Part shown: one piece after another, positions 1 through 64,000 of the stretch | Layout: each line of letters opens with the position of its first letter | Numbering within the stretch: the first letter of the stretch is position 1 | NCBI GenBank assembly: GCA_025934695.1 | Contig: JAICWS010000001.1 | Location: forward strand, 1,331,301 to 1,395,300 | Direction: 5' to 3' | DNA: 64,000 nucleotides | Origin: Alphaproteobacteria bacterium | GTDB taxonomy: Bacteria; Pseudomonadota; Alphaproteobacteria; Micavibrionales; UBA2020 | Translations under genes and position numbers: made by a program | Notes under the pieces: model-generated | What the model was told of the DNA's origin: nothing | The model's database searches: none | The model's input: only the letters and a program-made list of their open reading frames with translations

Positions 1-1112
1 TCGTGACGGTGGACACCGAATTCATCCGCGAAAAGACCTACTGGCCGCACCTCTGCCTGATCCAGGTAGCCGCAAGCGACGATGACGATGCTTTCGCCAT
101 CGATCCGCTGGCCGAGGACATCGACCTCGAGCCATTTTACGAGCTCATGCAGAACAAGGAAGTCCTCAAGGTCTTCCATGCCTGCCGCCAGGACCTCGAG
201 ATCTTCTTCAACGAGTCGGGCAAGCTCCCCACCCCCATCTTCGACACCCAGGTCGCGGCAATGGTCTGCGGCTATGGCGAGCAGGTCTCGTACGAAGTCC
301 TCGTCAACTCAATCCTGAAGAAGCATCTCGACAAGTCGAGCCGCTTCACCGACTGGGCGCAGCGCCCCCTCACCTCCAAGCAGCTCAAATATGCGCTGGC
401 CGACGTCACTTACCTGCGCAAGATTTTCATCAAGCTGGCCGAGCGCATCGAAAACCTCGAGCGCACCTCGTGGATCCGCGACGAGATGAAGAAGCTTTCC
501 ACCAAGGAAAACTACATCAACCGCCCCGAGGACGCCTGGGAGCGCATCAAGATCCCGAACCACAAGGCCCGCACCCTGTGCATCGTGAAGGAAGTCGCCG
601 CCTGGCGCGAGCGCCTCGCCCAGCAGGTCGACGTGCCGCGCGGGCGCATTTTGAAGGACGAGGCCATCTCCGAAATCGCGGCGCATCCGCCGGCGAATAA
701 GGAAGCTTTGGGCCGCATGCGCAACGTGAACCACGGCTTCGCGGAAAGCGCGCGCGGCGACGAGCTTCTGGAAGCCGTCCAGCGCGGCATGGAGATGGAC
801 GAGAAGGAAGGCCCGCAGCGCGAGCCGCGCACGCAGCTTCCGCCGGGGCTCGCGCCCACCATCGACCTTCTGCGCGTGCTCCTGAAGCTCAAATGCGAGG
901 AAAACGAAGTCGCGCCCAAGCTGCTCTGCTCGGCGGCCGACCTCGAACTGATCGCCGGCTTCGGCAAGGAAGCCAAGGTCGCCGCCATGTCGGGCTGGCG
1001 CTTCAAGGTTTTCGGCAAGGAAGCGCTCGACCTGCGCGATGGCAAACTGGCGCTCGCCATCGAAAACAACCGCCTCAAGCTGGTCAAGACCGAAGAAGTG
1101 GCGGCGGGTTAA
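1..1112 (+). CDS. rnd: Ribonuclease D (5' end outside window)
   Basis: 3'-to-5' exoribonuclease of the DEDDy family, which trims tRNA precursors and other small RNAs. The frame is open to the window edge and begins at the VDTEF motif (Exo I: D and E), so a short N-terminal piece lies upstream; the GTG at position 3 is an internal codon. Exo II is the HACRQDLE segment and Exo III the YALAD segment (Tyr and Asp in the Y-x3-D pattern). A C-terminal HRDC-like region follows, from about residue 205. The stop lies 13 bases from the convergent ppx stop. Assignment is firm; only the true start is unknown. Confidence 0.93.
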   Translation, partial: VTVDTEFIREKTYWPHLCLIQVAASDDDDAFAIDPLAEDIDLEPFYELMQNKEVLKVFHACRQDLEIFFNESGKLPTPIFDTQVAAMVCGYGEQVSYEVLVNSILKKHLDKSSRFTDWAQRPLTSKQLKYALADVTYLRKIFIKLAERIENLERTSWIRDEMKKLSTKENYINRPEDAWERIKIPNHKARTLCIVKEVAAWRERLAQQVDVPRGRILKDEAISEIAAHPPANKEALGRMRNVNHGFAESARGDELLEAVQRGMEMDEKEGPQREPRTQLPPGLAPTIDLLRVLLKLKCEENEVAPKLLCSAADLELIAGFGKEAKVAAMSGWRFKVFGKEALDLRDGKLALAIENNRLKLVKTEEVAAG

Positions 1113-1125
1113 CAGTACCCCCGCG

Positions 1126-2604
1126 CTACGACCGGATAACCGCTTCCTTCCCCATCGCATCCGCCAGGCGTTCCAGGGCGCGGCCGATCATGTCGGAATT
1201 GAGCGTGTGCGTGCGCTTGTCGAGCTTCAGGGTCAGCTTGTGCGCCGACACCTCGAAGGCGCTGTTCTTCAAAAGCCCCAGCGCGCCTGCGGTGAGCAGG
1301 TACCCCAGCCTTTGCGCGAGTCCGGCGACGATGGCGGACGCCGTCTGCTTCGCGTCGAGAAGGCGCGAGGTGATGTCCTGCACCGCTTCGATATCCCCGC
1401 CGCTGTAGCGCGCATGTTGCATGAGGGCGAGGAACGCCCGGCCCGCATGGTCGATGCCGTAGAACGGCATGACGAGAATGCGCTCGAAAGCATGGCGCGC
1501 CTGGTAATCCTCATGCTCGAACCACCCGATGTCCGACAACAGGCCACCCGCGTGGAGAAGCCGCTTCGTCTTTACATCTTCGTCCCGGAACAAGGGCTCC
1601 ATCCACTGGGCAAGTTGGTCAAAACCGTCGAAGTCGGTGAAACGGCTGACATTGTGCCCGACCTTGCGGACCGAGGCGATCAGCGCATCTTCCGCCTGCA
1701 CCTCGGGTTTCAGACTGTCGTACAGCATGCCCTCGCGCAGCCCGGTGCCGGAAAAGATCAGGCGCGCGGGCGAGAGCGTCTCGAATACGCGATGCATGGC
1801 GAGAGCGGCCACGCCCATGTCGTGCACGCGCTTTTCCATGACGCCCACGGTCTTTTCGAGGGTGGCGATGCTCTGCTGCGAAATGAACTCCGCGAATTCC
1901 GCCGCTTTCTTTCCTTCGACCGTATAGTGATCGAGGACGTGCAGCGGGTGCTTCGCCATGTGCATATGCGCGCGCGCCATGGAACGCCAGGCGCCGCCGA
2001 TCGCGTAGAAATCCCGATTTTTGAAATCCTTCAGGAAAGGCACCGTTTCAAGATGCTTCTCGATCGACCGGATGCGTTCCTCGCGCGAGGCGATGGCGTG
2101 CAGGCGGTGCGCGCCCAAGGGCAGGCTCGCCTTGTGCCGGACCTTGTCGTTATCGATGACGATCAGCTCGAGCGACCCGCCGCCGTAGTCGCCGATGACG
2201 CCGCGCGCGCCGAGGCCGTTCATCATCACCCCGTTGGCGGATAGTCGCGCTTCCTCGTCGCCCTCGATGATACGGATCTCGAGGCCGAATTCGTCCTTCA
2301 CCTTTTTGATGAAGGCGGCGCCGTCTTGCGCGTCGCGCATTGCGGCGGTCGCGACGGCGCGCACCTGTTTGATCTTCATCGCCTTGATAAGGCCCGCATA
2401 GCGGCCGATGCTCTCGAACGCTGCGGCCACGCCGTCGGGGTTCAGGCGCCCCGTCGTCGCCAAGTGCTTGCCCAGATGGCATTGCGTGCGTTCATTATGG
2501 ATTTTAAACGGGGCGCGGTTCAGCCCGTCGTAGACGACAAGCCGGACGGCATTGGAGCCGATATCGATGACGGCGACATAATCTTTGCTGGTGCCTTCAG
2601 GCAT
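1126..2604 (-). CDS. ppx: Exopolyphosphatase / guanosine pentaphosphate phosphatase (Ppx/GppA family)
   Basis: Hydrolyses inorganic polyphosphate and/or pppGpp; a cytoplasmic ASKHA-fold enzyme of 492 residues, a usual length for alphaproteobacterial Ppx. The N-terminal phosphate-binding motif is IDIGSNAVRLVVYDG, followed by GDYGGGSLELIVID (second phosphate loop) and LPLGAHRL. A C-terminal HD-like helical region contains a HAGGLLSDIGWFEHE segment. The gene converges with rnd, a pairing common in Alphaproteobacteria. A divergent histidine-phosphatase gene starts only 60 bases upstream, so the two promoters must overlap. Ppx cannot be separated from GppA on sequence alone. Confidence 0.92.
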   Translation of the reverse strand: MPEGTSKDYVAVIDIGSNAVRLVVYDGLNRAPFKIHNERTQCHLGKHLATTGRLNPDGVAAAFESIGRYAGLIKAMKIKQVRAVATAAMRDAQDGAAFIKKVKDEFGLEIRIIEGDEEARLSANGVMMNGLGARGVIGDYGGGSLELIVIDNDKVRHKASLPLGAHRLHAIASREERIRSIEKHLETVPFLKDFKNRDFYAIGGAWRSMARAHMHMAKHPLHVLDHYTVEGKKAAEFAEFISQQSIATLEKTVGVMEKRVHDMGVAALAMHRVFETLSPARLIFSGTGLREGMLYDSLKPEVQAEDALIASVRKVGHNVSRFTDFDGFDQLAQWMEPLFRDEDVKTKRLLHAGGLLSDIGWFEHEDYQARHAFERILVMPFYGIDHAGRAFLALMQHARYSGGDIEAVQDITSRLLDAKQTASAIVAGLAQRLGYLLTAGALGLLKNSAFEVSAHKLTLKLDKRTHTLNSDMIGRALERLADAMGKEAVIRS

Positions 2605-2664
2605 GACAACCCGTTATTGCTGCGATATAGTTTATACAGCATTTACACAAACGCGCCACTGGAA

Positions 2665-3168
2665 ATGAAAACGCTCTGCCTGCTCAGACATGCGCATTCG
2701 GAACCGGCCGGATCGGCTGACATCGACGATCACGACCGCGTGCTGTCCACGCGAGGGCTCGTCGAGGCCGAAAATCTCGGCGCCTTCATGAAGGAACAGG
2801 ACATATTGCCGGACGCGATGTTCTGCTCCTCCTCCATGCGGACGAAGGAAACGGCGCGCATTGCGCTTTCCGGATTATTTCCGAAGGGAATGGATTCCAT
2901 CGCCACGCGCTTCTCGCGCGATTTCTACCTGGCGCCGCCCGAGCTGATCGTGGATGAAATCCGCGATGCCGACGACCGCTTTGCGCGGCTGATCATCGTG
3001 GGCCACAATCCGGGGCTTGAAGACCTGGCGGAAAAGCTCGCCCGCGCGGGCGGCGAAATGATCGGCAAGTTCCCGCCCTCTGCGCTGGCGGTCTTCACCT
3101 GCGACATCGACAAGTGGGAAGATTTTTCGGCGAAGAAGGTGAAGCTGAAAACCGTCTTTATGCCCTGA
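2665..3168 (+). CDS. SixA-like histidine phosphatase
   Basis: Small phosphohistidine phosphatase (167 residues) of the SixA branch of the histidine phosphatase superfamily. The N-terminal catalytic motif is LLRHAHSEP (RHA in place of the canonical RHG), followed by DRVLSTRG and a second catalytic histidine in IIVGHNPGLEDLAE; SixA proteins share all three. The start chosen is the ATG opening MKTLCLLRHA. The frame stays open 113 codons further upstream, but that part only shadows the antisense ppx gene. In enteric bacteria SixA acts on phosphotransfer proteins; the substrate here is unknown. Confidence 0.85.
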   Translation: MKTLCLLRHAHSEPAGSADIDDHDRVLSTRGLVEAENLGAFMKEQDILPDAMFCSSSMRTKETARIALSGLFPKGMDSIATRFSRDFYLAPPELIVDEIRDADDRFARLIIVGHNPGLEDLAEKLARAGGEMIGKFPPSALAVFTCDIDKWEDFSAKKVKLKTVFMP

Positions 3169-3182
3169 AGAAGGGCGGCCCC

Positions 3183-3377
3183 TTAAGCCAGCGAACGCAG
3201 AAGGCTGCGCACTTTCGTCAGCGCGGAAGACTGGTCTTTTTTGGTGAAGATGATGAAACAGGCGACGAAAACGCCAAGCGCACCGGCGACGACCGCCGCC
3301 GCGAAAGCCTTGGAAACGACGCAACCGGCCGCAATGGCCATCGTCATCAGCATATTGAAATTGATACTGGCAAACAT
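3183..3377 (-). CDS. Small membrane protein of unknown function
   Basis: 64 residues with one or two strongly hydrophobic stretches (roughly residues 8-45) and a short basic tail ending in LRSLLRSLA. No family recognised. The ATG was chosen over a TTG two codons upstream because an AAGGGGAGC ribosome-binding site sits seven bases before it. The gene faces the histidine phosphatase and ends 14 bases from it. A long hydrophobic reading frame with a good ribosome-binding site supports a real gene. Confidence 0.6.
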   Translation of the reverse strand: MFASINFNMLMTMAIAAGCVVSKAFAAAVVAGALGVFVACFIIFTKKDQSSALTKVRSLLRSLA

Positions 3378-3507
3378 GAACAAGCTCCCCTTTGGTATCG
3401 CAGGATAATGACGGAAGAGCGAGATTCTGTCAAATAAAAATGCTGAAAAATTTTCGTCCTTCTTAATTTATTAATAAAATCAAAATCTTGCAAAAAACGC
3501 GGAAGCA

Positions 3508-3536
3508 TTGACATGCCGCGTCTGGTTATGTAAATT
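3508..3536 (+). promoter_or_regulatory. Sigma-70 type promoter of the GNAT gene
   Basis: A perfect TTGACA -35 hexamer (3508-3513), a 17-base spacer and TAAATT as -10 (3531-3536). Transcription would begin near 3543, about 25 bases before the GNAT start codon. This rules out the longer reading frame that begins inside the -35 box. Confidence 0.75.
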
Positions 3537-3567
3537 CTTCAGGCGCAACCCGAAGGACCGTCAACCA

Positions 3568-4125
3568 ATGGCCTCTGCCCTGTCCATGAGCTTCCGCAAA
3601 GCGGCGAAACGCGACGTGCCGCAGCTGGCCAGCCTCTATGCCAGTACCTTCGCGCAGTGGATCGACGGCAACACCGCGCCGGCGTATATGGACAGCATGG
3701 TCGAAGATCCGCATTTCGATTTTACCGTGGCGGAAGACCGGCCCGGCCATATCGCGGGCTTCATCGTTTCCAATCATATTTTACTGGAGACCCACGCTTT
3801 CGTGAACGTGGATGTCATGGCGGTCGATACGGCCTTCCGGCGCCACGGCCTCGGCAAGGCGCTGATGGATAAATGCGAAGAGAGCGCCAACCAGGCGGGC
3901 GCCAGGATGATGACGCTGCAGGTCGTCGAATACAACGAACCTGCCAAAAAGCTTTACGAGAGCCTTGGCTATAATGTCATCGAACGGACCGAAAACTATT
4001 ACCTCGACCACAGCGCGGCTTTGCAGATGCTCAAACTGATGCCGGCCTTCTTCGCCGCCAACGACACGGCGGCGCAAGCGGCCCCGACCACCGAGCATAA
4101 ACAGCGCGCGCCGCGTTTGGGATAA
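3568..4125 (+). CDS. GNAT family N-acetyltransferase
   Basis: 185-residue GCN5-related acetyltransferase. The acetyl-CoA pyrophosphate loop is the RRHGLGKALM segment (Q/RxxGxG/A), preceded by the beta strand VDVMAVD and followed by ARMMTLQVVEYNEPAKKLYE, then the typical LGYN turn near the C terminus. The start was set at MASALSMS because it follows a consensus promoter and a GAAGGA motif. The last 30 residues are low-complexity and polar. Substrate unknown (small molecule or protein amino group). It converges with priA, four bases away. Confidence 0.85.
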   Translation: MASALSMSFRKAAKRDVPQLASLYASTFAQWIDGNTAPAYMDSMVEDPHFDFTVAEDRPGHIAGFIVSNHILLETHAFVNVDVMAVDTAFRRHGLGKALMDKCEESANQAGARMMTLQVVEYNEPAKKLYESLGYNVIERTENYYLDHSAALQMLKLMPAFFAANDTAAQAAPTTEHKQRAPRLG

Positions 4126-4129
4126 ACCT

Positions 4130-6343
4130 CTAGAAGAAACTCTGCGGATCGATATCGACTTTCAGCTGCAGGGCCGAGGGCACCTTGACCGGCGACAGCC
4201 ATTCCACGAGATATTTCTGCACGGCGATCGACTTGCCTGCCTTGATCAGGAAGCGGCGGCGGTGCCGACCGCGCAAATAGGCCATCGGCGCGGGCGCAGG
4301 GCCGAGGACGCGGATATCATCGTAGCGCGGCGCCTTCTGGGCGAGAGCGCGGCAGAACTGGTCGAGTTTTATTTCATCCGCGCCGGATATAATCAGCGCC
4401 GCCAAGCGCCCGAACGGCGGCATCCCGGCCTTCTCGCGCTCGCGCGCCTCGACCGCCAAGAATTCGTCGCGGTTGTTCTTCGCCAGCGCCTTGATGACAT
4501 TCTGCTCGGGCATGTAGGTTTGCAGGTAGACGCGGCCCTTGAGCTCGCCGCGCCCCGCGCGCCCCGCCACCTGGTGCAGAAGCTGGAAGGTGCGCTCGCC
4601 TGCGCGCAAATCTCCTCCCGACAGGCCTAAATCCGCATCCACCACGCCGACCAGCGTCAGCGCCGGAAAATGGTGGCCCTTGGCGATGATCTGCGTGCCG
4701 ATGATGACGTCATGCTTGCGGTCCTCGATGTCGCGCACGGCGGCGCGGATCATGTTCGGGCTGGTGATGACGTCGGAAGCCAGAATGAAGGTGCGTGCCT
4801 CGGGCAGCAGCGCCGAGACTTCTTCCTGGATGCGCTCGACGCCGGGGCCGCAGGCGGCGAAACTGTCTTCGTCGTTGCAGGAGGGGCAGTTGCGCGGCAC
4901 TCCTTGCGCAAAGCCGCAATGGTGGCATTGCAGGCGCGAAAATCGCTTATGCTCGACCAGCCAGGCGCTGCACGAGGGGCACTGGAAGCGATAGCCGCAG
5001 GTGCGGCACAGCGTCAGCGGCGCGTAGCCGCGGCGGTTCAGGAACAGGATCGACTGCTCGCCCGCGGCGAAAGTCTGCTTCAGCGCTTCCTGCAGGGGCG
5101 GCGAGATAAACTGCCCCCGCCCCGGCGCCGCGAGCTTGAGATTGATGACATGGACGTCAGGCATCGTCGCGCCCGCATGGCGCGAGGGCAGCGACAGGTA
5201 ATGATATTTCCCCTGCTGCACGTTGACCATGGTTTCCAGCGACGGCGTGGCCGACACGAGAATGACAGAAAAGCCGCCCAACCGCGCGCGCACGATCGCC
5301 ATGTCGCGCGCATGGTACATGACGCCTTCCTCCTGCTTGTAAGAAGCATCATGCTCTTCATCGACGACGATGAGGCCGAGATCGGCGTAGGGGAGAAACA
5401 AGGCAGAGCGCGCGCCGACGACGACCTTGGTCTTTCCCTCGGCCACGCCTGTCCAGGCGGCGCGGCGCTGCGCGGCCGGAACTTCGGAATGCCAAAGCGC
5501 CGGCGCGACGCCGAAGCGGCGCTCGAAACGCTCGAGGAACTGGGCGGACAGCGAGATTTCGGGCAGCAGGATCAGCACCTGCTTGCCGTGGCGGATCGCC
5601 TCGGCCACCGCTTCGAAATAAACTTCGGTCTTGCCCGAACCGGTCACGCCGTCGAGCAGCACCGCCGAAAACTGGCTGGCCGCAGCGAGCTTGCGCAAGG
5701 CGCCAGCCGCCGCCTGCTGGTCTTTTGAAAACGACAGAGATGTTTCGTCGACATTCACGTCGCGGCAGGGCGCGGGCGAGGAAGCGGCGCGCGTTTCCAG
5801 CAATCCCGCCGCGGCCATGCCGCGGATCATCGCCGCACCGCATCCCGCTTCGCGCGCGATATCGGCGGCGCGGCGCGGCACGCCGTCTTTGAGCAGTTCC
5901 ACAATGCGGCGGCGCGCGGCGGGGAGTTTTTCGGGCAGTTTTCCCGCCAGCGTGTAGGCGATGGCGGTTTTCGGCGGCTGCAGCGCCTCCGGCACGCTCA
6001 ACGACATTTTCAGGACCGCGCCCAGGTCCGACATCGTGTAGCGCGCGACCCATTCCAGGAATTGCCGATGCACCTGCGGCATCGGGTCGAAGGCGTATTT
6101 TTGCTGGATGTTCTTGAGTTTGGCGGGATCGACGTTATCTTTTCCATCGAGCGTCCAGACAACGCCGGGCGTGTCGCGGCGGCCGAGCGGCACTCTTACG
6201 TAATCCCCCGGCTGCACCGACATATCGTGCGGCAGAAGATAGTCGTAAGCCCTTGATAAGGGATAGGGGACCAGTATCTGCGCCCGCTTGCCGGTCTCGG
6301 GCGTTTCGCCCGCTATTAAAAGGCTAGATTGGGACATGGCCAT
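4130..6343 (-). CDS. priA: Primosomal protein N', replication restart helicase
   Basis: 737 residues, full length. PriA recognises stalled forks and reloads the replicative helicase. The N-terminal DNA-binding domain is followed by a superfamily 2 helicase core with Walker A in [15 protein letters not shown], a [10 protein letters not shown] Walker B motif and SATPSLET. The zinc-binding insert is visible as [13 protein letters not shown] followed by CHHCG and CPSC. The helicase C domain includes [10 protein letters not shown]. The gene is divergent from the transaldolase, with 52 bases between the starts, an arrangement widely conserved in Alphaproteobacteria. Confidence 0.96.
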
Positions 6344-6356
6344 TGGGTACTATAAT
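6329..6356 (+). promoter_or_regulatory. Candidate promoter of transaldolase / DUF484 operon
   Basis: TTGGGA (6329-6334), a 16-base spacer and a perfect TATAAT (6351-6356), lying over the divergent priA start. It would give a leader of about 33 bases before the transaldolase ATG, with a strong GGAGGG ribosome-binding site. The -35 box is imperfect. Confidence 0.5.
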
Positions 6357-6395
6357 TCAGCTTTAAAAGATAGGCTTCGAGGAGGGAAAGACGAC

Positions 6396-7061
6396 ATGAA
6401 ATTTTTTGTGGATACCGCGGACATCGCTGAAATCAAGGACTTAGCGGCAACCGGCCTGCTCGACGGCGTGACCACCAATCCCTCGCTGGTGGCGGCTTCG
6501 GGCAAGAATTTCCTCAAGCTGATCGAGGAAGTCTGCCATGTCGTCAAAGGCCCCGTCTCGGCTGAAGTCGCCGCGACTGATTACGCGACGATGCTCAAGG
6601 AAGGCCAAAAGCTGGCCAAGATCGCCAAGAACGTGGCGGTGAAAGTTCCGCTCACGCCCGACGGTCTCAAGGTCTGCAAGGCGCTGTCGGATGCGGGCAC
6701 CATGGTCAACGTGACGCTCTGCTTCTCGGCCGCGCAGGCGATCCTCGCCGCCAAGGCCGGCGCCTCCTTCATTTCGCCCTTTGTCGGGCGCCTCGATGAC
6801 ATCGGGCAGGACGGCATGGCCCTCATCCGCGACATCGTGCAGATTTACAAGGCCTATCCCGCCATCAAGACCGAAGTCCTCGTGGCCTCCGTGCGCCATC
6901 CCGTTCACCTCGTCGAGGCGGCCAAGATGGGCGCGCATGTCGCGACCATCCCGCCCAAGGTCATCCGCCAGCTTTATCAGCATCCGCTCACGGATAAAGG
7001 CCTCGCCGCCTTCGTCTCCGACTGGCAGAAAACCGGCCAGACTATCCTGGACGCCGCATGA
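6396..7061 (+). CDS. tal: Transaldolase, TalC/fructose-6-phosphate aldolase-like short subfamily
   Basis: 221 residues, the short form of class I aldolase family enzymes, which transfers dihydroxyacetone units in the non-oxidative pentose phosphate pathway. It opens with [16 protein letters not shown] and DGVTTNPSL, both hallmarks. The Schiff-base lysine is in [11 protein letters not shown], followed by [12 protein letters not shown] and [13 protein letters not shown]. The start is fixed by a GGAGGG site 9 bases upstream; a longer in-frame extension overlaps priA. Its stop overlaps the next start (ATGA), so DUF484 is translationally coupled. Confidence 0.94.
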
Positions 7062-7750
7062 CCGCGGCGAAGAAGGACCTCACCGAAGAAGATGTCATCG
7101 CCTTCCTCAAGAAGAAGAAGAATTTCTTTCGCGACCATCCTGAAGTCCTCGAACATCTCGACGCGCCGGGTCGCGAGCATGGCAAGGGCGTCGTCGACTT
7201 CCAGCAGGCGCTTGTCGAGCGCCTGAAAGCCGACAAGACCCACGCCCACAAGATCCAGCGCGAGCTGATCGAAACCTTCCGCGCCAACATGAACAACCAG
7301 AACCGCATCCAGACTGCGGTGCTGGTGATCCTCGAGGCCGATACTTTCGAGGAATTCATCACGACGATGACGCAGGACCTGCCTGTGCTGCTCGATGTCG
7401 ATACCGTCAACCTCATCATCGAAGCAACATCAAAGGAAGTGCCCTTCGTCAACCAGACCGGCATCCGCTTCGCGCGGCAAGGCTTCGTCAAACAGTGGCT
7501 GGGGAACGGCGACGCGCTGTTGCAGGCCAACGTCAACGGTCACGAAGACGTTTTCGGCCCCGGCGCGGGCCTCGTGAAGAGTCATGCGCTGCTGCGCCTG
7601 GAGATCAGCCCCAATACGCCCGCCGGCATCATCGCCTTCGGCTCCCGCGACCCGGAAGCCTTTTCGCCTGAGCAGGCCATCGACCAGATCGGTTTCCTCG
7701 CCCAAGTGGTGGAGCGCTGCTTCCGCATCTGGCTGGATGTGACGGTTTAG
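7058..7750 (+). CDS. DUF484 family protein (GAF-like)
   Basis: 230-residue cytoplasmic protein of the DUF484 family. The N-terminal helical part carries the family's [13 protein letters not shown] segment, and the C-terminal half (from about residue 90) has the GAF-like fold expected for the family, ending in [23 protein letters not shown]484 genes commonly stand directly before xerC, as here; the biochemical role is not established. The start overlaps the transaldolase stop by four bases. Confidence 0.88.
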
Positions 7751-7787
7751 CCGGTTAAGCCACTGCCGACATCCCTATCAGCTTTGC

Positions 7788-7900
7788 AACCCCGGCGAAA
7801 GCCGGGGTCTAAAATATATCGTCATGCAAGGCATCTCCGTTTCATGAACGGAACCGCCAAACTTACTGAAAGATGTCAGACCCCGGCTTTCGCCGGGGTT
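7788..7900. repeat. Palindromic intergenic repeat, family A copy 1
   Basis: Two perfect 23-base inverted arms (7788-7810 and 7878-7900) around a 67-base centre. Each arm contains CCCCGGCGAAAGCCGGGGT and is itself a small palindrome, so the transcript could fold as one long hairpin or two short ones. It lies between the DUF484 and xerC genes. Related copies are at 8921, 16822 and 42848. Confidence 0.85.
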
Positions 7901-7960
7901 ACGATTCCCTTTGTGGGCGGGTTGATGTAGAATGAAGGCAGCACATCCGGATGGAACCCT

Positions 7961-8911
7961 ATGCAGGACGCTTCCGAAACTCCCCCCATCTCCGCCGCCG
8001 CTGACCTCAGCGACAAGTACCAACTGTGGGTGAATTACCTTGCGCATGAGAAGCGCTTCTCGCGGCATACCTTGCGGGCCTATACATCCGACCTGCAGTA
8101 TTTCTTCGATTTCCTGACGCAGCACCTGGGCAAGCCGCCCTCGATGAACGATCTGAGCGACACGTCCCTGCGGGACTTCCGCGCGTGGCTGACAAAAAAG
8201 ACCGTCGAGGGCGCGAGCGCCTCGACGCGCTCGCGATCGCTGTCGAGCGTGCGCAATTTCATCACCTGGCTCGACAAGAATGGCTATCTGCATAACGCCG
8301 CCATCGTGAATATCCGCACGCCCAAGCTGCCGCGGCGCCTGCCACGCGCGCTGCCGCCCAAGCAGGCGCGCGAGGTCGTCGAGCACGCGGACGATCTGCC
8401 AGAAGCGCCTTGGGTGGGCCTGCGCGACCGCGCGCTGTTCATGCTGCTGTACGGCTGCGGCTTGCGCATTGACGAGGCGCTGCAGCTCAATTACGGGACG
8501 CGGCCGTTAAAGGGAGAAGTGCGCGTCATGGGCAAGGGCTCGAAGGAGCGCATGGTGCCCGTCATTCCCGTCGTCGAGCAGATGCTTGCCGATTATATTT
8601 CTGCCTGCCCCTATCCGATGGAAAAGGACACGCCCTTGTTCCTGGGATCCCGCGGCAAGCGCCTGAACCAAGGCGTGGCGCAGCGCGAGCTGCGCAACCT
8701 GCGCAAGGCCTTCGGCCTGCCTGAAAGCGTGACGCCGCATGCGCTGCGCCACAGTTTCGCCACGCATATTCTCATCAACGGCGGTGACCTGCGCACGATC
8801 CAGGAGCTGCTGGGCCATTCGTCGGTATCCACGACGCAGCGCTATCTCGATTTCGACAATGCGCAATTGATGCAGATTTACATGAACGCGCATCCCCGAG
8901 CCAAAAACTGA
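7961..8911 (+). CDS. xerC: Tyrosine recombinase XerC
   Basis: 316-residue site-specific recombinase that, with XerD, resolves chromosome dimers at dif. The N-terminal SAM-like domain (about residues 20-110) contains KRFSRHTLRAYTSDL. The catalytic domain shows Arg in YGCGLRIDEAL, Lys in MGKGSKERMVPV, the HALRHSFATH box, His in LLGHSSVSTT and the nucleophilic Tyr in TTQRYLDF. A context after DUF484 is typical of chromosomal xerC rather than a mobile-element integrase. Confidence 0.93.
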   Translation: MQDASETPPISAAADLSDKYQLWVNYLAHEKRFSRHTLRAYTSDLQYFFDFLTQHLGKPPSMNDLSDTSLRDFRAWLTKKTVEGASASTRSRSLSSVRNFITWLDKNGYLHNAAIVNIRTPKLPRRLPRALPPKQAREVVEHADDLPEAPWVGLRDRALFMLLYGCGLRIDEALQLNYGTRPLKGEVRVMGKGSKERMVPVIPVVEQMLADYISACPYPMEKDTPLFLGSRGKRLNQGVAQRELRNLRKAFGLPESVTPHALRHSFATHILINGGDLRTIQELLGHSSVSTTQRYLDFDNAQLMQIYMNAHPRAKN

Positions 8912-8920
8912 CGCACTACC

Positions 8921-9003
8921 ATCATCCCCGCGAACGCGGGGATCCCGTTAAAGTAACAGAGCACTCGACTTGGTCACGAGATTCCCGCCTTCGCGGGAAT
9001 GAC
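8921..9003. repeat. Palindromic intergenic repeat, family A copy 2
   Basis: Inverted arms built on ATCCCCGCGAACGCGGGGAT (left) and ATTCCCGCCTTCGCGGGAAT (right), between the convergent xerC and ankyrin genes. It shares with the other family A copies the design of two self-complementary G/C arms around a nonrepetitive centre, and could act as a bidirectional terminator. Confidence 0.75.
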
Positions 9004-9014
9004 CTTTTGCGGGA

Positions 9015-9998
9015 TTAGAACTTCAGCTTGACCTTGCCGGCCTTCTCTTTAAGCGCGCGCTGGTGAAAGCCGGCGACGATGCCTTCGAAGTCTGCGTCAC
9101 TGATGCCGCCATGTTGCCGCACCGCCGCCGGAATGCCGTTCCAGGCGGCCTGCGCATCGGAAAGCGTGCCATCTTGCCACAGCGCGATATCGAAGAGCGG
9201 CGCCAGCGTGCCGTATTCAGCGGCGAGCATCCCGAGCGCGCGCTGCCGCCGGTCGCAGAGGCCCGACAGGTCGGCGACGCTGAGCGCGTCGCCGCATTCC
9301 TTCATGCGCGCCACCGCCTTGTCGACGCAGTTCATCTTGACGGCCCGGATAAGACCGGCCTCGCCCGTCTCGCGCCAGGGGCGGCGCAGGAACTCGCGGC
9401 TGTCCGCCTGCGACAACTCATTGAGGAACGCCTCGCGCTGGCGGTTCATCTCGATCGCAAGGAATTCCACCACGGCGGCGTGTTTTTCGCCGGAGGCCAG
9501 CTCGGCCGCGCTGCCGCGCATCGAAAATAAGTCGGCCTTGTTGTCGCTCAGCGCGCGCACGATGTCGAGATGGCCGTTATAGGCCGCCGCCCGCAACGCG
9601 TGGTCGTCGGAGAAATGCGGGTTCGCCTTGTGCCCCAGAAGTTCCCGCGCGATGCCGGACAGCCCCTTTTTCGCGCTTTCGATCAGGGCCTCGCCCTGCT
9701 GCGCGTCGGGATTGGCGCCGAGCGCGAGCAGCTTCTTGACCACCGCCTCCCGCCCGCTCTTGGCGGCGGCGCGCAGCGCGTCGTCGTCCATGGCATGGAC
9801 GTCGGCGCCCGCCTTGACCAGATAATCAATCATGTCGAGATGCGCATTCTTCGCGGCGCTGCGCAGCGCGCGGTCGAAATTGAAATGCACGTCCGCGCCC
9901 AAAGCGACCGCCGCCTGCGCCGCCTCGACGTCGCCGCGCAATGCGGCTTCGTTGAGTGCGAGGGAGATCTTCTCGGTCATTGACGCGGGATCGTTCAT
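9015..9998 (-). CDS. Ankyrin-repeat protein coupled to xthA
   Basis: 327 residues. From about residue 15 to 190 there are successive ankyrin repeats with the NAALRGDVEAAQ / GADVHFNFDRALRSAAKNAH / YLVKAGADVHAMDDDALRAAAK pattern, an ALRxAAKxGH variant of the usual TPLHxAA. The C-terminal third is helical and not recognised. No signal peptide, so probably cytoplasmic and a protein-binding scaffold. The ATG shares an ATGA overlap with the xthA stop, which fixes the start and indicates translational coupling. A longer frame running into xthA was rejected. Confidence 0.8.
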   Translation of the reverse strand: MNDPASMTEKISLALNEAALRGDVEAAQAAVALGADVHFNFDRALRSAAKNAHLDMIDYLVKAGADVHAMDDDALRAAAKSGREAVVKKLLALGANPDAQQGEALIESAKKGLSGIARELLGHKANPHFSDDHALRAAAYNGHLDIVRALSDNKADLFSMRGSAAELASGEKHAAVVEFLAIEMNRQREAFLNELSQADSREFLRRPWRETGEAGLIRAVKMNCVDKAVARMKECGDALSVADLSGLCDRRQRALGMLAAEYGTLAPLFDIALWQDGTLSDAQAAWNGIPAAVRQHGGISDADFEGIVAGFHQRALKEKAGKVKLKF

Positions 9999-10801
9999 GC
10001 CGCGTCCTTGAGGTCGAGCACGACCGGCACGTGATCGGAGGGCTGTTCCCAGCCGCGCACGTCGCGCAGGATCTGCTGCTTCTGCAGGGCGGATTTCAGC
10101 TTGGCCGTGACCCAGATATGGTCGAGGCGGCGCCCGCGATCGGATGCATCCCAGTCGGCGGCCCGATAGCTCCACCAGGAATAGAGCTTCTTGTCTTCAG
10201 GAACAAAATGCCGGACGCCGTCGACCCAGTCGACCGATTTGTAGAGGCGGCTGAACTTCTCGACTTCGACCGGCGTGTGCGAGACAACTTTGAGCATCTT
10301 CTTGTGGTCCCAGACGTCGTTCTCGAGCGGCGCGATATTGAAATCGCCCACCGCGATCATCGGCGCCTTGGCCGAACGCTCTTTCGGAAACCACCTCGTG
10401 AGCTCATCGACGAAATTGAGCTTGTGCTTGAATTTCTCATTCACCGCAGGATCGGGCTCATCACCGCCTGCGGGAATGTAAATGTTATGCAGCTCGAACG
10501 CACCGCCCTTCGCCTTCACTTTGGCCGAGATGTGCCGCATGTCGTTCTTGCCGCAGCGGCTGTGGAGCTGCCTGTCTTCGAGGGGGATCTTCGAAAAAAT
10601 CGCGACGCCGTTATAGGCCTTCATGCCCGCGAAGTGGTGGTGCGTGAATCCCTTTTCGACCAGCGCGTCAACGGGGAAGAATTCATCGGGCGTCTTGGTT
10701 TCCTGCAGGCAGAGGATGTCGGGCTTCAGCCGGTCGACCACTTTGGCGACGAGGCCGATGCGGAGGCGGACGGAATTGATATTCCAGGTGACGAGGCGCA
10801 T
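9995..10801 (-). CDS. xthA: Exodeoxyribonuclease III (AP endonuclease)
   Basis: 268-residue member of the exonuclease III/APE1 family, which incises DNA at abasic sites and removes 3' blocking groups in base excision repair. It starts MRLVTWNINSVRLR, with the metal-ligand Glu in LCLQETKTPD, then HNIYIPAGGDE, catalytic AVGDFNIAP, RRLDHIWVT and the terminal SDHVPVVLDL containing the catalytic Asp-His pair. Its stop overlaps the ankyrin gene start, so the two form an operon. Confidence 0.95.
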   Translation of the reverse strand: MRLVTWNINSVRLRIGLVAKVVDRLKPDILCLQETKTPDEFFPVDALVEKGFTHHHFAGMKAYNGVAIFSKIPLEDRQLHSRCGKNDMRHISAKVKAKGGAFELHNIYIPAGGDEPDPAVNEKFKHKLNFVDELTRWFPKERSAKAPMIAVGDFNIAPLENDVWDHKKMLKVVSHTPVEVEKFSRLYKSVDWVDGVRHFVPEDKKLYSWWSYRAADWDASDRGRRLDHIWVTAKLKSALQKQQILRDVRGWEQPSDHVPVVLDLKDAA

Positions 10802-10996
10802 GAATTTGACTTTCTTGAATTTCGGCGTAGATAATACGGAAAAAGGGGGAAGTAAGGAAGGCCAAAAATGCGCCCCGGAAATCCCCGCTTTTTCATTGAG
10901 ATAGGAATATACACGGCGGCATCAACCACCTTGACGTCCGATGCCGCCGTCAGCGAGACTTAACCCCAACAAAATGCCTGCATCACGGGACAAGCA

Positions 10997-11548
10997 ATGA
11001 AAATAACGAAACAAATACTGATCGGCGCCTTCGTGGTCTGCCTGCTGGCGCTGCCGGTCCGCGCGGCGGAAATCCCGGGTTATGCCGGCGATCAGCCGAC
11101 ACCCTCCGCAACGCAGGGCGATATTCCCCTGAACCGGTCGAACATCGAGGTGACGGCACTGTCCGCCTGGATCGGCGACACGGTCTCGAACGCGCTGACC
11201 CTCTCCCCCGACAGTTACGAGGACCAGCTGAAGAAAATATCCGACAATTTCACCAAGCCGGGCTGGGAAAAATTCACCAACTTCCTGGAAAAATCGAACA
11301 TCATTCCCTCCATCAAGGAAAACAACGGGGATATTGCAATCGTGCCGAGCAACCCGATCATCGTGAGCGAGGGCGAGAACGAAGGCGTTTACCAGTGGAG
11401 CATCACGATGGCCGTCCGCATCAGCTACATCCAGAACGAGGGAAAGGACGAGAATAACGTGCCGACGACGCTGAATATCATCGTCAAGCGGGTACCCAAG
11501 AACGCCAACGTGCTGGGCATCCAGATCGACGACTGGAACCAGCAGTAA
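10997..11548 (+). CDS. Secreted DotI/IcmL-like protein
   Basis: 183 residues. Residues 1-23 are a Sec signal peptide (basic start, GAFVVCLLALPV core, VRAA cleavage region). The mature part resembles the periplasmic domain of DotI/IcmL, an inner-membrane component of type IVB secretion: a Trp followed by helix SNALTLSPDSYEDQ, then NFTKPGWEKFTNFL, a central NPIIVSEGENEGVYQW and a C-terminal IIVKRVP plus LGIQID. In Legionella DotI the same elements occur in the same order (YFTEAGW, GYVWR, TVVRVP, IGIDQF). It has a cleavable signal instead of a membrane anchor and no other dot/icm gene nearby. The family call comes from recalled motifs, not a search. Confidence 0.65.
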   Translation: MKITKQILIGAFVVCLLALPVRAAEIPGYAGDQPTPSATQGDIPLNRSNIEVTALSAWIGDTVSNALTLSPDSYEDQLKKISDNFTKPGWEKFTNFLEKSNIIPSIKENNGDIAIVPSNPIIVSEGENEGVYQWSITMAVRISYIQNEGKDENNVPTTLNIIVKRVPKNANVLGIQIDDWNQQ

Positions 11549-11563
11549 CTTAAGGCATCAAAA

Positions 11564-11598
11564 AAAACGCCCCGGGGCATTCCGGGGCGTTTTCTTTT
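11564..11598. terminator. Bidirectional intrinsic terminator
   Basis: A perfect 12-bp stem (11564-11575 with 11582-11593; AAAACGCCCCGG/CCGGGGCGTTTT) with a 6-base loop, preceded by an A-run and followed by T's. It can end transcripts of both the DotI-like gene and the convergent gene at 11619. Confidence 0.9.
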
Positions 11599-11618
11599 GG
11601 GCGGTAAGCTGGAAGCGC

Positions 11619-12260
11619 TTACATGCCGTGACCATGGCCACCGTGGAAGGGACCACGGGGCTTATTCACGTTTTTTGGCTGGGCCTTCGCTTCCTTGTCG
11701 AGGGCCTCGAGCGCGTCATGCGATTTCTTCGCGGCATCCTCGAACACAGCGTCGAGCGCGGGATCCTGGCCCTTGACGGAAGCGAAATTCCGCTCGAGCT
11801 GGTTCAGGATGTTCCAGCGGGTTTCATGGTGCGCGTCGATGCGCTTGCGGTTGACCATCTGGTCGTTCATGGTCGAAATGCCTTCGCAGATAAAGATGCG
11901 GTTCATGTCGCGCTGCATTTCCGCGTCGGGCGTGGCCGACGGATCCGCCATCGCGCGCAGCAGGTCGACCGCGCGGTCGCCGAAGATGTGGCGCGAGGCT
12001 TTTTCCGTCTCGGGGTTGGCGAGCAGCATGCCCTTGGCGGGGCCGAGCAGCAGCAGCGTAATGCTTTCTTCCGAATAGTCGGGGCAATTGTCGATGACGC
12101 GCTTGGCGGCGGCGATAGGCTGGTTGTTCATGAAATTCTTGATGCGCTCGGGGCCGAACATCGACATGTTTTCGTTCAGCCATTCGTTGCAGATGGCGAC
12201 GGCCACCTTGAAGCGGTTGTTGTCGGGAAGCCCGGAAGAGGAATAATCGTAGTCGGACAT
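11619..12260 (-). CDS. Uncharacterised protein with His/Gly tail
   Basis: 213 residues, no signal peptide or membrane segment, largely helical and charged. The tail RGPFHGGHGHGM has four histidines and could bind metal. No family recognised. A clear start (MSDYDYSSSG) has an AGGAGACGAAGAT ribosome-binding context, and a terminator lies between it and the convergent DotI-like gene. It lies 26 bases downstream of ybaB on the same strand, so it may be cotranscribed with it. Confidence 0.7.
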   Translation of the reverse strand: MSDYDYSSSGLPDNNRFKVAVAICNEWLNENMSMFGPERIKNFMNNQPIAAAKRVIDNCPDYSEESITLLLLGPAKGMLLANPETEKASRHIFGDRAVDLLRAMADPSATPDAEMQRDMNRIFICEGISTMNDQMVNRKRIDAHHETRWNILNQLERNFASVKGQDPALDAVFEDAAKKSHDALEALDKEAKAQPKNVNKPRGPFHGGHGHGM

Positions 12261-12286
12261 ATCTTCGTCTCCTTGGTTAAAAAAAA

Positions 12287-12610
12287 TTAAAACGGCAAAT
12301 CCATGTTCGGCGGCAGCCCCATTTCCTGCATGAGCTTGCCGGTTTCGTCGGTCATCACCTTGTCCGCCCGCATGCGGGCGTCGTTGACGCAGGCGATGAT
12401 CAGGTCTTCCATCACCTCGGCATCGTCGGGCTTGATGATCGAGGGATCGATCTTGAGGGCCTTGAGCTCGTGCTTGCCGGTCATGCGGCAGGTCACCATG
12501 CCCTGCCCCGCCTCACCGCTGACTTCCATCTGCTGAGCGCGGTCCTGGAGATCCTGCATCTTCTGTTTGAACTTCTGGGCCTTCTGCATCATCTGGGCAA
12601 AGTTGGTCAT
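12287..12610 (-). CDS. ybaB: YbaB/EbfC nucleoid-associated protein
   Basis: 107 residues, full length for this small DNA-binding dimer. The characteristic features are the helical start NFAQMMQKAQKFKQKMQDLQ, the GMVTCRMTGKHELKALKID sheet, the DAEVMEDLIIACVNDA helix and a glycine/proline tail. Members bind DNA and condense the nucleoid. The usual dnaX-ybaB-recR order is interrupted here: dnaX lies 1.3 kb upstream on the same strand with an oppositely oriented ankyrin gene between them, and recR does not follow. Confidence 0.93.
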   Translation of the reverse strand: MTNFAQMMQKAQKFKQKMQDLQDRAQQMEVSGEAGQGMVTCRMTGKHELKALKIDPSIIKPDDAEVMEDLIIACVNDARMRADKVMTDETGKLMQEMGLPPNMDLPF

Positions 12611-12841
12611 CGGCGCGGATCGGCTTTCTTTTGTGGCATTAACCTTTGGTGGCTGACGTGGAACCTATAGCGCGCTGGCCCTTGAGTCAATCCGCGAAAA
12701 GGATATCTAACAGCTTGTTTTTACTAGTGATTATATGGGGCCCAATTTCAGTTGAGGGTTTTTTATGCTTATGGTAAATTAAGGCCGGATTATATCGGCC
12801 TTTCCGACGCCCAAGAAAAGACGAAGAAAACGAGGATTCCA

Positions 12842-13693
12842 TTGCCGCCTGATTCAAGCCAGCCTGATTTCAAGAACGCCGCGGGGAAAGGTCCGTCGAC
12901 GCTCGAGATCCAGCGCTTTTTCGCGGCGGTCTCGGCGAACGACGTGAAGGGTGTGCTGCCCTTCGTCATGACCTACCCGAAAGAAGCCGGCACAATCAAG
13001 AGCAGCGAAAACCTGACGCCGCTGATGTTCGCCGCGCGCGAGGGCCTCAAGGAGACCGCCTGGCTCCTGATCAAGGCCGGCGTCGATCTCGAAGTCGGCA
13101 ACCCGAACGATTCCACGGCGCTCATGTTCGCGGCGCACGCCGGCAAGGCCAGCATCGCCGCCTTGCTGCTGGAAGCCGGCGCCAACGTCAATCACGTCAA
13201 CAAGAACGGTCATACGCCCTTAATGTCGGCGGCGTCGCAGGGCTTCAAGAACACGGTCGAGCAGCTGCTGAAGTACAATGCCGACACCACGCCCGTCGAC
13301 GAGGACGGGCATAACGCGTTCGACTATGCGCATGAAAATGCCTTCACCGAAATCGAGAACATGATCTCCACGGCGCAGGCCGTGCAGAAAGCCGCGCAGG
13401 AAAAGGCGGCGGCAGCGACCAAACAGCAGGCCGCAGCGCCCGTCGCCGAGAAACCGCAGGAGAAGCCGCCGGTCGCCCCGCCGAAGCCGATGGCGGTTCC
13501 ACCGAGCCGTCCCGTCGTAGACGATAGCGAAGCCCTGCGCGATCTTGAAAAGCGCCTGATCAAGGCAAAGCTGACCTATCCCGGCGCCAAGGAGGACAAC
13601 AGCGGCGACACCGGCGACAAGAGCGTCGAGGAAGCCCGCGAAGTCTTGAGCAACATCCAGAAGAAAATGGATAAAGACGGGCCGATGTTTTGA
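12842..13693 (+). CDS. Ankyrin-repeat protein between dnaX and ybaB
   Basis: 283 residues from a TTG start supported by a GAGG motif six bases upstream; a longer TTG start at 12752 is possible. Ankyrin repeats span about residues 20-180, with classic consensus NLTPLMFAAREGLKETAWLL, STALMFAAHAGKASIAALLL and HTPLMSAASQGFKNTVEQLL. After them comes an Ala/Lys/Gln-rich and Pro-rich linker (AAQEKAAAATKQQAAAPV) and a charged C-terminal helix with KSVEEAREVLSNIQKK. No signal sequence. Orientation opposite to both neighbours suggests later insertion into the dnaX-ybaB interval. Confidence 0.8.
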   Translation: MPPDSSQPDFKNAAGKGPSTLEIQRFFAAVSANDVKGVLPFVMTYPKEAGTIKSSENLTPLMFAAREGLKETAWLLIKAGVDLEVGNPNDSTALMFAAHAGKASIAALLLEAGANVNHVNKNGHTPLMSAASQGFKNTVEQLLKYNADTTPVDEDGHNAFDYAHENAFTEIENMISTAQAVQKAAQEKAAAATKQQAAAPVAEKPQEKPPVAPPKPMAVPPSRPVVDDSEALRDLEKRLIKAKLTYPGAKEDNSGDTGDKSVEEAREVLSNIQKKMDKDGPMF

Positions 13694-13708
13694 ATTGGGC
13701 GATGCCGA

Positions 13709-13853
13709 AGTACCCTCATCCTAGCCTTCTCCCAAAGGGAGAAGGTACTGACGAATTTCGCTTCTCGAAATAAATAATATTTTATATTTCCGTTCGCGTA
13801 GCGAACGCCTCTCGTCCCCTCTCCCTCTGGGAGAGGGTTAGGGTGAGGGTACT
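13709..13853. repeat. Intergenic repeat, family B copy 1
   Basis: Bounded by AGTACCCTCA and its exact inverse TGAGGGTACT. Internal arms read CTTCTCCCAAAGGGAGAAG and CCCTCTCCCTCTGGGAGAGGG, giving a compound palindrome between the convergent ankyrin and dnaX genes. The AT-rich centre includes a GTTCGCGTAGCGAAC palindrome. Family B copies recur at 18328, 25925, 26137, 54336 and 55909. Confidence 0.8.
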
Positions 13854-13866
13854 TAGCGGCAAGACA

Positions 13867-15519
13867 TTACTTCTTATCCCGGATATCGATCACCTTCGCG
13901 CCCGGAAACACTTTCAGCGTTTCGGCGACGGTCGGCGAGGCCATGACTTCGCTCATGACCGATTGCGCCGCGTTCTGGCGCACTTCAGCGAGGGTGGCCT
14001 GGCCCTGCTCGCGGGAAAGGCTGACGACCCAGCGCTGGCCGGTCCAGCTGTTGAGCTTTTCGGTCAACTGGCCGACGAGGTTCTGCGGCGCGCCTTCCTT
14101 GACGCGCAGGGCAAGATGCCCCTGCTCGAACTTCACGAGATGCACGTAATTGACGAGCTGGCTTTGCAGCAGCGCCTGCTTCTTCAGACCGAACAGCGCG
14201 ACCACATCTTCAAAAGAATGCAGCGCGACCGCCTGCCCGTCCTGCGGTTCGACGGTGAGCGGCATGGGCTGCGCTTGGGCCACGGTCGAGACAGTGCGCA
14301 TGACCGTCGTGCCGCGCGGAACGCCGCCGCCCGCGGGCGCGCCGCCGCCCATTGCGACGGTCGAGCCGTCTTTGAGCTGCTTGAGCACATCACCCGGCGT
14401 CGGCTGGTCCGACACATACAGCAGGCGGATCAAAATCATCTCCAGCGCATTCTGCGCGTTCTGGGCATAGGAAACTTCCGACACGCCCTTGAGCAGCATC
14501 TGCCAAGCCCGCGTCAGCACCGGCACGGACAGCTGTTGCGCCAGCGCAGAACCGCGCACGCGCTCGGCCTCGGGCAGCGCCTGGTCGTTCGCCGTGTCGG
14601 GCGCGACCTTGCACTTGGTCAGGTAATGATTGAGGTCGAGCAGGTCCTGCAGCACCATCAGCGGATCGGCGCCCGCTTTATAAAGATTGTCGAGCAGCCC
14701 GAGCGTGCCGGCCGTGTCACCCTTCATCAGCGCCTCGAACAAATCGATGGTGATTGCGCGGTCGGCCAGGCCCAGCATGTCGCGAATGCCGGCCTCGGTG
14801 ATCTTGCCCTGCTGGCGCGAAATCGCCTGGTCGAGCAGGCTGAGGCCGTCGCGGGCTGAACCATCAGCCGCGCGCGCGACGAGGGCGATGGCCCCCTCTT
14901 CCGCTTCGACGTTTTCTTTCTTCAGCAGCTCGCCGAAATAGTTTTCCAGCACTTCCGCGTCGATGCGGCGCAGGTCGAAGCGCTGGCAGCGCGAGAGGAC
15001 GGTCACCGGCACCTTGCGGATCTCGGTCGTGGCGAAGACGAATTTCACGTGCGCGGGCGGCTCTTCCAGCGTCTTGAGCAGCGCGTTGAAGGCGCCCTTG
15101 GACAGCATGTGGACTTCGTCGATGATGAAAATCTTGTAGCGGCCCGAAACCGGCGCGTACTGCACCGTGTCGATGAGGTCGCGGATGTTCTCGACGCCGG
15201 TGTGGGAGGCGGCGTCCATTTCCAGCACGTCGACATGACGGTCTTCGGAGATTGACTTGCATTGCTCGCAGACGCCGCAGGGGTTCGGCGTCGGGCCTTT
15301 TTCGCAGTTCAGCGCCCGCGCGATGATGCGGGCGGTCGTCGTCTTGCCCACCCCGCGCACCCCGGTCAGCATGAAGGCATGGGCGATGCGGCCGCTTTCG
15401 ATGGCATTGGTGAGGGTGCGGACCAGGGCGTCCTGGCCCTTGAGCTCGGCGAAGTTCCGGGGGCGGTATTTGCGCGCAAGAACGCGATATTCGACGTTTT
15501 CTGTCCCCGGTTTGGCCAC
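13867..15519 (-). CDS. dnaX: DNA polymerase III subunits gamma and tau
   Basis: 550 residues. Clamp-loader ATPase of the replicative polymerase. It starts close to YRVLARKYRPRNFAELKGQ, a family signature, then Walker A in GVRGVGKTTTARI, four zinc-ligand cysteines (CEKGPTPNPCGVCEQC), Walker B IIDEVHMLSKGAFNALLKTL and sensor motif FVFATTEIRKVPVTVLSRCQ. The C-terminal half is variable and Gly-rich (GGGAPAGGGVPRGT), as in tau. Whether gamma is made by frameshifting cannot be seen. No SRP RNA consensus was found upstream. Confidence 0.95.
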   Translation of the reverse strand: MAKPGTENVEYRVLARKYRPRNFAELKGQDALVRTLTNAIESGRIAHAFMLTGVRGVGKTTTARIIARALNCEKGPTPNPCGVCEQCKSISEDRHVDVLEMDAASHTGVENIRDLIDTVQYAPVSGRYKIFIIDEVHMLSKGAFNALLKTLEEPPAHVKFVFATTEIRKVPVTVLSRCQRFDLRRIDAEVLENYFGELLKKENVEAEEGAIALVARAADGSARDGLSLLDQAISRQQGKITEAGIRDMLGLADRAITIDLFEALMKGDTAGTLGLLDNLYKAGADPLMVLQDLLDLNHYLTKCKVAPDTANDQALPEAERVRGSALAQQLSVPVLTRAWQMLLKGVSEVSYAQNAQNALEMILIRLLYVSDQPTPGDVLKQLKDGSTVAMGGGAPAGGGVPRGTTVMRTVSTVAQAQPMPLTVEPQDGQAVALHSFEDVVALFGLKKQALLQSQLVNYVHLVKFEQGHLALRVKEGAPQNLVGQLTEKLNSWTGQRWVVSLSREQGQATLAEVRQNAAQSVMSEVMASPTVAETLKVFPGAKVIDIRDKK

Positions 15520-15686
15520 GGCATATCCTCTTTTTTGAAGGTTTTAGCAGGATATAGGATTCACCCGGCCATTTCAAACATTCTTGCCCATATTACCGAA
15601 AAACCTTGGGGTTCCCGCATCTTGCTATTCCCGAGCGCGGCATATTATCATTACTGGAATAAGGGTTTGGGGAAAGAGGCTTACCC

Positions 15687-16064
15687 GTGACGATCACGAT
15701 CGAAGAACTGGATGGAAAATACGAGGTCTTCTCCGAGAAGATCGGCGGGGGCGTCAACGTGCCGGACGGGGATGGCACCACCGAGATCCGCAACGGGCTG
15801 ACCTACCGCAAGGACAAGAACGGCTTCATCTGGGAAAGCTCCTTCACCATCGCCGGCAAGGACAAGGTCCAGATGGAATCGACCATCGACCCCAGCCACG
15901 CCGGGGCCGACAAATTCATCCGCGACGAAAAAGGCAACCTGACCAAAGGTATGCTGACCTATCGCGCCATTCTCGATGTGTCGCACGAAGGGCCGCGCCT
16001 GGTCCTCAAGGGCGATATCAACCACGGCGGCGAAGTCACGCGCCTGATCCTTCGCAAGCTTTAG
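15687..16064 (+). CDS. Uncharacterised protein, first of a tandem paralog pair
   Basis: 125 residues from a GTG start behind GGGGAAAGAGG. Predicted mostly beta, with charged loops; no signal peptide. Hallmark segments GKYEVFSEK, LTYRKDKNGFIWESSF, GKDKVQMESTIDPSHA and TRLILRKL are repeated nearly residue for residue in the next gene, which starts 6 bases after this stop. No family recognised. The pair is probably an operon and arose by duplication. Confidence 0.75.
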   Translation: MTITIEELDGKYEVFSEKIGGGVNVPDGDGTTEIRNGLTYRKDKNGFIWESSFTIAGKDKVQMESTIDPSHAGADKFIRDEKGNLTKGMLTYRAILDVSHEGPRLVLKGDINHGGEVTRLILRKL

Positions 16065-16069
16065 GCCCG

Positions 16070-16801
16070 ATGTCGCTCAGCCCCCAGGATATCGACGGAA
16101 AATACGAAATCCGCTCCGAAACCAGCGACGGCGGCCCCTACCTGATCAACGGCGACGGCGTGACCGAAGTGCGCGACGGCCGCACCTACCGCAAGGACAA
16201 GAACGGCTTCATCTGGGAGAGCGTGTTCAAGGTCTCCGGCAAGGACAAGGTCGCGCTCGAATCGACGCTCGACCCCAGCCTCGCCGACGAAGACCTCTTC
16301 ATCAAGGACAACAAGAACAACCTCACGCGCCAAAAAGTCACCTATAAGGGCGATCTGATCGCGCGCCAGGAAAACGGCCGCCTCACCCTGCGCGGCGAGA
16401 TCAAGCACGGCATCGTCACCACGCGCATCACGATGGTCAAGCTGCCGCCCGGTTCGGCGACGCAGGCGGTCAAGCCGATCCAGCTTCTGGCCCAATTGAC
16501 ATGGCTGTCGAGCGCGCTCGAAAACAAGGTCGTGCGCGCGGCCAAACCGCTGCTGCTGACGCCGGGCGCAGTCATTCATCTTGCCGATGAGGACGTCAGC
16601 TCCGGTTCCGACCGCTACAGCTTCGAAGTCGTGGCGGTCAGCGAGACCGAAGCGATCCTCAAGCAGCGACCCGACCGCAAGAATATCGTGAACAAAAACG
16701 GCTTCGCGTCCGGCGACATGGTCGTCGTCTCGAAAGCCAAACCCGCCACCGTCGGCCCCAACGTCCCCGGCGGCGGCCCGGTGTGGACGTTGTCGCTGTA
16801 A
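16070..16801 (+). CDS. Uncharacterised protein, second paralog with extra C-terminal domain
   Basis: 243 residues. Residues 1-125 repeat the upstream protein (GKYEIRSETS, RTYRKDKNGFIWESVF, GKDKVALESTLDPSLA). The remaining 120 residues are a new region with LLLTPGAVIHLADEDVSS, SFEVVAVSETEAILKQR and GDMVVVSKAK, which looks like a small beta-barrel. It starts at ATG 16070, immediately after the first stop. Function unknown. The extra domain suggests the two products have diverged in role. Confidence 0.75.
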   Translation: MSLSPQDIDGKYEIRSETSDGGPYLINGDGVTEVRDGRTYRKDKNGFIWESVFKVSGKDKVALESTLDPSLADEDLFIKDNKNNLTRQKVTYKGDLIARQENGRLTLRGEIKHGIVTTRITMVKLPPGSATQAVKPIQLLAQLTWLSSALENKVVRAAKPLLLTPGAVIHLADEDVSSGSDRYSFEVVAVSETEAILKQRPDRKNIVNKNGFASGDMVVVSKAKPATVGPNVPGGGPVWTLSL

Positions 16802-16821
16802 TCCCGCCCCACAACAAAACC

Positions 16822-16961
16822 TGTAACCCCGGCGAAAGCCAGGGTCCACGGACCTGATAGGATCAGTCAGAACCGACGTCCATCGGTTACGCGGCGATTC
16901 CTCAGTCCGTGGACCACATGAAATTTCCTAATGAAATTTCATGTCCTTCGCCGGGGTGGCA
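16822..16961. repeat. Palindromic intergenic repeat, family A copy 3, with nested palindrome
   Basis: Left arm AACCCCGGCGAAAGCCAGGG plus TCCACGGAC; right arm GTCCGTGGA ... CCTTCGCCGGGGT. The right arm is interrupted by a second perfect palindrome, CATGAAATTTC-CTAAT-GAAATTTCATG (16917-16943), absent from the other copies. It sits between the convergent unknown gene and puuB. Confidence 0.8.
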
Positions 16962-16979
16962 TTGATTGGAATGGCGGTC

Positions 16980-18293
16980 TTAGATCCCCAGCTTCTCTCT
17001 CATGCCGTAATACCAGGCGCCGAGCGCGGTGAGCGGCACGCGGAACATGCGGCCGCCGGGGAAGGGGTAATTCTTCATCGAGGCGAAGACGTCGTAGCGC
17101 GACGCCTGCTGGTTGATCGCCTCGGCGGTCAGGCGGCCGAGCAGGTGGCAGGTGGTGACGCCATGGCCGCTGTCGCCGTGAATGAAATAGACGTTGTCGG
17201 ACAGCCGCCCGATATGCGGCATGCGCGTCAATGTGAGCGCGAAGTTGCAGCTCCAGGCGAAGTCGATCTTGCGGCCTTTGAGCGCGGGAAAGGTACGTTC
17301 AATATGGGGAACAAGCCTCCGCTGGATATCGGCCGGCTCCGCCCCGCTGTAAACGACGCCGCCGCCGAACAGCAGCCGGTGGTCGCCGGTGATGCGGTAA
17401 TAATCGAGCAGGAAGTTGCAGTCTTCGAGGCAATAGCCGCGCGGCATCAGCTGCGAGGTCACAGCCTCGCCCAGCACCTCGGTCGTCACGATCTGGCTCG
17501 AGACCGACATGAAGCGCGGCGCAAGCTCGGGCACCGCGTCGCCAATATAGGCGTTGCCGCAAACGACGATGGTATTGGCGGTAACCTTGCCGTTGGAAGT
17601 ATAGGCGACGGGCCTGGCGCCCCGCTCCACGCGCGTGACGCGCGATTGTTCGTAGATCCTCCCGCCGAGCTTTTCCAGCGCCGCGGCCTGCCCCAGGACG
17701 AGATTGAGCGGATGGATATGCCCGCCGCGTTTGTCGAGCAGCCCGCCGATATACAGGCCGGTGTCGGAAATCTCGCGCACGCGGTCCTTGCCGATCATCT
17801 CGAGGTCGGTGTTGCCGGCCTGTTTCCACACCTGCATCCGCCGCTCGAGGAATTTCATCTGGCCTTCGGTGAAGGCGGCGAAGAAGGCGCCGACCTTGAA
17901 GTCGCAGTTGATGTTGTATTTGACCACCCGCTCGCGGATGATGTCGCCGCCCTCGAAGCTCATGCCCAGCAGCGCCTTCGCCGTGGTTTCGCCGTAGCGC
18001 CCGAGGATCGTGTCGTAATCGCGGCTGTAGCCGTTGATGATCTGCCCGCCGTTGCGTCCCGACGCGCCCCAGCCGACCTTCGCGGCTTCGAGCACGATGA
18101 CCTTCAGGCCTTTTTCCGCGAGATGCAGCGCGGTCGAGATGCCCGAAAACCCCGCCCCCAGCACACAGACGTCGCAGGAAGCATCGCCGATCAGCGCCGC
18201 GCGCTCCGGCGCCGGATTGGCGCTATGGGCGTAATAGGTTTTGACGTAGTCGGTTGGCGCGGGGGGATGTACGGCGCGGGCGGGCTGGGTCAT
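16980..18293 (-). CDS. puuB: FAD-dependent oxidoreductase, gamma-glutamylputrescine oxidase-like
   Basis: 437 residues of the DAO/PuuB group. The N-terminal FAD-binding Rossmann motif is CVLGAGFSGISTALHLAEKG, followed by the PuuB-typical GWGASGRNGGQIINGYSRD. A GDSGHGVTTCHLLGRLTAE segment near the C terminus closes the FAD site. PuuB oxidises gamma-glutamylputrescine to the aldehyde. The neighbouring puuA-like glutamine synthetase on the same strand supports the assignment over other amino-acid oxidases. No puuC or puuD homologue is in the window. Confidence 0.85.
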   Translation of the reverse strand: MTQPARAVHPPAPTDYVKTYYAHSANPAPERAALIGDASCDVCVLGAGFSGISTALHLAEKGLKVIVLEAAKVGWGASGRNGGQIINGYSRDYDTILGRYGETTAKALLGMSFEGGDIIRERVVKYNINCDFKVGAFFAAFTEGQMKFLERRMQVWKQAGNTDLEMIGKDRVREISDTGLYIGGLLDKRGGHIHPLNLVLGQAAALEKLGGRIYEQSRVTRVERGARPVAYTSNGKVTANTIVVCGNAYIGDAVPELAPRFMSVSSQIVTTEVLGEAVTSQLMPRGYCLEDCNFLLDYYRITGDHRLLFGGGVVYSGAEPADIQRRLVPHIERTFPALKGRKIDFAWSCNFALTLTRMPHIGRLSDNVYFIHGDSGHGVTTCHLLGRLTAEAINQQASRYDVFASMKNYPFPGGRMFRVPLTALGAWYYGMREKLGI

Positions 18294-18327
18294 GGTGTAA
18301 CTCGATCAACTCTCACAATGGTATTGG

Positions 18328-18530
18328 CGCCCTTCTCCTCCCCTTTGGGGGAGGAAGGGGCCCATCGCGAAGCGATGGGAAGGTGAGGGTACTTTGTGCA
18401 GCATGAATCACAAGTCAATTAATTTACTCCATCTGCACGAAGTACCCTCACCTTCCCGTCGCACACATGCTTCGCATGCGCATATAAAGCGACGGGTCCC
18501 CTCCTCTCCCAGAGGGAGAGGAGAAGAAGT
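18328..18530. repeat. Pair of inverted family B repeats between puuA and puuB
   Basis: Two family B elements face each other. Their inner ends form a 22-base inverted repeat with one mismatch (18380-18401 versus 18433-18454, containing AAGGTGAGGGTACTT). The outer parts are palindromes such as CCCATCGCGAAGCGATGGG and CCTCTCCCAGAGGGAGAGG. They separate two genes of one pathway on the same strand, so they may attenuate or process the shared transcript. Confidence 0.75.
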
Positions 18531-19882
18531 CAAATATCCCTCAAATACGCTTCATACTCGAGGCTCGAGACCTGGCGCTCCAGCTGCTCTTTCTCCTGGC
18601 GCTTGCAGGCGAGGTAGAGCTTCTGGAAGTCGCGGCCGAGGTATTTGGCGATGAATTTCGATTTTTCGAAGGCTTCCAGCGCGCCTTCCCAGGTCGCGGG
18701 CAGATGCTTGGCGCCCGAGGCATAGACGTTCCCCGTAAACGGCTTGCCGGGATCGACCTTGTTCACGATCCCGTCATAGGCGCCGGCCAGCATGACGGCG
18801 AGCGCGAGGTACGGGTTGGCATCCGCCCCCGGCACGCGATGCTCGATGCGCGTCGCGGCAAGGTTGCTGGCCGGAACGCGCAGCGCGGCAGAGCGGTTGT
18901 CGTAGCCCCAGGACACCGTCGTCGGCGCGTGGGAGCCCACCGCGAAGCGCCGGTAGGAGTTGAGGTTCGGCGCAAACACCGCCGTGCAATCCGGCATCGA
19001 TCGCAACAGCCCGCCGATGGCATGGCGTAAGCTCGGCGACCCCTTCGCGTCCTTGCCCATGAAAATATTGTTGCCCTTTTTGTCGAGGACGCTGAAATGG
19101 ACATGCATGCCGCTGCCCGACTTGTCGCCGTAGAGCTTGGCCATGAAGGTCGCATCCATGCCGTGCCTGCGCGCCGCGCCGCGCACGGCGCGTTTGAGCA
19201 GCGTGGCATGGTCGGCCGCCAGCAGCGCGTCGGGGACATGGTTGAGGTTCATTTCATACTGGCCGGGCCCGTTTTCCGAGATCGCGGCGTCGGCGGGGAC
19301 GCCCTGCGCCTTGCAGAAGGCGGTGATGTCGGACAGCACGGGCGCGAATTCCTCGACCTCGGATATGCTCAAGGTCTGCGGCGCGCGCGCGCGGCGCCCG
19401 GTGCGCGGGAACAGGGGCGGCTGCGGGGAGCCGCGCTCGTCGGGCCTGTTGTCGACGAGGTAAAATTCCAGCTCCGCCGCGACGACGGGGGTGAGGCCTT
19501 TTTTCGCGTACAGATCGAGCACGCGTTTCAGCACATGGCGGCAATCGCCGAAGAACGGCCTGCCCCGCGTGTCGGACATGGAGAGCAGCACCTGCGCGCC
19601 CGGGCGCTCGGCCCAGGGCACGGCATGGAGGCTGCCCGGCACGGCATGGCAGACGCCGTCGTTATCGCCCGTTTCGGCAATGAGCCCGGCGGGGATGACA
19701 TCCTGCCCCCAGATATCGACGGCATAGATGGAATAGGGCACGCGCAACCCGTCCTTGAAGACCTTGCCGCTGCCCTCGCGCGGAATGCGCTTGCCGCGCA
19801 GGACGCCATTTACATCGACGATAAAGGCCTCGAGCGCCTCGATCTCGGGATGGTCGTCGAAGAAGACCTGCGGCTGGGGCAT
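18530..19882 (-). CDS. puuA: Glutamine synthetase family, gamma-glutamylputrescine synthetase-like
   Basis: 450 residues from ATG 19882, which has GAGG five bases upstream; an ATG 15 codons earlier has no such site. It ligates glutamate to putrescine with ATP, the first step of the Puu catabolic pathway. Features: start EAFIVDVNGVLRGKRIPR, GQYEMNLNHVPDALLAADHA, KLYGDKSGSGMHVHFSVLD, the PuuA-like NLNSYRRF ... SWGYDNRSAALRVPAS and RIEHRVPGADANPYLALAV. The absent adenylylation-loop tyrosine motif and the puuB neighbour argue against a nitrogen-assimilation GlnA. Confidence 0.87.
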   Translation of the reverse strand: MPQPQVFFDDHPEIEALEAFIVDVNGVLRGKRIPREGSGKVFKDGLRVPYSIYAVDIWGQDVIPAGLIAETGDNDGVCHAVPGSLHAVPWAERPGAQVLLSMSDTRGRPFFGDCRHVLKRVLDLYAKKGLTPVVAAELEFYLVDNRPDERGSPQPPLFPRTGRRARAPQTLSISEVEEFAPVLSDITAFCKAQGVPADAAISENGPGQYEMNLNHVPDALLAADHATLLKRAVRGAARRHGMDATFMAKLYGDKSGSGMHVHFSVLDKKGNNIFMGKDAKGSPSLRHAIGGLLRSMPDCTAVFAPNLNSYRRFAVGSHAPTTVSWGYDNRSAALRVPASNLAATRIEHRVPGADANPYLALAVMLAGAYDGIVNKVDPGKPFTGNVYASGAKHLPATWEGALEAFEKSKFIAKYLGRDFQKLYLACKRQEKEQLERQVSSLEYEAYLRDI

Positions 19883-20017
19883 GCTGACCTCGGGGGTGGT
19901 TGCCAAAAAGAACGGTAAATTTCGCATGCCGCCCCGAAACGGGCAAGATGCGGAGCCTTGTTATTGATATTTAAGGGAATTCTCCAAATTTAGCTGGCGT
20001 GAGGGCGGATTCCGCGC

Positions 20018-20046
20018 TTGAAAAGCCGCATCTTATATATTATGTT
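20018..20046 (+). promoter_or_regulatory. Promoter of tRNA-Thr
   Basis: TTGAAA (20018-20023), a 17-base spacer and TATGTT (20041-20046). The predicted start near 20053 lies six bases before the mature tRNA 5' end. Confidence 0.6.
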
Positions 20047-20058
20047 GCCTTCCGCAGT

Positions 20059-20133
20059 GCCGTCGTAGCTCAGTGGTAGAGCATTCGCTTCGTAAGCGAG
20101 AGGTCGCGGGTTCAAATCCCATCGACGGCACCA
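20059..20133 (+). tRNA. trnT: tRNA-Thr (anticodon CGT)
   Basis: 75 bases with genome-encoded CCA. The acceptor stem GCCGTCG/CGACGGC is perfect, the D-stem is GCTC/GAGC with an AGTGGTA loop, and the anticodon loop TTCGTAA reads ACG codons. The T-arm GCGGG-TTCAAAT-CCCAT has one G-U pair and one C-A mismatch at its base, unusual for this tRNA, where CCCGC would be expected. A run of six T's directly follows the CCA. An AT-rich insert begins right downstream, so this may be an integration site. Confidence 0.95.
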
Positions 20134-20180
20134 TTTTTTCCATCACCTGTTCTCCTAGCGCCAATCACCGTTTTGTTATA

Positions 20181-20201
20181 AAATTAGCGTAAGGCTAATT
20201 T
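20181..20201. promoter_or_regulatory. Inverted repeat between tRNA and DUF5131 gene
   Basis: Perfect 8-base arms AAATTAGC and GCTAATTT around GTAAG, 80 bases before the DUF5131 start and overlapping a TATAAA-like sequence. It could be an operator for the inserted gene pair. No regulator gene is nearby. Confidence 0.4.
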
Positions 20202-20280
20202 GCCGCCTGTTTTCCCCTTCCTGAGACAGTCATCCGATCCTAAAAGAACTTTCGAAGCAGCTTCCTAATAGCGAGATAGC

Positions 20281-21063
20281 ATGGCGGAAACTGAAATAGA
20301 ATGGACCGATGCGACTTGGAATCCCGTCGCGGGATGCACGATCAAAAGCGCTGGCTGTAAAAATTGTTACGCGATGAATATGGCGCGACGCCTAGACGCA
20401 ATGAAAATTGACAAGTATCGCGGATTGATCACCAAGAAAAAAACTGGCCCGATTTGGAGCGGCATAGTTCGAGAAGATCGAGCTTCATTATCCATCCCCT
20501 ATGGATGGAAAAAGCCACGTAAAATCTTTGTTAATTCTATGAGTGACCTATTCCATGACAAAGTCAGCGAAAGTTTTATTGCAGACGTGTGGAAAGTCAT
20601 GGAAGAAACGCCCCAGCATAATTACCAAATATTGACTAAACGTCCTGAACGAATGCAATTGATGGTAAAGAAAAAGCTGAAGAAAATACTCCCGAATGTT
20701 TGGCTTGGCACCAGTGTAGAAGACGTTCGTGTCATTTCACGCATAGATTATTTGAGGGCGACGCCAGCCGCTATTCGCTTTATTTCATTTGAGCCACTTA
20801 TTGGTTCAGTAGGTAAGGTCGATCTCAATGGGATCCACTGGGCAATCGTCGGCGGAGAAAGCGGCAATAAAGCGCGCCCCATAAAGGAAGAATGGATAGA
20901 CGAGATTTATGGGCAATGCGCCGCCTATAATACGGCCTTCTTTTTTAAACAGTGGGGCACTTGGGGAAAAGATAACAAAAAACGCTCAAAAAAAGCCAAC
21001 GGTCGTGTATACAGGGGTAGAACTTGGGATGAAATGCCTGTATATAATCAGGCTAGTTCATAA
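20281..21063 (+). CDS. DUF5131 (phage Gp37/Gp68) three-Cys-motif protein
   Basis: 260 residues. It opens with the family signature IEWTDATWNPVAGC followed by AGCKNCYAMNMARR, giving three cysteines in a C-x8-C-x2-C pattern reminiscent of a metal or Fe-S site. Later family segments are KIFVNSMSDLFHD, YQILTKRPERM, VWLGTSVEDV, IRFISFEPLIG and WAIVGGESGNKARP. Proteins of this family are found in phages and mobile regions; the reaction is not established. Codons are visibly AT-rich compared with flanking genes. It sits just after tRNA-Thr and 26 bases before its usual partner, TcmP. Confidence 0.9.
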   Translation: MAETEIEWTDATWNPVAGCTIKSAGCKNCYAMNMARRLDAMKIDKYRGLITKKKTGPIWSGIVREDRASLSIPYGWKKPRKIFVNSMSDLFHDKVSESFIADVWKVMEETPQHNYQILTKRPERMQLMVKKKLKKILPNVWLGTSVEDVRVISRIDYLRATPAAIRFISFEPLIGSVGKVDLNGIHWAIVGGESGNKARPIKEEWIDEIYGQCAAYNTAFFFKQWGTWGKDNKKRSKKANGRVYRGRTWDEMPVYNQASS

Positions 21064-21089
21064 ATTTCTACTTTTGGTTTATTTAAAGA

Positions 21090-22343
21090 ATGGCAATCAA
21101 AAATTACGATTGGCAGCATGGCGCCGAGCTCGACGACCACAGCAAACGTAAGCACAAAATATTAAACGAGTACTTCCGAGAATACTTAATCACGCGATGC
21201 AAACTACCTCAGCGAGAAAAATTTCGACTAGCGGTTGTTGACGGTTTTTCCGGCGCAGGCAAGTACAAATGCGGTAGTTTTGGATCTCCACTCATTTTTT
21301 TAGACTGCCTTAAAAAAACGGTTACCGAAATAAATATCGAGCGAACTCGCCAAGGCATGCGCCTCATCGAGGTCGAATGCCTTCTGCTATTTAATGACTT
21401 TAAACTGGTAGCGGTCGAACAGCTTAAACAAAACGTCGCGCCGCTAGAAATAGAAATCGCTGATACAACGAAGCAGTTACATGTCAAAGTTGACTATCAA
21501 AATAAAACTTTCCAAGATGCGTATCCGCTTTTCAAAAACATCATTCAAGCAGGCAACTATCGAAACGTAATTTTTAATCTGGATCAATGCGGATCATCGC
21601 ATGTAGATTTAGGCGCCATTAGGGATATTTTATCTACGTGGAAGTCAGCTGAAGTCTTCCTCAATTTCCCAATTGAAACGGTTAAGGCTTACATCTCTCC
21701 AGACGAAGCAAAAAGCAGCGCTCTCAAAAGCCATGCTGCACTAAGGGCAGAAATTTATGCCTCGCTAAAGGATGGAGACGCCCCCCTCAGTAAAGCAAGC
21801 TGGCTTGGTGAAGTTGAGCGGATTATATTTGAACACCTTAAAGGATGCGCGCCTTATACCAGTCCATTCTCAATTCACAATCCTGACGGCTGGCGTTATT
21901 GGCTCCTACATTTTGCAAATAGCTATAGGGCTCGCCAAGTCTACAACGACATTCTTCACAAAAATAGCTCTATGCAAGCGCACTTCGGACGATCTGGCCT
22001 AAACATGCTTTCGTACGATCCATCAAAAGACGGCGCGCTGTACCTATTTGACGCCGACTCGCGCAGGAGCGCCAAAGAGCAATTGCGAGAGGATATTCCG
22101 CGCGTAATTTCTGACCATGGCGACGTACTGAATGTTGAGAGCTTCTACGAATTTGCTTATAACGAGACGCCAGCACATAGCGATGATATAAATGAAATGA
22201 TTATTAACAATCCAGACGTTGAGGTCATAACGCCTGCCGGAAATGAGCGCCGGAGCGTCAATACAATTGGCACCGATGACCTGCTGAGGATTCGCAAACA
22301 AACAAGTATGTTTCCAATCTTCTTCGACCGTAAGAAAAAGTAA
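21090..22343 (+). CDS. tcmP: Three-Cys-motif partner protein TcmP
   Basis: 417 residues. Family members are named for pairing with the three-Cys protein, as here. The N-terminal third has a Rossmann-like methyltransferase-type motif, LAVVDGFSGAGKYKCG, and later VIFNLDQCGSSHVDLGAI in the place of a motif IV strand. The centre includes EVFLNFPIETVKAY, and the C-terminal half WRYWLLHFANSYRARQVYNDIL and SYDPSKDGALYLFD. These suggest a SAM-dependent or nucleotide-binding enzyme acting together with DUF5131; function unproven. AT-rich like its partner, indicating transfer of the two genes as a unit. Confidence 0.88.
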   Translation: MAIKNYDWQHGAELDDHSKRKHKILNEYFREYLITRCKLPQREKFRLAVVDGFSGAGKYKCGSFGSPLIFLDCLKKTVTEINIERTRQGMRLIEVECLLLFNDFKLVAVEQLKQNVAPLEIEIADTTKQLHVKVDYQNKTFQDAYPLFKNIIQAGNYRNVIFNLDQCGSSHVDLGAIRDILSTWKSAEVFLNFPIETVKAYISPDEAKSSALKSHAALRAEIYASLKDGDAPLSKASWLGEVERIIFEHLKGCAPYTSPFSIHNPDGWRYWLLHFANSYRARQVYNDILHKNSSMQAHFGRSGLNMLSYDPSKDGALYLFDADSRRSAKEQLREDIPRVISDHGDVLNVESFYEFAYNETPAHSDDINEMIINNPDVEVITPAGNERRSVNTIGTDDLLRIRKQTSMFPIFFDRKKK

Positions 22344-22379
22344 AACGGAGGCCAATGGGATTGGATTAATTTGATCTTG

Positions 22380-22560
22380 CTTATCAATCCCCCACAACCT
22401 CGCCAAATACTCCTCCTCCGTCACCTTCTCCATCCACTCACCATCTTGCCATCCAGCGCTTCCTGCACGGCGATGTGGCTCATAGCCGTGGTCGCAGTCG
22501 CGCCGTGCCAGTGGGGTTTTTGCAGTGGCAGGAGATGACGCCACCGGGGGAAAATTTTTT
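22380..22560 (-). pseudogene. Remnant of a cupin-domain protein (C-terminal part, frameshifted)
   Basis: On the minus strand, three consecutive pieces in different frames spell the end of a small cupin like those of carboxymuconolactone-decarboxylase-associated cupins: [11 protein letters not shown], then [20 protein letters not shown] with DGKMV, then [16 protein letters not shown]. At least two frame changes separate them (one in the C/A run before CACTGGCACGG, one at GTGAGTGG), and no start-proximal half is present. The remnant begins 37 bases after tcmP, so the insert may have destroyed this gene. Its family is inferred from motif memory. Confidence 0.55.
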
Positions 22561-22631
22561 TGGGGCCGCCTTGGCATTGTGTCCAGTGGACGCCAAAGAA
22601 GTCTTATTGATCGCAGGGACGCGCGCCGAGC

Positions 22632-23324
22632 TTAAAGCTTCAACCCCGGCTTATTCACCGGCGCTTTTGCCTCGACCGTCTCCGGCTGCGGAGCTTCGAC
22701 GGCGGCCGTGAAATCCGCCGTCGGCGCCGGCAGGGCGGCGAGCGGCTGGGGCGCGCCGATGACGACGGGCTGGGGCGCCGCGGGCAGCGGCTGGGCAGTC
22801 AGCGGCAGGTTGCAGGTCACGAGCGGCTGGTCGATCTGCTGGCCCTGCTCGTCCACCATCTTGCGCGTGAAGGAAAAGGAAGTCAGCGCTTCGCCCGCTT
22901 CGCCGTAGGCACGAACACGCGCGAGGCTGCCCCGGATGTCGAAAAGATGCGCCGCGATCTTGCGCATGGTGCGGGCGGGCAGCTCGGGCAGGTGCTGCAT
23001 TTTTTCGGTGTAATCGCTGATCAGCTTCTGGGTCATGAAAATGCTGGCGACGTCGCGCTTGTTGCCGACCAGTTTCACGCCGTTCAGCGCCACCGTGTTG
23101 CCCTTGGGGCGATTATGTTCGCCGCCGGACGGGAAGGACATGAGCAGCATTCCTCCGCCCATCACAGCCGCTGCAATGGGGACCACGAAGAACGCCGCCC
23201 CCGCGATGCCTGCCACGGCCGTCCCCACCGCCGCGCCGATGCCAGTGCCGACGCCCGTCGATAACGTCATAAACGGATATTCGCGCCGGAGGTAGCGCGC
23301 GGCCTTGGTGATGGGGTTCTGCAT
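22632..23324 (-). CDS. Uncharacterised membrane-associated protein
   Basis: 230 residues. Residues 20-65 form a glycine/alanine-rich hydrophobic hairpin (GVGTGIGAAVGTAVAGIAGA then FFVVPIAAAVMGGGMLL), likely two membrane passes. The middle (80-170) is soluble, with LNGVKLVGNKRDVASIF. The tail is Pro/Ala-rich (PLPAAPQPVVIGAPQPLAAL) and probably disordered. No family recognised. It is the distal gene of the unit starting at 23858, 33 bases after the preceding stop. Confidence 0.65.
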   Translation of the reverse strand: MQNPITKAARYLRREYPFMTLSTGVGTGIGAAVGTAVAGIAGAAFFVVPIAAAVMGGGMLLMSFPSGGEHNRPKGNTVALNGVKLVGNKRDVASIFMTQKLISDYTEKMQHLPELPARTMRKIAAHLFDIRGSLARVRAYGEAGEALTSFSFTRKMVDEQGQQIDQPLVTCNLPLTAQPLPAAPQPVVIGAPQPLAALPAPTADFTAAVEAPQPETVEAKAPVNKPGLKL

Positions 23325-23357
23325 GCTGACTGCCTTCTTGTTTTCAATCCGGATGAA

Positions 23358-23858
23358 TTAGAACCGCCGCGATCCGTGGGGAACGGGTTTTTCCACCGCA
23401 AGCGGCTTATACGGTTTTGCCGCATCGATGTTGAGGTGGAGATATTCCTGTCCCGCGGTGGATGTGCGGCCATAGCCGTAACGCCCAACCGTGACGGTGC
23501 ATTCGATATCAAGATCGCGGCAGGCCTGGTCCAGCGACTTGAAGCCGTCGAGGCTGCCGAGATCGAGCCCGGTCACGCCACGCACCGGAACATCCTCGGG
23601 GGGCGCAAAGCTTCTGTCGGTCGCCACGTTCCGGCCTTGTTCAAGCGCTTCGGTCAGGCCGAGAACCACAGGCGGCAGCGCCGACGCGACGTCATTGAAC
23701 CATTTGCTGATGGATTGGCGCAGGGCGTCCTGCGCATGCGCCTGTTCTTCCTGCGCGCGCGTTTCGTCGCCGGCGGTTTTGCGGGCGAGCGCCTCGCGCA
23801 GCTTGTTGCCGGCGGAGGCGGGGTTGTCGTGGCTGGCGGGTCCGCGGGATCCTCGCAT
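23358..23858 (-). CDS. Uncharacterised soluble protein
   Basis: 166 residues, no signal peptide. The N-terminal part is helical and charged (NKLREALARKTAGDETRAQEE). The C-terminal half carries a compact segment, SLDQACRDLDIECTVTVGRY, followed by YLHLNIDAAKPYKPLAVEKP. No family recognised. The start is supported by AAAGGA eight bases upstream and a consensus promoter at 23904-23932. Probably cotranscribed with the membrane protein at 22632. Confidence 0.65.
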   Translation of the reverse strand: MRGSRGPASHDNPASAGNKLREALARKTAGDETRAQEEQAHAQDALRQSISKWFNDVASALPPVVLGLTEALEQGRNVATDRSFAPPEDVPVRGVTGLDLGSLDGFKSLDQACRDLDIECTVTVGRYGYGRTSTAGQEYLHLNIDAAKPYKPLAVEKPVPHGSRRF

Positions 23859-23903
23859 GGTCGAAGTCCTTTCAAAATATTATTTTCGATAACTCGTGGC
23901 GGC

Positions 23904-23932
23904 AGAATAGAAAGCGCCCGCGCAAATGTCAA
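23904..23932 (-). promoter_or_regulatory. Sigma-70 type promoter upstream of 23858 gene
   Basis: On the minus strand TTGACA (23932-23927), a 17-base spacer and TATTCT (23909-23904), about 46 bases before the ATG. Strong -35; the -10 matches at four of six positions. Confidence 0.65.
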
Positions 23933-23947
23933 CAATGTTATGTATAC

Positions 23948-24541
23948 TTACGGGGCGGTCGGGAGGGACCGCCGCAGCCAGGCGCAACAGGCCAGAAAAA
24001 CAAAGGCGAACAAGGCCTTCGACAGGTCCAGGGGCGGATCGCCGTCGTTGTAGAGGGCGGACTGTGAGGGATCGTCAGGGTCATAGAACAGGGTCACTTC
24101 CATCCCGCGCTTGTGCTGCGCGACCCAGGCATTGCCCGCGTCGCGCGAGGGGAGAACGTTGCGGGCGAGGGAAACGGTATTGCCCTCATATTGGGCGCCA
24201 TCGACCTCATAGCTGTAACTGGCGCGGGGGATCGCCACGCGCGGGCAGACCCTGTCCCAGTCGTCGTTGGACTGATGTTGGGGGTCCGGGTTGGGATGGG
24301 GGCAGCTAAAGGTGACGAAGCTGTCGGAGGTCATTCTGCCCGTCGTCTGGACCCAGTGGTTCTTCTGCTGCCAATGCGACCAGCTGGCATAGGTAAAGCC
24401 AACCCCCATCAGCACGGTGACGATCATCACCGCCGTCAAAAGCTTTCGCTGTTCGCCGGGCGCGAGGCCGACATTGTGCGCAAAGCCGCGCATCAGCAGC
24501 GCGAAGAACATGGCAAGGAGGATGGAGAGAATGAAACTCAT
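23948..24541 (-). CDS. DUF3592 membrane protein
   Basis: 197 residues. Two N-terminal membrane segments (residues 2-20 and 33-52) and a C-terminal one (about 172-188) flank a soluble domain with HWVQTTGRMTSDSF, ASYSYEVDGAQYEGNTVSL and MEVTLFYDPDDPSQSAL. This W.xTxGxI ... YxYxVxGxxY ... VxVYYxPxxPxxSxL pattern defines DUF3592. The extracytoplasmic loop contains two cysteines (SCPHPNPDP, RVCPRV) that may pair. Function unknown. It forms a unit with the small membrane gene starting at 24815, ten bases upstream. Confidence 0.8.
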   Translation of the reverse strand: MSFILSILLAMFFALLMRGFAHNVGLAPGEQRKLLTAVMIVTVLMGVGFTYASWSHWQQKNHWVQTTGRMTSDSFVTFSCPHPNPDPQHQSNDDWDRVCPRVAIPRASYSYEVDGAQYEGNTVSLARNVLPSRDAGNAWVAQHKRGMEVTLFYDPDDPSQSALYNDGDPPLDLSKALFAFVFLACCAWLRRSLPTAP

Positions 24542-24551
24542 GGCATCGTTT

Positions 24552-24815
24552 TCACTGGTTGTCTTCTTGCCTGGAACGCTTGCGCGACTTGCGGGGAAGA
24601 ATGCCGTCGCCCCGCTCCTCCGCCGCCTGTTCCGCCATGACGCCCAGGACGGCGCCGCCGACGATGATCAACGCCGTCACGATGATCGTGCCGGTTCTTC
24701 CGAGCAAGCCCTGGCCATATTCGTTGACGAGGCCGGCAAGGATCACCGCGGGGATCCCCCGCAGCCAGAACCGCCAGGAGGTGATGAAATTGATCAGAAG
24801 GAGGAAATCGAACAT
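24552..24815 (-). CDS. Small membrane protein
   Basis: 87 residues with two hydrophobic segments (about 2-30 and 42-62, the latter GTIIVTALIIVGGAVLGVMA) and a basic C-terminal tail RKSRKRSRQEDNQ that should remain in the cytoplasm. No family recognised. Ten bases separate it from the DUF3592 gene downstream, suggesting a bicistronic unit. Confidence 0.65.
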   Translation of the reverse strand: MFDFLLLINFITSWRFWLRGIPAVILAGLVNEYGQGLLGRTGTIIVTALIIVGGAVLGVMAEQAAEERGDGILPRKSRKRSRQEDNQ

Positions 24816-24859
24816 ATCGGCACCCCGCTCAGGTCAGGGTAGCGGATATTCGCCGTCCT

Positions 24860-24887
24860 GAACATTGCGCCGGCGGCGGCAATGTTC
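24860..24887. promoter_or_regulatory. Inverted repeat in divergent intergenic region
   Basis: Perfect 9-base arms GAACATTGC and GCAATGTTC around a G/C-rich 10-base loop, located between the divergent small membrane gene (24815) and the phosphoesterase (24977). An operator for either side or a hairpin in the phosphoesterase leader is possible. No other recognisable element is in this gap. Confidence 0.4.
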
Positions 24888-24976
24888 TGAAAATACCCGA
24901 CTTCCGGGCGCTTTTCAGCCGGCGTCCGCCATGGTCTAATCATCCCAACGGCGAAACGGTGTGATCTGGAGTTTGA

Positions 24977-25918
24977 ATGGGCCTTTCAAAGCAAAAGCCT
25001 GGTGCGCCGGTGCCTGACCATTTTCCGACCGTCGTCATTTCCGACCTCCACCTCGGCACCATGTTCGGCGCCGCGGATATGCTGGTCGAGTTCCTGCACA
25101 ATACGCGTTGCGACAAACTGATATTGAACGGCGACATCGTGGATGGCCGTCACCTCAGCCACCGGCGGCCCAAGGATTTCCCCGAGCGGCAGAAGCGCGT
25201 GTTCGACGCCATCAACCGCAAGATCGCGGAAGGCACCGAGGTCATTTACATTCCCGGCAACCACGACATCACGCTGCGGCATATTGGCGTCGCGGGAAAA
25301 ACCATCGACGGCGTGAAGATCGAGCAGTCCCTCCACCTCACCGACGCGAAGGGCCGCAAGCTGCTGGTCGTGCACGGCGATATTTTCGACCGGCGCGAAA
25401 TCCGCGCGGAGAAAGCGCCCGGCTGGCTCATCGAAGCCGTGGGCCGCGTCGACGAGGCCATGACGCGGGCCAGCCGCTTCGTCGACAGGATCGCAAAATT
25501 CACGCTGAAGAAGCGCTTCGATCTCGCGAGCCGCGTGCGCCGGTTGGTCGAGAACGACAAGAACGCCCATCGCCTGCTGGAAGACAAGGCCGTCGCGCAT
25601 GCCAAGCAGCATGGCTATGACGGCATCATCTGCGGCCACACGCATGCCTCCGCCAACAAGGTCAAAGACGGCTGCCTGTACCTGAATTCCGGCGACTGGG
25701 TCAACGGCTTTACCGCGCTGGCGATGGACAAGGGCGGAAACTGGGCGGTGATCCCCTGGAAACAGAAGCACAAGGAACTGGGGCTCAAGCGCAAGTTCCG
25801 CCACGCCGCCAACGACAACCCCGACCGCGCCTTCCGCCCCGCGACCGAAAAAATGCTCGCCGACATCCGCACCCTCTGGCCCGGCAAGGGCAAGCAGCTG
25901 AAGGGGCCGAAGGCTTAA
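24977..25918 (+). CDS. LpxH-like UDP-2,3-diacylglucosamine diphosphatase family metallophosphoesterase
   Basis: 313 residues of the calcineurin-like phosphoesterase superfamily. The dimetal site is clear: VVISDLHLG (D, H), LILNGDIVDG (D), IPGNHD (N, H), LVVHGDIFD (H) and GHTHAS (H, H). The long helical insert between HGDIFD and CGHTHA and the YLNSGDWV ending match the COG2908 group that includes LpxH, which removes UMP in lipid A synthesis. It is about 70 residues longer than enteric LpxH, and alphaproteobacteria often use LpxI instead, so the substrate remains open. GGAG lies upstream of the ATG. Confidence 0.8.
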   Translation: MGLSKQKPGAPVPDHFPTVVISDLHLGTMFGAADMLVEFLHNTRCDKLILNGDIVDGRHLSHRRPKDFPERQKRVFDAINRKIAEGTEVIYIPGNHDITLRHIGVAGKTIDGVKIEQSLHLTDAKGRKLLVVHGDIFDRREIRAEKAPGWLIEAVGRVDEAMTRASRFVDRIAKFTLKKRFDLASRVRRLVENDKNAHRLLEDKAVAHAKQHGYDGIICGHTHASANKVKDGCLYLNSGDWVNGFTALAMDKGGNWAVIPWKQKHKELGLKRKFRHAANDNPDRAFRPATEKMLADIRTLWPGKGKQLKGPKA

Positions 25919-25924
25919 GAAGCA

Positions 25925-26085
25925 ACTTCCAAAAATAGCGCAGGCGTCCCCTCTCCCAACGCATGTTGGCAGAGGGCTAGGGAGAGGGATTGTACCGCAC
26001 TCGACTGTTGAATATGGGACAATCCCTCTCCCCAGCCCTCTCCCGCCCTTCGGCGGAAGAGGGAGCAGGAGCGAAAATTTTTAAT
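25925..26085. repeat. Tandem 160-bp repeat, unit 1 (family B core)
   Basis: First of two near-identical units that fill the 374-base gap after the phosphoesterase. It begins ACTTCCAAAAATAGCGC, contains a family B palindrome (CCCTCTCCCAACGCATGTTG and inverse) and a second arm set ending GGAGCAGGAGCG. Nothing else is seen in the gap apart from the second unit and a 51-base spacer. Confidence 0.8.
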
Positions 26086-26136
26086 GGGACTTCAGACGTC
26101 GATGACTCCTTTCCGGCAGATTGTCTTTGAGAAATC

Positions 26137-26299
26137 ACTTCCAAAAATAGCGCGGGCGTCCCCTCTCCCAACGCATGTTGGGAGAGGGTTAGGGAGAGGG
26201 ATTGTACCTCCCTCGACTGTTGAGTATGGGACAATCCCTCTCCCCGGCCCTCACCCGCCCATCGGCGGGAGAGGGAGCAGGAGCGGAAATTTTCAATTA
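26137..26299. repeat. Tandem 160-bp repeat, unit 2 (family B core)
   Basis: Second unit in direct orientation, about 90% alike by eye. The two differ mostly by single substitutions (for example GCAGGCG versus GCGGGCG, and TTGAATATG versus TTGAGTATG). Its end overlaps the 3' end of the DUF962 gene, so the duplication may have reached into that gene's tail. Confidence 0.8.
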
Positions 26300-26814
26300 G
26301 GGCGCCGGCGGCGCGGCCCTTTTGACGGGCTTTGCCGGCGCATTGTCGTTCGAGGCCGGCTCCATGCCCTTGAATGCCGCGCTGAGCTTGCTTTTGAGGC
26401 CGGAGAGAAACGACGGCCCGCGCGCTCAATCACCGCCGGGCGGACAGCGTTCGGGTCGTTCTGGTTGTTGCCGCTCCTGCCGGTGGGATCGAGGCCGTAT
26501 TTTTTGAACTCGCTGTCGACACGTCCGGTGAGGAAACAGAACAGCATCTTGATATCGCCGCCGACTGACATGACGGGATTTTTAAACGTCGCCGGGCGGT
26601 TCTTTTCGAAGACCGGGTGCGAGGCAAACAGCAGGCCGTAGGTGAACACCGGCGCCGCCGCGATCAGCAGCGGCGCGCCAACGATGGCGCCCGTCGTGGC
26701 CAGCGCGATGCCGCCCAGCGTGCCGGCATAATGAACGGCGCGGGTGATCGGCTTGCTGTGCAGCCGCAAATATTCGGGCCAGAATTCCTTAAAAGTTTTG
26801 AATTTCTGCGACAT
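26293..26814 (-). CDS. DUF962 (Mpo1-like) protein with probable frameshifted tail
   Basis: 173 residues from an ATG with GGGAG seven bases upstream. Residues 1-100 show the DUF962 pattern: FKEFWPEYLRLHSKPITRAV, HYAGTLGGIALAT, a hydrophobic hairpin and YGLLFASHPVFEKNRPATF. Yeast Mpo1 of this family is a dioxygenase of long-chain 2-hydroxy acids; bacterial roles are unclear. From about residue 132 the frame reads basic nonsense (RRRRPN end), whereas another frame encodes an ordinary tail, GPSFLSGLKSKLSAAFKGME then PASNDNAPAKP, ending at a TAA at 26297. A one- or two-base indel near 26405-26420 is likely. Confidence 0.75.
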   Translation of the reverse strand: MSQKFKTFKEFWPEYLRLHSKPITRAVHYAGTLGGIALATTGAIVGAPLLIAAAPVFTYGLLFASHPVFEKNRPATFKNPVMSVGGDIKMLFCFLTGRVDSEFKKYGLDPTGRSGNNQNDPNAVRPAVIERAGRRFSPASKASSARHSRAWSRPRTTMRRQSPSKGPRRRRPN

Positions 26815-26890
26815 TGAAAATCTCCCAAATGAATTGTTCACGGTACCTCAAGGACCGCGGAGAGAAAAGCCCGCAGCCCGTTGGCCATAA

Positions 26891-27499
26891 TTACAGCAGC
26901 GATCCCTGCTCGGGCGGATAAACGATATGGGTGCCCTGCACTTCCGCGAACGGCGTCAGCCTGTGCAGGCGGTGGCTGGTGGGCGATAAAATCTCGATGG
27001 CGGGGACACCGCGCACGTTCAAGGCATCGGCCACCAGCGAGCGGTGGCAGCGCCAGGGCACCGCCTCCGCGCACATGATGGCGGTGCGCTTTTTCTTGCC
27101 CAGATCAATCAGCTCATCCAGCGCCTGGCGAAATTCATCCGTCTGCATGTAATCGGCATAGCCGCGGAAACTGTCGTTGCGCCAGCCCTTGTTGGGCGAA
27201 TCCTTGTGCGCATGGCGCAGGCCGCCCAGTTCCTTCATATGCCGGTATTCGATGCCCGCTTCCGTCAGGCTCGCGGCAAGCGCCTCGGTATTGAACTGCG
27301 GGTTATGGCGCGAACGCGGCACGGTGCGTATGTCCACCAGCGTCTCGATGCCGTAGGAATTCAGCAAGGAAATGAAGTCTTCGATGGGCAGCGTCGAGTG
27401 GCCGACGGTGAAAATCGCATCGTCGGGATAGTCTTCAGCCTGCGGAGGAGAATGTCTTTTCATGCGCATGCCAGAATACCAACGATGCGGCAGCTCCAT
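26891..27499 (-). CDS. DUF488 family protein
   Basis: 202 residues. The family signature FTVGHSTLPIEDFISLLNSY starts near residue 30, followed by TLVDIRTVPRSRHNPQFN, YRHMKELGG and the conserved IMCAEAVPWRCHRSLVADAL (CxE...CHR), which suggests a cysteine-based active or metal site. The start was set at the ATG preceded by AAGGGG. DUF488 proteins are widespread, stand-alone and of unknown activity. It lies between DUF962 and the GspF-like gene on the same strand. Confidence 0.88.
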   Translation of the reverse strand: MELPHRWYSGMRMKRHSPPQAEDYPDDAIFTVGHSTLPIEDFISLLNSYGIETLVDIRTVPRSRHNPQFNTEALAASLTEAGIEYRHMKELGGLRHAHKDSPNKGWRNDSFRGYADYMQTDEFRQALDELIDLGKKKRTAIMCAEAVPWRCHRSLVADALNVRGVPAIEILSPTSHRLHRLTPFAEVQGTHIVYPPEQGSLL

Positions 27500-27541
27500 C
27501 AATCCACCCCTTCGGGATGAATTTTACGCTTCTGGCCTGTG

Positions 27542-28444
27542 TCAGAATCCGAGATACAGGTAGGCGCCGGTGATGATCGTGAGGACCGGACCGCTGACCT
27601 GCTGGAGCGCCGTCAGCGCGTCGGCGCAGCGCTTTTCGTAAAACTCAGCCAGCTCCCGCAACGTGTGGCCGAGATTGCCGGTATCCTCGCCCGCCTTCAT
27701 CATCGCGAGCGCCATCTTGTCCATCCGGCCGGTCTCGCGAAAGGCCGCATGCAGCGACGCCCCCGCCTCGATCTGCGGGAGGGCCTCTTCGACCGACGCG
27801 CGAACGACGAGATTGGGAACATCTTCGGCGGCGGTTTTCAGCGCCGCGCGCAACGGAACGCCCGCGTCGAACAGCATCGCGAGGCTGTTGGCAAACCGCG
27901 CCCAGGAATCCTCGGAAAGGAATGTGCCGACGACGGGAAGCGCAAGGAATAGCCGGTCCGTCACATGGCGGAAGACCTCCAGCCAGCGGCGGAGAGCGAT
28001 AAAAGCGGCAATCAGCAGAGCCGAGGCGAGAGCGACGTCCGGTAAAAGCGTATGGCGGCGAACGAGGGCCAGCGCCAGGATGGTGATGACGCTGATCGTG
28101 GGCCCGCGCAACGCCTTGCGCATGAGCCGCCGGTGCTCATCGCGCTTGCGGACATAGTCGAGGCACAGGCCGAAGGCCCGCGCCAGCTTGCCCGATTTCT
28201 CGCCCACGCCGACGAGGCCGATCAGGGTTTCGTCAAAGGCACGCGGATAGAACCCCATCGACTCCTGCAGCGAGTGCCCTTGGCCGACCTGTTGCGCGAT
28301 GCCCTCCAGCGCGCCGCGCAGCTTTCTCTCCGGCGTCTCTTTGGCGGCTTCGGCCAGCGACTGGGAAATCGGAACGCCCGCCTTCTCCAGCTGCTCCAGG
28401 TGAAGGAACAGAATGATCAATCCGCGGTCGGAATTGCGGGACAT
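27542..28444 (-). CDS. Type II secretion / type IV pilus F-domain protein (orphan, short)
   Basis: 300 residues with two T2SSF domains: residues 10-120 (HLEQLEKAGVPISQSLAEAA, GLVGVGEKSGKLARAF) and 185-290 (FANSLAMLFDAGVPLRAALK, MMKAGEDTGNLGHTLRELAE). Membrane segments lie around 115-155 and at the C terminus (VLTIITGAYLYLGF). GspF/PilC platform proteins are usually about 400 residues and sit in operons with the E ATPase; here none is present. It overlaps its upstream neighbour's stop region by adjacency (one base apart), so the two are probably cotranscribed. Confidence 0.82.
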   Translation of the reverse strand: MSRNSDRGLIILFLHLEQLEKAGVPISQSLAEAAKETPERKLRGALEGIAQQVGQGHSLQESMGFYPRAFDETLIGLVGVGEKSGKLARAFGLCLDYVRKRDEHRRLMRKALRGPTISVITILALALVRRHTLLPDVALASALLIAAFIALRRWLEVFRHVTDRLFLALPVVGTFLSEDSWARFANSLAMLFDAGVPLRAALKTAAEDVPNLVVRASVEEALPQIEAGASLHAAFRETGRMDKMALAMMKAGEDTGNLGHTLRELAEFYEKRCADALTALQQVSGPVLTIITGAYLYLGF

Positions 28445-29476
28445 TTATGGTTTTTTGCTGGCGTCCGGCGCCGGCTGCTTCCCGGTCGCTGCGACCTTCG
28501 CCGTGAAGTAAAGAAAGACATTCTTGTCGTCGCGCCGGATTTCCACGAAAAGCTTGAGCAGGCCGGGTTTTTCGGGATGGATCATGAACGTGAGCGGCGA
28601 GGCGCCGCGATCCTTGTCGTCCGCCGGCTCCTTGCCTTGCGGATGGACATGCGCCACGCCTGAAAAATCGCCGGTAAAAGCGGCAACATGCGCATAGGCG
28701 CCCATGACGGGCTGGAGATCCTTCAGCGGCGCGCCTTTTTTATCGGTCAGCGCCAGCGTCGCAGTGGCGGGCGTTCCGGCCTGCAAGGGGGCATCGAAGC
28801 TGAGCGTGGCCTTGTCGTCGCCGAAGGCCGCCGTCAGCCTCTCGGTCGCGTCGGCGCAAGGGACCTTGCAGGGTTCCTTGCCCTTCAGCAGCAGGGGCAG
28901 CATCTCTTCGTCGCCGCCGCGCGGCTTGACGTCGACCCAGATCTTGTAGTTGTGCGCCGTCCTGGGCGTGAAGGAGAAACTCCAGCTGTCGAGGGCGGGA
29001 ACCGGGTGCACGTGCTGGTAATCCGTGAAGCTTTCGTCGACGATCAGCAGGTGCATTTTTTGCGTGTGCTGCACTTCGAGGTCGCTCTCGCCCACCGGAT
29101 GGCCCTTTTTGTCCTCGAGACGGAGAACAAAGGCGGCTTGCTTGTCCTTTTCAAGTTTGGGCTCGGGCGTGAGAGAGACACGCAGCGTCTCCGGCGCGCT
29201 GATCTTGGCGCCGTCATGGGGTTTCGCGGCGGCTTGTTCGTCCGGCTTGGCCGGCTTTTCGCCCTTCTCGCCCAGATGCTCCTGGTGCGGCGTGTCGGGA
29301 ACCTGCACGCGCGATTCCTCGGGCGGCGGCTCGGCTTCCTCGCTTTTGACGGTGTTGGTCGCCGGCGCCGCTGTCGACGTGGTATTCGCCGCCGCCGCAT
29401 TGACATCATCCGCGGCGACGGCCGGAGTCGCCGCCACCAGCGCGATTATGAACAGGTAAAAAAACCGTGAATACAT
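28445..29476 (-). CDS. Secreted protein with paired HxH segments, possible metal-binding
   Basis: 343 residues from an ATG giving a clear Sec signal (YLFIIALVAATPAVAA). After an Ala/Thr/Pro-rich linker (20-100) come two similar beta domains. The first has QKMHLLIVDESFTDYQHVHP, resembling metal-binding motifs of periplasmic FixH/YtkA-like proteins; the second has AYAHVAAFTGDFSGVAHVHP. Two cysteines (EPCKVPC) lie between. The duplicated H-x8-10-HVHP pattern suggests copper or another metal in the periplasm. No named family is certain. Located directly upstream of the GspF-like gene. Confidence 0.65.
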   Translation of the reverse strand: MYSRFFYLFIIALVAATPAVAADDVNAAAANTTSTAAPATNTVKSEEAEPPPEESRVQVPDTPHQEHLGEKGEKPAKPDEQAAAKPHDGAKISAPETLRVSLTPEPKLEKDKQAAFVLRLEDKKGHPVGESDLEVQHTQKMHLLIVDESFTDYQHVHPVPALDSWSFSFTPRTAHNYKIWVDVKPRGGDEEMLPLLLKGKEPCKVPCADATERLTAAFGDDKATLSFDAPLQAGTPATATLALTDKKGAPLKDLQPVMGAYAHVAAFTGDFSGVAHVHPQGKEPADDKDRGASPLTFMIHPEKPGLLKLFVEIRRDDKNVFLYFTAKVAATGKQPAPDASKKP

Positions 29477-29704
29477 CTGTATCAAAACCCCTGCTGCAAA
29501 ACGAATGTTCTCAATCCCCGGTACCAGTATGCCACAGCTCACCGAGGATAAAAGCAGAACAAAAATTTCATTAGCATAATAAGCCGGAATCGGGCTGGAT
29601 TTTCATGCCCTTGGCACGCTCTGGACAACGGGTTTTTGGCCTCTATATGCTGCTGTTGGAGGCCATTCCGGCTTTCGCAAAACATCTTCGAAAGGAAGGA
29701 TGCC

Positions 29705-29878
29705 ATGCAACCCACCAACAAAGAACAAGTCAAGAAAGAGCAAATGAAAGGCTCTTGTACCTCAGGCGACGCACACAAGTCGTCCGGCTCTTGCGGCACG
29801 GATGCCAAAAAGAGCGAGCAAATGAGCGGCTCCTGCAGCAGCAGCGGCGGCAAGGGCAAAAGCGGCTCCTGCGGCTAA
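29705..29878 (+). CDS. Gly-Ser-Cys repeat mini-protein
   Basis: 57 residues from an ATG behind AAGGAAGG; upstream in-frame codons were rejected for lack of a start signal. After a lysine-rich start (MQPTNKEQVKKEQMKGSC) the protein contains four GSC units (KGSC, SGSCG, SGSC, SGSCG) in a Ser/Gly/Lys background, with EQMKGSC and EQMSGSC as imperfect repeats. No signal peptide. The four evenly spaced cysteines could bind metal or persulfide. Its first ten residues match those of the rhodanese encoded 115 bases downstream (MQPINRDQVK). An intrinsic terminator follows. Family unknown. Confidence 0.7.
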   Translation: MQPTNKEQVKKEQMKGSCTSGDAHKSSGSCGTDAKKSEQMSGSCSSSGGKGKSGSCG

Positions 29879-29901
29879 TTCTTTTTAGCTTCCGCTAAAG
29901 C

Positions 29902-29938
29902 AAGAGGCCGGACCCTCAAAAGGTCCGGCTTCTTTTTT
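29902..29938 (+). terminator. Intrinsic terminator after the GSC mini-protein
   Basis: Stem GAGGCCGGACC / GGTCCGGCTTC around CTCAAAA, extended by A-T pairs and followed by six T's. It separates the mini-protein from the rhodanese gene, which must then have its own promoter or depend on read-through. Confidence 0.88.
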
Positions 29939-29993
29939 GCAACCGCGGCCGGACTAAGCGCGTTGGTGCCATTGCAACAAAAAGGAGGCTATT

Positions 29994-30344
29994 ATGCAGC
30001 CCATCAACCGCGACCAGGTCAAGAACATCGTCGACAACCACGACAAGAAGGTCGCCATCGTCGACGCAACGTCGGAACAGGATTTCGCCATCGGCCATAT
30101 TCCGGGCGCGATCTCCATTCCTGCCGGCAAAGTGAACGAGCTGGCGCCCAAGCTCCTGAAGGACAAGAGCCAGAAGATCATCACCTATTGCGGCAGCACG
30201 CAGTGCCCCGCCTCCACCATCGCAGCCGAAGGCCTTGAAAAACTCGGCTACACGAACGTGAACGAGTACAAGCCCGGCAAGGCGGACTGGAAGCAGGCGG
30301 GCCTTCCGATGGAAGCCTCATCCGAAGGCGCGCGCGCCGGATAA
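29994..30344 (+). CDS. Single-domain rhodanese-like protein
   Basis: 116 residues. The rhodanese fold is marked by VAIVDATSEQDFAIGHIPGA and the active-site loop IITYCGSTQCPAST, where the first Cys would carry the persulfide; a second Cys sits five residues later, and LGYTNVNEYKPGKADWKQAG closes the domain. Such proteins move sulfur or act as redox sensors. A strong AGGAGG site precedes the ATG. The start MQPINRDQVK echoes that of the upstream cysteine-rich mini-protein. Confidence 0.9.
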   Translation: MQPINRDQVKNIVDNHDKKVAIVDATSEQDFAIGHIPGAISIPAGKVNELAPKLLKDKSQKIITYCGSTQCPASTIAAEGLEKLGYTNVNEYKPGKADWKQAGLPMEASSEGARAG

Positions 30345-30365
30345 GAGACTTGAATTATTCCCATA

Positions 30366-30410
30366 AGGACGGCGGCGCTATTTTCTTGCCAGAATAAGCG
30401 CCGCCGTCCT
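30366..30410. terminator. G/C-rich hairpin without T-run
   Basis: A perfect 13-bp stem (AGGACGGCGGCGC with GCGCCGCCGTCCT) around an AT-rich 19-base loop, 22 bases after the rhodanese stop. It lacks a poly-T tract, so it is either a transcript-end stabiliser or a weak terminator. Confidence 0.55.
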
Positions 30411-30487
30411 ATCATTTCAGCATATGAAAAAAGAGAGAGAGCAGAGCGCCGATTGGCGGCGTTCCAATGTTGAAAGGATGACTAAAA

Positions 30488-31042
30488 ATGACTGAACCCG
30501 CACAGAAGCTGACGAAGGCGATGCTCTTCGCCGCGAAGAAGCACACCGACCAGCGCCGCAAGGGCGAGCGCGCCGAGCCTTACGTGAACCACCTGATCGA
30601 GGTGGCCGACCTGCTGGCGCAGCACACCGACGGCAAGAACACAGACCTGATCTGCGCGGGCATCCTGCACGACACGATCGAGGACACCGGCACGAAATAC
30701 GAAGAGCTCAAGCGCGAATTCGGCGAGAATGTGGCCGACATCGTGAAGGAATGCACCGACGACAAGAGCCTGCCCAAGGCGGAACGCAAGCGCCTGCAGA
30801 TCGAAAACGCGCCGCACAAGTCGGATGAGGCAAAGATGGTCAAGATGGCCGACAAGATTTCCAACCTGCGCTCGATCATCGACAGTCCGCCGCCCGACTG
30901 GGATCTCGCGCGCAAGCAGCAGTATTTCGACTGGGCGAAAAAAGTCGTCGACGGCTGCCGCGGCGTGAACCAGGGTCTCGAAGAGGAATTCGACCGCACT
31001 TACAGCCGCGGCGCGAAGGCCTTCGGCATGAAGGCGGCCTGA
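30488..31042 (+). CDS. HD-domain phosphohydrolase (SpoT/MESH1-like)
   Basis: 184 residues. The HD superfamily motifs are in the SpoT hydrolase arrangement: FAAKKHTDQRRKGERAEPYV with NHLIEVADLL (first His), CAGILHDTIEDTGTKYEEL (HD-x2-ED) and VKMADKISNLRSI (Asp). This matches small stand-alone (p)ppGpp hydrolase-like proteins, but activity on ppGpp is inferred only. The ATG follows GAAAGGATGACTAAAA. The next gene starts six bases downstream in the same direction. Confidence 0.87.
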   Translation: MTEPAQKLTKAMLFAAKKHTDQRRKGERAEPYVNHLIEVADLLAQHTDGKNTDLICAGILHDTIEDTGTKYEELKREFGENVADIVKECTDDKSLPKAERKRLQIENAPHKSDEAKMVKMADKISNLRSIIDSPPPDWDLARKQQYFDWAKKVVDGCRGVNQGLEEEFDRTYSRGAKAFGMKAA

Positions 31043-31048
31043 CGCGCC

Positions 31049-31462
31049 ATGGCACTCACCTCTCGCAGCGAAGATATTCTTGAAAGGCTGGTTTTCGGCC
31101 TTGGCATCGCGGTCACGGAAGCCGAAAGCGGCCGCCCCGCCGACCCGGCCGAATTCAGGGCCCGCATCGTCTCGCTCTGCAAAAAATGGCGCGAAGAAAT
31201 TGAATCGCTGATCAACGCGACCGATCCCGCGCTGCATGCGGGCGTCAATCTTCTGTCTGTGCGGCAGGAAAACGCCGCGCTGAAACAGGAGCTGGATGCG
31301 CTGAAGAAGGAAAATGCGGAACTGAAAGAGCGACTCGCGTCCCCACCGGCACAGAAAGCGCCGCCTGAAAAGGCGAAAGAAAAAGCGCCGGAGAAAGCAC
31401 AGGAAAAGCCGGAAGATAAATCCGAGTTCTCGCAGGCGATGAAAGACGTGAAACGCTATTAA
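31049..31462 (+). CDS. Uncharacterised coiled-coil protein
   Basis: 137 residues. A helical N-terminal half (SEDILERLVFGLGIAVTEAE, ARIVSLCKKWREEIESLIN) leads into a coiled coil with leucines at heptad spacing (ENAALKQELDALKKENAELK) and a Lys/Pro/Glu-rich linker (KAKEKAPEKAQEKPEDK). No family recognised. Cotranscribed with the HD hydrolase; its last four bases overlap the convergent gene's end. Confidence 0.65.
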   Translation: MALTSRSEDILERLVFGLGIAVTEAESGRPADPAEFRARIVSLCKKWREEIESLINATDPALHAGVNLLSVRQENAALKQELDALKKENAELKERLASPPAQKAPPEKAKEKAPEKAQEKPEDKSEFSQAMKDVKRY

Positions 31463-32001
31463 GCGCCGGGCTGTTTCAGCGTGATCTTTTTCATCGTCGG
31501 CGTCTGGTGGGCGAGCGCCATGTCGTCATCGTATTTGTGCAAAGTCTCCACCTCGTTCGGGAAAGCATCGCGCAGGCGGTCGAGATATTTCTTGCGCTCC
31601 TCCGGATCCATTTCCTTCATTTTCGTCAGCGCGTCGACGAAAACCGGCGGTGTGCCGTCGTCGGCGGGCGCGGGAGCAGCGGGTTTGACGGTGGGTGCGG
31701 GCGCTGGCGACGGCGCGGGAGCGGCCGCCTGCGAGAAAGATGGAATGTTCGAGCGCCACTTCTTGCGTTCGCGTTCTTTCTTCCAGGATTTGAGCTTGCT
31801 CCAGCCGCCAATAACGGCCGTAGGAACCGCGATGCCGCCGGCAACCGCGGAAGTAATGGCAACGGCCTTGCCGGCGCCCAGCGCCGAAGCCGCCATGTAA
31901 CCGGCAATGGCGCCTCCGCCCGCAACGACCGCGACGCCGACCGCGGCAGCCACGATAAAAAAGACGATTGCTTTGAAAATCTCGTTGGCCAGATCACCCA
32001 T
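31459..32001 (-). CDS. Uncharacterised membrane-anchored protein
   Basis: 180 residues. Two hydrophobic, glycine-rich segments at residues 8-60 (IVFFIVAAAVGVAVVAGGGA and AITSAVAGGIAVPTAVIGG) precede a basic patch (KSWKKERERKKW), a Pro/Ala linker and a charged C-terminal region with PEERKKYLDRLRDAFPNEVE. The glycine-rich hairpin, basic stretch and Pro/Ala linker resemble the layout of the protein at 22632, but sequence similarity is not evident. Function unknown. Confidence 0.6.
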   Translation of the reverse strand: MGDLANEIFKAIVFFIVAAAVGVAVVAGGGAIAGYMAASALGAGKAVAITSAVAGGIAVPTAVIGGWSKLKSWKKERERKKWRSNIPSFSQAAAPAPSPAPAPTVKPAAPAPADDGTPPVFVDALTKMKEMDPEERKKYLDRLRDAFPNEVETLHKYDDDMALAHQTPTMKKITLKQPGA

Positions 32002-32097
32002 TTTTGCCGCTCCTTTAGTTTATTCTTATCTTTGCGGGTTAACATAACGCAGTATTTAGATTATGTCAAAGCAATTTATCGTTTTTATCCCAAAGAC

Positions 32098-32916
32098 TTA
32101 GAGAGATTTTTTGGCCAGTTTCAGGGGCTTGCGGATGGAGACAGGCTGCTGCGTCGTGGTTTGTAGGGCCAAGGCTTGGTCGCGGGCCTGCTGTTTGGCC
32201 AGCCGCTTCTGCGCCTTTACCGCCGCACGCAGCAGGCCGACGGTTCTTTCGTGACGGGGATTGCCGCTGGAAAGGCTGAAGGCAATCTCGAGTGAATTTC
32301 TCCCCTGCGCGTTTTTCCTGAGCGCCGATGCGCCCCGGCGGAGCAACAGTTCGACAATTGCGTCCTGGCCCTGCGCCGCCGCACCCATCAGCAGCGTGTT
32401 CCCATGACGATCCGGCTTGTCAAAGTCGGCGCCATGGTCGATGAGGAACTCGATGGTGTCGGTGAAGCCGCCCATGGCGCGGCTGATCGGCTTGCGGCCA
32501 TCGTCGCTTTCCGCATTGATATCCGCGCCGCGGGACAAGAGGAACAGTGCGGTCGCCTGATGGTCCGACGGGTCGAATTTGGCCGCGGGATCGGGATTGA
32601 GCACCGCTGCGCCGCGGATCAAGCCTTCAACAAGGGAGAAAAACGGCGTGAAGCCGCCACTGTCGCGCTCGTCCACCTGTGCCCCGCGGGCGAGCAGCAG
32701 TTCGCAAAGTTCCTTGCGGCCCGCGCCCGCCGCCCACATGAGCGGCGTTTGGTCATGCCCGTTCAGCGATTTCCAGCCGACCGCATCGGGATGCGCATCG
32801 AGCGTGCGGCGAACGGCGTCGATGTCGCCCGCCTCGACCGCGAGCAGGAACTGCTGTACCGGTGACACCGGCGGCCCGGAAAAGATTCGTTTCGCGATTT
32901 TGGACAGGAGGCCCAA
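32098..32916 (-). CDS. Ankyrin-repeat protein
   Basis: 272 residues from a TTG preceded by GGAG at seven bases; the frame is open 19 codons further but without a ribosome-binding site. Ankyrin repeats run from about residue 20 to 220: FLLAVEAGDIDAVRRTLDAH, QTPLMWAAGAGRKELCELLL, ARGAQVDERDSGGFTPFFSL, ATALFLLSRGADINAESDDG, NTLLMGAAAQGQDAIVELLL. The tail is Lys/Gln-rich (KAQKRLAKQQARDQALALQ). No signal sequence; probably cytoplasmic, partner unknown. Confidence 0.85.
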   Translation of the reverse strand: MGLLSKIAKRIFSGPPVSPVQQFLLAVEAGDIDAVRRTLDAHPDAVGWKSLNGHDQTPLMWAAGAGRKELCELLLARGAQVDERDSGGFTPFFSLVEGLIRGAAVLNPDPAAKFDPSDHQATALFLLSRGADINAESDDGRKPISRAMGGFTDTIEFLIDHGADFDKPDRHGNTLLMGAAAQGQDAIVELLLRRGASALRKNAQGRNSLEIAFSLSSGNPRHERTVGLLRAAVKAQKRLAKQQARDQALALQTTTQQPVSIRKPLKLAKKSL

Positions 32917-33012
32917 GGGAAAGCTCCAAAAATAGCAGGAGCATCGTCGGTGACCGGCTCCAGAGGCGGCCACCCTAACCCACGAATTATATTATGTCAA
33001 TAATAAGCCGGT

Positions 33013-34842
33013 TTAACCCGCTTCCGCGACCTTTTCGAGGCGCTTGCGCTCATGCGGATTGAGGATGCGCTTGCGCAGGCGCAGAGATTTTGGCGTCACC
33101 TCGACGAGTTCATCGTCAGCGATGAAGGTGATCGCCTGCTCCAGCGTCAGGATGCGCGGCGGGATGAGCTTCACCATCTCGTCCGAACCGGAAGCGCGGA
33201 CGTTGGTGAGCTTCTTGCCCTTGAGCACGTTGACCGGCAGGTCGTTGTCGCGGGCATGCTCGCCCACGATCATGCCCTCGTACACATCCGTGCCCGGCAG
33301 CACCATGATGACGCCGCGCTCTTCGAGGTTCCACAGGTCATAGGCGGTCGCCTGACCTTGCGCCATCGCGACCAGCACGCCGGTGCGGCGGCCGGTGATG
33401 TCGCCCTTGTAGGGCTCCCAGCCGTGGAAGATGCGGTTCATGATGCCGGTGCCGCGCGTATCGGTGAGGAATTCGCCGTGGTAGCCGATAAGGCCGCGCG
33501 TCGGCGCCAGGAACGTCATGCGCAGCTTGCCGGCGCCAGAGGGCACCATCGCCATCATTTCGCCTTTGCGCTGCGCCATTTTCTGCACGACCGTGCCGGA
33601 GTAATCCTGGTCGACGTCGACGACGACTTCTTCCATCGGCTCGAGGCGCTCGCCCGTCGTCTCATCGGTGCGGAACAGCACCTGCGGACGGCCGATGCAC
33701 AATTCAAAACCTTCGCGGCGCATCGTTTCGATAAGGACCGACATCTGCAATTCGCCGCGGCCAAAGACTTCGAAATAATCCGCGGTGTCGCCTTCCTTCA
33801 CCTTGATCGCAACGTTGCCTTCCGCTTCGCGGAAGAGTCTATCGCGGATCACGCGGCTCGTGACCTTGCCGCCTTCCTTGCCGGCGAAGGGGCCGTCGTT
33901 GATGCGGAAGGACATGGAGATCGTGGGCGGATCGATGGGAAGCGCCTTTTGCGGCTCGGCAACGGCCGGATCGCAGATCGTATCGGCGACGGTCGCAGTT
34001 GTCATCCCGGCCAGCGACACGATGTCGCCCGCACCCGCCTGTTCGAGCGGTTCGCGGTTGATGCCGCGGAAAGCGAGGATTTTGGTGACGCGTCCCGCCT
34101 CGACCTGCTTGCCGTCGTGCGAGAGCGCCTTGATGTTCATGTTCGGCTTGACCGTGCCCGACAGGATGCGACCCGTGAGCAGGCGGCCGAGATAAGGATT
34201 GTTTTCGAGCAGCGTGACGAGCATTGAAAAGGGCTTGGTCTCGTCCACCGCGGGCGGCGGGACGAAGTCCACGATCAAATCGAAGAGCGGCGACAGATCC
34301 TTGCGCTCGTCGGTCAGCGTCGCAGCGGCCCAGCCCTGGCGGCCCGAGGCCCACATGATGGGGAAGTCGAGCTGTTCTTCGGTGGCATCGAGCGCGGCCA
34401 TGAGATCGAACACTTCCTCGTGCACCTTTTCGGGGCGCGCGTCGGGGCGGTCCACCTTGTTCACGAGGACGATGGGGCGGATGCCCTGCTTCAGCGCCTT
34501 GCCGAGGACGAACTTGGTCTGTGGCAGCGGGCCTTCCGCGGCGTCGCACAAGACGACGCAACCATCGACCATCGACAGGATGCGCTCCACCTCGCCGCCG
34601 AAGTCGGCGTGGCCGGGCGTGTCGACAATATTAATACGCGTGTCTTTCCAGACGACCGACGTCACCTTCGCGAGGATGGTGATCCCGCGCTCGCGTTCGA
34701 GTTCGTTGGAGTCCATCACACATTCCGCGACCTGCTGGTTTTCGCGGAACTGCCCCGACTGGCGCAACAGCGCGTCAACGAGTGTGGTCTTGCCATGGTC
34801 GACGTGAGCGATAATGGCGATATTCCGAAGCTTCGATGTCAT
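33013..34842 (-). CDS. typA: Ribosome-associated translational GTPase TypA/BipA
   Basis: 609 residues, full length. It is an EF-G-like GTPase needed for ribosome assembly and stress adaptation. G1 is [17 protein letters not shown], switch I includes [12 protein letters not shown]3 is [19 protein letters not shown]4 [13 protein letters not shown] and G5 ASGRQGWA. Domains II, III and V follow; the BipA-specific C-terminal segment [13 protein letters not shown] ends the protein. Monocistronic, with an AT-rich promoter region upstream divergent from the metallopeptidase cluster. Confidence 0.97.
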
Positions 34843-34980
34843 TTTTAATGTCTTTCCCGCCGGTCTTTTTTTAACTTGCGTTCTTTTTCAAGACGCGCCG
34901 CGCATGCTACCGGAAAATGGTTATTTTTCAAATAGTTTCAAGATGCGGCTGCACATAATACACTAAAAATTAATTATGTA

Positions 34981-34995
34981 TAGTATAATATACTA
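34981..34995. promoter_or_regulatory. TATAAT box within a palindrome upstream of the metallopeptidase cluster
   Basis: TAGTAT-AAT-ATACTA, a perfect 6-base inverted repeat containing TATAAT (34984-34989), 38 bases before the first gene's ATG. No good -35 is visible at 16-18 bases, so an activator or alternative sigma factor may be needed. A protein bound to the palindrome would block the promoter. Confidence 0.45.
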
Positions 34996-35026
34996 GGGTA
35001 ATTTGCGTGGATTTTCAGGGTTTTGC

Positions 35027-37075
35027 ATGAGCGGTAGCGGCACTAAATTCCTGGCAAGCACACTCCTCTATCTTAATTTGTTGCCCGGTTCGCTGGGCGC
35101 AGCCGCCGGGCCTGTAGCGCCGCGACCGCCGATTGCGCCTGGACAGACAACCACCGCTGCCTCGCGTTTCACCGAAAAGGCCGCCGCCGACGATGCACCC
35201 GCGTCCGGCGATCCCCAAGCGCAGCCACCCGCACAACCGCCCCCTTCCCAGCTGGCTGCCAAGGAGGCCGAGATCGACGCGGCTCTTGCCCGGCGGCGCG
35301 TCAATGAAACCTTGCGGTCCATCGCCATGGACGATTTCAAAAAGACGAGCAAATTAGCGGAAGACGGTTACTCGAAGGACCTAAAAAAGAAGCAGAGCGG
35401 CCTTTCGAAATACCTCCATAAGAACAACCCCGCCATGACGAAGGCCGTCATCGTCGACCCCCTCAAGTTCGACGCGGCGCTGGCCCTCGGCATGTCTCCG
35501 CAGCTGGCGACGCAGACGATCCTCGGCCTGCAGCACGTCTCTCCAGGCGACGAGTTGATCGCCAACATCACAAGCCACATGAAGTCCGATGACATGTCGG
35601 CGTTCGCCGCGACAGATTCCTATACCCAGGACGCCTCCGCGCATTGGGATTTCTTCAACAAAAAGCCGCAGGCCTGCGTGATCGTGCCGGAACCGGGCGC
35701 CGATCTCGCCGCGGCGGTGCCAGGACTGTCATACCAGGAGAATCTCGATTATTCGAACCTGCACGAAGGCTGGCACTGCAAAAACACCATGCTCGACTAT
35801 TCGAGCGTGCCGAAGGAGGTTTACGCGGGCGTCGACCAAGGGGCGCCGGAGAAATCGATTGGCCACGAAGACCAGCTGAAGGTCTTCTCCATCATGGACA
35901 AGGGCGAGTCACTTTCCGACGTCGGCGCGCTCGGCGACATGATCCGCAAGGGCCACGGCCTCAACGTCATCGACAAAGTGCAGGCCTGGCGGAACAACAA
36001 TTCCGAGGATTACGGGCATTGGGCGAGCGCCGCGCTGGAAGGCCTGAAGAAGAAGATAAACGAGATGGGAATCGACAAGTTCCGAAAGCTGAACGACAAG
36101 GACGCCGGTAAGCTGTATGAAACCGTCGTGAATGAGAACGCCTATACGCCGCGCGAGGCGGAAGTCATTTTCCAGTACCGCAGGAAAGCCGACGATGCGG
36201 ACCGCGCGGAGCTCCGCGACTGGAAATCGAATTTCGACACGCTGGAAACCATGATGTCGACGGGCGCCGCGGTCCATGACGGTGCGGATACGAAGACACT
36301 CGACAACGCCATCGCGCAGGCGCAAGTGCCGCAAACCCGGGACGCGCTCTCCGCCCTGCGCAGCCAGATCAACACAATGGGCGTCGACAAATTCCGGGCG
36401 CTTGGTGCTGACGATGCCGCCAAGCTGGCGGAACATCTCACGGCCAGCGGCAAGGTGCCGGACGGTATCGCGACCAATGCCGCGGACTATTGGGCCGCGC
36501 CGCCCGACGACCGGAAGGCGATGGAAAAAATGATCGCCGATTACAAGACAGCCATTCCCAAGGCGCTCGACATCATGAAGCCTTACGGCGAACCGCCAAC
36601 GGACGCGGAAAAAGCGGCGCAAGCGCAGGCAATAGCCGACGCGGGGGCGCAGGCGAACGCTGCCGCGAAGCCGCTTTCGCCGCAGGAGCAGGAGGTCTTC
36701 GCGCAGCTGGCAAAGTGGGACGCGGCGACGATGTTGCAGGACCGCGCCTTCGCCAAGGACGGCAAGATCACGCCCGCCACGCTGATCAAAGCCTATGGCA
36801 AGATGCAGGAAGAATTGCGCGCCCAGCTGGTGAAGACGCCGGACGATCCCTTGCTCCACGCCAAGGTGGGCAAGCTGCAGGCTTCCTTTATCTCGACGGT
36901 CCAGGATCTCGATTATGTCGACGCCAATGCCCAGCGCGGGGTGAACATCGTTGCCAAAGAGCCCGCCCTGAAAGAGGCGCTGAAGAAGCTGCCGCCGATG
37001 CCCCATACCAAGCTGGTCCAGCTGCCTGACGGTACCGTGTTCAAGCGCGCGCCCCAGCCGGGGCCGGGGGTGTAG
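35027..37075 (+). CDS. Predicted secreted zinc metallopeptidase, HExWHC family, paralog 1
   Basis: 682 residues from an ATG with CAGGG upstream. Residues 5-28 resemble a signal peptide (KFLASTLLYLNLLPGSLGAA), followed by a Pro/Ala linker. The core shares with the next two proteins IVDPLKFDAALALGM, QACVIVP, LHEGWHC (His246-Glu-x-x-His250) and GESLSDVGALGDMIRKG, whose Glu294 lies 48 residues after His246. This is the arrangement of a gluzincin zinc site (HExxH plus distal Glu). It uniquely repeats an internal module (INEMGIDKFRKLNDKDAGKL and INTMGVDKFRALGADDAAKL). The C-terminal helical module has DGKITPATLIKAYGKMQ. No known peptidase family recognised. Confidence 0.72.
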   Translation: MSGSGTKFLASTLLYLNLLPGSLGAAAGPVAPRPPIAPGQTTTAASRFTEKAAADDAPASGDPQAQPPAQPPPSQLAAKEAEIDAALARRRVNETLRSIAMDDFKKTSKLAEDGYSKDLKKKQSGLSKYLHKNNPAMTKAVIVDPLKFDAALALGMSPQLATQTILGLQHVSPGDELIANITSHMKSDDMSAFAATDSYTQDASAHWDFFNKKPQACVIVPEPGADLAAAVPGLSYQENLDYSNLHEGWHCKNTMLDYSSVPKEVYAGVDQGAPEKSIGHEDQLKVFSIMDKGESLSDVGALGDMIRKGHGLNVIDKVQAWRNNNSEDYGHWASAALEGLKKKINEMGIDKFRKLNDKDAGKLYETVVNENAYTPREAEVIFQYRRKADDADRAELRDWKSNFDTLETMMSTGAAVHDGADTKTLDNAIAQAQVPQTRDALSALRSQINTMGVDKFRALGADDAAKLAEHLTASGKVPDGIATNAADYWAAPPDDRKAMEKMIADYKTAIPKALDIMKPYGEPPTDAEKAAQAQAIADAGAQANAAAKPLSPQEQEVFAQLAKWDAATMLQDRAFAKDGKITPATLIKAYGKMQEELRAQLVKTPDDPLLHAKVGKLQASFISTVQDLDYVDANAQRGVNIVAKEPALKEALKKLPPMPHTKLVQLPDGTVFKRAPQPGPGV

Positions 37076-37078
37076 CAC

Positions 37079-38626
37079 ATGGACGATGCGCCCGATAACC
37101 TGCCGGATACTTTCGCCGCCCACGTTCTCGATGCAGCGGGAGAGGTGGGCCTGGGCGGCAGCCAGTTCCTGGCTTCCGACGCGGCGAAGCGGCGCACTCC
37201 ACCGTTGGCCGTCCCGCAAGGCCACGCCGGCAGCGACGCCCGGCGCGATGACATCAACCAGGCGCTGTTGGCGCAGGCGCGGCGGAACTACCCGTCGCTG
37301 ATGAACGGCGTCCGCACAGAATATTCCGCCTATCTTGAAGGGCTGCAGCAGCGAACTAATGCCGATCTGCGCACGGAAGGCAACCGTTTCCACTCGCAGG
37401 CCGTCATCCTCGACCCCGCGAAATATGACGCCGGGATCGCGCTTGGCATTAGGGGGCCGGAGACGGTCGGCGCTCAATTGCAGGCGCAGGGCGCGGCGAC
37501 AGCGCCCGGCGTGCCGGAAATGGCGGATGCCCGCATGTCGTCCTATTATCCGACGAAGTTCGGAAACCCGACCTACACCCAAGCCCCCACGGCGCTGCAG
37601 AATCCGAATAACGGCGGCGGGCTGCAGGCCTGCGTCGTCGCTCCAGCATCCGACTATGCCATGATAGACGGTCTGAACATTCCGGGTCTTTCCACCGCCG
37701 ACCGCATCAAGTTCCTTGACCGTCACGAAACCTGGCATTGTCGGGACGACCGCTATTCGATGGCGGGCATCAATCCCGACGATCTCAAGACCATTGACCC
37801 CAACAATGACAAGACGCTTGCGGACAACGCGGCCGGCTGCAAGGTCCTTGCCACCCTGTACCAGAAGGAAGCCTTTGCAGACACCGGCGCGATCGGGTCA
37901 ATGCTGCGGGAAGGCTATGACATGTCGCTGCTCGACAAGGTCGCGAACTGGCGCAAGGGCAGCCCCGCTGACACGATCCATATCACGACGCCGGTGCTGC
38001 AGGGCCTGAAACAGGAAATCGAGGACATAGGCGGCATTGACAGGTTCCGCGCCTTGAGCGATGCGCAGGCTAAGGAGCTTTATTACAAGACTGTCGACAA
38101 ATACGGCGTCAGCGGCCCGGCCGTGCAGACGGCGCTGAAATACAAGCTTGCCGACCCGCTCCAGACCATCGGCCACCAGATCGACGCGGTTTTCGACCGG
38201 GACTCCAGCAAGGGAATTGATTTCTACCGTTACTTCAGCGCAACCGGCAAGCCCGCGCCGGGAACGAGCCTGACCGCCGACCAGCAGCGCCAGCTCGATG
38301 CCTATAATCCGCAGGCGTCGATGGAGGACCAGGCCTTCAGTACCAGCGGCAAGGTGACGCCCGAAACCATGATCGGCGCCTATACCCGGATGCAGGACCA
38401 GTTCCGCACCCTGATCAAGCAGCATCCGGAAGATCCCCTTTACCCGCAGGAGATGGCAAAATTGCAGAAAGCCTTCACCGACAACCTGCAGCGCATGGAT
38501 TATGCAGCGGTGAACAACCGCTATGGCGTTAAAATCGAGAACGTCGAACCGTCACTGGCGGCATTTTCAGGCGGACAGCAGCGGCCGGCAGCACCAAGAA
38601 TGCTGCCGCCGGCGATAAAGCCCTGA
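37079..38626 (+). CDS. Predicted zinc metallopeptidase, HExWHC family, paralog 2
   Basis: 515 residues, starting three bases after the previous stop, so translationally coupled. No signal peptide is evident, unlike its neighbours. Shared motifs: VILDPAKYDAGIALGI, QACVVAPAS, DRHETWHC (His216, Glu217, His220) and KEAFADTGAIGSMLREG with Glu264, again 48 residues on. The C-terminal module has TSGKVTPETMIGAYTRMQ and MDYAAVNNRYGVKIENVEPS. Either it stays in the cytoplasm, is exported another way, or its true start lies in a leader that cannot be seen. Confidence 0.7.
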   Translation: MDDAPDNLPDTFAAHVLDAAGEVGLGGSQFLASDAAKRRTPPLAVPQGHAGSDARRDDINQALLAQARRNYPSLMNGVRTEYSAYLEGLQQRTNADLRTEGNRFHSQAVILDPAKYDAGIALGIRGPETVGAQLQAQGAATAPGVPEMADARMSSYYPTKFGNPTYTQAPTALQNPNNGGGLQACVVAPASDYAMIDGLNIPGLSTADRIKFLDRHETWHCRDDRYSMAGINPDDLKTIDPNNDKTLADNAAGCKVLATLYQKEAFADTGAIGSMLREGYDMSLLDKVANWRKGSPADTIHITTPVLQGLKQEIEDIGGIDRFRALSDAQAKELYYKTVDKYGVSGPAVQTALKYKLADPLQTIGHQIDAVFDRDSSKGIDFYRYFSATGKPAPGTSLTADQQRQLDAYNPQASMEDQAFSTSGKVTPETMIGAYTRMQDQFRTLIKQHPEDPLYPQEMAKLQKAFTDNLQRMDYAAVNNRYGVKIENVEPSLAAFSGGQQRPAAPRMLPPAIKP

Positions 38627-38659
38627 CTTTTTTTATATGACCTTTTGAGGAACCGGTAT

Positions 38660-40258
38660 TTGAACGACCCGAACGCCAAACCAGGCGCACTTCCCATCGC
38701 CGGCACCCTTACCGCGGCCTTCCGCCGTTTTGCCCTGCGCACCACGCTGATTGCCGGCGTCATGGGCGCGACCGGCCCCACAGGAACAGAGGCCGAGAGC
38801 AATGCCCCCGCCGTCGGTCAGCCCGGGCCGGTATCCGGCACGGCGCCATCAGCCCCGCCCCTTTTAAGCGTCCGGGAAAAGAAACGCCGGGCCCGCATCC
38901 GCGAGGCGCTGCTGGAAAGCGCAAGGGGTGATCTGGACAGCCTCGAAGCCGGCTCCGAGACCGGCTATACCCGCGACCTCCAGGGCCTGGGCAGTCGGTT
39001 GACCGGTGAATTGCAGGCCGCTCACTCCACCGTCCATAACAAAGTCGCCTTCGTCGACCCGCAAAAGCTCGACGTGGCCCTGTCGCTTGGCTTTGCGCCG
39101 GATTATGCCGTTGGCAGGCTCCTGGCCGAACAGAGGATTCATATTCCGGACAACCAGCTGGCGCAGGCCGGCCAGAAAGCCACGAGTTATTATGAGTCAA
39201 AATTCGGGATAAAGACCTATACCCAGGACCCGACGGCCTTAACCAACCTGCGCAACCCAAATCCGCGGGCCTGCGTGGTCGTGCCCTCGTCCGAACGGTC
39301 GCCGGATATCGACATTCAGGGCCTCTCGCGGCCGGACATTGTCGAATTCACCAATCGCCACGAAGGCTGGCACTGCCTGGACGGCAAGTACAACCTGCGC
39401 CACCTCGACCCGGAGAAGCTCGAGGCCGTGAGGAAAGGCACCCTCGGCTCCCAGATCAATGACCGCACCGCGCTTGAAATCTATGCCACGATATATCGCA
39501 AGGAGGCGCTGGCCGACGTGGGCGCGACCGGCGATATGATCCGCGCCGGCAAGGGGCTCGACCTGATCGACAAGGTCGCCGACTGGCGTGCCCAGGATCC
39601 CAAGGACCTCCAGCACCTCTCGTCGCCCGTGCTGAAGGGGCTGAAAGCCAAAATCGGGGAGATCGGGCTCGATAACTTCCGCAAGTTGAGCGATACCGAC
39701 GCGCAGAAGCTTTATTTCGAGGTGACGGACAAATGGGGCATGACCGGCAGGAGCTTGCAGACCGGCCTGCGCTTCGAAATGGCGAAGGGCGCGGAACGCC
39801 AGGGCTATCTCGACCGTTTCGGCAAGGACCAGGACGTGACCCGGGCGCTGCTGCTCGAGACCTATGTCGCGAAAGCGCGGCCGGATCAGCCTGCGGCGGG
39901 CCTCAGCGGGACCGATGCGGCGCTGGCAGCGCAGCTTAAAAACTGGGACGCCGACAAGCTGCTGGACGATAAGGCCTTTGAAATGGGTAAGAAAATCACG
40001 CCGCAAACGATTATCGCCGCCTATAACCGGCTGCAGGGAGACCTGCACGGCAAGATGACGTCTGACCCGGACAACAAGCTCTATCCCCTCCAGGCGACGA
40101 AGCTGCAGCAGGCGTTTTTGACCCACGCGCGGGAGCTGGACTATGTCGGCGCGAACGCCGCGCGCGGAGTTGACATCGTCAAGACCGAGGCGGCGCTGAA
40201 GAGTTTCGCCGAGCCGCCGAAAAAAAATGCCTCCGCGGGTGCTCCAGTCAGCGGCTGA
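38660..40258 (+). CDS. Predicted secreted zinc metallopeptidase, HExWHC family, paralog 3
   Basis: 532 residues from a TTG seven bases after GAGGAA; a TTG five codons earlier overlaps that site. The N terminus RRFALRTTLIAGVMGATG may be a signal or anchor. Shared motifs: FVDPQKLDVALSLGF, RACVVVPSS, NRHEGWHC (His234, Glu235, His238) and KEALADVGATGDMIRAG with Glu282, 48 residues on. The C-terminal module has GKKITPQTIIAAYNRLQG and LDYVGANAARGVDIVKTEA. It follows paralog 2 by 33 bases and ends the cluster. Confidence 0.72.
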   Translation: MNDPNAKPGALPIAGTLTAAFRRFALRTTLIAGVMGATGPTGTEAESNAPAVGQPGPVSGTAPSAPPLLSVREKKRRARIREALLESARGDLDSLEAGSETGYTRDLQGLGSRLTGELQAAHSTVHNKVAFVDPQKLDVALSLGFAPDYAVGRLLAEQRIHIPDNQLAQAGQKATSYYESKFGIKTYTQDPTALTNLRNPNPRACVVVPSSERSPDIDIQGLSRPDIVEFTNRHEGWHCLDGKYNLRHLDPEKLEAVRKGTLGSQINDRTALEIYATIYRKEALADVGATGDMIRAGKGLDLIDKVADWRAQDPKDLQHLSSPVLKGLKAKIGEIGLDNFRKLSDTDAQKLYFEVTDKWGMTGRSLQTGLRFEMAKGAERQGYLDRFGKDQDVTRALLLETYVAKARPDQPAAGLSGTDAALAAQLKNWDADKLLDDKAFEMGKKITPQTIIAAYNRLQGDLHGKMTSDPDNKLYPLQATKLQQAFLTHARELDYVGANAARGVDIVKTEAALKSFAEPPKKNASAGAPVSG

Positions 40259-40341
40259 GCGCGTACAAATCGTACGTGCGTTTAATGACGGTGGCGCAAC
40301 ACGAAGTGAGCAGTCTAACCCCCTTGAATTTTCAAATTTAC

Positions 40342-40369
40342 TTTACAAATTTTCGAATCGACATATAAC
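40342..40369 (+). promoter_or_regulatory. Promoter of the polyamine decarboxylase
   Basis: TTTACA (40342-40347), a 16-base spacer and TATAAC (40364-40369). The expected start, near 40376, coincides with the first base pairs of the structured leader. Confidence 0.65.
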
Positions 40370-40375
40370 CTAGAA

Positions 40376-40446
40376 GTATGAGGGCACGGCAGCGAATGAT
40401 TCGCGTGCGGTTATCTCATAAACGCCCTGAGGAGGGTGTGCATGAA
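40376..40446 (+). promoter_or_regulatory. Structured mRNA leader that sequesters the ribosome-binding site (speF-like)
   Basis: The 71-base leader folds by inspection into an outer stem (TATGAG 40377-40382 with CTCATA 40415-40420) enclosing a hairpin (GCGAA-TGA-TTCGC, extended by GCAC/GTGC, 40384-40408). A second hairpin, ACGCCCT-GAGG-AGGGTGT (40422-40439), has a loop and 3' strand that contain the GAGGAGGG ribosome-binding site. An alphaproteobacterial leader motif named speF, upstream of ornithine decarboxylase genes, is known from comparative work; identity with it is inferred from position and cannot be checked here. Confidence 0.5.
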
Positions 40447-41646
40447 ATGGACGATTATGACGGCCCTGACGAGGTGGTGCGACGACGCCGCCCAGACATC
40501 CCGGTAACCTGTTTCCGCCCCGCGGCGCTCGAAAACGCCGCCAAATGGTTCCTCAGCAACTTCCCCGGCAAAGTCCTCTACGCGGTTAAAGCCAACCCCG
40601 CCAAATATGTCCTCTCGGGCCTCTACGCCGCCGGCATCCGCCACTACGACGCCGCCTCCATCCCCGAGATCCAGCTCGTCCGCGAGCTCTGCCCCGGCGC
40701 CCACATCGCCTTCATGCATCCGGTCAAAAGCCGCCCGTCGATCGAGCAGGCTTATTTCGACCATGGCGTACGCGATTTCTCCTTCGACAGCATCGAAGAG
40801 ATGGAAAAGATCGCCGTCTGCACGGGCAAAAGCAAAGACCTCGGCCTGTTCCTGCGCCTGGCCGTTCCGAACACCTCGTCCGAGCTGCCTCTGTCGGGCA
40901 AATTCGGCTGCCTGCCTGAAAAGGCCCCCGAAATCCTGAAAGCGGCCCGCAAGATTTCCAGGAAGCTGGGCATCTGCTTCCACGTCGGTTCGCAGACGAT
41001 GGACCCGCAGGCCTATGTGACGGCCCTGAGCCTCGTCGGCGGCATTCTGCGCAGCATTCCGCGCACCCGCGTCGACGTCATAGACGTGGGCGGCGGCTTC
41101 CCCTCGATTTACCCCGACATGGCCCCACCTGCCCTGTCCGACTACAAGACCGCCATCGAGAGCGGCTTCGACAAGCTTCCCCACCCGGAACGCTACGAGT
41201 TCTGGTGCGAGCCCGGGCGCGCCCTGGTCGCCGAGAGCGCCTCGGTGGTCGTCCAGGTAGAGCTTCGCAAGGACGATGTCCTTTATATTAACGATGGAAC
41301 CTATGGCAGCCTGTTCGACGCAGGCCACCTTGGTTTCCGTTACCCGGTTCGTCTGATCCGTCCGACGCCGGGAGGCACCAGTGCGCCGCACAAGGGTTTC
41401 CGCTTCTACGGCCCGACCTGCGACAGCATTGACTATATGCCAGGCCCCTTCTTCCTGCCGGAAGACGTCAGGGAGGGGGATTACATCGAGATCGGCCAGC
41501 TCGGCGCCTACGGGAATACCATGCGCACGGACTTCAACGGCTTTTCGGCCCATGAAGTCGTGTCTGTGAAAGCCCCGCCGCTGGTCACGCTCTACGATGA
41601 CACCCAGGAAACGACGGATACACAAGAGCTTGTCGCCGTAGGTTAA
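40447..41646 (+). CDS. PLP-dependent ornithine/lysine decarboxylase, alanine-racemase fold
   Basis: 399 residues of the fold type III (eukaryotic-like) decarboxylases; makes putrescine from ornithine, possibly also cadaverine. Motifs: LYAVKANPAKYVLSGL (PLP lysine), HYDAASIPEIQLV, ICFHVGSQ, VIDVGGGFPSIYP, WCEPGRALVAESA, GPTCDSIDYM (catalytic Cys and substrate Asp) and QLGAYGNTMRTDFNGF. The ATG at 40447 follows a hairpinned ribosome-binding site; upstream in-frame codons fall in the leader. First gene of a polyamine cluster with a DHS-like gene and a ureohydrolase. Confidence 0.9.
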   Translation: MDDYDGPDEVVRRRRPDIPVTCFRPAALENAAKWFLSNFPGKVLYAVKANPAKYVLSGLYAAGIRHYDAASIPEIQLVRELCPGAHIAFMHPVKSRPSIEQAYFDHGVRDFSFDSIEEMEKIAVCTGKSKDLGLFLRLAVPNTSSELPLSGKFGCLPEKAPEILKAARKISRKLGICFHVGSQTMDPQAYVTALSLVGGILRSIPRTRVDVIDVGGGFPSIYPDMAPPALSDYKTAIESGFDKLPHPERYEFWCEPGRALVAESASVVVQVELRKDDVLYINDGTYGSLFDAGHLGFRYPVRLIRPTPGGTSAPHKGFRFYGPTCDSIDYMPGPFFLPEDVREGDYIEIGQLGAYGNTMRTDFNGFSAHEVVSVKAPPLVTLYDDTQETTDTQELVAVG

Positions 41647-41771
41647 GAACCGGCGCAAAGGAACTACCCGAAGCCTTCGAAACCGCCCGCATGACGCGGG
41701 GGACGACTTTCGTCTCTTCCCTTAAAGGAAGATCAGGACAGGGCCTTTATAACCGAAAAGGAAGAGAGACC

Positions 41772-42836
41772 ATGAAAAACCTGAAAGCGGTCAAGACCAA
41801 GCCGCACCCTAAGAGCAACCGCAAGGCAGCCCTGCTGAGCACGCCGATCGAGCATATCGACATCAAGTCCTTCGATGCCCGTCCGATCATCGAAGGCATG
41901 AACAAAATGTCCTTCACCTCCCGCGACTTGGGGCGCGCCTGTGAAATCTTCAACACCATGCTGCAGGACAAGTCGGCGACCAGCATCCTGACGCTCGCAG
42001 GCTCGACCTCGGCCGGCGGCTGCATGGACCTCTACACCGAGATGGTGAAAAGCAACATGGTGGACGTGATCGTCGCGACCGGCGCTTCCATCGTCGACAT
42101 GGACTTCTTCGAAGCGCTCGGCTTCAAGCATTATCGTGCGGACAACCAGGTCGACGACCGCGACCTGCGCGACCTCTACATCGATCGCATCTACGACACC
42201 TATATCGACGAGGAAGATCTCCAGGCCGTCGACCATACGATCTTCGAGATCGCGCAAAGCCTGGAACGCCGCCCCTATTCCTCGCGCGAATTCATCTGGG
42301 AGATGGGCAAATACCTGACGAAAAAGGCGAAGAAGAAAAACTCGCTCGTGCAGACCGCCTATGAGCACGGCGTGCCGATCTTCTGCCCCGCTTTCGTCGA
42401 CTCCTCGGCTGGTTTCGGCCTCGTGCTGCACCAGAAAAAGAACCCGAAGAACTACATGTGCATCGACGCGGTCGCGGATTTCCGCGAACTCACCGACGTC
42501 AAGGTCGCGGCCGGCACCACCGGCCTGCTCATGATCGGCGGCGGCGTGCCGAAGAACTTCACGCAGGACACGGTCGTCTGCGCGGAAATCCTCGGCCACA
42601 AGGACGTCGACATGCACAAATACGCGATCCAGGTCACCATCGCCGACGTACGCGACGGCGCCTGCTCCTCCTCCACGCTCAAAGAAGCCTGCAGCTGGGG
42701 CAAGGTCGACGTGGCGCTTGAGCAGATGGTCTTTGCGGAAGCGGGCTCGGTCATGCCGCTCCTGGCCTCCGACGCCTATCACCGCGGCCACTGGAAAAAG
42801 CGCAGCCGCCGCAACTGGCAGAAGCTGTTTAAATAA
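41772..42836 (+). CDS. Deoxyhypusine synthase-like enzyme, probable polyamine aminobutyl transferase
   Basis: 354 residues of the deoxyhypusine synthase family: LTLAGSTSAGGCMDLYTEMV, DVIVATGASIVDMDFFEALG, YEHGVPIFCPAFVDSSAGFG and EACSWGKVDVALEQ, in which the lysine corresponds to the catalytic Lys of the eukaryotic enzyme. Bacteria have no eIF5A to modify, so a role as homospermidine synthase or in a related NAD-dependent transfer is likely, consistent with putrescine-making genes on both sides. The start follows AGGAAGAGAG. Exact product unproven. Confidence 0.85.
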   Translation: MKNLKAVKTKPHPKSNRKAALLSTPIEHIDIKSFDARPIIEGMNKMSFTSRDLGRACEIFNTMLQDKSATSILTLAGSTSAGGCMDLYTEMVKSNMVDVIVATGASIVDMDFFEALGFKHYRADNQVDDRDLRDLYIDRIYDTYIDEEDLQAVDHTIFEIAQSLERRPYSSREFIWEMGKYLTKKAKKKNSLVQTAYEHGVPIFCPAFVDSSAGFGLVLHQKKNPKNYMCIDAVADFRELTDVKVAAGTTGLLMIGGGVPKNFTQDTVVCAEILGHKDVDMHKYAIQVTIADVRDGACSSSTLKEACSWGKVDVALEQMVFAEAGSVMPLLASDAYHRGHWKKRSRRNWQKLFK

Positions 42837-42847
42837 AAAGTTTGTGT

Positions 42848-42957
42848 CGCCCCGGCGAAAGCCGCGGCCCACGGACTACATTAGGCCCGTAACACAAGTC
42901 TATCCGGTTAAATTTGCACGGACCAAGTCCGTGGATTCCGGCCTTCGCCGGAATGAC
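42848..42957. repeat. Palindromic intergenic repeat, family A copy 4
   Basis: Left arm CCCCGGCGAAAGCCGCGGCC plus CACGGAC; right arm GTCCGTGGATTCCGG plus CCTTCGCCGGAA. It lies between the DHS-like gene and the ureohydrolase inside an apparent operon and ends 20 bases before the ureohydrolase ATG, so it could modulate read-through. Confidence 0.75.
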
Positions 42958-42976
42958 AATGATGTGGAGTTTGAAA

Positions 42977-43891
42977 ATGCAATTCATGACACCTTCGGCC
43001 GGCTTCCTCGGCCTGCAGAAGAAGGACGCGGCCTCGGCGAAAGACGCCAATATCGTCGTCATCCCCTTCGGCCTCGAGAAATCGGTTTCTTACGGCGGCG
43101 GCACGGCGAAAGGCCCGGCGGCGATGATCAAGGCCTCGCACCAGGTCGAACTGTTCGACGACGAGTTCTGGAGCGAACCGTTCCGCAAATACGGCGTCCT
43201 GACCGCCAAGCCGGTGAAGATCAGCAAATCGGTGCCGCAGGCGCTCGAGCAGCTGGATGCGGAAGTCGAAGCCGTGCTGAAGATGGGCAAATTCCCCTTC
43301 GTCTTTGGCGGCGAACATTCGATCACCGCGGGCTCCATCCGCCCCTTCGCGCGCCGCTATAAGGACCTGCATGTGCTGCATTTCGACGCGCATGCCGACC
43401 TGCGCGACGGCTATGACGGGGAACATTATTCCCATGCGGCGGCCCTGCGCCGCGTGCTCGATCACAAGAGCGTGACCAAGCTATGCAGCTTCGGCATCCG
43501 CAATATTTCGCAAAGCGAAATCCCCTTCCTCGAGAAGAGCAAGGGCCGCGTGAAAATCTATTGGGCGCGCGAAAAGGCGAAATGGGACATCAAGGAAATC
43601 GTCAGCCACTACAAGGGCAAGAACGTCTATGTCACCTTTGATATCGACGGGCTCGACGCCAGCCTGATGCCCGCGACCGGCACGCCCGAGCCGGGCGGGC
43701 TATTCTGGGACGAATGCATGACGATCATCCGCGAAGTCGCAAAAGTTTCGAATTTTGTGGGCGCGGACGTCAACGAACTCGCCCCGCGGCCCGAGCTGCA
43801 TTCCTGCGACTTCCTGGCCGCCAAGCTCGCCTACAAGATCATGAGCTACGCATTCCTGGTCAGCAAGGCGAAGGCGAAAAAGGCCGCCTGA
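42977..43891 (+). CDS. speB: Agmatinase-type ureohydrolase
   Basis: 304 residues of the arginase/agmatinase superfamily, which releases urea from agmatine to give putrescine. The manganese site is complete: GGEHSIT (His), LHFDAHADLRD (Asp-x-His-x-Asp) and TFDIDGLDASLMPATGTPEP (Asp-x-Asp). GLEKSVSYGGGTAKGPAAM near the N terminus matches agmatinases better than arginases. The start was chosen for GGAG seven bases upstream; the frame extends into the repeat. The presence of both a decarboxylase and a ureohydrolase suggests two putrescine routes, or that the enzyme acts on another guanidino compound. Confidence 0.88.
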   Translation: MQFMTPSAGFLGLQKKDAASAKDANIVVIPFGLEKSVSYGGGTAKGPAAMIKASHQVELFDDEFWSEPFRKYGVLTAKPVKISKSVPQALEQLDAEVEAVLKMGKFPFVFGGEHSITAGSIRPFARRYKDLHVLHFDAHADLRDGYDGEHYSHAAALRRVLDHKSVTKLCSFGIRNISQSEIPFLEKSKGRVKIYWAREKAKWDIKEIVSHYKGKNVYVTFDIDGLDASLMPATGTPEPGGLFWDECMTIIREVAKVSNFVGADVNELAPRPELHSCDFLAAKLAYKIMSYAFLVSKAKAKKAA

Positions 43892-43901
43892 AGGCAGCTT
43901 A

Positions 43902-45470
43902 TCAGATCCGGTGATGCCAGAATGACCAGGCCACCGAGATCGACGACGCCCAGAACGCCACGAACAGCGATAACGCCAGCGCCGTTTCCCACCAGCGCGG
44001 CGGGTTGACGGCCGGTTTCTCGAAGACCGTGCGCACCATGAAATATTGCCGATTGAAGGAATTGCTGTTCAGCCGCCGTCCTGCGAGCTCGAAGATATCC
44101 TTCAGCTCGCGCCGGCTGTCGTCCTGCGCCTCCCAGTCCTTGCGCAGGCCGGCGATGCGCCAGAGCGCGCGGGTCGCCATCGCCATCAGGAGCCCGATGA
44201 ACAACAGGTAATAGCTCTGGAACCGGACGATCAGCCAGAACATGCCAAGGCTGCTGATAAACCAGAAAGCGAACAGGCTATAGGGCCAGCGCGACAGGAG
44301 CGCGATTTCCACGAGCTTGCCGCCATCGAGGAACGAGAGAGGCAGCAGGTTGAACAGGTTGAGCACGACCGCGTTGAGGCCGAGCAGCCGGATGAAGCTG
44401 TCGGGCGGGAACTGGTGCATATGGAGGAGTACCAAGATGCCGAAGACGAGCCCCGGCACCGGCCCGGCCAGCAGAACGATCGTTTGCCGCCAGACGGAAA
44501 TGTTCTTGATATCCCCTACCACGACGGCGCCGACGAAGGGAATAAAGAACATGTTCATGTCTTTATAGCCGAACAACCGCATGGCGATCGCATGGCCGAA
44601 CTCATGCACCGTGAGGACGATCAGCACAGCCGCCGCGAAGCGCCAGCCCATCCACCAGCTGAAGGCGCCGAACGACACGGCGAAGGAGAAGATGAGGAGG
44701 ACGATGGCCACGTCAATCCGGTAGTGCAGCCGCTTGCGGACGCCCTCGTAGAGCGCATAGAGCTCGGCGTAATAGGTGCTCCGGTAGGCGTCGGCCAGAA
44801 CCGCGCCCTTATAAGGCCGGCGCAGGTCGCGGCGGCGGCGCATCATCTCCCAGGTCATCTTCAGCGCGGCGCGAAGCGAAAAGAATATCCGGTCCGATTG
44901 CTCGATGAAGGTTTTGTTCGACAGATTCCAGGCGACATAGTCCTCATTCGCTCGCGCGATACGGCGGAAAGCCTCTTCCGTGTCCATCGCGGCAAGATCG
45001 AGGCCGCGCAGCCGGTCCTGGTGCGCCTGCCACTGCTGGGCGAGGTTTTCTTTATAGGGGTCGATCTCCGCCACGCCCGGCATGGGCAGCGACAGGGGCT
45101 GGCGGTTCGATGTCATCAACGCATCGCCATCTTTCGGGAAGCTCCAGAACCAGACCGGATAGCCGGTGAAAGAACTGGCCTGGAAATGGAGATTGGCGAA
45201 GGCGGGTTCCGTGGCATGCTTGAGCAATAGTGCCGGGAAATTCTGGTAGTCGTCGTTGTAGGTATAGGCCGCGACCGGCGTGAAGCCGAGCGCCGCAAGC
45301 TCATCGACCGCCGCCCGCTGCATGGGCGGCAGAACCGACGGCAAATCGCTGCGTGTGATTTTGACCGGACGCACTTCCCACCGCAGCAGCCGGAGCAAGG
45401 TGACGGCGAACGGAAAGACATAGCTCAGCAGGAATATGGCGAAGAGCGCCCAAGGAACCGGGTACTGCAC
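43902..45470 (-). CDS. Site-2 protease family membrane metalloprotease (M50)
   Basis: 522 residues from a GTG with a G-rich site upstream. The zinc motif is TVHEFGHAIAMRLFGY, and the distal aspartate lies in NLFNLLPLSFLDGGKLVEIA, as in S2P proteases. About six membrane segments are seen, the first at residues 5-25, then a 200-residue soluble N-terminal domain before the protease core. S2P enzymes cut membrane-bound regulators. The long N-terminal domain is unlike RseP (no PDZ domain seen), so the substrate is unknown. It converges with speB, ten bases away. Confidence 0.85.
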   Translation of the reverse strand: MQYPVPWALFAIFLLSYVFPFAVTLLRLLRWEVRPVKITRSDLPSVLPPMQRAAVDELAALGFTPVAAYTYNDDYQNFPALLLKHATEPAFANLHFQASSFTGYPVWFWSFPKDGDALMTSNRQPLSLPMPGVAEIDPYKENLAQQWQAHQDRLRGLDLAAMDTEEAFRRIARANEDYVAWNLSNKTFIEQSDRIFFSLRAALKMTWEMMRRRRDLRRPYKGAVLADAYRSTYYAELYALYEGVRKRLHYRIDVAIVLLIFSFAVSFGAFSWWMGWRFAAAVLIVLTVHEFGHAIAMRLFGYKDMNMFFIPFVGAVVVGDIKNISVWRQTIVLLAGPVPGLVFGILVLLHMHQFPPDSFIRLLGLNAVVLNLFNLLPLSFLDGGKLVEIALLSRWPYSLFAFWFISSLGMFWLIVRFQSYYLLFIGLLMAMATRALWRIAGLRKDWEAQDDSRRELKDIFELAGRRLNSNSFNRQYFMVRTVFEKPAVNPPRWWETALALSLFVAFWASSISVAWSFWHHRI

Positions 45471-45535
45471 AAGACACCCCCCAACGGTTTATTATAACAG
45501 ATATGGGTTAACGGAAAGCCGTTGACGATAGGGGG

Positions 45536-46453
45536 TCAAAGGGTTGGCGACCTTTGTTTTTTCAGGGTTAGCACCGTTGACTTGCCAATAGTTACTCCGG
45601 TGTGACAAGCAGCGTCGATCTGGGTGTCGCGTTCCTCCAACGCCGCCTTTTTCAGTTCCGCTTCGCGTTCGGCTGCTGCCGCGGCGCGGCGCGCCATGTA
45701 ATCCTGGGACTCGTCTCTCAGGAACCTGTAGACCGGGGTCTCCCCGCTGTGGCATTGCGCAGGCAACCGGCCGTAGTTGTCCCGGTGCGTCGGATCCGCG
45801 CCATGTTCCAGCAGCATCTTGGCAGCCTCAACATGGGCAACATAGTGCAGGGCCTGCATGCCGTTGTCGTTTTCTGCGTTCGGGTCGCATCCTGTCGACA
45901 GCACGACGCGTAGCGTATCGGTGGCGGGCTTTTCAGGGCAGTTTTGGCTGCCGTGGCAGGCTTCCATCAAGGGAGTCATGCCGTTTCTATTCATTTTCGT
46001 GGCCGGGCTGGCGCCATGGTCGAGAAGGAATTGCGCCGCCTCGGGGCGGCATTCCCAGCAGGCCACCATATAGGGCGTACGGTCGTGCATATTAGGCTGT
46101 TCGAGGTCATAGCCCTTGTCGATCAGGAATTTCGCCATCTTCTGGCGGCTTTCCCTTTCCTCTTCGCCGCCACGCAGTAACACGTTTTCCATCAGGGTCT
46201 TCCGGCCCACGCCCAGCGTGTTCAGCTGGGTCCCATGTTCCACGAGTTTTTTGACGCCGATGAATTTGCCTTTATACGCCGCGCGATGAATGTACAGCTC
46301 CTGGTTCGGGCCGCAGATATGCTTCCACTCCACGGCGCGCGGATGCTGTTTGAGAAAAGCGTCGAGGCCTTTCTCGTCTTCCATCATAATCAGTCTTTCC
46401 AGCTTGTTCCTGAAAATGGAAAGTCTGCCCGTATTGAATTGTATCTTGAGCAT
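45536..46453 (-). CDS. Ankyrin-repeat protein
   Basis: 305 residues from an ATG with AAGG seven bases upstream. Ankyrin repeats cover about residues 50-245: YIHRAAYKGKFIGVKKLVEH, DRTPYMVACWECRPEAAQFL, GMTPLMEACHGSQNCPEKPA and ALHYVAHVEAAKMLLEHGAD. The C-terminal 60 residues are a charged helix (MARRAAAAAEREAELKKAAL). The codon and base composition is less GC-rich than its neighbours. No signal peptide. It is transcribed away from the Hsp70-like gene. Confidence 0.85.
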   Translation of the reverse strand: MLKIQFNTGRLSIFRNKLERLIMMEDEKGLDAFLKQHPRAVEWKHICGPNQELYIHRAAYKGKFIGVKKLVEHGTQLNTLGVGRKTLMENVLLRGGEEERESRQKMAKFLIDKGYDLEQPNMHDRTPYMVACWECRPEAAQFLLDHGASPATKMNRNGMTPLMEACHGSQNCPEKPATDTLRVVLSTGCDPNAENDNGMQALHYVAHVEAAKMLLEHGADPTHRDNYGRLPAQCHSGETPVYRFLRDESQDYMARRAAAAAEREAELKKAALEERDTQIDAACHTGVTIGKSTVLTLKKQRSPTL

Positions 46454-46633
46454 CTCGATACCTTAAAATATTTTTCATAATACAAGAAAAAGGCGGCGGA
46501 TTCAACCAGAAAAAGACTGGCAATATCAAAGTTATGGCTGGTAACTGCACAGGATTGCCCCTTCATTCCACTGGCCCCGGTTTTCTTTCTTCGCCAAAGC
46601 GTCTACAAGGGTTTCCTTTTGGGGAGAAATCAT

Positions 46634-47899
46634 ATGCGGGTTTGCGGCATCGATTTCGGCACGTCCAATTCGGCCATCGCCTGTGGCGGCACAGACGGGG
46701 TGCGCCTGCTGCCCGTGGAAGGCGAGGCGGATACGCTGCCGAGCGCCCTCTTCTTCCCGGTCACCGCGCCGAAGCCCGTTTTTGGCCGCGCCGCGCAGAA
46801 GCTGTTTTTCGAAGGCGAGGAAGGCCGCTTCATGCGCAGCCTCAAGCGCATCCTCGGCACCGCGCTGATGAAGCAGGGTACCGTTGTCAACGGCAAGCTC
46901 CGCGCTTTCGACGAGATCATCGGCTATTTCATCTCCCACATTAAAACCTCGGCTGAAAAGCGCCTTGGCGAAGAACTGACTGAAGTCGTCATGGGGCGCC
47001 CCGTGCATTTCATCGATGGCGATAACGAAGCCGACGGTCGCGCGCAGGCGCAGCTCGAAGCCATCGCCCGCAACGCGGGCTTCACCGAAATTTCTTTCCA
47101 GTACGAACCCGTCGCCGCAGCCTTCGCGCATGAGACGAAAGTCTCTGGCGAACGGCGCGCGCTCGTGGCGGATATCGGCGGCGGCACCTCGGATTTCACG
47201 GTGATCAAGGTATCTTCGTCCTATGTCAACCGCGCGGACCGCCTTCAGGACATTCTTGGCAATTCCGGCGTACGCATCGGCGGCAATGACTTCGACAAGT
47301 CCTTAAGCCTCGGCAGCTTCATGCCCGAACTGGGCTACCGCACGACCTACGGGCCGAAGAAGCTCGACGTGCCGCTGAACCCGTTTCACGACATGTCGGA
47401 ATGGTCGAAGGTGAACTTCCTCTACACGCCGCGCATGCGCCACGAGATGAAAGCGATCCTGAAAGAATCGCATGCGCCCAAAAAATTCGGTCGGTTCGTG
47501 CAGGTGCTGGAAAAGGAAAGCGGACATCGGCTGCTGGCCGCGGTCGAGGCGGCGAAGATCGAGCTCACCGCGCGCGAAAAAGTCGCGGCCGATATCGGCT
47601 TCCTGGAGGCAGGGCTCACCGTCGAAACATCCCGCGACGCTTTCGACGCTTTCATCGGCCCGCATGTACAAAAAGTATCGCAGTCCATCACCGAATGCCT
47701 GGCCCAGGCGGACGTAGCGGATGAGAGCATCGAGATCATCATCCTGACCGGCGGCCCCACCGAGACGCCCCTTCTGAGGGACATGATCACCGCCCGCTTC
47801 CCCAAGGCATCGGTGTCGGAAGAGAACAAACTGTCCTCCGTGGCGCTCGGCCTCGGCTATGATTCCTTAAGGCGTTACAGGAGCTTAAGGGCCGCTTAA
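46634..47899 (+). CDS. YegD-like Hsp70 family protein
   Basis: 421 residues, essentially an Hsp70 ATPase domain without the substrate-binding domain of DnaK. Phosphate 1 motif: CGIDFGTSNSAIACGG; phosphate 2: ALVADIGGGTSDFTVIKVSS; adenosine motif: IIILTGGPTETPLLRDMI. The insertion KFGRFVQVLEKESGHRLLAA is typical of the YegD branch. ATG 46634 follows GGGGAG at seven bases. Role in protein folding or as an ATP-dependent regulator is unknown. Confidence 0.88.
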   Translation: MRVCGIDFGTSNSAIACGGTDGVRLLPVEGEADTLPSALFFPVTAPKPVFGRAAQKLFFEGEEGRFMRSLKRILGTALMKQGTVVNGKLRAFDEIIGYFISHIKTSAEKRLGEELTEVVMGRPVHFIDGDNEADGRAQAQLEAIARNAGFTEISFQYEPVAAAFAHETKVSGERRALVADIGGGTSDFTVIKVSSSYVNRADRLQDILGNSGVRIGGNDFDKSLSLGSFMPELGYRTTYGPKKLDVPLNPFHDMSEWSKVNFLYTPRMRHEMKAILKESHAPKKFGRFVQVLEKESGHRLLAAVEAAKIELTAREKVAADIGFLEAGLTVETSRDAFDAFIGPHVQKVSQSITECLAQADVADESIEIIILTGGPTETPLLRDMITARFPKASVSEENKLSSVALGLGYDSLRRYRSLRAA

Positions 47900-47944
47900 A
47901 GTTGCAGCTTGACCGGGCGGTATTTTCTGGTAAATAGTCCGGCT

Positions 47945-48796
47945 ATGCAGAACAGGTTTCTTCGCAAGGCTTCTTCGCTGCTGACGACGAGCGCTCTCGC
48001 GCTCGGCTTCATGGGCGTGTCGGCGCGGGCGGCGCGCGCGCAAACATCCGCGAAAGATTCGGCTCAGAACGTGACGCAAACCGCCGTCGACAATCCGCTG
48101 GCCGGCCATACCTATTGGTCGCATCCGGATTACGACGGCGTCCTCGATGTGTGGAACTGCCCTCAGCGCGGCATCTGCGCCGTGGTCCATTCAATCAACG
48201 CGAACGATCCGAAAGTGCGCAAAGCAGCGGCGAAGCTGGTCAAAAAGAATGTAGCTGACGTGACCGACGCCGACGTGATGAAGGAATTCTGCGGCTATGA
48301 GGCGCAGTTTTCCGATATGAAGCAGCTCGAACCCGGCCACTGGCAGGGCAAGATCTGGATCGCCTCGCACAATTCCTTCTTCGGCGTCGACCTGAGGCCG
48401 TCGGATGATGCCCACACGCTTTACCTGCGCGGATACTTGCTCGGCATCATGCATTACCTGTTCCTGGGCGATCCGTTTCATGTGCTTGGAAAAACCAACG
48501 CATTGACGCGCGTGGCCCGAACCGCCGCCCGCCTGCCCCGGGCCGCCCCGGACCACGCTGAAAACCTCTCCCTGAATTTTCCGAACAAATACAGGCTTAT
48601 GACGGAAGTCATTTGTCGCCCCACCGCCACTCTGATATATTGCACACATTATGAAAACCGTTGTCCGCAAACACTATTCCGGCCTGTCCCTGCCACTGCT
48701 CGCGCTCAGCTTCGGCGCGGCGTCGGGACTTTTGGGCGGCAAGGCGCGGGCGCAGGAAACGCCGCCATCCCCGCCGGTGACGGTGCCGGGACATAG
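47945..48796 (+). CDS. DUF2147 secreted protein, with unusual C-terminal overlap
   Basis: 283 residues. Sec signal (RKASSLLTTSALALGFMGVS, ARAARAQ), then the DUF2147 domain: GHTYWSHPDYDGVLDVWNC, ICAVVHSINANDPKVRKAAA, HWQGKIWIASHNSFFGVDL and LYLRGYLLGI. A canonical DUF2147 protein would end near residue 190. The frame instead continues through the start of the next gene and overlaps it by 146 bases with a basic, unlikely tail, so the natural stop was probably lost by a frameshift between 48490 and 48570. Two cysteine pairs in the mature part are extra compared with its paralog. Confidence 0.7.
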   Translation: MQNRFLRKASSLLTTSALALGFMGVSARAARAQTSAKDSAQNVTQTAVDNPLAGHTYWSHPDYDGVLDVWNCPQRGICAVVHSINANDPKVRKAAAKLVKKNVADVTDADVMKEFCGYEAQFSDMKQLEPGHWQGKIWIASHNSFFGVDLRPSDDAHTLYLRGYLLGIMHYLFLGDPFHVLGKTNALTRVARTAARLPRAAPDHAENLSLNFPNKYRLMTEVICRPTATLIYCTHYENRCPQTLFRPVPATARAQLRRGVGTFGRQGAGAGNAAIPAGDGAGT

Positions 48797-49184
48797 GTTT
48801 TGGAAGCATCCAGACTATGACGCGGTAATTGAAGTCTGGACCGACCCGGTCAAGGGCCTGCGTGGCAGAATTGCTTCGCTCAATCCGGCGGACGAAAAAA
48901 TCCGCAAGGTTGTCGGCAAGATCCTGAAGAAGGACGTGGGACAGGTCAGCGCGAAGGACGTGCTGTCCTTCGTCGGCCTGGAAGGCGACCTGCATCTGCA
49001 TCCCGAGGGCGCGAACAAGTGGATCGGCTCTATCTACTGGCCGTTCAAAAATGCTTCTTACGGCGTCGCCGTCGAGGAAGCGGCGGACAAACTGCATGTG
49101 CGCGGCTTTCTTTTAACGCTGCCTTTCATTGGAAAAAGCGCCGACCTGAAACCTGCGGCAGCTCCTGCGCCGAAGACTCCATAA
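48651..49184 (+). CDS. DUF2147 secreted protein, second copy
   Basis: 177 residues. Signal peptide SLPLLALSFGAASGLLGGKA with cleavage near RAQ, then GHRFWKHPDYDAVIEVWTDP, LRGRIASLNPADEKIRKVVG, NKWIGSIYWPFKNASYGVAV and KLHVRGFLLTLPFIG, in the same order as in the gene before. Likely periplasmic; function of DUF2147 unknown. The ATG lies within the 3' end of the preceding frame, which supports the idea that the preceding frame is artificially long. Confidence 0.8.
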   Translation: MKTVVRKHYSGLSLPLLALSFGAASGLLGGKARAQETPPSPPVTVPGHRFWKHPDYDAVIEVWTDPVKGLRGRIASLNPADEKIRKVVGKILKKDVGQVSAKDVLSFVGLEGDLHLHPEGANKWIGSIYWPFKNASYGVAVEEAADKLHVRGFLLTLPFIGKSADLKPAAAPAPKTP

Positions 49185-49251
49185 TCTTCCCTTGTTTCGT
49201 TGTTAATGCGAAACCGAGGCCCTTGGTCTATAATCGTCAGTCGAGGGCTTC

Positions 49252-50025
49252 ATGAACGCGGACGTCAAAAGAAAACTGGCTTGGGTTACCGGCGCGTCGA
49301 CAGGCATCGGCGCGTCGACAGCCCTGGCGCTGGCGCGCGACGGCTGGGACGTGGTGCTGACCGCGCGCAGCAAGGACAAGCTGGAGCAGATGGAAAAACT
49401 CTCCAGCGAGTTCAAGGGCCGCCTGATCGCCCTGCCCGGCGACGTGACGCACAAGGACGGCATGAAGGCCGCCGTCGATACCATCGAAAAGACTTACGGG
49501 CCCATCGACCTCGCGATCCTGAATGCCGGCGCCTACATTCCGGAGGATATGAACAGGTTCAAGAGCGAGGATTTCATCTCACAGATACAGCTCAATCTTT
49601 TCGGCACCGTCTTCTGCATCGAGGCGCTGCTGCCCTATTTTATCAACCGCCACGCGGGACATATCGCGCTCGTCGCGAGCGTCGCCGGCTATCGCGGCCT
49701 GCCGCGCTCGATCGGCTATGGCGCGTCGAAGGCGGCGCTGATCCACCTCGCCGAAGCGCTGGCCATCATGGGCCATAAATACGGCATCAAAGTGCAGGTC
49801 ATCAACCCTGGCTTCGTCAAGACGCCGCTCACCGACAAGAACGATTTTCCGATGCCGTTCCTGATCGATTCAGGCGAGGCGGCGCGGCGCATCGTCGATG
49901 GGCTGAAGTCGAACAAGTTCGAAATTACCTTCCCCACGCGCTTCGCGTATCTTTTAAAGTTCATCGGCCTGTTGCCCGACCGCATGTATTTCGCGATCGT
50001 GCGCCGGGCAATGCGCAAGGATTAA
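49252..50025 (+). CDS. Short-chain dehydrogenase/reductase
   Basis: 257 residues, classical SDR. The cofactor loop is VTGASTGIGASTALALARDG, then the NAG motif in AILNAGAYIP, the catalytic Ser in HIALVASVAGYRG and Tyr/Lys in SIGYGASKAALIHLAEAL. The C-terminal part FPTRFAYLLKFIGLLPDRMY is common in SDRs found with cyclopropane synthase clusters. Six bases separate it from the NTF2-like gene, and the pair converges on the Cfa set. Confidence 0.92.
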   Translation: MNADVKRKLAWVTGASTGIGASTALALARDGWDVVLTARSKDKLEQMEKLSSEFKGRLIALPGDVTHKDGMKAAVDTIEKTYGPIDLAILNAGAYIPEDMNRFKSEDFISQIQLNLFGTVFCIEALLPYFINRHAGHIALVASVAGYRGLPRSIGYGASKAALIHLAEALAIMGHKYGIKVQVINPGFVKTPLTDKNDFPMPFLIDSGEAARRIVDGLKSNKFEITFPTRFAYLLKFIGLLPDRMYFAIVRRAMRKD

Positions 50026-50031
50026 TCCGCC

Positions 50032-50481
50032 ATGCCGTCGTTGCCGCAACAGGAAGGCCTGATCCGCTACGTGAAGTTTTTCGAAGCGCTGACGCCAGCT
50101 TCCCTGAAGGACATCGATGCATATTACGCGCCTGACGCGCGCTTCAAAGATCCGTTCAACAACGTGCGCGGCACGGAAAAAATTGCGGCCGTCTTCGACG
50201 ACATGTTCAAAATGGTTGGCCAGCCGGAATCAAAAGTCACCGATACGGCCTGGAGCGCCGCGAGCCCGGACACGGCCTATATCCGCTGGACGTTTGACTA
50301 TAAGGTGCGCGGCAAAGGCGCGCCGATGTCGGTCGACGGGATGACCCGCGTCGTGTTCGCTCCGGACGGACGCGTGGCCGAGCACATCGACTACTGGGAC
50401 GCCGCGCAAGGCATGTACGAGCACCTTCCGCTGATCGGCGGCGTGCTCAGGTGGATCCGCGGGCGAATCCAGATCCATTGA
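50032..50481 (+). CDS. NTF2/SnoaL-like protein
   Basis: 149 residues, cone-shaped NTF2-like fold: YVKFFEALTPASLKDIDAYY, APDARFKDPFNNVRGTEKIA, AYIRWTFDYKVRGKGA and GRVAEHIDYWDAAQGMYEHL. Genes of this type next to an SDR and Cfa are known in stress-induced lipid clusters; no reaction is assigned. Cotranscribed with the SDR. Confidence 0.85.
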   Translation: MPSLPQQEGLIRYVKFFEALTPASLKDIDAYYAPDARFKDPFNNVRGTEKIAAVFDDMFKMVGQPESKVTDTAWSAASPDTAYIRWTFDYKVRGKGAPMSVDGMTRVVFAPDGRVAEHIDYWDAAQGMYEHLPLIGGVLRWIRGRIQIH

Positions 50482-50973
50482 CTAGGCCTCTTTCGCAGCC
50501 CCGCAGCATTTCTTGTATTTCTTTTGCGACCCGCACGGGCATGGATCGTTGCGGCCGACCTTGCTGCCATCGCGCACCTGCGTGCCCTGTTTCGGATTGA
50601 TCTCGCCCGCCGTATAAATCCAGGCGCCGTCGACGCGCCGGAAGTCCGAAAGTTCATGCAGGGAATGCGCCTGGCCGTTGATGGTATAAGACGCCATGAA
50701 CTCCACCTGGCCCGCGTCGTCGCCGGCACCGCCCCCAACCGTGCGCAATATCTTCAGCCCCCGCCACTCCGGCATGGTGGCAACGCCGGGCGGTTCGTAG
50801 TCGGCGCGCAGTTCGGGCGCGCAGGTTTTCTGCAGGTAATCAAAATTGCCCATCGCATAGGCCGTATATCTCGAGCGCATCAGCGCCTCGGCGGTGGGTG
50901 CCGGTTTCCCCGCGTGCAGCGCGCCGCAGCACTCGTCGTAATCAAGACCGGAGCCGCAGGGACAAACCGGCAT
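50482..50973 (-). CDS. YchJ-family SEC-C motif protein
   Basis: 163 residues from the ATG opening [21 protein letters not shown] zinc motifs stand at both ends ([13 protein letters not shown] and [13 protein letters not shown]), around a central NTF2-like YchJ domain with [20 protein letters not shown] and [15 protein letters not shown]. The start is two bases beyond the Cfa stop, indicating coupling. Function unknown; zinc binding is predicted from the cysteines. Confidence 0.9.
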
Positions 50974-50975
50974 CG

Positions 50976-52208
50976 TCAATATCGGGTCATGACGGCGTGG
51001 ACGACGTCGATGGTGCCCGCCGCGAAACCCGCCTCGCAATAGGACAGGTACAATTCCCACACGCGCTTGAAGCGGTCATCGAACTTGAGCTGCTTCACCT
51101 GCGGCCAGGCGGCCTGGAAACGCTCCTGCCACAGGCGCAGCGTGCGCGCGTAATCATGCCCGAAGCCTTCCATGCTCTCGAGATGCATGCCGGCGTTTTC
51201 GGTCTGCTTCGCCAGGATGCTCTTGGTCAGCAGCATGCCGCCCGGGAAGATGTATTTCTGGATGAAATCGGCGGTCTTGCGATAGTCGTCGAACCAGCCT
51301 TCGTCGATGGTGATGGCCTGCAATCCTGCCTTGCCGCCCGGCTTCAGCCGGTCGTGCAGCATCTTGAAATACTGCGGCCAATAGGTTTCGCCGACCGCCT
51401 CCACCATTTCGATGGAGACGATGCGGTCGTACTGGCCGTCCGCGTCGCGGTAATCCTTCATCTGGACCTCGACCCGCTCGGCCAAACCGGCGTTTTTGAT
51501 CCGGTGCTGCGTATACTGGAACTGCCGCTGGGAAATGGTGATGGCCGTCACCTTGGCCCCGATATTCTTCGCCGCATATTCCGCGAAGCCACCCCAGCCG
51601 CAGCCAACCTCGAGCACATGGTGGCCCGGCTGGATGCCCAGGCGCTGGGCCAGCACCCGGTATTTGTTGAGCTGCGCCGCCTCGAGCGTTTTCGCCTCTT
51701 CCGAAAAAACTGCGGCCGAATAGGCCATGCCGGGATCGAGCCAGAGCGCGTAAAATTCGTTGCCGATGTCGTAATGGCGGCTGATGTTCTTGCGCGATCC
51801 TTTGCGTGAGTTGCCGTGGAGCAAGTGCGGGATTTTCATCAGGTAGCGCGCCCACCGCTGCCCGAGAAGGATCTCCTGCATGTAATGCTCGTTGCGCAGG
51901 AACACTTCCATCCAGCGCGCCGGGTCGGGGCTCGACCAGTCGCCGTCGAGATAGCTTTCGCAAAAGCCCAACTGCCCGCCGGTAATCGAGCACCGCGCGA
52001 AACGGTCGCGATGCACGAGCAGCGTGGCCTCGGGCCCCGCTTCCTTGCCCCGGAACGTCAGGCGCTCGCCGTTCGGCAGCACGACGTTGGCCGTGCCATA
52101 TTGCCAGTGCGAGGCGAGCATGAGAAGGAAACGAAAGGCGGCGGACGGCTTGTAAGAAATGCCGCGAAGCACATCCTGCGTTTCGGAGACGAGTTCCGCG
52201 TCGTCCAT
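50976..52208 (-). CDS. cfa: Cyclopropane-fatty-acyl-phospholipid synthase
   Basis: 410 residues. Methylates double bonds of phospholipid acyl chains using SAM. The SAM-binding motif is [20 protein letters not shown], preceded by the family's [20 protein letters not shown] with YSAAVF, and followed by [20 protein letters not shown] and [20 protein letters not shown]. The N-terminal sterol-carrier-like extension of some homologs is present (about 100 residues). In an operon with DUF1365 and the FAD oxidoreductase, which in Rhodobacter-like bacteria belong to a singlet-oxygen stress set. Confidence 0.95.
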
Positions 52209-52224
52209 AAGTCTTTCCCTGTGC

Positions 52225-52980
52225 TTATGAGACTTCCCGGTCGGGAGCCTTCGGCCGCGCGTAATACCGGCCCCCCTTGAGCCAGATTTTCAGCGCCTGC
52301 CAGTGAATGGAAAATATAACATTAAACGCCTGGAACGGGAATAGCGCCAGTGCGCGAAGCAGCTTTCCCTTAGTCAGCGGTGCTTTTCTACCTGTCCAGG
52401 TTGCCAGCAGCAGGTCGCCCCCCTCGTCCTTCTGGCGGATCAGGACGGACAGTCTTTCGCCGGGTTTTCGTACCGTGAAATGATAATGCGCCTCCATCGG
52501 GATGAAGGGCGAGACATAAAAATGCTTCGGGTGATCGTGCTGGGTGGGACCAGCGCCCTCCGCCGCCTTCAGGAAATAGCCATGCTGTTCGCCGAAGGTG
52601 TTTTTGACTTCATAAAGCACCGCGGCAAAGTTCCCGGCACGGTCCTCACAAAAATAAATCGTCAGCGGATTGAACACATAGCCGAAAAGCCGCGGGAAAC
52701 AGAGCATGTAAATCTTGCCGCCTTCGAGGTCGACGCCCTTGTCGGTGGCATGCTTCATGATCCAGGGTTTCAGCGGCTGGCCATCGCGCGTGCCGTGGTC
52801 CTTGTCGTAGATGCTGAAGATATTAAACCTGTTATGCGACAGCACTCCCGTCTTCTTCGCCATTTCCGGCAATTCATCAAGGTCGAGCAACAGCGTGAAG
52901 ATACGATAGCGAAAACCATGGCGGAACGGCTTCATCCGCTGGTGCATCACATGGCCGAAGTAAATGCAGGATTCCGCCAA
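52225..52980 (-). CDS. DUF1365 family protein
   Basis: 251 residues. Family marks: SCIYFGHVMHQRMKPFRHGF with RYRIF at the start, MLCFPRLFGYVFNPLTIYFC, AVLYEVKNTFGEQHGYFL and FYVSPFIPMEAHYHF. No catalytic residues are established. Almost always found with the adjacent FAD oxidoreductase and cyclopropane synthase, which suggests a part in acyl-chain modification. Three bases separate it from the gene upstream. Confidence 0.93.
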   Translation of the reverse strand: MAESCIYFGHVMHQRMKPFRHGFRYRIFTLLLDLDELPEMAKKTGVLSHNRFNIFSIYDKDHGTRDGQPLKPWIMKHATDKGVDLEGGKIYMLCFPRLFGYVFNPLTIYFCEDRAGNFAAVLYEVKNTFGEQHGYFLKAAEGAGPTQHDHPKHFYVSPFIPMEAHYHFTVRKPGERLSVLIRQKDEGGDLLLATWTGRKAPLTKGKLLRALALFPFQAFNVIFSIHWQALKIWLKGGRYYARPKAPDREVS

Positions 52981-52983
52981 GCC

Positions 52984-54282
52984 TTACGCCGCCTTGCGCG
53001 CGTTCTGCGCCGCGATGGAGGACTCGGTTATTTTCCACGGCCGCGTGACGCCGAAATTTTCCGCGACCGCGAGACCTGAACTCAGGGCATCCTCATGGAA
53101 GCCGTAACCGCAGTACGAGCCGCAGAACCAGGTGCGATTGACGCCCTGGATACGGCCAAGGCCGCTCTGCGCCCCGACGACAGCTTTCGTATAGATGGGA
53201 TGCGTATAGGAGGTTTCGTACAGGATGCGTTTCGGCTCGGTTGCCGGATTGAGGGAGACGAAGAACTGCTCGTCACCCGGCAATGACTGCAGCCGGTTCA
53301 TCCAGTAGATCAGCGACACGGTGTCGCCACCGGGGGCAGGTCCGAGATAGGTCCAACTGGCCCAGGCTTTCCTGCGTCTGGGCATCAGGCTCTCGTCCTG
53401 GTGCAGTACGGCGCGATTGATGCTGTATTTGATCGCGCTCAAGACTCGGGTTTCATCGTCGGACGGTTTTGCCAGCATCGCGAGCGCCTCGTCGGCGTGC
53501 GACGCGATCACGACATGGTCAAAACCGTCGCGCCCCCCGTTGGCGTCGAGCACCACGGCCTTGTCGCCCATGCGCTCGACCTTCACGCCGCCGCAATTGA
53601 GGCGTATGCGCCCCTCGAGCCCTTCAGTGAGTTTCGCGACATATTGCTGGCTGCCGCCGGTGACCGTGCGCCAGACCGGACGGTTGACGAGCCGCAGCAG
53701 CCCGTGGTTGCGGCAGAAGCGGATAAAGGTGATGAGGGGAAATTCCAGCATGCCCTCGCGCGTCATCGACCAGATCGCCGCCCCCATCGGCAGCAGGTGG
53801 TCGTTGATCAGGCTTTCGCTGTATTTGCGCTGCTTCAGGTATTCGCCCAGCGACAGCGTGGAATCCGGCTCGCACTCGAGGAATTTCGGCGCCTCGATGT
53901 AGAAGCGGATGATATCCAGCCACATGCGATGGAACCGCGGGCTGACCAGATTCTTGCGCTGGACAAAAAGCGTGTTGATGTTGTCGCCCGAATATTCCAA
54001 AGCCCCGCCGTCGAGGCTGACGGCGAAAGACATGCTGCTGTCCTGCGTCTTCACGCCCAGGTGCTGCATCAGCGCGACGAAATTGGGATAGGTCGGTGGG
54101 TTATAGACGATGAAACCGGTGTCGACGGATAGGCCGGACGGCGTCGCGAACGTATTCGTATGCCCGCCCGCGTAGCCGTTCTTCTCGTACACGGTCACAT
54201 CATGCTGCTGGTTCAGCAGCCACGCCGCGCCGAGACCCGCAACGCCAGTGCCGATAACCGCGATTTTGAGACGTCTTTGCAT
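52984..54282 (-). CDS. FAD-dependent amine-oxidase-like oxidoreductase of the Cfa cluster
   Basis: 432 residues. FAD motif: IAVIGTGVAGLGAAWLLNQQ, then VTVYEKNGYAGGHTNTF and VDTGFIVYNPPTYPNF, typical of the COG2907 proteins paired with DUF1365. The C terminus has FCGSYCGYGFHEDALSSGLA. The ATG at 54282 sits seven bases after a TATAAT box, so the message may be leaderless; an upstream ATG at 54318 falls in the -35 region. First gene of the four-gene set running to YchJ. Confidence 0.9.
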   Translation of the reverse strand: MQRRLKIAVIGTGVAGLGAAWLLNQQHDVTVYEKNGYAGGHTNTFATPSGLSVDTGFIVYNPPTYPNFVALMQHLGVKTQDSSMSFAVSLDGGALEYSGDNINTLFVQRKNLVSPRFHRMWLDIIRFYIEAPKFLECEPDSTLSLGEYLKQRKYSESLINDHLLPMGAAIWSMTREGMLEFPLITFIRFCRNHGLLRLVNRPVWRTVTGGSQQYVAKLTEGLEGRIRLNCGGVKVERMGDKAVVLDANGGRDGFDHVVIASHADEALAMLAKPSDDETRVLSAIKYSINRAVLHQDESLMPRRRKAWASWTYLGPAPGGDTVSLIYWMNRLQSLPGDEQFFVSLNPATEPKRILYETSYTHPIYTKAVVGAQSGLGRIQGVNRTWFCGSYCGYGFHEDALSSGLAVAENFGVTRPWKITESSIAAQNARKAA

Positions 54283-54289
54283 GAGGTAA

Positions 54290-54318
54290 ATTATAGATAA
54301 GCGATCACCCTTCGTCAT
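54290..54318 (-). promoter_or_regulatory. Promoter of the FAD oxidoreductase-Cfa operon
   Basis: Minus strand: ATGACG (54318-54313), a 17-base spacer and a perfect TATAAT (54295-54290). The -10 ends eight bases before the ATG, leaving essentially no untranslated leader. Confidence 0.5.
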
Positions 54319-54335
54319 TACTCTCTTTCAAAAAT

Positions 54336-54514
54336 TGGCGCTTGGCTCCCTCTCCCGCAATAGCGGGAGAGGGCGGAGGGGCTTTGCAAAGGCTAATATG
54401 CGCGGATCGACTTAGCTGCGAGCCATGTGCGCCACCTAACGTAAATCCTGAACCGCTAAGCCCCTCACCCTAACCCTCTCCCGCTAGCGCGGGAGAGGGA
54501 ACAGGTGGCGCTTA
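54336..54514. repeat. Intergenic repeat, family B copy
   Basis: Two palindromes, CCCTCTCCCGCAATAGCGGG plus AGAGGG, and CTCTCCCGCTAGCGCGGGAG, separated by about 90 bases and bounded by TTGGCGCT-like sequences. Fills the gap between MATE and the FAD oxidoreductase promoter; no gene seen. Confidence 0.75.
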
Positions 54515-54521
54515 CGGATGC

Positions 54522-55865
54522 TCAGGACGCCACCTCGCGATTCCATAAGTACGAAATAAACCCGACGATGAAGTTCGTCGCCATCAGCGCCATGAGGATG
54601 CCGGTAAAGCCGAAATGCTGCTGCAGGACGTAGGCCAGCGGAATATAGATGATAATGGCTTTGAGCAGGATCAGCAGCGTCGCCGGCAAGGGCCGCCCCA
54701 TGCCGTTGAGCGCGGCGTTTGAAATGACCATCGTGCCCATGGCGCCGTAACTGATGGGCACCCAGCGCAGATACTGCGCCGTGAAATGGACCACATGCGG
54801 GTTGGCGTCGAACAGTGGCGGGATTTCCTCGGCCAGTCCCCACAGTATGGCGGCGGAAACGAAACCCCAGGCGATCGCAAAGCGCGAGCCGGCGGCGACC
54901 GCTTCTTTAATGCGTCCGTAATTCCCGGCGCCGAAATTCTGGCCCGTGAAGATGGATACGCCCGCCCCCGTCGCATAAAAGAGGATCGTCGCCACGCTTT
55001 CGATGCGCATGGAAACGCCGAGCGCCGCGACCGCCTCCTTGCCGAAGGACGCGGACATCCAGGTAATGACGGCCGCGGAAATGGGTCCGATCTGGTTGGA
55101 GAAAACCGACGGCACGGCCACGTGCAGCACGCGCTTCCATGAATCGATGAGGCCGGGATGGAACAGGATGCGCGGCCGCCAGATGCGCCGCCGGAAAATC
55201 AGCACATAGGCGGAAATCATGCAGGTCAGGTAATTCGCGAAAACATGCGTCGCCGCCGCCCCCGCCAGCTTCATTTCCGGGAACGGGCCCCAGCCGAAGA
55301 TCAGGAACGGGTCGAAGACGACGTTGATGGCGGCGAACAGGCTCATCATCCGCGAGACGAAGCGCGTGTCGCCCGTCGCGCGGATGCAGGCATTGCCCAT
55401 CAGCATCACACCGACGAATGGCAGGCCGCAGTACCATATCCTCATATAGGTGCGGATCAGCGGCATCAACTCGGCCTTGGCGCCCATCAGCGCGAAGACC
55501 GGGTCGATGATGACCATGCCGAGAAGGGAGCCCGCGATCATCAGGATGATCGTCAGCGTCATCGCGTCGGTGGCCAAGCGCTGCACCTTGCGGAAATCGC
55601 CCTCGCCGTAGACGCGCGCGACCGCCGAGGTCGTGCCGACCGACAGGCCGAAAATGAGGCCCATGAAGAAGGCCACGACGGGAAGGCAGAACCCCAGCGC
55701 CGCCAGGTACTGCGTGCCGAGGCGCGAAATGAAGAAGGTGTCGGCGACCGCGAAGGAGGTCATCGCGAACATGCCCCAAGCCAGCGGCAACGCGAGGCGC
55801 CGCAGGTGGCTTTTCACGTCGCCCTCGAGAAGGGTCGGCCGCGCGCTGATCTCGTTCTCTCTCAA
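54522..55865 (-). CDS. MATE family efflux transporter
   Basis: 447 residues, twelve membrane segments expected and seen as two halves. MATE transporters export drugs or metabolites in exchange for sodium or protons. Segments: LLEGDVKSHLRRLALPLAWG, SVGTTSAVARVYGEGDF, MGNACIRATGDTRFVSRMM, IFTGQNFGAGNYGRIKEAVA and AALNGMGRPLPATLLILLK. The start is a TTG, with a GTG 16 codons later (GAGG upstream) as an alternative. Monocistronic between two family B repeats. Substrate unknown. Confidence 0.92.
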   Translation of the reverse strand: MRENEISARPTLLEGDVKSHLRRLALPLAWGMFAMTSFAVADTFFISRLGTQYLAALGFCLPVVAFFMGLIFGLSVGTTSAVARVYGEGDFRKVQRLATDAMTLTIILMIAGSLLGMVIIDPVFALMGAKAELMPLIRTYMRIWYCGLPFVGVMLMGNACIRATGDTRFVSRMMSLFAAINVVFDPFLIFGWGPFPEMKLAGAAATHVFANYLTCMISAYVLIFRRRIWRPRILFHPGLIDSWKRVLHVAVPSVFSNQIGPISAAVITWMSASFGKEAVAALGVSMRIESVATILFYATGAGVSIFTGQNFGAGNYGRIKEAVAAGSRFAIAWGFVSAAILWGLAEEIPPLFDANPHVVHFTAQYLRWVPISYGAMGTMVISNAALNGMGRPLPATLLILLKAIIIYIPLAYVLQQHFGFTGILMALMATNFIVGFISYLWNREVAS

Positions 55866-55908
55866 ACCCCAGTTTCTCTTTTAGTGCATCGTTTAAGATA
55901 TCGCGGTC

Positions 55909-56046
55909 GGCCCTCTCTCCCGCGAAGCGGGAGAGAGATGGAGAGAGGGGACGGAGCGGTGGTCGAAATCGGCGCATTACTTCCCGATTGCAAAACTGCT
56001 CCGTCCCCTCTCCCTAGCCCTCTCCCACCTGCGGTGGGAGAGGGAA
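55909..56046. repeat. Intergenic repeat, family B copy
   Basis: Outer palindromes CTCTCCCGCGAAGCGGGAGA and CTCTCCCACCTGCGGTGGGA plus GAG, with inner inverted arms GGGGACGGAGC and GCTCCGTCCCC. It separates the MATE and pirin genes, which are on the same strand. Confidence 0.78.
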
Positions 56047-56050
56047 TAGA

Positions 56051-56755
56051 TTACCGCGGCAGTTCGAAGAGGATGAATTCCGCATCCTCCAGCGCCGTGA
56101 TGTCGAGCTTGCCGGTTTCATTGTCGAAGCCGGCGGCGTCGCCCGCTTCCAGCGCCTGTCCGCGGACATTCACCTTACCACGGGCTAGTTGCAGCCAGTA
56201 CTTCTTGTTGAGCGCCATTTCCAGAGCGACGGATTTGCCGCCGTCCAGCTTGCTGCCCCACAGTTTAGCGTCCTGCTTGATCCGCAGCGTGCCTTGCGCG
56301 CCGTCGGGCGTGACGACGAGGCGCAGGGCGTTGTGGAATTCGTCGGTGTTGAACGAGGTCTGCTGATATCCGGGCTTTGTGCCGGTTTCATTCGGCATGA
56401 TCCAGATCTGCAGGAAATGCACGTCCTCGGTTTCCGACGGATTGTATTCGCTGTGAAGGATGCCCTTGCCCGCGCTGATCAGCTGCATATCGCCCGGCTT
56501 GATAATGCCGCCGTTGCCCAGGCTGTCCTTGTGCTCGAGCTGGCCCGAGAGCACGTAGGTGATGATTTCCATGTTCGCATGGCCGTGGGTGTCGAACCCC
56601 GTGCCCGCGCGCACCGAATCCTCGTTGATGACGCGCAACGGGCCAAAGCCCATGTTTTTGGAATCGTAATATTCGCCGAACGAGAAGCTGTGGGCGCTGT
56701 TCAGCCAGCCCGTCTCCGTCATTCCCCGGTCGTCTTTATGTCTAACGCTGAGCAT
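56051..56755 (-). CDS. Pirin family protein (YhhW-like)
   Basis: 234-residue bicupin. The N-terminal cupin has HSFSFGEYYDSKNMGFGPLR, GTGFDTHGHANMEIITYVLS (His-x-His ... Glu metal ligands) and MQLISAGKGILHSEYNP. Pirins of this type include a quercetin-degrading dioxygenase. The gene is divergent from a LysR regulator with a palindromic region between the starts, a common pirin arrangement. Confidence 0.93.
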   Translation of the reverse strand: MLSVRHKDDRGMTETGWLNSAHSFSFGEYYDSKNMGFGPLRVINEDSVRAGTGFDTHGHANMEIITYVLSGQLEHKDSLGNGGIIKPGDMQLISAGKGILHSEYNPSETEDVHFLQIWIMPNETGTKPGYQQTSFNTDEFHNALRLVVTPDGAQGTLRIKQDAKLWGSKLDGGKSVALEMALNKKYWLQLARGKVNVRGQALEAGDAAGFDNETGKLDITALEDAEFILFELPR

Positions 56756-56808
56756 ATTGCACCTGCCTTTCTTTGTCTTTCTATACTGTTCTACGAAGGG
56801 AATTAATT

Positions 56809-56843
56809 ATTAGTTTTTCTAATTCATTATTCGAAATTTTCGA
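56809..56843. promoter_or_regulatory. Two palindromes in the pirin/LysR intergenic region
   Basis: ATTAG-TTTTT-CTAAT (56809-56823) and TCGAAATTTTCGA (56831-56843), both within 50 bases of the LysR start in a strongly AT-rich stretch. The first fits the T-N11-A core of LysR sites. Likely autoregulation and control of pirin. Confidence 0.55.
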
Positions 56844-56856
56844 TTAATAATGGGAT

Positions 56857-57750
56857 ATGGACCGGCTAGCCAACATTATCGCTTTTGTGACCGTTGCGGA
56901 AACAGGCAGCTTCGCCGAAGCGGCCAAACGGCTGAACCTCGCCAATTCGGTCGTCAGCAAACGCATCAAGGACCTGGAAGAATATCTGCACACCCGTTTG
57001 CTCCAGCGCACCACGCGTCATGTGCGCCTGACCGACGCCGGGTATCTTTATTTTGATCATGCTCGCAAGCTGGTCAGCGAACTGGCCGAGGTCGAGGAGA
57101 ACCTGCGCTTCGCCAATGAAAACCCGGTCGGTGAACTGCGGGTCAGCGCGCCGGTCACCTTCGGCGCAAAATTCCTGGGGCCCGCCGTCTCCACCTTTCT
57201 CGAAAAATATCCGGACGTCGCGATACGCCTGTTCCTGGGCGACCGCACGGTGGATATGCGCGAGGAAGGTTTCGATCTCTCCATCCGCATCGGCCCGCTG
57301 GAAACATCGTCGCTGATATCGCGCAAGCTGGCGCGCAGCCGCCGTGTGACCGTCGCCAGCCCGGAATACCTGCGCAAGAATGGCCGGCCTGAAAAACCGC
57401 AGGATCTTGTGAAGCATAACTGCCTGGTTTACAGCGGCGTGAACGAGGGAAAGTCCTGGCCCTTTCTCGTCAACGGCAAGAAGCATCTGCAGCCGGTGGC
57501 CGGGCGTTTTACGACCGATAACGGCATGCTGCTGGCGGAAGCCGCCGCGGGCGGTTGCGGCATCACCATGCTGCCGACCTTCATCGTCGGCCCCTACGTG
57601 AATAAACACGGGCTGGAAATCGTCCTCGAGGACTTCGAGGAAGAGCCGCTGCTGATCCAGGCCGTCTATGTGCAGCAGCGCCACTTAAGCGCGCGGCTGC
57701 GAAAGTTTATCGATCATCTGGCGGAATATTTCGCTGAGTTTTCAGGCTAG
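56857..57750 (+). CDS. LysR family transcriptional regulator
   Basis: 297 residues. N-terminal winged helix with FVTVAETGSFAEAAKRLNLA and LLQRTTRHVRLTDAGYLYFD, then the periplasmic-binding-like effector domain: GELRVSAPVTFGAKFLGPAV, DLSIRIGPLETSSLISRKL and AAGGCGITMLPTFIVGPYV. It belongs to the LysR group next to pirin/oxidoreductase genes. Expected to control the divergent pirin gene and itself; the effector is unknown. Confidence 0.93.
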   Translation: MDRLANIIAFVTVAETGSFAEAAKRLNLANSVVSKRIKDLEEYLHTRLLQRTTRHVRLTDAGYLYFDHARKLVSELAEVEENLRFANENPVGELRVSAPVTFGAKFLGPAVSTFLEKYPDVAIRLFLGDRTVDMREEGFDLSIRIGPLETSSLISRKLARSRRVTVASPEYLRKNGRPEKPQDLVKHNCLVYSGVNEGKSWPFLVNGKKHLQPVAGRFTTDNGMLLAEAAAGGCGITMLPTFIVGPYVNKHGLEIVLEDFEEEPLLIQAVYVQQRHLSARLRKFIDHLAEYFAEFSG

Positions 57751-57825
57751 AACGGCTTTTGGTTGACACGGTATTATGGATTTATTAGAGATGATATATT
57801 CATATTATCTAAGAAAGCCGCTCCC

Positions 57826-58767
57826 ATGTCGAAACTTGCCGACTTCCTCGAAAACTGCCGCGAGATCTGCGCGGCCTCGCCCCATGTCTCGATCGACGCG
57901 GACAAGATCAAATCCGTGGCAGCGACATTCAAGCAAGCGGCCAAGCCGCCCTCATGGAATAACTATATCAGCGACGAGGCCAGGGCCGACCCGCTCGACA
58001 TGACGCGCGTGTTCTTCGAAATGGCGCTGATCTGCGCGCAACAGGGCGGATTCATTTATCCCGATGCCGAAGGCAAGCCACAGAAATGGAACGTCAACGG
58101 TTCCGGCGCGCAGGCGATGCTGAACAAGATGGACGAGCTGCGCAGCAGCTATGTCATTCCCGGCATCGACATCAGCGGGCGGGCAAAGGTGCAGGCCGCC
58201 ATCGCGCCTTATCTCGACAATGTGCCATCGGCGCCTGAACGCCTTGCAATGTTCGCGGAATTTGCTGATACCGATGCCTACAAGAAACTCGACGCGCTTG
58301 TCAAAGCTGCCTGGCAGCCCGAACAACAACGCTATAACTTTGATTTCGACTTCATCAATAAGGCCGCCGATATCTTTCCGCAAAGCTTCGCGGCGGACCC
58401 GTTCCGCAAGAAAATCATCCTGTCGGTGCTGATGACGGCGGCGCATGCGGAAAACCGGGGCGTAATGGTTACGACGGATGCGCCCATTGCGTCGGACTAC
58501 GTGCTGCCGCAGGTGCTGGAAGGCCTGGGCGTGCTGAAGCTCTCCGATGCCTTACGCGAAAAGCTCGTGAACCGCGAAGGCTTCGCGGAAAACGACCCCA
58601 TCGTGCGCGATATCCGCGCCGCGACCATCACCGCCTGCCATGATCTGGCCGCGCAAAGCGGCGCGCGGGCGCAGGATATCGACAGCCACCTGTGGCTTGC
58701 GGGCCGCGATCCGGCGGTGAAGCCAAAGCTGCTGCCAGCCATGAATGTCTATACGACCTGGTTTTAG
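57826..58767 (+). CDS. Queuosine salvage protein (DUF2419/Qng1-like)
   Basis: 313 residues. The family frees queuine from queuosine nucleotides. Visible family features are FEMALICAQQGGFIYPDAEG, a central FADTDAYKKLDALVKAAWQP, YVLPQVLEGLGVLKLSDALR and the C-terminal IDSHLWLAGRDP (the D-x2-LW-x2-GR signature). The start at MSKLADFLE was preferred to an ATG-less upstream extension. A TTGACA -35 hexamer is at 57763-57768 with no convincing -10. Bacterial examples are scattered and thought to be transferred from eukaryotes or other bacteria. Confidence 0.75.
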   Translation: MSKLADFLENCREICAASPHVSIDADKIKSVAATFKQAAKPPSWNNYISDEARADPLDMTRVFFEMALICAQQGGFIYPDAEGKPQKWNVNGSGAQAMLNKMDELRSSYVIPGIDISGRAKVQAAIAPYLDNVPSAPERLAMFAEFADTDAYKKLDALVKAAWQPEQQRYNFDFDFINKAADIFPQSFAADPFRKKIILSVLMTAAHAENRGVMVTTDAPIASDYVLPQVLEGLGVLKLSDALREKLVNREGFAENDPIVRDIRAATITACHDLAAQSGARAQDIDSHLWLAGRDPAVKPKLLPAMNVYTTWF

Positions 58768-58796
58768 ATTAGGCCACTTGGGGGCAGAGCCGCCCG

Positions 58797-59168
58797 CTAT
58801 CCAATCCCCTTCTTGCCCTTGAGACACAGAGCAATGCGCCGCGCGGCCTTCATCACCGGATACATGGTTTTCGACGCGATCCTTGATTTGAACACCGCCG
58901 CCGTGAAGGCATTGAAGGGGCCGCTGCCCGTGCTCATGAGCGCGATGCGGTTGATGGCATCGCTGCCGTGATAGATACGCCCGTCGAGGTCGAGCGCCAT
59001 CCCCTTGTCGAGGTTTATGCCCTTCGCCGCCATCTCCTTCACGATTTCGGGATGTTCACGCGCATTCAGGATGTCGACGGGTCCCGCCGCCTTGCGAAAA
59101 CGCACAAGCGCCGCGAATTTGCTGCAGAACGGGCAGTCCCCGTCGTAGATGAGCCGGTTCTTCGCCAT
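58797..59168 (-). CDS. DCC-type thiol-disulfide oxidoreductase (DUF393)
   Basis: 123 residues with the defining YDGDCPFCSKFAALVRF at the start (DGDCPFC, a CxxC redox pair) and a hydrophobic C-terminal helix region. Its ATG overlaps the Dps stop by one base (TAATG), so translation is coupled to the ahpD-dps genes. A role in thiol redox under peroxide stress follows from that context. Confidence 0.88.
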   Translation of the reverse strand: MAKNRLIYDGDCPFCSKFAALVRFRKAAGPVDILNAREHPEIVKEMAAKGINLDKGMALDLDGRIYHGSDAINRIALMSTGSGPFNAFTAAVFKSRIASKTMYPVMKAARRIALCLKGKKGIG

Positions 59169-59620
59169 TATTGCAGATGCGCGTTGAGCATCCAGCTATT
59201 CTTCTGGTGCACCTGAATGCGGCGGATGCCAAGGTCGGCCGTGCCTTCGTCACCGATTTCCTGCGCCGACTTGATCAGCGCCTCGCAGGTTTCGGCGACC
59301 GTCTGGTTGTCCTGCGCCAGGTTCTTGAGCATCGTCTTGTGGTCGGGGTTGCTGTTTTCTTCCTTCACCTTGGCAAGCTTCGAGAAGGCCGTGAAGCTGG
59401 CCGGCGCCTTTTCGCCCAGCGCGCGCATGCGTTCGGCGATTTCGTCGGCCGCGCCCGCGAGATCCTGGTACTGTTCTTCGAACAGGAGGTGAAGGTCGCG
59501 GAACGCCGGGCCCGTCACGTTCCAGTGGTAATTCTGGGTTTTCAGGTAAAGTGTGTATGTGTCCGCCAGGAACTTGCCGAGGTTTTCGACGACCTTGTGG
59601 TTATGCTGCTGTTGCGCCAT
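59168..59620 (-). CDS. dps: Dps-family ferritin-like DNA-protection protein
   Basis: 150 residues from the second ATG, seven bases after AAGGAG; the ATG two codons earlier overlaps that site too closely. The ferroxidase region reads TQNYHWNVTGPAFRDLHLLF with EEQYQDLAGAADEIAERMRA, containing the inter-subunit iron ligands His, Asp and Glu. Dps cages detoxify iron and peroxide and shield DNA. It lies between ahpD and the DCC gene in an overlapping operon. Confidence 0.93.
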   Translation of the reverse strand: MAQQQHNHKVVENLGKFLADTYTLYLKTQNYHWNVTGPAFRDLHLLFEEQYQDLAGAADEIAERMRALGEKAPASFTAFSKLAKVKEENSNPDHKTMLKNLAQDNQTVAETCEALIKSAQEIGDEGTADLGIRRIQVHQKNSWMLNAHLQ

Positions 59621-59622
59621 TG

Positions 59623-60168
59623 TCATTCTCCTTGGATGAATAAAGCCTGTGCCGCCGCCTCGAGCACGGCGGCGATTTTGAATACATGCTGGACGCCCGC
59701 TTTGGGCAGCCCGTGGCTCTGCACCGCCGTGGAATGCGAGACCACGCAGGCGCTGCAGGCGTTGATGGCGGATACGCCCAGCGCGTAAAGCTCGAAGGTC
59801 GATTTGTCGACGCCGGGATTGCCGATGACATTCATGCGCAGCCGCGCGGGCATCTGGCCCAGTTCTTCGTCCTGCGCCATGTAGCTCGAACGGTAATAAA
59901 CATTGTTCATGGCCATGATGGTGGCGGCGGCGCGGGCGGCGTTCAGTTCCTCTTCCGTCAGCACGCCGCGCGCGGCGCCCAGAACGGCACCGGCCACTTT
60001 CTGGGAGCGCGTGGCATAGGCGCAGGCCAGCGCCACGCCCATCACCTGGTTGAGCGAGAGGCCGGACGCCTCTTCCTGCTGCAAGACACTGGAAAGGTTG
60101 AGCTTAATGTCCCGCGCGTAGTCGGGCATGAGCTCCTTGAGACTTTCGATATTGATGGCTGAATCCAC
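59623..60168 (-). CDS. ahpD: AhpD-like alkylhydroperoxidase
   Basis: 181 residues. A GTG at 60168, eight bases after AAGGGG, gives a start matching AhpD proteins (INIESLKELMPDYARDIKLN); a GTG three codons upstream is less well placed. The redox motif is SAINACSACVVSHSTAVQSH, with the CxxC pair and proton-relay His, and a conserved Glu in LTEEELNAARAAATIMAMNN. AhpD reduces a peroxiredoxin or peroxides directly. The stop overlaps the dps leader (ATGA). Confidence 0.88.
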   Translation of the reverse strand: MDSAINIESLKELMPDYARDIKLNLSSVLQQEEASGLSLNQVMGVALACAYATRSQKVAGAVLGAARGVLTEEELNAARAAATIMAMNNVYYRSSYMAQDEELGQMPARLRMNVIGNPGVDKSTFELYALGVSAINACSACVVSHSTAVQSHGLPKAGVQHVFKIAAVLEAAAQALFIQGE

Positions 60169-60328
60169 GAGAAACACCCCTTACCGGGTTTGAATGGTTT
60201 GGCCGCGTATATAGTTCCGGTGCAGACATAAGCCTTGTCCTTCTCCACGCCCAAATCAACGGGTTTTTTTAACGATTGCGGGCGCGCCACGATTATGGTA
60301 TGTATCCCCATCAACATTTAGGACGATC

Positions 60329-61981
60329 ATGGGAAAGCGCGGGGGCCTTAAACGGCTCTTCAATAGATTCGCCGCCGCCACGGCTTTATCAGCAGGCATA
60401 CTGACCGGTTCTGCCACCGCGCAGGCGATGGAAGCGCCGCAGCAGCCCGCGCCGGTCACGGCCACGGTGGGTTGTCCCGCCTTCCCGGACTTCAAGCGTC
60501 CCGACGGTCCCATGAACCGCGTGCCGCGCAACCATACCATCGACCTCCAGCTGCGCGCCGACCAGATATCGCTGAAAACCATCGGCATCCATCCCGGCGC
60601 GACGGACGGGCTCGGCGGCGGCTCGACGCGCGCCGCGATCCGCGAATTCCTGATGTTCTATGCGCCAGTCTACAAAGGCGATGCCGACAAATTCTCCCTC
60701 AGTGACACGGATTCCGCCCAGGTCAAAAAATATGCCGATGATGCCAGGGCCGATGCTAAAACCTATAAAATTTCGGCCACGCAGGCGGCGGCTTACCGAC
60801 TCGCGTCGGCGCGCACTGGCGTCGCCATGTCGACGCTGGCTGCCAACGGGCTGCACAAGTTCGACAACCAGACCTGGCTCTACATGGTCAAAAATTACGG
60901 CGGATCCTATGGCCTCGACTTCTATGCGCCGCATATTTCCACGGGCGCGGACGGCAGGCTGACGGTCGACAACCCGTTCATCGAACGCCAGCTGATCGGC
61001 CTCAAAGATCATCCGCGCCTTTCCGCGATCATGACGGCGGAATATCTGCACCACAAGGATGCGATTCCTGTCCCCGTGAAAACGGCTGCCGCGACGGTCG
61101 AACTGAATTTACAGCCGCAGCAGAAGAACCTGATGGCGATCGGCTTCGATGTCGGAAAGAGCGCCGACGGGATCAAGGGCGACCTGACGCGCATCTCGAT
61201 CGAGGAATTCCAGCTCCTCTACGGTGAGGGCAAACCGACCGGCACTCTCTCTTCCGGCGAGATCAAGACGCTCTCCGCCGCCGCTACGCGCGCCGCGGAC
61301 GATGGCGCCGATTATAATGCGCCGACGCTGGCGGCAGGCCCGGTGCGCATGGCCAGCGACCAGAGCGGCGCGGATTTCGGCTATATGATGAGACTGGCGG
61401 AAGCCGAAAGCAGCTTCAAGCATACCGCCAAGGCGTCGACCAGCACGGCCACGGGGTTGTTCCAGTTCATCGAGGGCACCTGGAGTTATATGATCCTGAA
61501 TTACGGGGCGAAGCACGGCCTCGGCGATTTTGCGGGCCAGGTGGAGACTTATAAGGACGACCTCGGCCGCGACCAGGCGCGCATTCCCAATCCGATCGTG
61601 CGCCAGGCGCTGCTCGACATGCGCGCTAACCCGCAGATCGCCGCCCTCTTCGCGGCCGATTTCCAGGACGAGAACAAGGCCAAGGAGGCCTGCTATGTCG
61701 AAGGACCCTTAACGCGCACCGATCTTTATCTCGCGCATTTCCTGGGGCCGTCGGATGCTGTCTGGTTCATCACACAGATGAAGAAGAACCCGAACCAGTC
61801 CGCGCCGGAGACTTTCCCGCAGGAAGCCGACTATAACGAGACTGTCTTCTACGACACGAAACACACGCCTGAGCGCGACCGCAGCCTGCAGGACGTCTAT
61901 AACAACTTCGAGCGCAAGATGGACCCGCAGGCGGGAAAATCGGTCGCCCTCACCGCCAAAAAGCCCCTGCCGCCCGGCTAG
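60329..61981 (+). CDS. Secreted double-module lytic transglycosylase-like protein 1
   Basis: 550 residues. Signal peptide at residues 10-35 (FAAATALSAGILTGSATAQA). The protein is an internal duplication. Each half has a peptidoglycan-binding-like segment (TIGIHPGATDGLGGGSTRAA; AIGFDVGKSADGIKGDLTRI) and an SLT-like module. The second module keeps the catalytic glutamate (MRLAEAESSFKHTAKAS with TATGLFQFIEGTWSYM; Glu360), whereas the first (LHKFDNQTWLYMVKNYGGSY) has the fold motifs but no glutamate. Predicted to cleave or bind cell-wall glycan in the periplasm. Its paralog follows after 152 bases. Confidence 0.8.
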   Translation: MGKRGGLKRLFNRFAAATALSAGILTGSATAQAMEAPQQPAPVTATVGCPAFPDFKRPDGPMNRVPRNHTIDLQLRADQISLKTIGIHPGATDGLGGGSTRAAIREFLMFYAPVYKGDADKFSLSDTDSAQVKKYADDARADAKTYKISATQAAAYRLASARTGVAMSTLAANGLHKFDNQTWLYMVKNYGGSYGLDFYAPHISTGADGRLTVDNPFIERQLIGLKDHPRLSAIMTAEYLHHKDAIPVPVKTAAATVELNLQPQQKNLMAIGFDVGKSADGIKGDLTRISIEEFQLLYGEGKPTGTLSSGEIKTLSAAATRAADDGADYNAPTLAAGPVRMASDQSGADFGYMMRLAEAESSFKHTAKASTSTATGLFQFIEGTWSYMILNYGAKHGLGDFAGQVETYKDDLGRDQARIPNPIVRQALLDMRANPQIAALFAADFQDENKAKEACYVEGPLTRTDLYLAHFLGPSDAVWFITQMKKNPNQSAPETFPQEADYNETVFYDTKHTPERDRSLQDVYNNFERKMDPQAGKSVALTAKKPLPPG

Positions 61982-62133
61982 AGCGCATTTCATCTCAAAT
62001 TATGCTCAGGTTCAGTTTTAGTCCTGCGCAAGATTTTGAATTGCAAAGATTTTAACAAATTTTTAACCGCGCTCTGCTACGTTATGTATATAATTTCAGA
62101 ATCCGCTGAACTGTTCAAAAATGCGAGCGGCGG

Positions 62134-63870
62134 ATGGGTGTGTTCATGGACGATACGGCGACTGGTAATAGATCAAGCCTGCGGGCGGCATTTAATGTCG
62201 CGGCCCTGTCGGTGGCGCTGATGGCGTCGCCGCCACAAGCGCGCGCGCAGAACGCACCGCCCAGACATCCCGCGCAGAACGCCGCCACGGCAACGCAAAA
62301 CGCGCAGGCGCGGCAGCCGCAGCCGCCGAAAGCGGCGCAGGCCGGCCCGCAGAAACAAAGACCCGTCCTCGCCTCCGCCTTTACGCCGATGTTCGCGACG
62401 GCGGATGAAAAGGAACGCAATATTTTCTTCCGCGAGACCGCCCAGGCGATCCGCGAATTCCGCGCGCTCAGCAACCGCGGCAGTATCACCGGGCCGCTGA
62501 CGAAGGACGAGCGAAAGGAAATCCGCGCGACGCTCACCGACGCGCGCGCCGACGCGAAAAAATACCGCCTGCCGCTCGAGGTTGCCGCGAGCCTGCGCTT
62601 CGCCGCGCAGCAAACCGGCGTCAACCCGGAAGCCTATATCGAAAGACTGTCCGCTACCGCGGGAAACCTGGCCAACGCCGATCCCGCGGGCCTGTCGAAG
62701 AACGATGTCTTCAAGTTCAACATCCCGACCTGGCTGCAGCTGGTGAAAAGCTATGGCGCGCAGCACGGCCTCGGCTATTTTGCCGACAAGATCAAGATGG
62801 AAACCGTGAACGGGCGCACGGTGGTGGAAGTCGCCGACGGCGCGATGTTGCGCGAAATCTCTGCGATGCGCGACAATCCGCGCATCAACGCCTTGATGGG
62901 CGCCGAATATATGAAGCATGAGACGGACTTGCCCAAGGTCGATTACAAGGGCGCCGGCTCTACGCCCGACGGCAGGACGATGCTGGAGCAGCATGCGCTG
63001 CACACCTTGGGCTTTGACCTCGGTCCCAAAGGGCCGGATGGCATCACCGGCCCCCTGTCCATCGCCTCGCGCCAGGAATTCATGGAGATGAGCAAGCCCC
63101 TCTTCTCGCAGGGCAAGATATACGACCAGATGCTGGTCGAGTCCGCCGAACAGGCCGAGCAGGACTCGAAAAAATGGACAAACAAGTGGAATAACGTCAC
63201 GCCCGCCGCGGCTTTTGCCGTGCGCCACGCCGCGAAGGTGGTGGGCGTCGACTTCGGCTATATGATGGAACTCGCCTCCGCCGAGAGCGGCTTCGAGCAG
63301 AAAGCCAAGGCGACGACCTCGAGCGCAACCGGGATTTTCCAGTTCACCGACGATACCTGGCTGACGATGATGTACCTGAACGGCGCGAAATACGGCCTCA
63401 AGGACATCGCCGACCACATCGACGTCAAGCGCGACCGCAATAACAACATCATCTCGGCCAAGATCGAAGATCCGATTATTTCCAAATACGCGCTCGACTT
63501 GCGCACCGACCCGCGCATCAACGCGCTGATGGGCGCCGAGTTCGCAAAAGAGAACAAGGCGATCCTGGAGAATGCACTACCCAAGCAACAGGTCAGCCGC
63601 ACCGACCAGTATCTCGCCCATTTCCTGGGCCCCGGCCAGGCAGTTGATTTCCTGACACAACTGAAGCGTCATCCCGACGCGGCGGCTGAAGGGGCGTTTC
63701 CCGCCGCCGCCGGCGCCAATCACAACGTCTTTTATAACGATGACGGTTCGGCGCGCAGCTTTAAGGACGTCTATCATTTCTTCCAGAGAAAGTTCAACCT
63801 GGGCGTCTTCGATCCGCCGCCGCCCCCTGCCGCGCCCAAGGCCACATCGCATAAGCCCGCGCATCGATAA
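62134..63870 (+). CDS. Secreted double-module lytic transglycosylase-like protein 2
   Basis: 578 residues (an ATG four codons later is an alternative). Signal peptide AAFNVAALSVALMASPPQAR ending in AQ, then a long Ala/Gln/Pro linker. Same design as the neighbour: a degenerate SLT-like module (FKFNIPTWLQLVKSYGAQHG, without catalytic Glu), a peptidoglycan-binding-like segment (LGFDLGPKGPDGITGPLSIA) and a complete module (MELASAESGFEQKAKATTSS, ATGIFQFTDDTWLTM; Glu384). An AT-rich leader with TATATAAT at 62092 probably carries its own promoter. Confidence 0.8.
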   Translation: MGVFMDDTATGNRSSLRAAFNVAALSVALMASPPQARAQNAPPRHPAQNAATATQNAQARQPQPPKAAQAGPQKQRPVLASAFTPMFATADEKERNIFFRETAQAIREFRALSNRGSITGPLTKDERKEIRATLTDARADAKKYRLPLEVAASLRFAAQQTGVNPEAYIERLSATAGNLANADPAGLSKNDVFKFNIPTWLQLVKSYGAQHGLGYFADKIKMETVNGRTVVEVADGAMLREISAMRDNPRINALMGAEYMKHETDLPKVDYKGAGSTPDGRTMLEQHALHTLGFDLGPKGPDGITGPLSIASRQEFMEMSKPLFSQGKIYDQMLVESAEQAEQDSKKWTNKWNNVTPAAAFAVRHAAKVVGVDFGYMMELASAESGFEQKAKATTSSATGIFQFTDDTWLTMMYLNGAKYGLKDIADHIDVKRDRNNNIISAKIEDPIISKYALDLRTDPRINALMGAEFAKENKAILENALPKQQVSRTDQYLAHFLGPGQAVDFLTQLKRHPDAAAEGAFPAAAGANHNVFYNDDGSARSFKDVYHFFQRKFNLGVFDPPPPPAAPKATSHKPAHR

Positions 63871-63891
63871 TCTTCTCACCCGAGTCTTCGA

Positions 63892-64000
63892 TTAGCTGAC
63901 AGCAGCAATCAACGCGACGCATCCGCCCGGGGTGTTGCGCGTCAAAGGCATGAAACCAATGGCATATCTCCATTCACGCCCGGCCCCATTAACACTCTGT
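63892..64000 (-). CDS. Possible C-terminal end of a minus-strand gene (runs off the window)
   Basis: On the minus strand one frame is open from the window edge to a TAA at 63892 and reads SVNGAGREWRYAIGFMPLTR then NTPGGCVALIAAVS. The sequence is protein-like and faintly resembles the C-terminal region of type IV pilins of the PilS type (a single Cys followed by V-x-L), but only 35 codons are visible. It could be chance or a decayed gene. Confidence 0.25.
   Translation of the reverse strand, partial: QSVNGAGREWRYAIGFMPLTRNTPGGCVALIAAVS

Follow-up and report, generated by a model that had tools for sequence, protein, structure and literature searches.

What are the three adjacent genes, each encoding a protein with an HExWHC motif, that lie between a TypA/BipA gene and an ornithine/arginine decarboxylase-like gene in a genome of the alphaproteobacterial order Micavibrionales? 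The stretch of DNA analysed here (the window) is 64,000 nucleotides long (assembly GCA_025934695.1, contig JAICWS010000001.1, positions 1,331,301 to 1,395,300), and the features discussed below are collected in Table 1. Our best reading is that the proteins are new as a family and old as a mechanism: a Micavibrionales-restricted, mostly exported family of gluzincin-type (clan MA(E)-like) zinc metallopeptidases, an interpretation to which we give a probability of about three in four.

The triplet, its locus and its relatives

Only 3 bases separate genes 1 and 2 and 33 bases separate genes 2 and 3, and the TTG start codon of gene 3 lies shortly 3′ of a GAGGA sequence, so that the triplet is probably expressed as one transcript. 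As anticipated for three neighbouring plus-strand genes with a common HE(G/T)WHC motif, they are paralogues, and this relationship is far above chance: the proteins are 24–34% identical in pairwise comparisons, and the gene 3 protein as query recovers gene 2 at E 2.6e-87 and gene 1 at E 1.7e-53. Across the 4.13-Mb genome, a degenerate DNA pattern for the motif, CACGARNNNTGGCAYTGY, has three hits and no more, and the same pattern read backwards has none. The gene 1 protein is longer because of an insert in which a 30-residue helical segment occurs for a second time; alignment of residues 336–365 with 440–469 scores 82, and the shuffled maximum is 40.

The original prediction spoke of an amplification, and in this respect it has to be revised. 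Each gene of the triplet pairs one-to-one with a gene of the sister genome G001, with full or near-full support in the tree, so the triplet is older than the split between the two genomes and a recent amplification is ruled out; these are old paralogues, each with its own orthologue. The locus itself is also recurrent, and most contigs of sufficient length have the order TypA (minus strand), one to five family genes (plus strand) and the ornithine/arginine decarboxylase, with one departure (L033); in several contigs deoxyhypusine-synthase-like and arginase-family genes lie beyond the decarboxylase.

We also note some features of the window in their own right. The decarboxylase, deoxyhypusine-synthase-like and arginase-family genes stand in a row at 40378–43891 and probably constitute a polyamine locus; a deoxyhypusine-synthase fold is notable in a bacterium, and this protein is perhaps a homospermidine synthase. 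At 20281–22343 there is a low-GC island (0.446 vs about 0.60) that looks horizontally acquired, encoding one protein that we take to resemble phage Gp37/68 (DUF5131) and a neighbour that presumably resembles three-Cys-motif partner proteins. A phage origin was considered and rejected, as the proteins of the window drew no more than weak unknowns from PHROGs, family relatives are absent from the viral contigs searched, and BFVD gave nothing significant; a part in anti-phage defence was set aside in the same way, PADLOC giving no match.

Table 1. Positions of the triplet genes, of their sites and segments, and of the syntenic anchors in the window
Feature	Position	Strand	Remarks
TypA/BipA, syntenic left anchor	33013..34842	-	
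Gene 1, predicted HExWHC metallopeptidase paralogue, 682 aa	35027..37075	+	probable signal peptide; orthologue L024:1589-3619
Gene 1 Cys217, proposed disulfide partner	35675..35677	+	
Gene 1 HEGWHC (246-251)	35762..35779	+	
Gene 1 ExxxD (294-298), proposed third zinc ligand	35906..35920	+	
Gene 1 helical segment, copy 1 (336-365)	36032..36121	+	
Gene 1 helical segment, copy 2 (440-469), internal duplication	36344..36433	+	two matches to profile positions 316-381
Gene 1 C-terminal helical module (approx.)	36689..36970	+	
Gene 2, paralogue, 515 aa	37079..38626	+	without recognisable signal peptide
Gene 2 Cys185	37631..37633	+	
Gene 2 HETWHC (216-221)	37724..37741	+	
Gene 2 ExxxD (264-268)	37868..37882	+	
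Gene 2 C-terminal module (approx.)	38273..38566	+	
Gene 3, paralogue, 532 aa	38660..40258	+	probable signal peptide after long n-region
Gene 3 predicted peptidase domain (66-410), folded alone	38855..39889	+	AlphaFold2
Gene 3 Cys205	39272..39274	+	on strand 203-208 of the model
Gene 3 HEGWHC (234-239), end of helix 224-240	39359..39376	+	motif, AlphaFold2 model
Gene 3 ExxxD (282-286), within helix 269-295	39503..39517	+	motif, AlphaFold2 model
Gene 3 His319, putative transition-state stabiliser	39614..39616	+	
Gene 3 C-terminal helical module (approx.)	39917..40201	+	
Ornithine/arginine decarboxylase-like, syntenic right anchor	40378..41646	+	

Searches for paralogues in the window genome, made with a profile, located further copies on contig 1 (HEGWHE) and contig 2 (HETWHC), the latter beside a neighbour that has lost the motif, and the C-terminal module only of the family on contig 5. 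With a broader profile, relatives are found in 24 of the 142 genomes of the Micavibrionales but not in any of 397 others sampled across the phylum (Pseudomonadota); a narrower one matches nothing among 384 other genomes sampled across the class, of which a few are from the same order. Scanning 84,980 species for a conserved peptide yielded only ten loci, all in MAGs, two of which are named Micavibrio and the remainder Alphaproteobacteria or Rhodospirillaceae; one of the ten is DDBY01000120.1 ('Micavibrio sp. UBA2020'). As far as these searches reached, the family appears to be confined to the Micavibrionales. Distant HEGFHA lipoprotein homologues were seen in L046 and L047 (genomes G074 and G073, each a single 2.5-Mb contig).

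The putative zinc site and the predicted fold

The positions first given for HEGWHC, HETWHC and HEGWHC, and for a Glu at +48 from the first His, are correct in all three triplet proteins. The spacing of 48 is constant in the triplet but not family-wide, being 46–51 in close relatives and about 31–35 in some distant ones. Alignment of 20 relatives, 16–37% identical to the gene 3 protein and all containing HExxH, reveals only five invariant columns, His234, Glu235, His238, Glu282 and Arg310 (gene 3 numbering), and two nearly invariant ones, Asp286 (at least 90%) and Gly297. The longer distal motif proposed at the outset is therefore reduced to ExxxD, and the unit conserved across the family is HExxH ... 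ExxxD, a gluzincin layout; HExxH is absent solely from a pseudoenzyme branch. In gluzincins the third zinc ligand is the Glu of ExxxD, and the Asp keeps a zinc His in position; in thermolysin the residue that orients a zinc His in this way is Asp170. His319, at +85, is invariant in the close family and is a His or a Tyr in several distant rows, a pattern that would fit a transition-state stabiliser. We thus envisage a site in which the two His and the Glu would bind one zinc, the Glu of HExxH would activate water, the Asp of ExxxD would orient a zinc His in the manner of the thermolysin residue, and the His or Tyr near +85 may stabilise the transition state.

The AlphaFold2 model of the full gene 3 protein has a pLDDT of 84.3 and a pTM of 0.81, with the first 63 residues disordered, and residues 66–410 folded alone reach 89.7 and 0.88. 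The order of elements in the models (beta-sheet, active helix, Glu helix) fits a zincin, with the nearest structures all at Z < 8, a range in which, as the tool warns, a match may reflect no more than a common arrangement, so that each one alone proves little. Foldseek returned no significant match for either the full model or the domain. In a second look with VIA-align, the full model was closest to an M32 carboxypeptidase (Z 6.9, 168 aligned), followed by M9 collagenases, M13 PepO, M34 and M2, and the domain to M36 (Z 6.4, 197 aligned), M9 (Z 4.9), M48 BepA (Z 4.8) and M13; scores for M32, M36 and M9 span Z 4.5–6.9. Some unrelated proteins score like gluzincins in these comparisons, and thermolysin (M4) is not among the listed neighbours of either model, which excludes nothing. 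The point of the structural comparison is the repeated appearance of several gluzincin families near the top. The gluzincin-like zinc site originally proposed is supported by the conservation of HExxH and ExxxD, and the model fold is compatible with it.

No named family had been recognised, and the database searches bear this out. The triplet has no match at E < 0.001 among Pfam, NCBIfam or PDB sequences, the best weak scores, which lie well below the cut-off or stand isolated, being ShyC (0.0085) and Peptidase_M28 (0.011, in one of 21 members), and no confident match to a non-peptidase family emerged. Membership of M48 or M32 was tried and rejected: hmmscan finds neither PF01435 (M48) nor PF02074 (M32) in the triplet or its relatives, and profile–profile scores against M48 and M32 proteins taken from the same genomes as the family are at the level of the unrelated TypA and decarboxylase controls, the highest probability for M32 against the superfamily profile being 2.8%, a meaningless level. 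DUF6782 was considered as a relative, but Pfam returned no match to it and the papers listed make no mention of it; nor did we find a paper naming the family in the open-access literature.

Cysteines, export and the C-terminal module

Each triplet protein has one Cys within ACVxxP and another directly after HExWH, a pair that had been taken to be invariant and perhaps to form a disulfide. The invariance holds in the triplet but not across the family. On a 39-row tree, the group without both Cys requires five changes, at least four of which are forced by well-supported branches, and a single clade retains only the downstream Cys; for the distant rows scored as having both, the position of the upstream Cys in the same alignment column was the criterion. 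Loss of both together would be expected of a disulfide, and the four or more independent joint losses thus support the proposed bond, which we regard as probable and which would tie one strand of the sheet to the active helix. Loss of the cysteines does not simply track location, since some rows that lack the pair look exported.

Plausible signal peptides in genes 1 and 3 (from the sequence and a simple hydrophobicity scan) make it likely that two of the three proteins are exported, as predicted. Most relatives have Sec-type signal peptides or lipoboxes (LISGC and similar); the same scan detects no signal peptide in gene 2, its orthologue or the contig-1 copy, and several outlying copies also lack one. 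Most members would reach the periplasm via Sec, as soluble proteins or lipoproteins, and the few that lack a signal peptide may have another place of action. A type II secretion F-like protein (PF00482) is encoded a few genes upstream of the triplet, at 27542–28444 of the window, and L025 and L032 have similar-looking ORFs close to the locus; two secretin-like genes score under the GspD cut-off.

The last ~100 residues of the proteins form a separate helical unit. On contig 5 of the window genome, L067:8188-9555 encodes a lipase domain of the Tle1-like type (PF09994, E 2.6e-59) with the family's C-terminal module behind it; the module is matched at E 1.6e-6 and 1.4e-7 by a profile made without that protein. 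No second fusion of this kind was seen among the 142 genomes, and the genome's other two Tle1-like proteins, which are shorter (391 and 397 aa), gave no match to the module. Since the module is also found on a Tle1-like domain, it appears to be a unit in its own right, with binding or targeting as its probable function. We think it improbable that the module serves for exchangeable targeting or delivery along an undescribed Micavibrionales export route, bringing HExxH peptidases and a Tle1-like lipase to the same place, and with them the copies without a signal peptide. Type VI delivery is not supported, because no TssC/VipB sheath gene is present in the genome (estimated 99% complete) in a search whose control found it in E. 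coli, and the idea of a type VI cargo was dropped.

Candidate roles and comparison with known systems

The likeliest job of these putative peptidases would be proteolysis in the envelope or on extracellular proteins, with paralogues that differ in substrate. Two versions of this are considered here as shares within the metallopeptidase reading, rather than as rivals to it. We tentatively give some weight to a role in envelope quality control or processing, with periplasmic proteins of the cell itself as the substrates, a role like that of BepA, itself periplasmic and a member of M48, with its HExxH ... ExxxD layout. Single-copy members with a signal peptide do occupy the conserved locus in several genomes, and BepA is among the weak structural matches, but a patchy distribution and varying copy number are unusual for a core quality-control enzyme, and M48 enzymes are already plentiful in these genomes.

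It is rather unlikely that the proteins serve predation or competition as secreted or surface-held peptidases, digesting envelope proteins of prey or neighbours with paralogues matched to their targets. The order does include the epibiotic predator Micavibrio, and M. aeruginosavorus is reported to have type I and type II secretion and a large set of hydrolases, part of which is expected to digest prey (PMC3189940). The apparent export of most members, the copy number of one to five at a single locus, and a C-terminal module in common with a Tle1-like lipase domain all point the same way. However, with members in only 24 of the order's 142 genomes, these genes are not generally required for predation in the order, seven genomes from the window's own taxonomic family have no member, and the missing type VI sheath gene also counts against this role.

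HExxH proteins other than peptidases exist, and the family might retain a zincin-like fold for binding or for another enzymatic activity, which we think improbable: an alpha-ketoglutarate oxygenase HExxH domain is among the weak structural matches of the domain, and a supported clade without HExxH persists, with members that adjoin an intact paralogue in two genomes (L066:8125-10919 and L068:9604-12388, where an intact HExWHC-type lipoprotein stands beside a paralogue without both putative zinc-ligand His), so that non-catalytic roles do exist in the superfamily, but none of the 20 motif-bearing rows departs from the proposed metal ligands or from the Glu that would activate water.

If the metallopeptidase reading is correct, these genes represent a new metallopeptidase family peculiar to one order, whose bacteria are for the most part uncultured and include a known epibiotic predator. 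It would come with its own built-in tests, in the covarying cysteines, the active and inactive paralogues side by side, and the portable C-terminal module, and would offer a handle on envelope or prey proteolysis in the Micavibrionales, where few genes have tested functions.

The closest known systems are the gluzincins in general, several of their families, and the Tle1-like lipases. M48 and BepA have the same HExxH ... ExxxD layout and a weak structural match, but their profile comparison is negative. The M36 fungalysins and M9 collagenases are among the top scores of the domain, but give no Pfam match and have another domain layout; the M32 (Taq-type) carboxypeptidases provide the top structural score of the full model, but they too lack a Pfam match and the profile probability is negligible. 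The Tle1-like lipases have an unrelated catalytic domain, and yet one of them in the window genome ends in the same C-terminal module. The family differs from the gluzincins (clan MA(E), thermolysin-like) in having no sequence match to any gluzincin family, a probable disulfide beside the second His and an extra helical C-terminal module, whereas it shares with them the HExxH, the ExxxD on a second helix, and the His or Tyr downstream.

Follow-up and report, generated by a model that had tools for sequence, protein, structure and literature searches.

What governs the amount of enzyme made from the polyamine-pathway decarboxylase gene at 40447-41646, whose leader (40376-40446) had been described in an earlier note as a translational switch? 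The window considered here is the whole stretch of DNA that was analysed (64,000 nucleotides), taken from a 4.1 Mb alphaproteobacterial genome. All features lie on its + strand unless stated otherwise.

Decarboxylase Gene and Its Neighbors

The gene at 40447-41646 encodes a decarboxylase of 399 aa with an alanine-racemase fold (Orn_Arg_deC), identified with Pfam and NCBIfam, and its closest solved sequence is the lysine/ornithine decarboxylase 5gjm. It is followed by a gene for a deoxyhypusine-synthase-like 1,9-bis(guanidino)-5-aza-nonane synthase (41772-42836, start picked by eye; NF002699, 566.8 bits against a cut-off of 500) and by a gene for a ureohydrolase of the agmatinase family (42914-43891, start uncertain; TIGR01230, 199.2 bits against a cut-off of 174.3). 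According to the description of the Thermus route in PMC10981699, arginine is converted to agmatine, then to a bis-guanidino intermediate, and finally to homospermidine. The decarboxylase and the two genes downstream suggest an agmatine-to-homospermidine route, and because this gene set matches that of Thermus, the window decarboxylase may use arginine. The earlier assignment to the polyamine pathway is upheld, but in view of the scores of the synthase and agmatinase genes that follow, the substrate may be arginine instead of ornithine. A search of the window's family (f1) covered 18 genomes and found an orthologue of the decarboxylase in 15 of them.

Upstream of the leader, three successive long ORFs (690, 515, and 537 aa) occupy 35003-40258 and appear to be mutual paralogues, sharing for example RHE.WHC; the third has no match in Pfam or NCBIfam.

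Predicted Leader Fold and Its Conservation

The stems that had been proposed for the leader are all present in the sequence, including an outer stem TATGAG (40377-40382)/CTCATA (40415-40420), an inner hairpin GCGAA (40392-40396)/TTCGC (40400-40404) with a TGA loop, and a 7-bp hairpin (40422-40428/40433-40439) with the Shine-Dalgarno sequence GAGGAGGG (40429-40436) in its loop and 3' arm. RNAfold of 40376-40446 gives exactly these stems (-29.8 kcal/mol, z = -3.63, matched by none of 200 shuffles), and the z value depends on the ends of the folded stretch, being -2.02 for 40376-40465, -1.94 for 40376-40500, and -1.68 for 40340-40446. The same stretch in relatives gave z values of +0.96 in L003 (same genus), -0.18 in L006, -1.10 in L007, -0.13 in L008, about -1.1 in L009-L011, about -0.5 in L012 and L018, and -1.77 in L013. 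The fold is strong in the window, weak or absent in the other genera of the family, and also lost in L003.

The expectation that the stems would covary in relatives mostly fails. Two-sided change was found in 1 of 23 predicted pairs among six same-genus leaders; the 5' hairpin, with GATTCG held fixed, showed no gain over shuffles (Fisher p = 0.106, 7 lineages), and the Shine-Dalgarno hairpin was overall no better than shuffles (Fisher p = 0.211, 8 lineages). No conserved covarying stem sequestering the Shine-Dalgarno was found among the family orthologues. In addition, the GATTC conserved in the 5' hairpin doubles as a CcrM/GcrA-type GANTC site, which could account for its conservation without any RNA structure. 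The nested stem (40377-40420) and the hairpin around the Shine-Dalgarno (40422-40439), assessed by RNAfold and by comparison with relatives, are real as predictions and local to the genus.

It is doubtful that the hairpin at 40422-40439 hides the Shine-Dalgarno until a ligand or temperature opens it, which could add, within the genus, to the dual start described below. Besides the low z value of the window fold, the hairpin beats shuffles in L001 (p = 0.042) and L005 (p = 0.027), it reaches over the decoy ATG in L004, L005, and L014, and the odc1-type RNA of relatives sequesters the Shine-Dalgarno by a pseudoknot with strong covariation. However, the hairpin is not kept in L003 or outside the genus, it fails to beat shuffles in L002 (p = 0.256), two-sided change is confined to the single pair mentioned above, and the mean unpaired probability of the Shine-Dalgarno is still 0.50-0.67 in the genus members that bear the hairpin. 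Of the proposed switch layout, the start region as a site of translational control almost certainly stands, while a conserved occluding stem does not.

Membership in the speF family (RF00518), also raised for this leader, was not borne out, as the Rfam search gave no match at 40250-40520 even at E 10. No speF was found above the cut-off in the whole genome (best score 16.7 bits, elsewhere, against 37), and the 14 matches among 385 genomes of the class all precede another decarboxylase subfamily, 31-36% identical to the query decarboxylases. Both are alphaproteobacterial leaders located before a COG0019-type decarboxylase, speF as described in PMC1273637, but the window leader matches speF in neither sequence nor structure, and speF is tied to another decarboxylase subfamily; a speF identity was therefore rejected. 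Rfam over the window gave a tRNA as the sole match, and over the leaders of relatives it gave nothing, since the matches listed are due to chance and far below the cut-off.

Translation Start of the Decarboxylase

The decarboxylase N-termini of all families compared align residue for residue from the second start, 40447, so the 40447 frame is the real protein. We consider it highly improbable that the decarboxylase truly starts in frame at ATG 40378, in which case the leader and the decoy start would be coding sequence and the decoy an artefact. The window frame is open from 40378, but upstream of 40447 this frame closes at -24 in four orthologues (L002, L004, L005, and L014) and at -30 in L006, and the alignment of N-termini at 40447 also speaks against it. 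With the extension closed in five orthologues, this start was rejected. A longest-ORF caller would begin the decarboxylase at 40378 and so add a false extension of 23 residues.

Decoy Start and Overlapping uORF in the Window's Family

The Shine-Dalgarno GAGGAGGG is followed by two ATG codons, ATGAAATG at 40442-40449, the second being the decarboxylase start (40447) and the first (40442) preceding it by 5 nt in another frame; the distances from the Shine-Dalgarno to the first and second ATG are 14 and 19, respectively. The earlier note had overlooked the uORF that begins here. The first ATG opens an overlapping out-of-frame uORF of 21 codons, MKWTIMTALTRWCDDAAQTSR (40442-40507), whose stop TAA (40505-40507) is made of main codon 20, GTA, plus an A. 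A start codon (NTG) at -5 is found in 14/15 family orthologues, against at most 6/15 for any other offset from -3 to -30, and it is kept although the leaders differ between genera. Locus L003 has an intact decarboxylase gene without the decoy, and that frame is open there for 135 codons. The Shine-Dalgarno spacing in the family is 12-14 nt to the decoy and 17-19 nt to the main start in 13/14 loci (10 and 15 in L006), while the optimum spacing in E. coli is given as 13-14 (PMC9841429).

The uORF has 21 codons in 11/14 loci of the family, with GTA at codon 20, and 11 codons in the other 3/14, with GTA at codon 10. Third-base A at codon 20 reaches 0.73, the highest of 164 four-fold columns, closely followed by codon 12 (0.67). 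Selection on the stop was not significant within f1. Synonymous shuffling of the 21-codon genes yielded a uORF as short 30-70% of the time, and shuffling of the 11-codon genes did so 3-7% of the time, because GTG with a following A also makes a stop. What supports the f1 case is consequently its start codon and spacing, together with the parallel in other families.

No conserved uORF peptide was found in f1 by comparison of third bases, which vary within the uORF as elsewhere (1.22 vs. 0.92 bits; two-fold sites 0.63 vs. 0.69). Because f1 keeps the start and the stop and not the peptide, start-site competition is favored over a signalling peptide. The decoy start with its overlapping uORF is conserved and probably limits the amount of enzyme.

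Same Device in Other Families

Further loci were collected by genome searches of the class, of the order with Sphingomonadales-type genomes, and of the order of family f70, all scored with one script. The 60 loci of the Sphingomonadales group consist of 6 named records (assigned by similarity) and 54 loci from 314 matching genomes, the latter being the 30 best, 20 hand-picked, and 4 from another search. Family f70 contributed 31 loci, and 40 further loci of its order were taken, from 153 matching genomes; the second 20 of these were picked mostly from one family. The main start was taken as the in-frame start nearest the aligned position, and 13 duplicate loci were removed before counting. Locus L075 was left out of one locus set because the search pattern did not accommodate its loop.

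The -5 start was found in 60/60 loci of the Sphingomonadales group, 31/31 of f70, 2/2 of f123, 1/2 of f109, and 1/1 of f152; these sequences are related, so the counts are not independent events. It was also present in 16/20 and then 20/20 of the further f70-order loci, and in 8/53 of the remaining class loci, which are distant and for which the choice of main start is uncertain.

The uORF of the Sphingomonadales group is 11 codons long in 58/60 loci and 9 codons long in 2/60, and the spacing is 12 nt to the decoy and 17 nt to the main start in 60/60. Main codon 10 is GTA, CTA, or TTA before G in 59/60 loci and CTG before A in 1/60, which makes a stop every time, while NTA accounts for 2.6% of 3831 later Val/Leu codons. 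The column of this stop codon has third-base A at 0.98, and none of the other 159 four-fold columns exceeds 0.25. Similarly, codon 30 of f70 has third-base A at 0.97, with 0.58 as the next highest value (200 columns). That the decoy stop is upheld by rare NTA codons in both the Sphingomonadales group and f70 strongly indicates translation of the uORF and selection on its stop. Judged by comparison, the decoy start and the spacing are conserved, and the stop is conserved strongly in two other families and weakly in f1.

Third-base variation within the uORF is low in the Sphingomonadales group (0.38 vs. 1.13 bits) and in the second odc1-type (f189-type) group (0.38 vs. 1.05 bits), and third bases are slightly held in f70 (0.56 vs. 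0.75 bits). In the Sphingomonadales group and the f189-type loci, where third bases are held, the uORF may also have a peptide or RNA role. The position of the uORF stop ranges from 2 to 50 codons between families.

The leaders before these start pairs are of several kinds. Those of the f70 order (L077, L078, L083, L133-L160, and L161-L172) carry, ahead of the dual start, a conserved block of their own (roughly TTCCGGCGGAC...CTAACGCCGG..TGGGTT...). This block had no Rfam match in the subset searched and is possibly a further RNA element belonging to this gene. Loci L173, L174, L177, L235-L237, and L240-L247 have an odc1-like pseudoknot whose first helix differs (GCCAATC/GATTGGC) and which covaries with the Sphingomonas version, together with ATG/ATG starts and a 13-codon uORF ending in TAG. 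Yet other leaders are found in L175, L180, L238, L239, L248-L252, L079, and L080, which have ATG/GTG start pairs and 11-codon uORFs, and several of which share a conserved CTCGCCAAGTCCG..TGGGGCTGGCG block farther upstream.

Comparison with odc1 and Other Dual-Start Systems

The odc1 (uORF-25-1) motif was described in Sphingomonas and other Alphaproteobacteria (PMC8632094, RNA Biol 2021). According to that description, Sphingomonas odc1 has a pair of UUG starts separated by two bases, a uORF of 11 residues, and a pseudoknotted RNA over the ribosome site; the uORF is always 11 codons long and its peptide is largely conserved. In E. coli reporters carrying one Sphingomonas leader, both starts were active and the uORF was about 3-fold stronger (PMC8632094). 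In the openly accessible papers searched, the odc1 motif was found in PMC8632094 only, and within the same scope nothing beyond the cited papers was found on a uORF at an alphaproteobacterial ornithine decarboxylase, on overlapping starts, or on leaders of Sphingomonas decarboxylases.

The window resembles odc1, as described there, in that the starts are two nucleotides apart, a single Shine-Dalgarno is present, the first start opens a short out-of-frame uORF, and the second start belongs to an ornithine-decarboxylase-like gene of the same subfamily (PMC8632094). Such paired starts with a short out-of-frame uORF are found in the window and in 14/15 family orthologues. It differs from the published odc1 in having ATG/ATG instead of UUG/UUG and 21 codons instead of 11, with no odc1 RNA and no conserved peptide. 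An 11-codon uORF with a conserved peptide was not found in this family, the window having 21 codons and f1 11 or 21.

A model of the odc1 RNA, R1, was reconstructed here from 25 loci of two groups rather than from the published alignment. In R1, 94% of cells are paired and 8/16 pairs show two-sided change; 0/500 shuffles were as good by the cell and covariation measures, and the signal collapses when the partners are slid. Searches with R1 gave no match in the window at E 10, none in its own genome at E 1, and nothing convincing in the f1 leaders (best E 0.53 and 0.92), and odc1 RNA in the window was therefore rejected. Matches in three other genomes of the family (E 0.01-0.75) lie away from the leader, and those in six loci of other families (E 0.009-0.021), mostly short and over the start region, were not counted as members. 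As far as sequence comparison goes, the window is odc1's dual-start device with an unrelated leader.

The leaders of genus g2 (L012 and L013) contain a hairpin, CCGGCG/CGCCGG, whose loop AACCTTGT is complementary to the Shine-Dalgarno ACAGGGTT, a possible candidate for a pseudoknot resembling that of odc1.

Other dual-start systems include E. coli pqiA and tamA and Thermus rnpA-rpmH, where one start region likewise serves two overlapping frames and the Shine-Dalgarno distance decides between them (PMC9841429). Their starts overlap or nearly do so, and no regulation is shown for them in the account of PMC9841429, whereas 5 nt separate the window-type starts, whose conservation spans several families and orders. 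In the polyamine modulon of E. coli, starts far from the Shine-Dalgarno are described as polyamine-sensitive, with excess spermidine being repressive (PMC7177335). The main start in the window is also far from its Shine-Dalgarno, but the modulon genes have a single start (PMC7177335).

Proposed Mechanism of Start Competition

We consider it reasonably likely that an ambiguous initiation site with a decoy uORF caps decarboxylase synthesis by start competition. A single Shine-Dalgarno would serve two start codons 5 nt apart and in different frames, the decoy being placed at the optimal distance and the enzyme start about 5 nt too far. Most initiating ribosomes would then translate the 21-codon uORF, whose peptide sequence is not conserved, and stop inside the enzyme gene, while a minority would start the enzyme. 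The balance between the starts would cap the enzyme and could be shifted by the polyamine level, by structure near the Shine-Dalgarno, or by initiation factors; termination-reinitiation and, in the genus, the Shine-Dalgarno hairpin may add to the competition. By analogy with Sphingomonas, both starts are presumably used in the window. The uORF stop would limit the cost of decoy translation, because out-of-frame reading can otherwise be long, as in the 135 open codons of L003.

The odc1 description did not decide which of the RNA, the peptide, and start choice is important (PMC8632094). The lineage of the window keeps the paired starts and their spacing and neither the RNA nor the peptide, which points to start-site competition, and we infer that it is the competition and not the peptide that matters. 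The comparison extends the device well beyond Sphingomonas and provides a clear bacterial case of a conserved overlapping uORF whose stop is upheld by rare codons in the enzyme frame.

Termination-reinitiation, in which ribosomes finishing the uORF slide back so that the uORF delivers them to the enzyme start, appears unlikely as the main explanation. In f1, the stop lies 28-60 nt beyond the main start; in L176 and L179, the decoy has two codons and its TGA overlaps the main ATG, a classical ATGA coupling; and reinitiation at overlapping starts has been reported (PMC9841429). However, the stop position varies widely between families, from 2 to 50 codons, and mutation of a start codon in Sphingomonas abolished the expression of its own frame, the result in PMC8632094 being given for that frame.

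Under start competition, polyamine would be the signal for feedback, by analogy with E. coli. Such feedback would follow if excess spermidine represses starts far from the Shine-Dalgarno as described there (PMC7177335), which offers a simple idea: a polyamine-making gene has its start codon too far from the Shine-Dalgarno. In a wider reading, which we put forward tentatively and regard as rather improbable in its entirety, the start pair would be a rheostat used across several orders with exchangeable RNA. In front of it would stand an odc1 pseudoknot, an unrelated leader of another kind, or no conserved RNA, the last being the case in the window. The ribosome itself would sense polyamine, an excess directly disfavoring the far main start while the uORF takes the diverted initiations, and the window promoter would also be gated by methylation through the cell cycle, as considered below.

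Promoter and GANTC Sites

A promoter with TTTACA (40342-40347), a spacer of 16 nt, and TATAAC (40364-40369) was recognized by eye at 40342-40369. A similar TTTACA-TATAA-like promoter is present in 15/15 family orthologues, with a spacer of 16 nt in 14 and 18 nt in one, while between promoter and start the leaders have little else in common between genera. A strict sigma70 scan found no promoter. For the proposed transcription start at 40376, the promoter itself is supported by eye and by the orthologues, the scan did not recover it, and the similar promoter in all 15 orthologues makes a start near 40376 plausible.

Two GANTC sites accompany this promoter. Site 1 (GAATC, 40355-40359) is located between the two promoter elements, with 4 nt separating it from TATAA, and is present in 14/15 orthologues, L006 having AAATC; the distance to the -10 is always 4 nt in these 14 loci. 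Site 2 (in TGATTCG, 40398-40402) belongs to the first part of the transcript, overlaps the 3' arm of the inner hairpin, and is also present in 14/15, being lost in L013. Every orthologue has at least one GANTC. Both sites have the YGAKTCK form, at 40354-40360 (minus strand) and at 40397-40403 (exactly TGATTCG), and both lie within about -40 to +40. In the window, GANTC occurs 76 times against 301 expected (about four-fold rarer) and YGAKTCK 10 times against 94 expected (about nine-fold rarer), and two of the ten YGAKTCK are at the decarboxylase promoter. This scarcity looks as if methylation sites were strongly avoided.

The genome encodes GcrA (PF07750, E 3.3e-46, over the cut-off), which was found in 14/17 family genomes, and a CcrM-like methylase with a full-length alignment to NF050803 (625 bits, below the cut-off of 830). 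In the descriptions of PMC3667746 and PMC7987155, TGATTCG/YGAKTCK is the GcrA-activating form in Caulobacter, and Brevundimonas is without such a preference. The window shares with the promoters of these genera a YGAKTCK-form GANTC and the presence of GcrA and a CcrM-like methylase, and differs in that no polyamine operon appears among the promoters given in those sources. In the openly accessible papers searched, nothing on a link between GcrA and polyamines was found beyond the cited papers.

The conserved signal may therefore lie in the DNA, as a methylation-dependent GcrA/CcrM promoter linking polyamine synthesis to the cell cycle, which would be compatible with the dual start. We regard this as a serious possibility, though somewhat short of an even chance. 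The conservation of the promoter and of each GANTC site, the constant 4-nt spacing, the depletion of GANTC and YGAKTCK, the two genes in the genome, and the exact match of 40397-40403 to the activating form (PMC7987155) together suggest a GcrA/CcrM-dependent promoter as a fair hypothesis. Against it stand the CcrM match under the NCBIfam cut-off, the loss of one site each in L006 and L013, the lack of this GANTC pattern in related loci of other families, and the occurrence of only one other similar promoter in the genome. A GcrA regulon was rejected, since strict promoter patterns gave one and two sites in the genome. The sole other promoter-like site with a GANTC in its spacer is L071 (G000:C3:208609-208635), a candidate second GcrA target.
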